Shown here: piece after piece, positions 1 to 17,549 of the stretch
Layout: every line of letters begins with the position of its first letter
How positions within the stretch are numbered: position 1 is the stretch's first letter
From: Planctomycetota bacterium
GTDB lineage: Bacteria; Planctomycetota; PUPC01; DSUN01
Direction of reading: 5' to 3'
Assembly (NCBI GenBank): GCA_016872875.1
Contig: VGYW01000157.1
Span: 1-17,549, forward strand
DNA length: 17,549 nucleotides
Position numbers and translations under genes: made by a program
Notes under the pieces: model-generated
Database searches by the model: none
The model's input: the letters and a program-made list of their open reading frames with translations, nothing else
Told to the model about the DNA's origin: nothing

Positions 1-279
1 GCCCACGAGCCAGCCGTTGTAGAGGATGCTGTAGCCCGTGGCCTGCATGAAGCGCAGGAACTGCCCGCGCGTGACGGGGTGCCTGTCCATCCAGAAGGCG
101 GGCACTTCCAGCTCGCGACGGTTCGAATGGAAGTGCAGCATGTCGGGGTGCACTCCCGCCGCCTGTGCCTGAGCCGCCTTCTCCTCGGGCCTGAGGCCGA
201 AGAGCACCTTGCCGGCGGGGATGGGCGCCATCGCCCGGTCGAGCTCCTTTGGGTCGTAGTTCGCAACTTCGTGGGCCAT
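1..279 (-). CDS. FGE-sulfatase (SUMF1-like) domain protein, 5' part only
   Basis: The gene starts at an ATG at 279 and runs off the left edge, so only the first 93 residues are visible. They include IPAGKVLFG and then EVPAFWMDRHPVTRGQFLRF followed by MQATGY. This is the usual opening of formylglycine-generating-enzyme/sulfatase-modifying-factor domains: a beta strand, then a 'Met/Phe-D-x-x-P-V-T-x-x-Q-F' helix. Family members either oxidise the active-site Cys of sulfatases or serve as a C-type-lectin-like fold with other roles. The catalytic cysteines lie further C-terminal and outside the window, so true FGE activity cannot be judged. No signal peptide is seen. An AGGAG lies about 9 bases before the ATG. 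Upstream is a 9-bp tandem repeat and the pseudouridine synthase gene on the same strand. Confidence 0.82.
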   Translation of the reverse strand, partial: MAHEVANYDPKELDRAMAPIPAGKVLFGLRPEEKAAQAQAAGVHPDMLHFHSNRRELEVPAFWMDRHPVTRGQFLRFMQATGYSILYNGWLVG

Positions 280-316
280 CAGGTGGCTCCTGAAGCCGGG
301 GTGGGGAGGAAGAGCC

Positions 317-367
317 GATCGGTCGGATCAGTCGGATCAGTCGGATCAGTCGGATCCGTCCGATCAA
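317..367. repeat. 9-bp tandem repeat with six GATC sites at exact 9-bp spacing
   Basis: Units of TCGGATCAG begin at 323, 332 and 341, followed by the variants TCGGATCCG (350) and TCCGATCAA (359). A further GATC lies just before the array. GATC tetramers start at 317, 326, 335, 344, 353 and 362, so they are phased at 9 bp throughout, even where the rest of the unit has drifted. The array lies between the pseudouridine synthase and FGE-like genes. Confidence 0.9.
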
Positions 368-390
368 TCGTGTTGGTTCGCTCGCCGGAT

Positions 391-951
391 TCACCTTCCT
401 CCGAGAAGTTCCTCCACCTCGCGCTCCTCCAGAAAGCGCCAGGTTCCCGACGGCACATCGAGGGCCAGGCGGCCGATGTGCGTGCGCCTCAATTCTACCA
501 CTTTCAGCGGCGTGCCGAACTTCGGGTCGCGGAGCGCGCCGAACAGGCGGCGGATGTGGCGGTTCTTCCCCTCGTCCAGCGTCACGCGGAGGCGCGACTT
601 CGGCCCCGCGCCGCCGAGCCTTTCGACGCTCATGGCCCTGAGCGGCCCGACGGGCGACGCGATGCCTCTGCGAATCGCCGCCAGGTGCTCCTCCGTCACC
701 CGCCCGCGCACCCACACTTCATAGGTCTTCGGGCACGCCCCTGGCTGCGTGAGGCGTTCGACCAGTTCGCCCTCCTTCACGAACAGCAGCAGGCCCGTGC
801 TCTCGCGGTCGAGGCGTCCCACCGGCACCCACCCCTCCGCCAGCGCCCAGTCGGGCAGCAGGTCGTAGACCGTCCTCCGCCCGCGCTCGTCGCGCCGCGT
901 GACCACGACGCTTTTCGGCTTATGGAGCATCAGCACCTGTGGCCGGGTCAT
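391..951 (-). CDS. 23S rRNA pseudouridine synthase, RsuA/RluB/RluE/RluF family, S4-less (RluE-like)
   Basis: This 186-residue protein isomerises a uridine in rRNA to pseudouridine. GRLDRESTGLLLF (residues 45-57) holds the catalytic aspartate D48 of the family signature GRLDxxTxGLLL. KTYEVWVRG and EGKNRHIRRLFGAL are the later conserved strands of the RsuA-type fold. It opens directly with the catalytic domain and lacks the N-terminal S4 RNA-binding domain, as in RluE-type members, which are of similar length. The ATG at 951 is the first start after an in-frame stop. Its ribosome-binding site is weak. A good promoter lies at 998-1026. It is divergent from the DUF3800 gene. The exact target uridine cannot be deduced, so no symbol is given. 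Confidence 0.9.
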   Translation of the reverse strand: MTRPQVLMLHKPKSVVVTRRDERGRRTVYDLLPDWALAEGWVPVGRLDRESTGLLLFVKEGELVERLTQPGACPKTYEVWVRGRVTEEHLAAIRRGIASPVGPLRAMSVERLGGAGPKSRLRVTLDEGKNRHIRRLFGALRDPKFGTPLKVVELRRTHIGRLALDVPSGTWRFLEEREVEELLGGR

Positions 952-997
952 CTCATTGGTCCAGGGGTGGCGTTACAGCGCACGTCGGACGGCGGTC

Positions 998-1026
998 ATG
1001 CTACCGTAGGGAGCCAAGGGGGTCAA
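998..1026 (-). promoter_or_regulatory. sigma70-type promoter for the pseudouridine synthase gene
   Basis: On the minus strand TTGACC (1026-1021) and TAGCAT (1003-998) are separated by 17 bases. They match the -35 and -10 consensus at 5/6 and 4/6 positions. The predicted transcript would start about 40 bases before the ATG at 951. Inferred from sequence only. Confidence 0.55.
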
Positions 1027-1060
1027 GGAGGGCTCAGGCTTTCCTGACCCGTTCTTCCAT

Positions 1061-1089
1061 TTGACAACAGCGCGTTGGCTTGGTATTAT
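1061..1089 (+). promoter_or_regulatory. strong sigma70-type promoter for the DUF3800 gene at 1177
   Basis: A perfect -35 box TTGACA (1061-1066) and a 5/6 -10 box TATTAT (1084-1089) are spaced 17 bases apart. The -10 sits in a short AT-rich stretch (TGGTATTATTATG) that stands out in this GC-rich DNA. The leader to the start codon is about 80 bases. It carries two hairpins: GGGCCGCG/CGCGGTCC with a TAAG loop, and TGGGG/CCCCA. Confidence 0.75.
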
Positions 1090-1176
1090 TATGATGCGGT
1101 TGAGAGGGCCGCGTAAGCGCGGTCCGCTGGGGTATCCCCACTCGGCCGCACTTTTCTTTTCAGGCGAGGGCGATCC

Positions 1177-1923
1177 TTGTACCTCCTCTACCTCGACGAC
1201 TCCGGATCGGCCGCCAACAAGAACGAGAATTACCTGGTTCTCGGCGGCGTTCTCGTGTTCGAGAGGCAGGTCCACTGGATCTCGCAAGAGTTGGACAAGC
1301 TGGCCGCTGCGATCTGGCCTGCCAGCCCCGAGTGTGTCGAATTCCACGCTTCCGACGTCTTCTCCGGAAGACAGCCCCCTTGGAACGGCATACCTGACAA
1401 GGCCAAGCGACGTCAGGCCATCCGGGACGTTCTTGCAGTGCTCGCCCGCTCCCACAAGAGCACTTGCGCTTTTGCCTGCGCCGTTCACAAGGCGTCTTTC
1501 CCCGACGCCGACCCCATGGAACTCGCCTTCGAGCAACTGTGCAGCAGGTTCGATGTACATCTCAAGCGTCTGTACCACACGGAGGGTGAGCCACACCGTG
1601 GCCTGATCATACTTGACGAGAGTTCATACGAAACGAGTCTTCAGAAGCTGGCACGGGACTTCCGTTCTCTGGGCACCCGTTGGGATGTGGTCAGGAACCT
1701 GGTCGAGGTGCCGCTCTTCGTAGACTCGCGCGCCTCGCGGCTGCTTCAATTGGCTGATCACGTTGCCTACGCCGTGTTCCGACGCTACGAGGCGGGTGAT
1801 ACTTCCTACCTTGACCCTATACTCTCAAGATTCGTTGCGGAAGAGGGCAAGCTCCACGGTCTCGTGCATCGCCAGACAGTGGACATGACCTGCATGTGCC
1901 CCGCTTGTATGGGCCGCAGATAG
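1177..1923 (+). CDS. DUF3800 family protein (predicted RNase H-like fold), copy 1
   Basis: The 248-residue protein opens with YLLYLDDSG, the DUF3800 signature strand with paired acidic residues D7/D8. Later come VEFHASDVF and, near the C-terminus, DSRASRLLQLADHVAYAVFRR, the conserved 'S-x-x-x-Q-x-A-D' helix. DUF3800 has been proposed to adopt an RNase H-like fold with clustered acidic residues. It is frequent in mobile and defence-associated loci, but its biochemistry is largely unknown. The start is TTG at 1177, preceded by GGCGAGGG; it is the only start that gives the family N-terminus. The C-terminus carries CMCPACMGRR, a possible small metal-binding or redox Cys cluster. It is one of the few plus-strand genes here. 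A second, divergent DUF3800 member lies at 9924-10718. Confidence 0.85.
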   Translation: MYLLYLDDSGSAANKNENYLVLGGVLVFERQVHWISQELDKLAAAIWPASPECVEFHASDVFSGRQPPWNGIPDKAKRRQAIRDVLAVLARSHKSTCAFACAVHKASFPDADPMELAFEQLCSRFDVHLKRLYHTEGEPHRGLIILDESSYETSLQKLARDFRSLGTRWDVVRNLVEVPLFVDSRASRLLQLADHVAYAVFRRYEAGDTSYLDPILSRFVAEEGKLHGLVHRQTVDMTCMCPACMGRR

Positions 1924-1943
1924 GGCGGTTTCCTCCCGATTCC

Positions 1944-2517
1944 TTACTTCGCTGCTTCCAGCAGACCGTCGAGCACTCGCCTCGGCACACTGACCACGGT
2001 GCCGTGGCGATGGCCGGGCGGGAAGGTCATCTGCTTCGACACGCCGGTCCAGGCCTTGAGGTCGGGCGACTTGACGGCGCCGTAGTAGTGCGGATTGGCG
2101 TAGTGATCGAAGTAGACGAACCACTCACCGACGATCTTGACGGCGGATGGGCCTTCCACCCAGTCGCCAGTGAAGGGCTCGGTCATGCCCGCCCAGGGGC
2201 CTTCGGCAGAGTCGCTTGGAGCTTGCGTGGCCGAAGCCGCGCTCCCACCAGCCCGTGGTCCAGACCATGTGGAACGTGCCGTCGGGCGCCTGGCGGAGGC
2301 AGGGGTCGCGCATCAGCTTGCCCTGGCCCACCTGCGGCTTGAGGAAGACCCGCTTCAGGTCAGTCCACTTATAGCCGTCGTCGCTCCAAGCGAGGTGAAG
2401 CCCATCCTCTCCGTTGCCGCGGAACGAGGTGAAGAGGTAGACCATCTTCTCCGCCGCTGCAAGGGTGCTGGGAGCGCAGAGGCACAGGCTCGCCGCCGCG
2501 ATGCTCTGTTTTGCCAT
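1944..2517 (-). pseudogene. GH43-like secreted glycoside hydrolase, internal deletion and frameshift
   Basis: The ATG at 2517 begins a signal peptide (MAKQSIAAASLCLCAPSTLAAA). It is followed by YLFTSFRGNGEDGLHLAWSD and LMRDPCLRQAPDGTFHMVWTT, then WWERGFGHASSK. This is the N-terminal part of a five-bladed beta-propeller glycosidase of the GH43-like type. After HASSK (near 2216) the frame is lost. The next frame reads SDSAEGPWAGMTEPF, then VEGPSAVKIVGEWFVYFD, and ends at 1944 with GHRHGTVVSVPRRVLDGLLEAAK. That is the C-terminal part of the same kind of protein. About 100 residues of middle propeller are absent, so this is an internal deletion plus frameshift, not a simple indel. A GAGGG lies before the ATG. 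The gene lies downstream of a palindrome cluster and converges on the DUF3800 gene. Confidence 0.75.
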
Positions 2518-2569
2518 AGTGTTTCCCTCTCTCTGTACAACACCCCACAGACAGGGGAACAAAACCGCA

Positions 2570-2772
2570 GTCCCGAAGGGACAGCAGTTGATAGCCGGCG
2601 GCTTCAGCCGCCGGATCGGGGCGCGCACACAGGCCAGTCCCGAAGGGACGGCAGACGCCCACGGCAGACGGCCCGGCGCACGGCGCTGCCGTCCCTTCGG
2701 GACTTCTCTACTTCTGGCGCGCGAGTCCGGCGGCTGAAGCCGCCGGCTACCCACTGTGCTCCCTTCGGGAGC
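2570..2772. repeat. composite REP-like palindrome cluster
   Basis: The roughly 300 bases between the GH43 relic and the URO-D gene hold no gene. They hold nested palindromes: GTCCCGAAGGGAC at 2570-2582 and 2637-2649, its reverse complement at 2691-2703, and a variant, GCTCCCTTCGGGAGC, at 2758-2772. CCGGCGGC(TTCA)GCCGCCGG lies at 2595-2614, with its reverse complement at 2727-2746. The arms 2636-2654 and 2686-2704 form a perfect 19-bp inverted repeat, so the whole block is roughly symmetrical. The layout resembles REP/BIME elements. No RAYT transposase gene is present in the window. Confidence 0.85.
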
Positions 2773-2823
2773 AAGAGATCGAAACAGCCGCCATCCTGTC
2801 CCCCTACTTGTAGGGCGACGCGC

Positions 2824-3855
2824 TTATGCCGTCGCGTCCGGACGCAGTTCCATGGCCACGCGGAACAGGGCCTCGGCGTTAGCATACGGGAAGCCCGGGT
2901 CAATCTCAATGTAGAGCCAGGAGCCGCCCTCCAAAGGACGGAAGATGTCCACGAGGCGGAGAACGTGTTCGCGGACCTCGGCGGGCGAGCGGCGCTGCAT
3001 GAGGTCGCCGCGGTCGGGGTGAAGCTCAAGGGCGAGGCCAAGCTCGCGGCAGCGCTTTGCAAGGTCGGGCAGGTCGAAGACCGTGAGCTGGGGCCAGAGG
3101 GCGTCCACGCCAAGCTCGGCGAAGTCCTCAAGGATGTCGCCGATCTGGCCGCAGCAGTGGAAGAAGATGCGCTTGCCGGCCTTGCGGACGGGGGCGAAGA
3201 GTGCCTCGTAGCGCGGCTTGTAGAAGCGGCGCCAGACCTTCGGCGGGAAGATGAGCGCGTTCTGCGTCCCGAAGTCGTCGCCGAAGGCGACGCCGTCAAC
3301 ATCGAGCGCGAGGGAGCGGCGGACGCCTGCGGCGGCGTGCTCGACGAGCATATCCGCCAGGCGGTTGATCTCCGGCGTGTCGCGGAGGATGTCCACCAGC
3401 GTGTCCTCGAAGCCGCGGAGCGACCAGAGCTTCTCCATCAGGCTGCCGCTGCCGCCGAGGGTGAACCAGCGGCGGGAGAGGGACGAGGGGTGAGGGACGA
3501 GGGGCGAGGGAGAAGGTAGTGGTGGCGGCACATAGGTGTTCAGCTTGGCTGTGTCGCGCAGGGGCCAGTCAATCAGGTGGCCCCAGACGCCGAAGATGCG
3601 GTACTCCCAGGTCGAGCCCCACTCGTCGGTCTTGATGGCGTGGTAGCGGCCGTCGGGGTCGAAGTCGGTCGGCGGCGGGCCGGCGGGGAGCGCCACGCCG
3701 CTCAGGTCGCCGAAATCGTGGCCGCAGGCCCGCGTGAGGTCGAGCAGCTTCTGCCCGTGCTCGTAGAGTCCGCCGACGGCCGGCAGAATCCGCAGCGGGA
3801 CCACGTCGGGCGGGCGGAAGTCAAGAGCGGCGATGACCCTTTCGCGGGGGAGCAT
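2824..3855 (-). CDS. uroporphyrinogen-decarboxylase (URO-D) family protein, corrinoid methyltransferase type
   Basis: This 343-residue protein has a URO-D fold. MLPRERVIAALDFRPPDVVPLR is the family opening. FFHCCGQIGDILEDFAELGVD (from residue 231) is the family's 'HxCG' strand; in MtaA/CmuA-like methyltransferases His and Cys in this area bind zinc. It ends with the usual Glu/Asp-rich barrel strands (LYIEIDPGFPYANAEALF). It therefore more probably belongs to the MtaA/CmuA-like or uncharacterised URO-D group than to haem biosynthesis (HemE). The ATG at 3855 directly follows the TGA of the phosphatase gene, implying translational coupling. Residues about 109-129 (PPPLPSPSPLVPHPSSLSRR) look like an insertion encoded by a 7-bp tandem repeat. 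The substrate is unknown. Confidence 0.82.
   Translation of the reverse strand: MLPRERVIAALDFRPPDVVPLRILPAVGGLYEHGQKLLDLTRACGHDFGDLSGVALPAGPPPTDFDPDGRYHAIKTDEWGSTWEYRIFGVWGHLIDWPLRDTAKLNTYVPPPLPSPSPLVPHPSSLSRRWFTLGGSGSLMEKLWSLRGFEDTLVDILRDTPEINRLADMLVEHAAAGVRRSLALDVDGVAFGDDFGTQNALIFPPKVWRRFYKPRYEALFAPVRKAGKRIFFHCCGQIGDILEDFAELGVDALWPQLTVFDLPDLAKRCRELGLALELHPDRGDLMQRRSPAEVREHVLRLVDIFRPLEGGSWLYIEIDPGFPYANAEALFRVAMELRPDATA
3479..3515. repeat. 7-bp tandem repeat inside the URO-D gene
   Basis: Heptamers of the form GGGACGA / GGGGTGA / GGGACGA / GGGGCGA / GGGAGAA run in tandem on the plus strand. On the coding strand they specify a Pro/Ser/Leu-rich stretch in the URO-D-family protein, in a place where related proteins normally go straight to the next barrel strand. 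Confidence 0.75.
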
Positions 3856-4659
3856 TCAGCGTCCCCTCACCAGGTCGCGGAGTTCCTCGTAGATGCCTGG
3901 GGCGGCGGCCAGGGTGTTCCACTCGGCCTCGGAGGTCTCGATGGCGTCGAGGATGACGCCGGCCTCGCGGAGGATGACGGCGGCGGCCGCAATGTCCCAA
4001 CTGCGGAGGCGTTGCTCGTAGAAGGCGGTGAGGCGGCCGCAGGCGACGTTGCACAGGTCGTAGGCGGCGGAGCCGAGCGCCCGCACCTTGCGGACCCGCG
4101 GGGCGAGCCGGCCGACCTGCTGGACGAAGTGCCGGACGGCCCCCGGCCTCGCCCCGAAGCCTGTGCCGACCATCGCCTCTTCGAGCTTCGCCACGCTGCT
4201 GGGTCCAATCGGCCTGCCGTTCAGCGTCGCCCCCTTGCCCGCCTCGGCGACGAAGAGCTCATCGGTCGGCGGAGCGTAGACCACGCCGACCAGCGGCTCG
4301 CCGAGCGACTCCAGCCCACGGGGAAACGCCGCGGGCCTCTGGCCGGGCCGGCGGTAGCAGGCGATTGACGTGCAGAAGTACGGGAGGCCGTAGAAGAAGT
4401 TCACCGTGCCGTCGAGGGGGTCAATAAGCCACCAGCAATCGCCCTCGCCGCCAATCGCGCCCGCCTCCTCGGTCAGGATGGCGTGGTCGGGCCAGTCGCG
4501 GCGGATGGCCTCGATGATGGCCTTCTCGCACAGGCGGTCGGCCTCGAGCTTCACGTCGTTCCGCGTCGCCTGGTCCACGGCGAGCAGCGTGCCCCACAGG
4601 CGCTTCTGAATCTCCCCCGCGGCCCGCGCCGCAGTGAGAGCGGTGTCCTTGAAGGTCAT
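3856..4659 (-). CDS. inositol monophosphatase family protein
   Basis: This 267-residue protein has all the metal-binding motifs of the IMPase/FBPase superfamily: ILTEEAG (E64, E65), IDPLDGTVNF (D80, L82 backbone, D83) and SWDIAAAAVILREAG (D222). This indicates Mg2+-dependent hydrolysis of a phosphate monoester such as inositol phosphate, a sugar phosphate or 3'-phosphoadenosine phosphate; the substrate cannot be told apart from sequence alone. Length is normal for the family. The ATG at 4659 follows AAGGA at a proper distance. The stop codon abuts the URO-D start, so the two form an operon. No signal peptide, so cytoplasmic. Confidence 0.92.
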   Translation of the reverse strand: MTFKDTALTAARAAGEIQKRLWGTLLAVDQATRNDVKLEADRLCEKAIIEAIRRDWPDHAILTEEAGAIGGEGDCWWLIDPLDGTVNFFYGLPYFCTSIACYRRPGQRPAAFPRGLESLGEPLVGVVYAPPTDELFVAEAGKGATLNGRPIGPSSVAKLEEAMVGTGFGARPGAVRHFVQQVGRLAPRVRKVRALGSAAYDLCNVACGRLTAFYEQRLRSWDIAAAAVILREAGVILDAIETSEAEWNTLAAAPGIYEELRDLVRGR

Positions 4660-4697
4660 GGGGAGTCCTTGTTCCGGTGTTTAGCCCCTGAAGGAAT

Positions 4698-4781
4698 CAC
4701 ACGGACAGGCACCGACAAACACGGACGGGCGATCATCTGGCTTGCGGGCGGCAGTCCGTGTCCGTCCGTGTGCGTCCGTGT
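4698..4781. repeat. ACACGGAC / GTCCGTGT inverted repeat cluster
   Basis: Two ACACGGAC copies (4699-4706, 4719-4726) face three GTCCGTGT copies (4754, 4764 and 4774, period 10). The intergenic stretch between the metalloprotease-like and phosphatase genes can therefore fold into alternative hairpins. It could act as a terminator for the upstream gene, but there is no clear U-tract. Confidence 0.75.
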
Positions 4782-4823
4782 CATTTTCTCACAGGCTCAT
4801 TTCGGTGTGCGAGCATGCCCGTC

Positions 4824-7145
4824 CTACCTCCTCGTGATCTGCGGGCCTTCGAGGTCGTAGACCTGTTGCTCTTTGGAGGCGTCGCCCCAGTTGCCGAAGG
4901 TGCAGGAGGTGACGAGCCAGTCGTCGTTCCAGGTGGTGCGGGCCTGGGCGGGGGCGACCTTCTTTTCCTGGGCCAGCTTGTCGAGGGCGGCGCGGAGGTC
5001 AAGGGCGACCTCGTGCCACTGGTCGTCGGCCTTGAGGCTCGCCTGGGTGAGGGCGGGGACGCCGGGGGCCGCGGCGCCGGTGAGGGGAATCTGGACCTCG
5101 CCGAGGCCGGCGACGTTGAGCCTGAAGGCCGATGCTCCTTCCGAAAGGGTCTTGGCCCGCACGCGGAAGGTTGAGCCGCGCTCGACGACGAAGCTGCTGC
5201 GCGCCTGGATCGCCCCCGTGCCGCGGCCGAGCGTGACCTTCACCGTCTGCGCGTCCTTCCGCTCGATGACGACGTTGGGCACGGGCCACGGCCCCCAGCG
5301 GGTCAGCTCCTTGTTCCGGGCGTGGGCGCTCTCGCGGCCATCGGCATCAACTGCCGTCACCGTGAAGTGCGGCTGCTCGCTCGCGCCCGCGTAGCCTGGG
5401 ATTGGCGTGATCTCAACCGAGGTCTTGTCGGCGGGAAGGGTCTCGACCTTGACGTAGGGGGTGTCGAACGTGACCGAGAGGTTGGTCGGCCCCTCCTGCT
5501 TGCCATAGGTTCGCTGGCGGCAGACGTTGTAGCCCGCTGCGCCGGGGACGGGGTCCCACTGGAGGAGCGGCTTGGCTCCGTGCTTGAGGAGCCCCCATCG
5601 GAGGCCCTTTGGGGCCTGGGGCGCGCCCTCGGGCGGCACGCCAGTCCTCAGCGACGCAAGCCAGTAGTCCTTGTAGCCCATCCAGGCGGCGAGGTTGAAG
5701 GTCGAGATGTCGAGGAAGCGGCACTCCCTGTGGCCGCGTCCCTCAATGACGAGGAATAGGACTCCGTTGATGCCGATGGGGCTGATGTTGCCGAAGGGCA
5801 CGGAGCCGAGGGGGGTGATGCCCTCGGCGCTCGTGTGGCCGCGCATAGTGGGGATGTCCGGGATGCTCTGCGGGCCGGGGTGCGGGCTCTGCTGGTAGAT
5901 GCGGACCGAGATGTCCTTGGCGGGCTTACCGGCGTTGTCGAGGATTCGGAGCGCGGAGGCCTTCGGGAGGTCGAAGAGGTAGAGGCCGAAGTGTCCGCGA
6001 CGCAGGCCGGCCATGCGATGGAGGGCCCCGGCGGTCTGAGGCGAGTAGGCCGCGAAGGTCTTGCCGAAGCCAACGTCCACGCTCCCGTCGGGCCGCGGAG
6101 TGAAGGTGAAGCACTCGACGACGTTGCCATCGTTGTCCACGAACGGCCCCGCCCCGCCCATCATGTCGGGCTGGCGGGCGTGGTAGCCGAGGAAGTAGTG
6201 GCCGCCCTCCTCGTCCCGCACGTGGTTCCAGTGGCCGGCAACGACGATGCAGTAGATGTCAATGATCCCAAGCTGGTGGGTGAGTTCGTGGAGGAGGCCG
6301 GTGTCCACCTTCGCCACGAAGTCGTCCTCGATGTGGAACTTGAACCAGGCGGGGAAGTTGTCGTCGTAGAAGTTCCAGCCGCCGTCGCAGCCGAAGGTTT
6401 GCGGTATCTTCTTCATCTCCTCCTTGGTCATCTGGACGATTTCCTGGATGCGGACCCGCTCGGCGATGCCGTCGGGCGTCAGGCCGGGATACCTGCACCC
6501 CGCGAAGACGCCGTTCATCAGCTTCACGTGCCGCTGAATCCAGTCCTCGAAGGACCGGGAGCCGAGCTTGTTGGGCTTGCCATCGAATGCCTTGTAGAGC
6601 TGCGGCGTGATCCGCATCTGGAGCGAGAGCGCATCGGTGAAGTCTTCCAGGGCGTTGTTCGCCTCGCACGGCTCCGCGATCTTGTTCTCGGGGTCCACCT
6701 GGAGCCTGACCGTGTGGCGGCGCGTGTCCCAGGCCCACGTCAGCCTCAGCTCGGTCCGCCCCCACGGTTCGAGTCGCTCGATTGCGCCCGAGCCGGCCTT
6801 CTGGCCGTCGAGACTCCAGACGTAGTCGAAGCGCCCGGAGGCCGCGTCGCTCTTGTTGGCCACGACCGCGAGGAACTCCACCTTCTCGCCGGCGTCGGGC
6901 CACTGCTTGTGCGTGGTGCGAAGCTCCTCGGCCGTGAACGGCCGCCCCGTGGCCGGGTCGCCCATGTATTGCGCCCCCGAGGCGGGGTATATCCACGGCC
7001 CCGGCGTGTAGCTCGGCAGCCGCTTGATGAACAGCACATCGAGGTCAGGCTGCTTCGCATCCTCGGCGGCAGCATTGCTGGCGCACCAGGCGGACCCGAG
7101 AAGGCATAGCATGGCCACGGAGCGATCGCACGCTCTGCGGATCAT
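4824..7145 (-). CDS. secreted multidomain protein: CARDB, metzincin-like protease site, fn3-like and jelly-roll-like regions
   Basis: The 773-residue protein has a type I signal peptide (hydrophobic AMLCLLGSAWCASNAAA, cleavage near 27). Residues about 33-172 resemble a CARDB domain, ending in EPCEANNALEDF. Residues 286-296 read HELTHQLGIID, an HExxHxxGxxD zinc site (H286, E287, H290, D296), followed by PDMMGG at 326-331, a plausible Met-turn. This is the metzincin layout with Asp as third ligand, known in snapalysin-type enzymes. Around 510-610 is a fibronectin type III-like segment (LLQWDPVPGAAGYNVCR ... HFTVTAVDADGRES). Residues 640-770 look like a beta-rich carbohydrate-binding-like domain. 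AAAGGAG precedes the ATG. It is probably exported and acts on extracellular protein or glycoprotein. Protease activity is an inference from the motif. Confidence 0.75.
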   Translation of the reverse strand: MIRRACDRSVAMLCLLGSAWCASNAAAEDAKQPDLDVLFIKRLPSYTPGPWIYPASGAQYMGDPATGRPFTAEELRTTHKQWPDAGEKVEFLAVVANKSDAASGRFDYVWSLDGQKAGSGAIERLEPWGRTELRLTWAWDTRRHTVRLQVDPENKIAEPCEANNALEDFTDALSLQMRITPQLYKAFDGKPNKLGSRSFEDWIQRHVKLMNGVFAGCRYPGLTPDGIAERVRIQEIVQMTKEEMKKIPQTFGCDGGWNFYDDNFPAWFKFHIEDDFVAKVDTGLLHELTHQLGIIDIYCIVVAGHWNHVRDEEGGHYFLGYHARQPDMMGGAGPFVDNDGNVVECFTFTPRPDGSVDVGFGKTFAAYSPQTAGALHRMAGLRRGHFGLYLFDLPKASALRILDNAGKPAKDISVRIYQQSPHPGPQSIPDIPTMRGHTSAEGITPLGSVPFGNISPIGINGVLFLVIEGRGHRECRFLDISTFNLAAWMGYKDYWLASLRTGVPPEGAPQAPKGLRWGLLKHGAKPLLQWDPVPGAAGYNVCRQRTYGKQEGPTNLSVTFDTPYVKVETLPADKTSVEITPIPGYAGASEQPHFTVTAVDADGRESAHARNKELTRWGPWPVPNVVIERKDAQTVKVTLGRGTGAIQARSSFVVERGSTFRVRAKTLSEGASAFRLNVAGLGEVQIPLTGAAAPGVPALTQASLKADDQWHEVALDLRAALDKLAQEKKVAPAQARTTWNDDWLVTSCTFGNWGDASKEQQVYDLEGPQITRR

Positions 7146-7196
7146 CTCCTGCTCCTTTCGATTCGATGATCACCCCACGGCCCGTGTTCTTGCGGC

Positions 7197-7750
7197 CTAT
7201 CTGAAGTCTGGAATATCCACCGGCAGGCCGACGCGCATGAAGAATCGCGCGAATGCCTGGGCAAGGTGCTCGCGGTAAGGGGGGCACAACCGCACCCTGG
7301 CGGGGATGCTGGCAGCAAACCTGCGGACCAGCGGCACGCTCAGGCTGTAGACACGACGCAAGGAGACCAGCATGTAGTCCATTCCACCCCTTCGATGTCG
7401 CACCGGTTCAGGACGTGGTAGGCGGAGAACCTGCCCCTCTTCGCGGCATTCCAGTTCTCGGGTTTCCGAAACACCCGGTCATCCCTCAACTCCTGCTTGA
7501 AGTACACAGGGCAAAGGACGACTTCGTCAATGGCGCTGGAACCGTCCGCGCGAACCACGAGATCGCACGAGTGCGACATGACGACGACATTCTGCATACG
7601 GAGGACCACATCCCGATCGGCATCAGGTGCCCCAAGAACGCCTGACGGCACAACCAATACCGGGCACCCGAGCAGGATGTCCCCCTGTTCGAGGTCCGGT
7701 CCAGAAACTTGCGCATACCAGGGGTAAGTGGGCGGTGGCGGGAGTCCCAT
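7197..7750 (-). pseudogene. conserved hypothetical gene with a single frameshift
   Basis: From the ATG at 7750 the first frame reads PDLEQGDILLGCPVL, VVVMSHSCDLVV and RFSAYHVLNRCDIEGVE. It then goes out of frame near 7385-7400 and would end soon after. The neighbouring frame continues with MDYMLVSLRRVYSLSV, RLCPPYREHLAQAFARFF and MRVGLPVDIPDFR, stopping at 7197. The two halves together make a plausible ~184-residue protein. From memory, similar conserved proteins occur with a 'vv.tqSCDL' strand and a C-terminal 'PPYREHLsQAFARFFMRVGLP'; no function is known to me. One base added in GAAGGGGTGGAATGG would restore the frame, so this is either a recent mutation or a sequence error. The start lies 4 bases after the stop of the small gene at 7755, so the two were co-transcribed. 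Confidence 0.6.
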
Positions 7751-7754
7751 GCGC

Positions 7755-7961
7755 TCACTCCACCATGTCTGGTTCGTCTTCGATTATCTTGGGAGGACGT
7801 TTCGGCCCGTGGACGATCCTGACTCTGATCACTCTAGTCGGGCGAGGCGGAAGGGGATCTATCTCAGTATCCCAATCAAGCATGTCCTCCTCATCCGCTT
7901 TCGTCGTGAGATGCACCTGCCTTGTCGGTCGCAACACAGATTTCTGCTTAGGCACAGCCAT
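7755..7961 (-). CDS. small acidic-middle protein, paralogue A
   Basis: The 68-residue protein is chosen to start at ATG 7961 (MAVPKQKSVLRP), which has GGAGAAAGGGG just upstream. It contains a basic N-terminus, an acidic DEEDMLDWDTEID patch, then a basic PRPTRVIRVRIVHGPKRPPK. It is clearly paralogous to the gene at 8098-8295: same MAVPKxK start, DExDMxDWD core and PRxxRxxxVR segment. The opening recalls ribosomal L32 (MAVPK), but the rest does not match L32. Function unknown. It lies 4 bases upstream of the frameshifted conserved gene, so it may be a partner or regulator of that protein. Confidence 0.7.
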   Translation of the reverse strand: MAVPKQKSVLRPTRQVHLTTKADEEDMLDWDTEIDPLPPRPTRVIRVRIVHGPKRPPKIIEDEPDMVE

Positions 7962-7999
7962 GGTGCCAACCCCTTTCTCCAAGTTCTCCCTTCCTCGAT

Positions 8000-8028
8000 G
8001 GTTAACACTGCCCGGCCGGAAAAGTCAA
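8000..8028 (-). promoter_or_regulatory. promoter of small gene A, shared with paralogue B
   Basis: On the minus strand TTGACT (8028-8023) and TTAACC (8005-8000) are 17 bases apart, about 40 bases before the ATG at 7961. The same arrangement is repeated before the paralogous gene at 8295. The spacer has diverged but GGCTTGACTTT and GTGTTAAC are kept, which supports these blocks as functional promoter elements. Confidence 0.55.
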
Positions 8029-8097
8029 GCCCAGAGATCAGGGCAGGAGACCGGCTTATCCCATGGGTTGGACGTGGCAGTTGTTGAACCCATCTGC

Positions 8098-8295
8098 TTA
8101 GTCGAGTGGCTCTTCCCTGGCGTGGAACGGGAGCTTCCCAGCCTTGACAAACCGCACCCAGACTGTCCGCGACGGCCATCGCGGGGGGCTGGCGATGCGG
8201 TAGTCCCAATCCACCATGTCGTCCTCGTCCACCCTTAACGCGGGTGGCCTTCGCCTTCGCGGCGCCGGACTCGGCTTCAGCTTCGGCACAGCCAT
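8098..8295 (-). CDS. small acidic-middle protein, paralogue B
   Basis: The 65-residue protein from ATG 8295 (MAVPKLKPSPAPRRRRPP) shares its start, a DEDDMVDWDYRI core and a PRWPSRTVWVRF segment with the gene at 7755-7961. AGAAAAGGG precedes the ATG. The next upstream ATG (8316) would add MEKRVDT; its counterpart in paralogue A is a TTG, and it would overlap the ribosome-binding site, so the shorter start is preferred. It has its own promoter. Function unknown. Retention of the same fold-like core after clear divergence argues that both copies are real genes. Confidence 0.65.
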   Translation of the reverse strand: MAVPKLKPSPAPRRRRPPALRVDEDDMVDWDYRIASPPRWPSRTVWVRFVKAGKLPFHAREEPLD

Positions 8296-8333
8296 GGTGT
8301 CTACCCTTTTCTCCATGCCCTCCCTTCTTTCAT

Positions 8334-8362
8334 AGTTAACACGAGCGGGCCTGCAAAGTCAA
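8334..8362 (-). promoter_or_regulatory. promoter of small gene B
   Basis: On the minus strand TTGACT (8362-8357) and TTAACT (8339-8334) have a 17-base spacer. Placement relative to the ATG (8295) matches that of the paralogous promoter at 8000-8028. Confidence 0.55.
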
Positions 8363-8477
8363 GCCTGAGCCGCGGGGATCGCTTGGGCGTGGTGCGTTCC
8401 GGACACACCCTGCCCCCTTGGCCGGAATGGTGCGCGGCAGGCGCGGCGCAGGCGAGAAGCAAGGGAGGACCAGGAGT

Positions 8478-8496
8478 TGCGAACTGGCGGTTCGCA
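8478..8496. repeat. short inverted repeat TGCGAAC/GTTCGCA
   Basis: A perfect 7-bp inverted repeat with a 5-base loop lies 20 bases to the left of the 36-bp palindrome. It could be an operator or a small hairpin. The rest of 8363-8516 shows no gene that I can support. Confidence 0.5.
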
Positions 8497-8516
8497 GCCA
8501 GGAACGGGCTCCTAGA

Positions 8517-8552
8517 AGATAATTGCAGAGTCATATGACTCTGCAATTATCT
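8517..8552. repeat. perfect 36-bp palindrome without spacer
   Basis: Eighteen-base arms (AGATAATTGCAGAGTCAT and its exact reverse complement) meet directly at 8534/8535. The element is about 36% G+C in otherwise GC-rich DNA. It lies 60 bases past the end of the fucosidase gene. As RNA it would give a ~16-bp stem. No T-tract follows on either strand, so it is not a standard intrinsic terminator. Other possibilities are a dyad operator, a recombination site, or two fused inverted repeats of a mobile element. Confidence 0.95.
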
Positions 8553-8612
8553 CTCCGGCACACGCTCCCACCGGCGGCACACTCGCGGTGGCCAACACGG
8601 ACCACGCCCGAA

Positions 8613-9620
8613 TCACTTCTGCGTTGGCTCCCTCCGCAGCGCGGCGCCGAGCTGGCGGAGGGCGGTGGCCTCGTCGGGGTGGATGTCGCCGTAGGGGCGG
8701 GGGCCGACGTTGAGCATGAAGGTGGCGCCGCGGCGATTGGCTTCGCGGAGCTTCGGCAGGATGTCGGCGCTGCCCTTCACGGCGTGGCTGCGGGGGGCGT
8801 AGGCCCAGCCGCTGTTGAGGTTCCACCAGACCGCCTTCGGCTTGTCGCCGACCTCGGTGGTGTTGAAGCCCACCGTGTTCTCGCCCGGCATGTCCAGCTC
8901 CCACACCTGGTAGTCCTCGCCGGGCAGCGGCAGGACGTGGGTGTTGTTGACCACCACGGCGTCGGGCTGGAGGGAGTGGATGAGGTCGTAGGTGCCCGCG
9001 AGGTGCCACGGGCCGCGGGGCGGGAAGTAGAGCTGTTCGTCGGGCGTGTCGAACTCTGCGCGGGGCCAGTAGCCGTCGAAGAGGATGCCGCCGATCTTGC
9101 CGAAGCGGGTGCAGAGCTCGCGGACGTGGCCCTGGTAGTAGGCGACGTAGGCCGGCCAGTCGGCGCGGTAGGCGGGATGCGTCCAGTCGAGGATCGAATA
9201 ATAGAAGTGGAGTGCGATGCCGCGGTCGCGGAGGGCCGTGGCCAGTTCCGCCAGCACGTCGCGCTTGAACGGCGTGCTCGTGATCTTCCAATCGGTCGAG
9301 GGGGTGTCCCACAGGCAGAAGCCGTCGTGGTGCTTGGAGGTGATGAGGAGGAACTTCTGGCCGGCTTCCAGCATCAGGTCCGCCCACTCCTCGGCGCAGA
9401 AGCGGACGGGGTTGAACTGCCCGAGCCGCTCGCGGTAAGTGGCGAGCGGGATGCGCTCGACGTAGTAGACCCATTCGCCACGTCCGTTGAGCGAGTAAAG
9501 GCCCCAGTGGACCGACAGGCCGAACCGCGCGTCCACGAACGCCTTGACCCCCTCGGGCGTGGCCTGGAGCCTTGCCGCGCTCGTGTCCTCCACCTGGTAG
9601 CCGCTCGCCACCGTCCTCAT
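8613..9620 (-). CDS. alpha-L-fucosidase, glycoside hydrolase family 29, compact cytoplasmic form
   Basis: The 335-residue protein is a GH29 (beta/alpha)8-barrel. It has FGLSVHWGLYSLNGRGEW (33-50), ITSKHHDGFCLWDT (93-106), GGILFDGYW (177-185) with D182 as the expected catalytic nucleophile, and the late TFMLNVGPRPYGDIHPDE. It should release alpha-L-fucose from oligosaccharides by a retaining mechanism. It stops soon after the barrel and lacks the C-terminal beta-sandwich of many ~450-residue members. The start is ATG 9620, with AAGGGGAAGAG before it. A longer reading frame to 9722 runs through a repeat and is not real coding. No signal peptide, so it likely acts on imported oligosaccharides. 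Confidence 0.93.
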   Translation of the reverse strand: MRTVASGYQVEDTSAARLQATPEGVKAFVDARFGLSVHWGLYSLNGRGEWVYYVERIPLATYRERLGQFNPVRFCAEEWADLMLEAGQKFLLITSKHHDGFCLWDTPSTDWKITSTPFKRDVLAELATALRDRGIALHFYYSILDWTHPAYRADWPAYVAYYQGHVRELCTRFGKIGGILFDGYWPRAEFDTPDEQLYFPPRGPWHLAGTYDLIHSLQPDAVVVNNTHVLPLPGEDYQVWELDMPGENTVGFNTTEVGDKPKAVWWNLNSGWAYAPRSHAVKGSADILPKLREANRRGATFMLNVGPRPYGDIHPDEATALRQLGAALRREPTQK

Positions 9621-9663
9621 CTCTTCCCCTTTCTTCTCAAGGCGGCTTGTGGCCGCAACTAAA

Positions 9664-9738
9664 GAGGATGATTGGATGGGTGGATGAATGGATGATTGTC
9701 TGAAGTTCATCCACCCATCCATTCATCCATTCATCCTC
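9664..9738. repeat. imperfect 32-bp inverted repeat built from GGATGAAT-type units
   Basis: The left arm (9664-9695) and right arm (9707-9738) pair at about 27 of 32 positions across an 11-base loop. Each arm consists of tandem ATGGATGA/TCATCCAT units. It lies in the ~300-base gap between the fucosidase start (9620) and the DUF3800 stop (9924). Otherwise that gap holds only the dam C-terminal fragment, its hairpin, and about 75 bases in which I recognise nothing. Confidence 0.75.
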
Positions 9739-9746
9739 GCCGACAC

Positions 9747-9761
9747 GCGCGCAAGGCGCGC
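9747..9761 (-). terminator. hairpin after the dam 3' fragment
   Basis: GCGCGC (9747-9752) and GCGCGC (9756-9761) form a 6-bp stem with a 3-base loop, about 12 bases beyond the stop of the dam C-terminal fragment. It may be the old terminator of the resident gene, but there is no U-tract. Confidence 0.35.
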
Positions 9762-9773
9762 ACGAGTCAGGGT

Positions 9774-9845
9774 TTAGTAGTTCAGGACGATGAGCTCCTC
9801 GATCTTCCCGCGGCCGCCGCCCCTGGAGTTGATCGCCCCGCGGCG
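9774..9845 (-). pseudogene. C-terminal fragment of a D12-class (Dam-like) DNA methyltransferase
   Basis: The last 23 codons before a TAA at 9774 read RRGAINSRGGGRGKIEELIVLNY. This is the Dam-family C-terminus. The intact gene nearby ends RAIGSRADSRKLVEEVVVMNY, and E. coli Dam has ISSNGGTRKKVDELLALY. An in-frame stop lies just upstream (TAA near 9867), and no start or motif precedes it. It is on the same strand as the N-terminal dam fragment at 11837-12259, so the two appear to be ends of one gene, now separated by the DUF3800-dam cassette. Confidence 0.7.
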
Positions 9846-9923
9846 AGGAGTAGTCCATACTGGCAGTTATCCCAGAACTGGCGGAAGAACGAGTTGCCAC
9901 CAGAGACCTCCCCGGGCGAACCT

Positions 9924-10718
9924 TCAATCGCTGCTCGCCAAGTCCTGCGGCTTGACGTAGGGGACCTCGCGGTGCAGCCGAACCTCTCGTGTTCTCGGCC
10001 TCGCCCTGAACTCCTCCGGTGGGAAGTGCCAGATATTGAAGTGCGAGTTGGGCATCGTGTCGTACCAAAGCGCATCCCACCCCAGCATCATGGCAAGCCG
10101 GTTGACAAGAAGGCGCTTGCCTCGCCGCAGCATCGACGAGCCTGCCAGGTACTCGCGGTGGCTGGCGGTGATCGCCCCTGTGAGTACGTCGGCGATCTGA
10201 ATGCCGGCCACAAGTTTTGAGTCGGACTTGGTGACGTGCGTGATCTTGGAGCGGGCGCCGATCCTTGCAAGCATGTAGTTCGTGATCTTCTCCATGACCT
10301 CGTCATGCTTCTCGTACCGGTCCGTGCGACGGTCGATGTACACTTCGAACTCACCCTGTCGCCTCTTCGCCAAGTCGTTCATAAGCAACGTGTAGGTCTT
10401 GTAGAATGCCTCCTCCCTGTCGGCACCTGGGGAACTCCAGAGGCGGTAGTGACCCTTGTGAACGACGATGGTGCCAAAGGTCAGATTGGTCTGCTGGATG
10501 ATGCCCATCCAATCAAGGACAAAGTTGATGGACCCATGGCTTGACCCGATGTCATTCCACTTCAGCTCGTGAGCAACACCGTGTTGGCCGCGGAGCTTGT
10601 CGAACGCGTCCACGAAGGCGTCCTGGACCACTGATGGGACAACGAGCGCCCCAATGCCATAGCAGGGGCTGTCAGGTGATGTGGCGCTTTCGTCGGCGAA
10701 CACGAGAAGCTTGGACAT
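9924..10718 (-). CDS. DUF3800 family protein, copy 2, paired divergently with a dam-like gene
   Basis: The 264-residue protein starts at ATG 10718 (MSKLLVFADESATSPDSPCYGIGALVV), with GGGAGG upstream. D9/E10/S11 is the DUF3800 'D-E-S' strand. It has HELKWNDI, FEVYIDRRTDRYEKHDEV and SKLVAGIQIADVLTGAI, the conserved 'Q-x-A-D' helix. A predicted RNase H-like fold with acidic residues makes nuclease activity possible but unproven. It shares only family motifs with copy 1 at 1177, so it is not a recent duplicate. It is divergent from the intact dam-like gene, with 178 bases between the start codons. Both genes lie inside the broken resident dam, suggesting that they arrived together. Confidence 0.85.
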   Translation of the reverse strand: MSKLLVFADESATSPDSPCYGIGALVVPSVVQDAFVDAFDKLRGQHGVAHELKWNDIGSSHGSINFVLDWMGIIQQTNLTFGTIVVHKGHYRLWSSPGADREEAFYKTYTLLMNDLAKRRQGEFEVYIDRRTDRYEKHDEVMEKITNYMLARIGARSKITHVTKSDSKLVAGIQIADVLTGAITASHREYLAGSSMLRRGKRLLVNRLAMMLGWDALWYDTMPNSHFNIWHFPPEEFRARPRTREVRLHREVPYVKPQDLASSD

Positions 10719-10840
10719 GACCGCACCATCCTCCCAATGTGGTCCCGCAGTCATTGGCAGGCGTCGCTAATCTCCTACCATTTACCCTTCAGATGATAGC
10801 GCCAAAGGGCCGTTGGATCAAGAACCCGCGTGATCCGTGC

Positions 10841-10869
10841 TTGACGCCATCGTGGCGGTTACGTAGAAT
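10841..10869 (+). promoter_or_regulatory. sigma70-type promoter of the intact dam-like gene
   Basis: TTGACG (10841-10846) and TAGAAT (10864-10869) are 17 bases apart, each matching consensus at 5/6. AAGGAGG at 10881-10887 then gives a near-perfect ribosome-binding site 9 bases before the ATG at 10897. Confidence 0.75.
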
Positions 10870-10896
10870 GCCGTCACCGCAAGGAGGATCCCAGAT

Positions 10897-11790
10897 ATGG
10901 CCCCGGCCGCGAGAGTCCCGACCGGGCTCTTGTTGGACATGGCGATGGCGACACCGTTCCTCAAGTGGGCAGGCGGCAAGGGCCGCGTCTTGCACCAGCT
11001 TGAGCCATTCCTGCCGCAGGCGTTCAACCGCTACATTGAGCCGTTCGTTGGCGGCGGAGCATTCTTCTTCCACTTGAGCACAGCCGGTAGGCTTGCCTCT
11101 GGCGCCATCCTCAACGACCTAAACCGGGAGTTGATGAACTGCTACAGGGTGCTTCAAGACCCCGCGAGTGTCCCGGACCTCATCTCGCTGCTCCGTCGGT
11201 ATGCCCACTACACCCAGGATCCAGGTTTCTACTACAGACTCCGAGCCTTGGATCGCTCTCCGGACTTCATGGCGAAGCACACTAAGGTCCAGCGCGCGGC
11301 GAGGACCATCTTCCTCAACCGTACATGCTACAACGGCCTCTATCGGATAAACGGCAAAGGGTGGTTCAACGTCCCATACGCTCAGTGCTCACGTGCGAGG
11401 AGACTATTCCGCCAAGACAACCTATGGGCATGTCATCGCGCGCTTCAAGGCGTCGAGCTCACAGAGGGGAGTTTTGAGAAGTGCCTGTGCCGCGCTCGCC
11501 CCGCGGACTTCGTCTACCTTGATCCGCCCTACGACCCCCCAAGCAACACTTCTTTCTTCACGTCGTACAACGGCAGCAAGTTTGGTGAAGACGACCACAA
11601 ACGCCTGTCCGACGACTTCCGCGCCCTGCACCGTGCAGGGTGCCTCTTGATGCTCAGCAATTCCGCCACTCCCTTTGTGCGAAGCCTCTACCAAGGGTTC
11701 CGGATTCAGCAGGTTCTTGCCTTCCGGGCCATCGGCAGTAGGGCTGACAGCAGGAAGCTTGTTGAGGAAGTGGTGGTCATGAACTACTGA
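10897..11790 (+). CDS. dam: D12-class adenine-specific DNA methyltransferase (Dam-like), intact
   Basis: This 297-residue N6-adenine methyltransferase has all family motifs. FLKWAGGKG (21-29) and EPFVGGGAFF (48-57) form the S-adenosylmethionine site. FLNRTCYNGLYRINGKGWFNVPY (139-161) is the Dam-type loop. YLDPPYDPP (207-215) contains the catalytic DPPY (209-212), and VEEVVVMNY closes the protein. Dam-type members usually modify GATC; the specificity here is not proven. There is no restriction endonuclease of a recognised type beside it, only the divergent DUF3800 gene. A strong promoter and ribosome-binding site are present. It is about 60% identical by eye to the broken dam N-terminal fragment that converges on it from the right, over the alignable ~125 residues. 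Confidence 0.92.
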   Translation: MAPAARVPTGLLLDMAMATPFLKWAGGKGRVLHQLEPFLPQAFNRYIEPFVGGGAFFFHLSTAGRLASGAILNDLNRELMNCYRVLQDPASVPDLISLLRRYAHYTQDPGFYYRLRALDRSPDFMAKHTKVQRAARTIFLNRTCYNGLYRINGKGWFNVPYAQCSRARRLFRQDNLWACHRALQGVELTEGSFEKCLCRARPADFVYLDPPYDPPSNTSFFTSYNGSKFGEDDHKRLSDDFRALHRAGCLLMLSNSATPFVRSLYQGFRIQQVLAFRAIGSRADSRKLVEEVVVMNY

Positions 11791-11818
11791 CGGGTTCTCG
11801 GGCCGTTCTCTGCTCTGG

Positions 11819-11841
11819 CCTGCCCACCTCCTGGGGGCAGG
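11819..11841 (+). terminator. hairpin after the intact dam-like gene
   Basis: CCTGCCC (11819-11825) pairs with GGGCAGG (11835-11841) across a 9-base loop, about 30 bases after the stop codon at 11790. There is no strong U-tract, so it is a weak terminator call. It also coincides with the right-hand junction of the cassette. Confidence 0.4.
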
Positions 11842-12259
11842 TGTGGTTCAGGAAGATCGCCCGTGCCGCCCGCTCCGCGGGGCTGAATCGCTGGACGAAG
11901 GCGGGATCGCGGTCCCACGCCCGAACGCTATAGTAGTGCTCTGCGCTGAGCCGGTGCCGGGCGTGCGTCCGCAGCAGCCGAAGAAGCTCAGGAACGCTCT
12001 CGGCGTCCTGAAGGACGCGGTAGCAGTTGATCAGCTCGGGATTGACATCGCTGAGCGTGGCGCCGTGCTCGATGCGGCCCAAGTTGCGGAGGCGGAAGAA
12101 GAGCGCGCCGCCGCCGAGGAACGGCTCGACGTAGCGGCGGAAGCTGGCCGGCAGGAGGGGTTCGAGCTGGGCGAGGAGTTGCCCCTTGCCCCCCGCCCAC
12201 TTGAGGAACGGGGTGGCCTGCGCGGTCAGTCCGGGAATCAGGCCGCCCACATGCGCCAT
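11837..12259 (-). pseudogene. N-terminal fragment of a resident Dam-like methyltransferase
   Basis: From ATG 12259, preceded by GAGGAGG, the frame gives ATPFLKWAGGKG (15-26), VEPFLGGGALFF (44-55) and RAARAIFLNHTC (130-141). It then leaves homology abruptly where full-length relatives continue YNGLYRIN. The remaining 19 codons (PQEVGRPEQRTAREPVSSS) are read through the cassette junction into the 3' end of the intact gene, to 11777. The DPPY catalytic motif is missing, so the product cannot methylate DNA. The protein's proper C-terminus is found 2 kb away at 9774-9845, in the same orientation. About 110-130 middle codons are lost. Confidence 0.8.
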
Positions 12260-12293
12260 CGCGCCTCCTCTTCGCTCTGCCCGCCACCGCCCT

Positions 12294-12490
12294 CATAGTG
12301 TGTCAAACATCAGTGGCGCAGTTGACACACTATGGGAAAAACGGCCCCGGATGCGTCCGGATCGCCAAGATGCCCGTAGTGTGTCAGGTTTGGGGTTGAC
12401 ACAGTATGGCGGGACCGCCCCGGAAGCGTCCGGATCGCCAAGACGCCCATAGTGGGCCAAACACCAGGGGCGCGGGGTTGGCACAGTATG
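12294..12490. repeat. threefold hairpin repeat with conserved linkers
   Basis: Three copies of an inverted repeat CATAGTGTGTCAA ... TTGACACACTATG lie at 12294-12334, 12375-12408 and 12448-12490. They are joined by two near-identical ~40-base linkers sharing GCGTCCGGATCGCCAAGA. Copy 1 is a perfect 13-bp stem. In copy 3 a T to C change in the left arm is matched by A to G in the right arm, so pairing is kept. It occupies the gap between the transglutaminase-like gene and the broken dam. The linkers are conserved, which excludes a CRISPR array. Confidence 0.85.
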
Positions 12491-12498
12491 CTCTCTCC

Positions 12499-13179
12499 TC
12501 ATCGTGTCTTGCGCGATGGGCGGAAGAGGCCCTTCGGGTCGGCGCCGAGGAGGCCGGCGCGGTAGGTCCGCTGGTCCACGAGGGTGAGACGCGCGGCCAT
12601 CGCGGGGGTGATGAGGCGGACGAGGCGGAACTCGTCAATCCGGTCGGCAATCGCCTCGAGGTGCCCGTCGCTCGTCATCCAGTGGAGCCTGTCGTAGGCT
12701 CGGAGGTTCATCGGGCCGCGGTAGCCGCGGAGGGTCCGCAGGCGGTGAACGCTGAAGTAGCAGGGGAAGAAGGAGAGTGCGAGTTCGCGGAACGAGCGGT
12801 AGATGGCGTCGCGGAAGCGGAGGCCGACGATGTTGCTCTTGGCCACGGCGCCCCAGTGGCGACCGCGCCGGAAGGGGGCGAGGAGGTGGACGTCGTCCAG
12901 CCCTTCGGGCGCGACGAGTTCGAGGACGAGGGGCGGGAAGCCGATTCTGCGGAGCGCGGCGGCCGCGAAGAGCGCGCCGTCGAAGCAGTGCGCCCGCCTG
13001 TCCCGCACCACGCGCAGCGGGCAGCGGTAGATGGGCTCGGTGCTGTAGGGGATGGCGTCGAGGAACGCCTGGATAGCCACTGGGCTGGTCCAGCGTGCGG
13101 CCAGCCGCCGCTCGCGCGGCCTCAGGCTCGCCTCGAACCGCTCGGCCTCAGTTCGCCCGTCCGCTCTAGGCAGGCTCAA
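12499..13179 (-). CDS. transglutaminase-like conserved hypothetical protein
   Basis: The 226-residue protein has HCFDGALFAAAALRRIG (64-80) and then DDVHLLAPFRRGRHWGAVAKSNIVGLRFRD (95-124). A Cys at the start of a helix (C65), followed by an Asp-x-His strand (D96, H98), is the arrangement of transglutaminase/papain-like folds. From memory, a conserved bacterial family has this 'CFDGALFAAAALR' helix and 'GAVAKSN' strand, without known function. There is no signal peptide. The start is TTG at 13179, the only start before an in-frame stop, with GGGAG 8 bases upstream. It follows directly after a TA relic. A protease, amidase or non-catalytic role are all possible. Confidence 0.6.
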   Translation of the reverse strand: MSLPRADGRTEAERFEASLRPRERRLAARWTSPVAIQAFLDAIPYSTEPIYRCPLRVVRDRRAHCFDGALFAAAALRRIGFPPLVLELVAPEGLDDVHLLAPFRRGRHWGAVAKSNIVGLRFRDAIYRSFRELALSFFPCYFSVHRLRTLRGYRGPMNLRAYDRLHWMTSDGHLEAIADRIDEFRLVRLITPAMAARLTLVDQRTYRAGLLGADPKGLFRPSRKTR

Positions 13180-13200
13180 CGCGCGACTCCCTGGAGAGAC

Positions 13201-13247
13201 ACATCACCTCTCTGAGACACTATAGCGTTCCCTCCAGTCGTCATAGC
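13201..13247 (-). pseudogene. relic of an antitoxin/MazF-type toxin junction
   Basis: This stretch matches the antitoxin-toxin overlap of the intact pair at about 14738-14790, differing mostly by transitions. One frame reads YDDWRERYSVSER and stop (compare YDNWRERYGVPER). The other reads VSQRGDV (compare VFQRGDV), then runs into unrelated codons and a stop at 13176. Only about 47 bases survive. It sits 5 bases after the hicB stop. A second, related TA locus was evidently once here. Confidence 0.7.
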
Positions 13248-13252
13248 AGGAA

Positions 13253-13498
13253 CTACGCGAGGACCGGCTCCTTCGCATTCTGCACGGTGATCACCGGATC
13301 GGGGTTCTCTGGGGGCACAGGAAGGCCATGTTCCTTCAGCAAGGCCACGTGCTCCCTCATTCCCCACTTGGCCTTATACAGGCAGTCCTCGACGGATTGC
13401 CCGATGCCCGTGAACCCCTCAAGGTCGGGGGAATAGAAGCCGAAGAAGTCGGGCTCCTCCGTGGCCTCGATCACCAAAGAGTAAGGCAGTTCAATCAT
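13253..13498 (-). CDS. hicB: HicB-family antitoxin-like protein
   Basis: The 81-residue protein has the HicB partial RNase H-like fold: SLVIEATEEPDFFGFYSPDLEGFTGIGQSVEDCLYKAKWGMREHVALLKEHGLPVPPEN. The 'PDL-G-F-x-x-G-x-S-x-E-x-x' and 'H-x-x-x-L-x-E-x-G-x-P-x-P-P' blocks are typical. HicB normally neutralises the HicA mRNA interferase encoded just upstream. Here only a hicA 3' remnant precedes it, so the antitoxin is orphaned. The ATG at 13498 has GAGGAGGAG about 10 bases upstream. It lacks a C-terminal DNA-binding extension. Confidence 0.85.
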   Translation of the reverse strand: MIELPYSLVIEATEEPDFFGFYSPDLEGFTGIGQSVEDCLYKAKWGMREHVALLKEHGLPVPPENPDPVITVQNAKEPVLA

Positions 13499-13513
13499 GG
13501 CTATGGCTCCTCC

Positions 13514-13585
13514 TCACTTGAGCCCTGCGGCCTTGAGGATGCTCTGGCACGTTCCCGTCGGCACTCCCTTGGCGGCAGAGGGATC
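13514..13585 (-). pseudogene. probable hicA toxin 3' remnant
   Basis: Just before hicB, the minus strand encodes DPSAAKGVPTGTCQSILKAAGLK and stop. The GTxxSILKxAGL ending matches the last helix of HicA toxins. The upstream part, with the catalytic His, is not recognisable; the sequence there is the end of the 273-residue gene. The evidence is short, about 16 informative residues. Confidence 0.5.
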
Positions 13586-14405
13586 ACTGAGGGTTTTCTC
13601 CCCCGCCCTCCTTGGGGGCTTCTCCGGTTCCAGTGGCGCGCATCGAGAAGCCCCATCGTGGGGGCACCCCCTTGACATCCTCCAAGGGGGTGCCGTCCTC
13701 GGAGCGCCTGTTCATCGCGGCCCCTCCGAGCCCCCAACCCAGATGGACCTTCATCTGGCTGATGCTCAGAGTCTCCAGCGAGTAGGCGGGCCATTCGACA
13801 AGAACCTGGACGTAGCCGACAAATGGGATCTCTTTCGCCAGGTAGTCGGGGTGGCACCTCTCGATCCAGCCGAAGAACCGGCTGAGGTCCCAGCTCTTGT
13901 CCTTGGCCGCCCACTCCTGCGACAGCTTCCGCCAACCATCTCGAGCCGCTTCGGGGATGGTGTAAGACAACTCGTAGTCACCACGCCTCTTGGCGTCCGC
14001 GGCGCTCTCGGGCAGGGGGATCCAAGTGGACCAGTGAACCTTGTCCACGCCGTAGCGGAAGTAGGGCCGCAGCCTATCCGTGTCGCGGCCCTGGCGGCCC
14101 TTCTCCAGCGTGTATCGCCGGTCAACCGAGAGCGAGACGCTCACGCCATTGGGAATGGTCCAGGCGAAGCCGATTGGGATGGGATGACTCTGCACCCATG
14201 TGCCGGGGACCGGCGGTCGGCCCTGATAGACCAATCCGCCGTCCGCGAGCCCCATGTGTTTCGAGAACGTGACCTCGGAGGGGAGAGCATCCTTCCTGAA
14301 CTCAATCGTGATGTTCGCGCCGTCAATGATGGGTGCCCATGCTGTGTTCGGCACCAAGGCCAGGCACAGAATGCCTCCAAGGACAAACCGTCTGCCGCTT
14401 TTCAT
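13586..14405 (-). CDS. secreted hypothetical protein
   Basis: The 273-residue protein begins at ATG 14405, with GAGGAGG 7 bases upstream. It has a clear signal peptide (MKSGRRFVLGGILCLALVPNTAWA, cleavage near 24). The mature part is beta-rich (IIDGANITIEFRKDALP, SVSLSVDRRYTLEKG) with a Trp-rich C-terminal half (WRKLSQEWAAKDKSWDLSR, FFGWIERCHPDYL). I recognise no family. The last ~40 residues (RRSEDGTPLEDVKGVPPRWG ... GGGENPQ) are encoded by a run of hairpin-forming GC repeats, so the original C-terminus may have been shorter. The stop codon TGA lies at 13584-13586. It follows the MazF-like gene by 22 bases and could be co-transcribed with it. Confidence 0.6.
13590..13694. repeat. hairpin cluster at the 3' end of the secreted hypothetical gene
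   Basis: GGCACCCCCTT (13663-13673) pairs perfectly with AAGGGGGTGCC (13684-13694). Weaker stems such as GCCCC-ATCGT-GGGGC lie next to it. The GGTGCC/GGCACC core resembles the element inside the GH116 gene at 15899-15982. Confidence 0.6.
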
Positions 14406-14427
14406 TGGTCGCCTCCTCGCTCCCCGT

Positions 14428-14757
14428 TCATAGCCCCAGGGATTGGCGGATCCGTTCCTCGACCCCAGCCAGGTCGGCGTCGCTGAGGCGGCCCGGCCTG
14501 TAGCGCACGAGGCGTGCGCTCAGCGTGGCGAGCTTGGCGCGGACCCAGGATGAGGCCAGCAGATTGGCCGCTCGCCAGTCCTTCAGTTCATAGTCAAAGG
14601 GTGTATCGTGCCGGACCGATGTGATCATGGCAACGGTGAGGTCGCCCGTCGCCGCCTCGAAGTCACCCACGCTCAATACGACCGCGGGGCGTGTCTTGAT
14701 GCTGCTGAGGTCTGTGAAGGGGAATGGGATGAGGACGACGTCACCTCTCTGGAACAC
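14428..14757 (-). CDS. MazF/PemK-like endoribonuclease toxin
   Basis: The 109-residue protein from GTG 14757 reads VFQRGDVVLIPFPFTD, TRPAVVLSVGDFEA and VAMITSV. These are the conserved strands of the MazF/PemK/CcdB-like barrel, with the RGDV and PFPF loop and the RPAVVLS strand that carry RNA-cleavage residues. The C-terminus (WRAANLLASSWVRAKLATL) resembles PemK-type toxins of cyanobacteria and similar bacteria. The GTG lies inside the antitoxin's last codons, giving a 17-base overlap typical of TA operons. A longer frame to 14916 is a shadow of the antitoxin. It should cleave mRNA when free of its antitoxin. Confidence 0.85.
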   Translation of the reverse strand: MFQRGDVVLIPFPFTDLSSIKTRPAVVLSVGDFEAATGDLTVAMITSVRHDTPFDYELKDWRAANLLASSWVRAKLATLSARLVRYRPGRLSDADLAGVEERIRQSLGL

Positions 14758-14965
14758 CGTAGCGCTCCCTCCAGTTGTCGTAGGCGGCGTCCTGGTCATT
14801 GTCCCAGTCCTCGGCGAAGCTGGCGGCGGAGAGGTGATCCCAGTCGCGGTCCCTCTCGGCGTCGCCGGCGGGGGGAGTATGCCGGCCCCGGAGCAACTGG
14901 ACGAAGCCCTTGACAAGGTTGACCTCGGCCTCGGTCAGGTCGTCAACGTCTATGGCGGCAGACAT
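14741..14965 (-). CDS. antitoxin of the MazF-like pair
   Basis: The 74-residue protein from ATG 14965 has GAAGGAGG upstream. It opens with MSAAIDVDDLTEAEVNLVKGFVQLLRGR, a Leu-rich helix. Its acidic, Trp/Tyr-containing tail reads FAEDWDNDQDAAYDNWRERYGVPER. A short helical N-terminus with an acidic 'W-D-N-x-x-D-A-x-Y-D' tail is usual for antitoxins paired with this type of MazF. It overlaps the toxin start by 17 bases, and its own start overlaps the last 23 bases of the GH116 gene, so translation may be coupled to GH116. Confidence 0.75.
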   Translation of the reverse strand: MSAAIDVDDLTEAEVNLVKGFVQLLRGRHTPPAGDAERDRDWDHLSAASFAEDWDNDQDAAYDNWRERYGVPER

Positions 14966-17549
14966 GTTCGTCCTCCTTCGCGACAGACTTCTCATCCGCT
15001 TCAACAAGTATAGCAGTGCCCCGCGAGGGTTTCAACCTGATGGCCGCGGAGCCGAAGCCGGTGAGGGTCAGGGTGCGGAGGTCGAGGGAGCCGTGGAGGA
15101 CGGCGAGGCGGACCTCGATGCCACGGCGGGTGGGCCGCTGGCGGACCGTGCCCCAGGCGGAGCCTGTTGACCAGAACCAGGTGGTGGGCTTGGAGGCGGC
15201 GGCGAAGGTCATGGTCTTGGTGACGGCGGAGTAGTGGAAGCCGGTGAGGGCGAGGAGGGCTGACCAGGAGGCCATCGCGCGGGCGTAGTGGTGGCCGCAC
15301 TCGGCTTCGTCGAAGGGGTTGCGCCGCTGGCCGTCGTAGCGGCGGCGGATGGCCTCGATGCACTCCAGGCCAGCCGCGGTCTGGCCCTCGTAGAGCATGC
15401 CGACTGCCGCGCAGTACTCGAAGCCGGTCATGACTTCGTTGTAGTAGGGGAATGGGCGGTTGGGGCGGCGGCCGCGGGGGTAGGTGGCCATGAGGAGGGC
15501 CGATTCGTCGTTGAGGGCGAAGGTTCGCAGATGGTTGAAGTGGCCGTAGAGGCCACGCTTGAAGTTGTGCCGCATGATGGCGCGGTGGGTGGCCCTGACG
15601 TGCTCGGGGTCGAGGAGGTAGCCGAGGCCGAGGACGTGGGCGGTGTATTGGCCGACGAGTTGGTCCACGAGGCAGCCTGCGCCGAGCTGGAGGTCTGGCT
15701 CGGAGAGGTCCTTTGCGCCCATGCTGAGGCGGAGGCCGGCGGCGATGGCGTCAGGCGAGGCCGGCGGGCGAATCTCGTGCTCGTAGTACTCGCCGTTGAA
15801 GAGGCGCTCGTCCATCCAACGGCTGCCGCGCTCGAAGATGGCGCGGCACGTGTCGGCGAACGCGGTGAGTTCCGTCGCTTCGGGCGACTGACCCTGGTGG
15901 GTGGCACCCTCAAGTCCGCTTGAGGGTGTGTTCCCGGGCTCGCGCCGGTTCGCACCCTCAAACAAGTTTGAGGGTGCCACCCCCTCAGAAGGCTGAAGCG
16001 GAGCCGTCCTGGCAAGGTGGCGGGCCATTTCCTCGACGGCGCGGAGTGCGCCGAGATACCAGGCGCCCATCTGGGGGTTCGGGCCGTAGTACTCGACGTC
16101 CATCGTGTTGTGCTGGCAGCCCTCCATCACGCCGTCGCGATCGGCGTCCCAGCCGCCGGGCGCCCAGCAGAACTCGATGGCCTTGCGGATGCGGGGCCAG
16201 AGGCGGCGGAGCCAGGCGTCGTCGCCGCAGAGCTGCCAGTCGCGGTAGACCTTCATCAGGCAGCCCAGTTGGCCGTCGGCCGCGGCGTGCTTGAAATCCT
16301 GCGCTTTGGCGAGGGGCAGGTTGACGCGGAAGGACATCAGCCCGGCGTCGTCGGTGGCGAGGAGGAACTCGGTCTCGCGCATCGAGCGGGCGAGGGCTGG
16401 AAAGAGGAAGGCGGTGGCGTGCTCGTAGTTCCAGACGTGGGTGCAGGAGCCGTGGCAGCAGCCGGCCTTGTCGCCGCAGCCCTCCCAGCCGAAGAAGCGG
16501 CCGTCCTCGGTGCGGAAGCAGGTTTGGGAGCGCAGGGTCGAGAGGTTGAAGAGCGCGGCCTGCTTGACGGCGGCCGGCAGGTCGCTCTGGCAGAAGGCTT
16601 GGACGAATGCGAGCGTGTCGGCCTCGAGGCCGGGGAGCGCAGCGGCGGCCTTCGACGCGGCGTCCCAGGCGTCCGCGTATTGCGTCGTGTAGTAGTTGCC
16701 GATGCGGTTCGCCTCGCAACAGGCATCCTTCGCAGGGGTCCAGGTCATGCGGTTGGGGAAGTGCCAGGCGAGGATGAAGGTGACGGCTCGCTCGGCGCGG
16801 GCCGGGATGCGAAGGCGGACCGCGAGGGAGGCCTGAGGGGAGTCCACGCCGCCGCTGTCACGCTCATCTAGCCGGCCGTCGGCGGAGAAGTCGTCCCAGA
16901 AATCAAGGAGCGAGTCGCCCCAGCTCAGGTTGGCCCAAGCGGTGCGGTGGGAGACAAGGGACCTAAGGGACCCAAGGGACCTAAGGGACCCACCGGTAAG
17001 AACGGCCATGGCCATTGTGCCCCATTGTTCGGTCTTGGGGTCAACGCCTTCCGAGGTCATGAAGATGCCCTGAAGCCTGCCCTCCTTGCGGAAGGTGTTG
17101 ACGTTCTTGAGCGGCTTGCCGCTGGAGCCGTCGGAGCCGATGAAGTTCTGGAGGGAGCCGCAGACGGCGGCGTCAACGGGCTGCTTCGTGCGGTTTGTGA
17201 GGACGAAGCGGAGGACGGCGATGGGCAGGCCGCTGCGGTCGGCGTCGCCGGGGATGAGGGGGTTGAACGCCTCGATGCGGACGTCGAGCGGCACGTCGGG
17301 GTCGGCGAGGAGCACCTGGCCGAAGGGATAGGCGGCATGGAAGGAGCAGTGGCGGAAGCGTGGGAGGCCGTGGTTGGGGGCGGTGGCGCCGGCTGCGCCC
17401 TCGTAGGTCTCGGGTGGGAGGAGGCCCTCGAGGCAGAGCGTGATGCGTGATGCGTGATGCGTGAGAAGAGAAGAAGACGTGATGCGTGATGCGTGATGCG
17501 TGAGAAGAGAAGAAGACGTGCCGCGTGCCGCGTGATGCGTGAGAGGAGA
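14943..17549 (-). CDS. GH116-family glycoside hydrolase (glucosylceramidase/DUF608 type), 5' end missing
   Basis: The frame stays open to the right edge (868 codons plus stop), so the start is outside. The visible N-terminal domain reads LEGLLPPETYEG, PRFRHCSFHAAYPFGQVLLAD, PDVPLDVRIEAFNPLIPGD. The (alpha/alpha)6 catalytic domain has CTHVWNYEHATAFLFP, with the Glu (codon near 16424) as the likely nucleophile, and CQHNTMDVEYYGPNPQMG, with the Asp (near 16100) as the likely acid/base by comparison with GH116 enzymes. It ends with DEAECGHHYARAMASW. It should hydrolyse beta-glycosides such as beta-glucosides. Three repeat-derived insertions are carried in frame (17440-17549, 16956-16991, 15899-15982). 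No ATG is needed at 17315; the conserved frame extends upstream of it. Confidence 0.88.
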   Translation of the reverse strand, partial: SPLTHHAARGTSSSLLTHHASRITSSSLLTHHASRITLCLEGLLPPETYEGAAGATAPNHGLPRFRHCSFHAAYPFGQVLLADPDVPLDVRIEAFNPLIPGDADRSGLPIAVLRFVLTNRTKQPVDAAVCGSLQNFIGSDGSSGKPLKNVNTFRKEGRLQGIFMTSEGVDPKTEQWGTMAMAVLTGGSLRSLGSLRSLVSHRTAWANLSWGDSLLDFWDDFSADGRLDERDSGGVDSPQASLAVRLRIPARAERAVTFILAWHFPNRMTWTPAKDACCEANRIGNYYTTQYADAWDAASKAAAALPGLEADTLAFVQAFCQSDLPAAVKQAALFNLSTLRSQTCFRTEDGRFFGWEGCGDKAGCCHGSCTHVWNYEHATAFLFPALARSMRETEFLLATDDAGLMSFRVNLPLAKAQDFKHAAADGQLGCLMKVYRDWQLCGDDAWLRRLWPRIRKAIEFCWAPGGWDADRDGVMEGCQHNTMDVEYYGPNPQMGAWYLGALRAVEEMARHLARTAPLQPSEGVAPSNLFEGANRREPGNTPSSGLEGATHQGQSPEATELTAFADTCRAIFERGSRWMDERLFNGEYYEHEIRPPASPDAIAAGLRLSMGAKDLSEPDLQLGAGCLVDQLVGQYTAHVLGLGYLLDPEHVRATHRAIMRHNFKRGLYGHFNHLRTFALNDESALLMATYPRGRRPNRPFPYYNEVMTGFEYCAAVGMLYEGQTAAGLECIEAIRRRYDGQRRNPFDEAECGHHYARAMASWSALLALTGFHYSAVTKTMTFAAASKPTTWFWSTGSAWGTVRQRPTRRGIEVRLAVLHGSLDLRTLTLTGFGSAAIRLKPSRGTAILVEADEKSVAKEDEHVCRHRR
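15899..15982. repeat. 84-bp double-hairpin palindromic element inside the GH116 gene
   Basis: Perfect 15-bp outer arms, GGGTGGCACCCTCAA (15899-15913) and its complement (15968-15982), enclose two perfect hairpins: 10 bp at 15905-15928 and 12 bp at 15952-15977. Length 84 is a multiple of three, so the reading frame is kept and about 28 residues are added to a surface-type linker. Confidence 0.9.
16956..16991. repeat. 9-bp tandem repeat inside the GH116 gene
   Basis: Four units of AAGGGACCT/AAGGGACCC run in tandem. On the coding strand they give SLRSLGSLRSLV within an otherwise conserved domain. The 9-bp period keeps the frame. Confidence 0.85.
17440..17549. repeat. 39-bp tandem repeat made of GTGATGC heptamers, inside the GH116 gene
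   Basis: Each unit is three heptamers (GTGATGC or GTGCCGC) plus an 18-base GTGAGAAGAGAAGAAGAC tail. Units start at 17440, 17479 and 17518; the third is cut by the window edge. Thirty-nine bases equal 13 codons, and the frame stays open, giving repeated LTHHASRITSSSL. Confidence 0.9.

What the first reader, a model, noticed from the sequence alone, without database searches (positions are those of the whole stretch)
9774..12259. A DUF3800-dam cassette sits inside, and has destroyed, a resident dam gene
The N-terminal 141 codons of a Dam-like gene (11837-12259, minus) end abruptly at NHTC. The expected C-terminus, GRGKIEELIVLNY and stop, is at 9774-9845, on the same strand. Between them are a DUF3800 gene and a complete dam-like gene in the opposite orientation. 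The simplest reading is that a ~2-kb module carrying its own methyltransferase entered the resident dam, with loss of its middle. The module thereby replaced the function it destroyed. This would make the pair addictive: loss of the cassette would leave the cell without this methylation.
Basis: partly seen in the sequence, partly recalled or inferred. Interest (0 to 1): 0.75.

Follow-up and report, generated by a model that had tools for sequence, protein, structure and literature searches.

The report
Nuclease–methylase cassette that replaced dam
A two-gene unit, a predicted nuclease plus its own DNA-marking enzyme, sits inside the broken remains of a bacterium's original copy of that enzyme; the same two genes probably travel together elsewhere, so this looks like a self-sufficient variant of the known 'dam-replacing' insertions.

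Summary
On the minus strand, 11837-12259 is the gapless N-terminus of a Dam methylase, ending at NHTC. 9774-9836 is a Dam C-terminus (profile E 2.6e-13; best in 435 kb of other DNA 9.7 bits). Of 120 listed dams, P0134 is best for both pieces. About 133 codons, with the catalytic motif, are missing. In their place lie a DUF3800 gene (minus) and a complete dam (plus), with lower G+C and flank-unlike codon use.

The DUF3800 protein has a confidently predicted RNase HII-like fold. The pair is probably a real unit: 3 of the 9 DUF3800s nearest to the window's share a longest-contig length with a listed dam, against 0 of 110 others; those contigs could not be read. I read it as a mobile nuclease-methylase cassette that displaced an orphan dam, comparable to drg ('dam-replacing gene') of Neisseria, but bringing its own Dam.

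Not shown: empty site, insertion mechanism, nuclease activity, joint function, addiction. No close relative of the site was reachable; no target duplication was found.

The parts
11837..12259 (-). Resident dam, N-terminal 141 codons (catalytic motif region and the rest of the C-terminal half missing); the open frame runs on to 11777 into cassette-side DNA
   Evidence: Pfam MethyltransfD12 E=7.1e-19, profile 1-117/253; gapless 132-residue alignment to P0134, 72%; GC 0.690, codon fit to flank genes 0.402
9774..9836 (-). Resident dam, C-terminal 20 codons and stop (AINSRGGGRGKIEELIVLNY*)
   Evidence: C-terminal profile of 180 dams, E=2.6e-13, 44.3 bits; null best 9.7 bits; best single relative P0134, 17/20
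9846..11836 (.). Cassette (approximate limits; true edges lie within 9837-9923 and 11791-11836)
   Evidence: Lies between the two resident pieces; its genes are 59% G+C, the resident N fragment 69%
9924..10718 (-). DUF3800 gene of the cassette, 264 aa, predicted RNase HII-fold nuclease (PADLOC candidate family PDC-M04A)
10719..10938 (.). Divergent intergenic region: promoter-like TTGACG-17-TAGAAT (+, 10841-10869) towards dam and TTGATC-17-TATCAT (-, 10821-10793) towards DUF3800; GATC at 10816 (inside the DUF3800 -35 hexamer), 10832 and 10887 (just before ATG 10897)
   Evidence: consensus matches only. If dam starts at ATG 10897, part of this is coding
10939..11790 (+). Complete cassette dam, 283 aa (or 297 aa from ATG 10897, which by eye has a better Shine-Dalgarno-like sequence)
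   Evidence: Pfam MethyltransfD12 E=8.7e-52, profile 1-253/253; NCBIfam TIGR00571 244.5 bits, cut-off 114.85; nearest solved structure 2dpm, DpnII methylase 1, E=4.6e-61

Best explanation
A horizontally acquired two-gene cassette, an RNase HII-fold nuclease (DUF3800) divergently paired with its own Dam-type adenine methylase, entered the chromosomal orphan dam gene. The middle of the resident gene was lost, and its N- and C-terminal stubs remain on either side. I infer that the pair works like a restriction-modification unit: the cassette Dam marks the host DNA (probably at GATC) in place of the lost enzyme, and the nuclease acts on nucleic acid that lacks the mark or is produced by invaders. 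Because the cassette supplies the methylation that it removed, its entry would be tolerated and its loss costly. Shown: the split resident gene, the full-length cassette genes, their different composition, the predicted fold of the nuclease, and very probably the recurrence of the pair. Inferred: a single event, the GATC target, the substrate of the nuclease, functional coupling, addiction.
For: Both stubs are Dam, in the right order and strand, and best match the same relative. Codon fit to flank genes: cassette DUF3800 0.130, cassette dam 0.036; resident N piece 0.402, C piece 0.645 (20 codons only); 6 of 8 flank genes 0.443-0.572, the other two 0.104 and 0.296. Pair recurrence: 3 of the 9 DUF3800s nearest to the window's have the same longest-contig length as a listed dam (5497, 52403, 3615; with the window's own 17549, 4 of 10); offset control 0.09 for the 10; 0 of the other 110, control mean 1.3 (lengths). 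The 52403 match was found by searching with the dam of the 3615 contig; sources and contig number agree too (P0007 and P0241: jgi, lgn, ena; 3 contigs each). P0007/P0008 and P0241/P0198 are sister pairs in their own trees. Nuclease: RNase HII fold. DUF3800 is called an RNase H-fold nuclease of some class 2 CRISPR loci (PMC10910872, PMC12669027, passages). Precedent: drg inserted in dam (PMC516771 passages; PMC4269198 section 22).
Against: No target duplication; the longest word shared between the boundary regions is 9 bases, inverted, within chance. 0 of 27 loci with more distant DUF3800s (L001-L027; 24 of them from genome contigs, mostly gammaproteobacteria, 36-46% identical) have a Dam within the fetched flanks of 0-12 kb, so the pairing is confined to one subclade. 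6 of the 9 nearest DUF3800s show no usable dam partner in the lists. 0 of 80 viral dam loci carry this DUF3800 within 6 kb. The linked dams do not form a clade in the free tree. PMC10910872 speaks of a catalytic rearrangement in the DUF3800 fold it modelled. RNase HII-type enzymes act on RNA-containing duplexes, unlike ordinary restriction nucleases (recalled). GATC is only mildly depleted in the window; five other 4-base palindromes are more so.
Confidence: 0.55

Rival explanations
1. The resident dam was already decaying or deleted in the middle, and the cassette later landed in, or was exchanged into, a dead gene. The cassette did not kill it.
For: 133 codons are missing and no clean insertion site is seen. 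The nearest relative of the resident, P0134, is the only one of 182 listed dams without DPPY (it reads NHPY), so this dam lineage may lose function on its own.
Against: 132 residues of the N-terminal piece align to P0134 without gap, frameshift or stop, and its codon use is still close to the flanks (0.402), so little time passed between loss of function and the present.
Confidence: 0.25
2. Two neighbours without a joint function: the DUF3800 nuclease is a defence gene of its own (perhaps RNA-directed), and the dam beside it is an ordinary orphan methylase carried along.
For: More distant DUF3800 relatives have no dam nearby: 0 of 27 loci. DUF3800 occurs as an accessory RNase H-fold nuclease of class 2 CRISPR loci and is linked to structured RNAs. 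The second DUF3800 of this window has a DUF3800-VI RNA in front of it and no dam beside it.
Against: Same-length contig with a dam for 3 of the 9 nearest DUF3800s, far above the control; matching sister pairs in both trees. No Rfam DUF3800 RNA in 9700-12300.
Confidence: 0.27
3. The cassette dam is a duplicate of the resident that recombined with it in inverted orientation.
For: The two dams are in opposite orientation and 139 bases near their starts are 73% complementary.
Against: They are about 59% identical as proteins (76 of 129) and lie apart in the tree, the resident with P0134 (87/90) and the cassette dam on a long branch of its own. G+C and codon use differ. It does not explain DUF3800.
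Confidence: 0.03
4. Assembly chimera: unrelated contigs joined.
For: No whole genome is held for the window, which may be a metagenome record; composition changes at the borders.
Against: It would need two false joins, both inside the same dam gene, with the two ends in the right order and strand. The DUF3800 cluster is listed on 3 contigs, although the cassette dam on only 1.
Confidence: 0.03

Closest known systems
drg, the 'dam-replacing gene' of Neisseria (NmeBII/Drg, DpnI-like)
   Same: A nuclease gene of lower G+C inserted in the dam locus; in some strains dam is left truncated (PMC4269198 section 22 and passages; PMC516771 passages).
   Different: drg cuts methylated GATC, and dam+/drg- and dam-/drg+ are mutually exclusive (PMC516771). 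Here the inserted unit carries a complete Dam, and the nuclease is DUF3800 with an RNase HII-like fold.
DpnII-type GATC restriction-modification systems
   Same: D12-class adenine methylase beside a nuclease gene; the cassette dam's nearest solved structure is DpnII methylase 1.
   Different: The neighbouring nuclease is DUF3800 with an RNase HII-like fold, not a DpnII endonuclease. Divergent rather than co-directional genes (the DpnII gene order is recalled).
DUF3800 / PADLOC candidate PDC-M04A
   Same: The cassette nuclease matches PDC-M04A at E=2.7e-26; DUF3800 is reported as an RNase H-fold nuclease (PMC10910872, PMC12669027, passages).
   Different: The partner in those passages is Cas12a2 or another class 2 CRISPR locus, not Dam. 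What PADLOC expects beside PDC-M04A I could not learn (0 papers).
Mobile restriction-modification units (minimal mobile elements; RM insertion with long target duplication)
   Same: A small nuclease-methylase cassette in a chromosomal site; no transposase gene recognised in it.
   Different: No target duplication; the target is itself a methylase gene and its central part is lost. The term minimal mobile element is taken from PMC4269198 section 22; long target duplication papers were seen only as a search listing.

Membership tests
Dam family (TIGR00571 / PF02086), cassette gene | Full-length match above the curated cut-off | tested here: met
   TIGR00571 244.5 bits vs 114.85; PF02086 176.8 bits vs 22
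Dam family (TIGR00571 / PF02086), cassette gene | DPPY catalytic motif | tested here: met
   YLDPPYDP in the alignment; all but P0134 of 182 listed dams have DPPY
Dam family (TIGR00571 / PF02086), cassette gene | GATC specificity | not testable with these tools
   Inferred from similarity to DpnII methylase 1 and E. coli Dam
Resident dam as a functional Dam | Catalytic motif region present | tested here: not met
   Residues equivalent to P0134 142-274 are absent
DUF3800 (PF12686), RNase HII-like nuclease | Family match above cut-off | tested here: met
   47.7 bits vs 21
DUF3800 (PF12686), RNase HII-like nuclease | RNase H/HII fold with acidic active-site residues | tested here: met
Type II restriction-modification system | Methylase and nuclease genes side by side, recurring together | tested here: inconclusive
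   Side by side here; recurrence from contig lengths only, 3 of 9 other close DUF3800s
Type II restriction-modification system | Nuclease recognises the sequence that the methylase protects | not testable with these tools
   Needs biochemistry
drg-type dam replacement | Nuclease gene of deviant G+C inside a truncated dam | tested here: met
   definition from PMC4269198
drg-type dam replacement | DpnI/Drg-like nuclease, cell without Dam | tested here: not met
   The nuclease is DUF3800 and the insert carries a complete dam; so not a drg member, only comparable to it
RM insertion with long target duplication | Direct repeat of target sequence at both borders | tested here: not met
   Longest shared word 9 bases, inverted, within chance

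The most novel reading that the evidence does not exclude
A new class of restriction-modification-like element: an RNase HII-fold DUF3800 nuclease whose self-protection is a Dam methylase, spread among uncultured bacteria. It installs itself in the host's orphan dam gene and hands the host a substitute Dam, so that a housekeeping epigenetic mark comes under the control of a selfish cassette. Its divergent promoters, with GATC sites in one -35 hexamer and at the start region of dam, would be set by its own methylation.
Probability: 0.25. Interest if true: 0.75.

Novelty: new variant of a known kind. Interest (0 to 1): 0.5.

Why it matters
If right, it shows a route by which a selfish nuclease-methylase unit can take over an orphan regulatory methylase without the cell losing the mark. 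That bears on how orphan Dam and restriction methylases interconvert. It would also give DUF3800, an RNase H-fold family without a settled function, a partner and a testable role.

Tried and rejected
No genome is held for the window. The best relative of the resident among the listed dams is 72% identical (P0134, on an 8,044-base contig that I could not fetch). The single genome-contig scan went to DUF3800 and returned 24 loci, mostly gammaproteobacteria. 299 genomes of the phylum of G002 held DUF3800 (E<=0.001) in 12. 399 relatives of G001 held a dam (E<=1e-30) in 137, best 55% identical to P0134. The 13 loci kept showed no dam within up to 1.5 kb of DUF3800, nor did L028 and L029; the 10 dam loci showed no DUF3800.

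Viral or plasmid origin: no DUF3800 relative in viral contigs with the single protein, 1 locus with an alignment; 0 of 80 viral dam loci carry this DUF3800. Plasmid and phage records give only distant hits: DUF3800 in 7 and 9 records, best 41%; dam best 45%.

Target duplication or microhomology: none beyond chance. GATC depletion as a sign of GATC restriction: z -3.2, but CTAG, CCGG, GTAC, GCGC and CATG are more depleted, so rejected. RNA element in the cassette: no Rfam family above threshold; no unusual folding of the intergenic region (z -0.32). Hairpin after the cassette dam: z -0.06. PD-Lambda-5 as the parent system: the cassette dam matches PD-Lambda-5_B only weakly (E 4.6e-12, against 7.9e-82 for a type II methylase model). 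One clade of the four linked dams: not rejected (p-AU 0.246), not supported. They rank 1, 2, 3 and 10 of 38 in root-to-tip length, suggestive, but two of them share a stem.

Rows dropped and mended: only contigs over 1,650 bases were counted, so that both genes fit; two equal lengths below that (1065: P0006/P0192; 1142: P0025/P0220) were left out as too short. Only the longest contig of each cluster and at most 120 proteins per search were visible. In one search two genes (fucosidase, C-terminal fragment) were taken in a wrong frame, which also touched the pooled codon table; one search repeats the composition work in the right frames and its numbers are the ones used. The GATC part does not depend on frames.

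Literature: no paper found on DUF3800 with Dam. (DUF3800 + methyltransferase): 6 papers, 5 listed, none on this topic by title. (DUF3800): 11 papers, 10 listed. (PDC-M04): 0. (minimal mobile element + two terms): 0.
Full report
WHAT IS THERE. The two pieces are real. The minus-strand ORF from 12259 matches the first 117 of 253 positions of the Pfam D12 methyltransferase profile (E 7.1e-19). It aligns without a gap to P0134 over 132 residues up to NHTC at 11837. The C-terminal piece, AINSRGGGRGKIEELIVLNY and stop, is at 9836-9774. Pfam gives no match to so short a tail, so I built a profile of the last 21 columns from 180 dams. It finds the piece at E 2.6e-13 and 44.3 bits, more than the tail of the intact dam in this window (24.9), while 435,001 bases of other loci give at most 9.7 bits. 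Of 120 listed dams, P0134 is the best relative of both pieces (95/132 and 17/20). Taking P0134 as a ruler, 133 codons (142-274) are missing, with the catalytic motif among them.

THE CASSETTE. Between the pieces lie a DUF3800 gene (10718-9924, minus) and a complete dam (10939-11790, plus; an earlier ATG at 10897 is possible). Both genes are 59% G+C, against 69% for the resident N fragment. Their synonymous codon fit to the flank genes is 0.130 and 0.036, against 0.402 for the resident N piece, 0.645 for the 20-codon C piece and 0.443-0.572 for 6 of 8 flank genes. The other two flank genes (0.104 and 0.296) and the second DUF3800 (0.004) are low too, so low fit is not unique to the cassette. 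The borders lie within 9837-9923 and 11791-11836. The left gap is 57% G+C, the right gap 72%. No target duplication or microhomology beyond chance was found.

THE METHYLASE. The cassette dam is a full Dam-family member (TIGR00571 244.5 bits, cut-off 114.85) with DPPY. Its nearest solved structure is DpnII methylase 1 (E 4.6e-61). It is about 59% identical to the resident fragment (76 of 129). In a tree of 61 rows the resident groups with P0134 (87/90) and the cassette dam stands on a long branch elsewhere, so it is not a recent duplicate.

IS THE PAIR A UNIT? The contigs themselves could not be read, so I compared longest-contig lengths in the protein listings. Of the 9 DUF3800s nearest to the window's, 3 have the same length as a listed dam: 5497, 52403 and 3615 (with the window's own 17549, 4 of 10). 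Offsetting lengths by 1-100 bases either way gives 0.09 on average for the 10. Of the other 110 listed DUF3800s 0 match (1.3 by the same control). The 52403 match came out when I searched with the dam of the 3615 contig: P0241 is 78% identical to it, as P0007 is 83% identical to P0008, and P0007 and P0241 agree in sources and contig number. The other 6 of 9 show no usable partner. Farther out, 27 loci with DUF3800s of lower identity have no dam in the fetched flanks, and 80 viral dam loci have no such DUF3800. So the pairing belongs to one subclade. One clade of the four linked dams is neither supported nor rejected (p-AU 0.246).

REGULATION (weak). The scan found 4 promoter-like sites in 9600-12400, 0.6 expected. 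Two face the two genes. GATC sites lie in the -35 hexamer for DUF3800 (10816), just upstream of the dam -35 (10832) and just before ATG 10897 (10887). Control of a restriction system by methylation of its own site is known (CfrBI; seen only as a reference title in PMC3874152). I offer it as a guess.

HOW IT WORKS. The simplest account: a nuclease-methylase cassette entered the orphan dam, deleted its middle and supplied a substitute Dam. The intact reading frame of the resident stub argues that this is recent. That the nuclease acts on unmarked nucleic acid, and hence that loss of the cassette would be costly, is inference. P0134, the nearest relative of the resident, reads NHPY where 181 of 182 listed dams read DPPY, so loss of this dam may happen without a cassette too.

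KNOWN AND NEW. Neisseria drg is the clear precedent: a low-G+C nuclease gene inserted in dam, in some strains leaving it truncated (PMC4269198 passages and section 22; PMC516771 passages). There the nuclease cuts methylated GATC and Dam is absent; here a different nuclease comes with its own Dam. I therefore call this a new variant of a known kind and not a member of the drg family. Origin: one of the listed dams nearest to the cassette dam is named Candidatus Brocadiia bacterium (P0144, 59%); the taxon of the window itself is not established.

Recounting changed the gapless alignment from 133 to 132 residues, the contig count to 3 of 9 others, the neighbour count to 27 loci, and the codon figures.

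Noticed in passing
window 1097-1148 (+) and 1177-1923 (+): A second, different DUF3800 gene (Pfam E 2.2e-16) lies 28 bases behind a strong DUF3800-VI RNA (59.9 bits, gathering 35). Its low codon fit (0.004) suggests that it is also acquired.
   Followed up: partly
window 2569-2614 (-), weaker at 2727-2772 (+): Acido-Lenti-1 RNA (50.1 bits, gathering 37); a second, sub-threshold copy (24.6 bits) in the opposite orientation about 110 bases further on.
   Followed up: no
P0134 (dam on an 8,044-base contig): The closest listed relative of the broken resident dam has NHPY in place of DPPY, the only one of 182 listed dams without it; possibly an independent loss of activity, or a sequencing error.
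   Followed up: partly
window 12294-12490: Upstream of the resident dam: direct repeats of 46 and 17 bases at 73-82-base spacing, and a perfect 13-base inverted repeat CATAGTGTGTCAA / TTGACACACTATG.
   Followed up: no
window 9665-9737: Inverted repeats made of GGATG-like units between the dam C-terminus and the fucosidase gene; miRNA family matches there are far below threshold.
   Followed up: no
window 13253-15007 (-): Toxin-antitoxin-like genes: a PemK/MazF-like toxin (14428-14916, E 1.4e-13) with a small ORF upstream (14741-15007, no Pfam family), and a weak HicB-like antitoxin (13253-13498, E 0.0021, below cut-off).
   Followed up: no
window 317-365: Short tandem repeat with a GATC every 9 bases, six times.
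   Followed up: no
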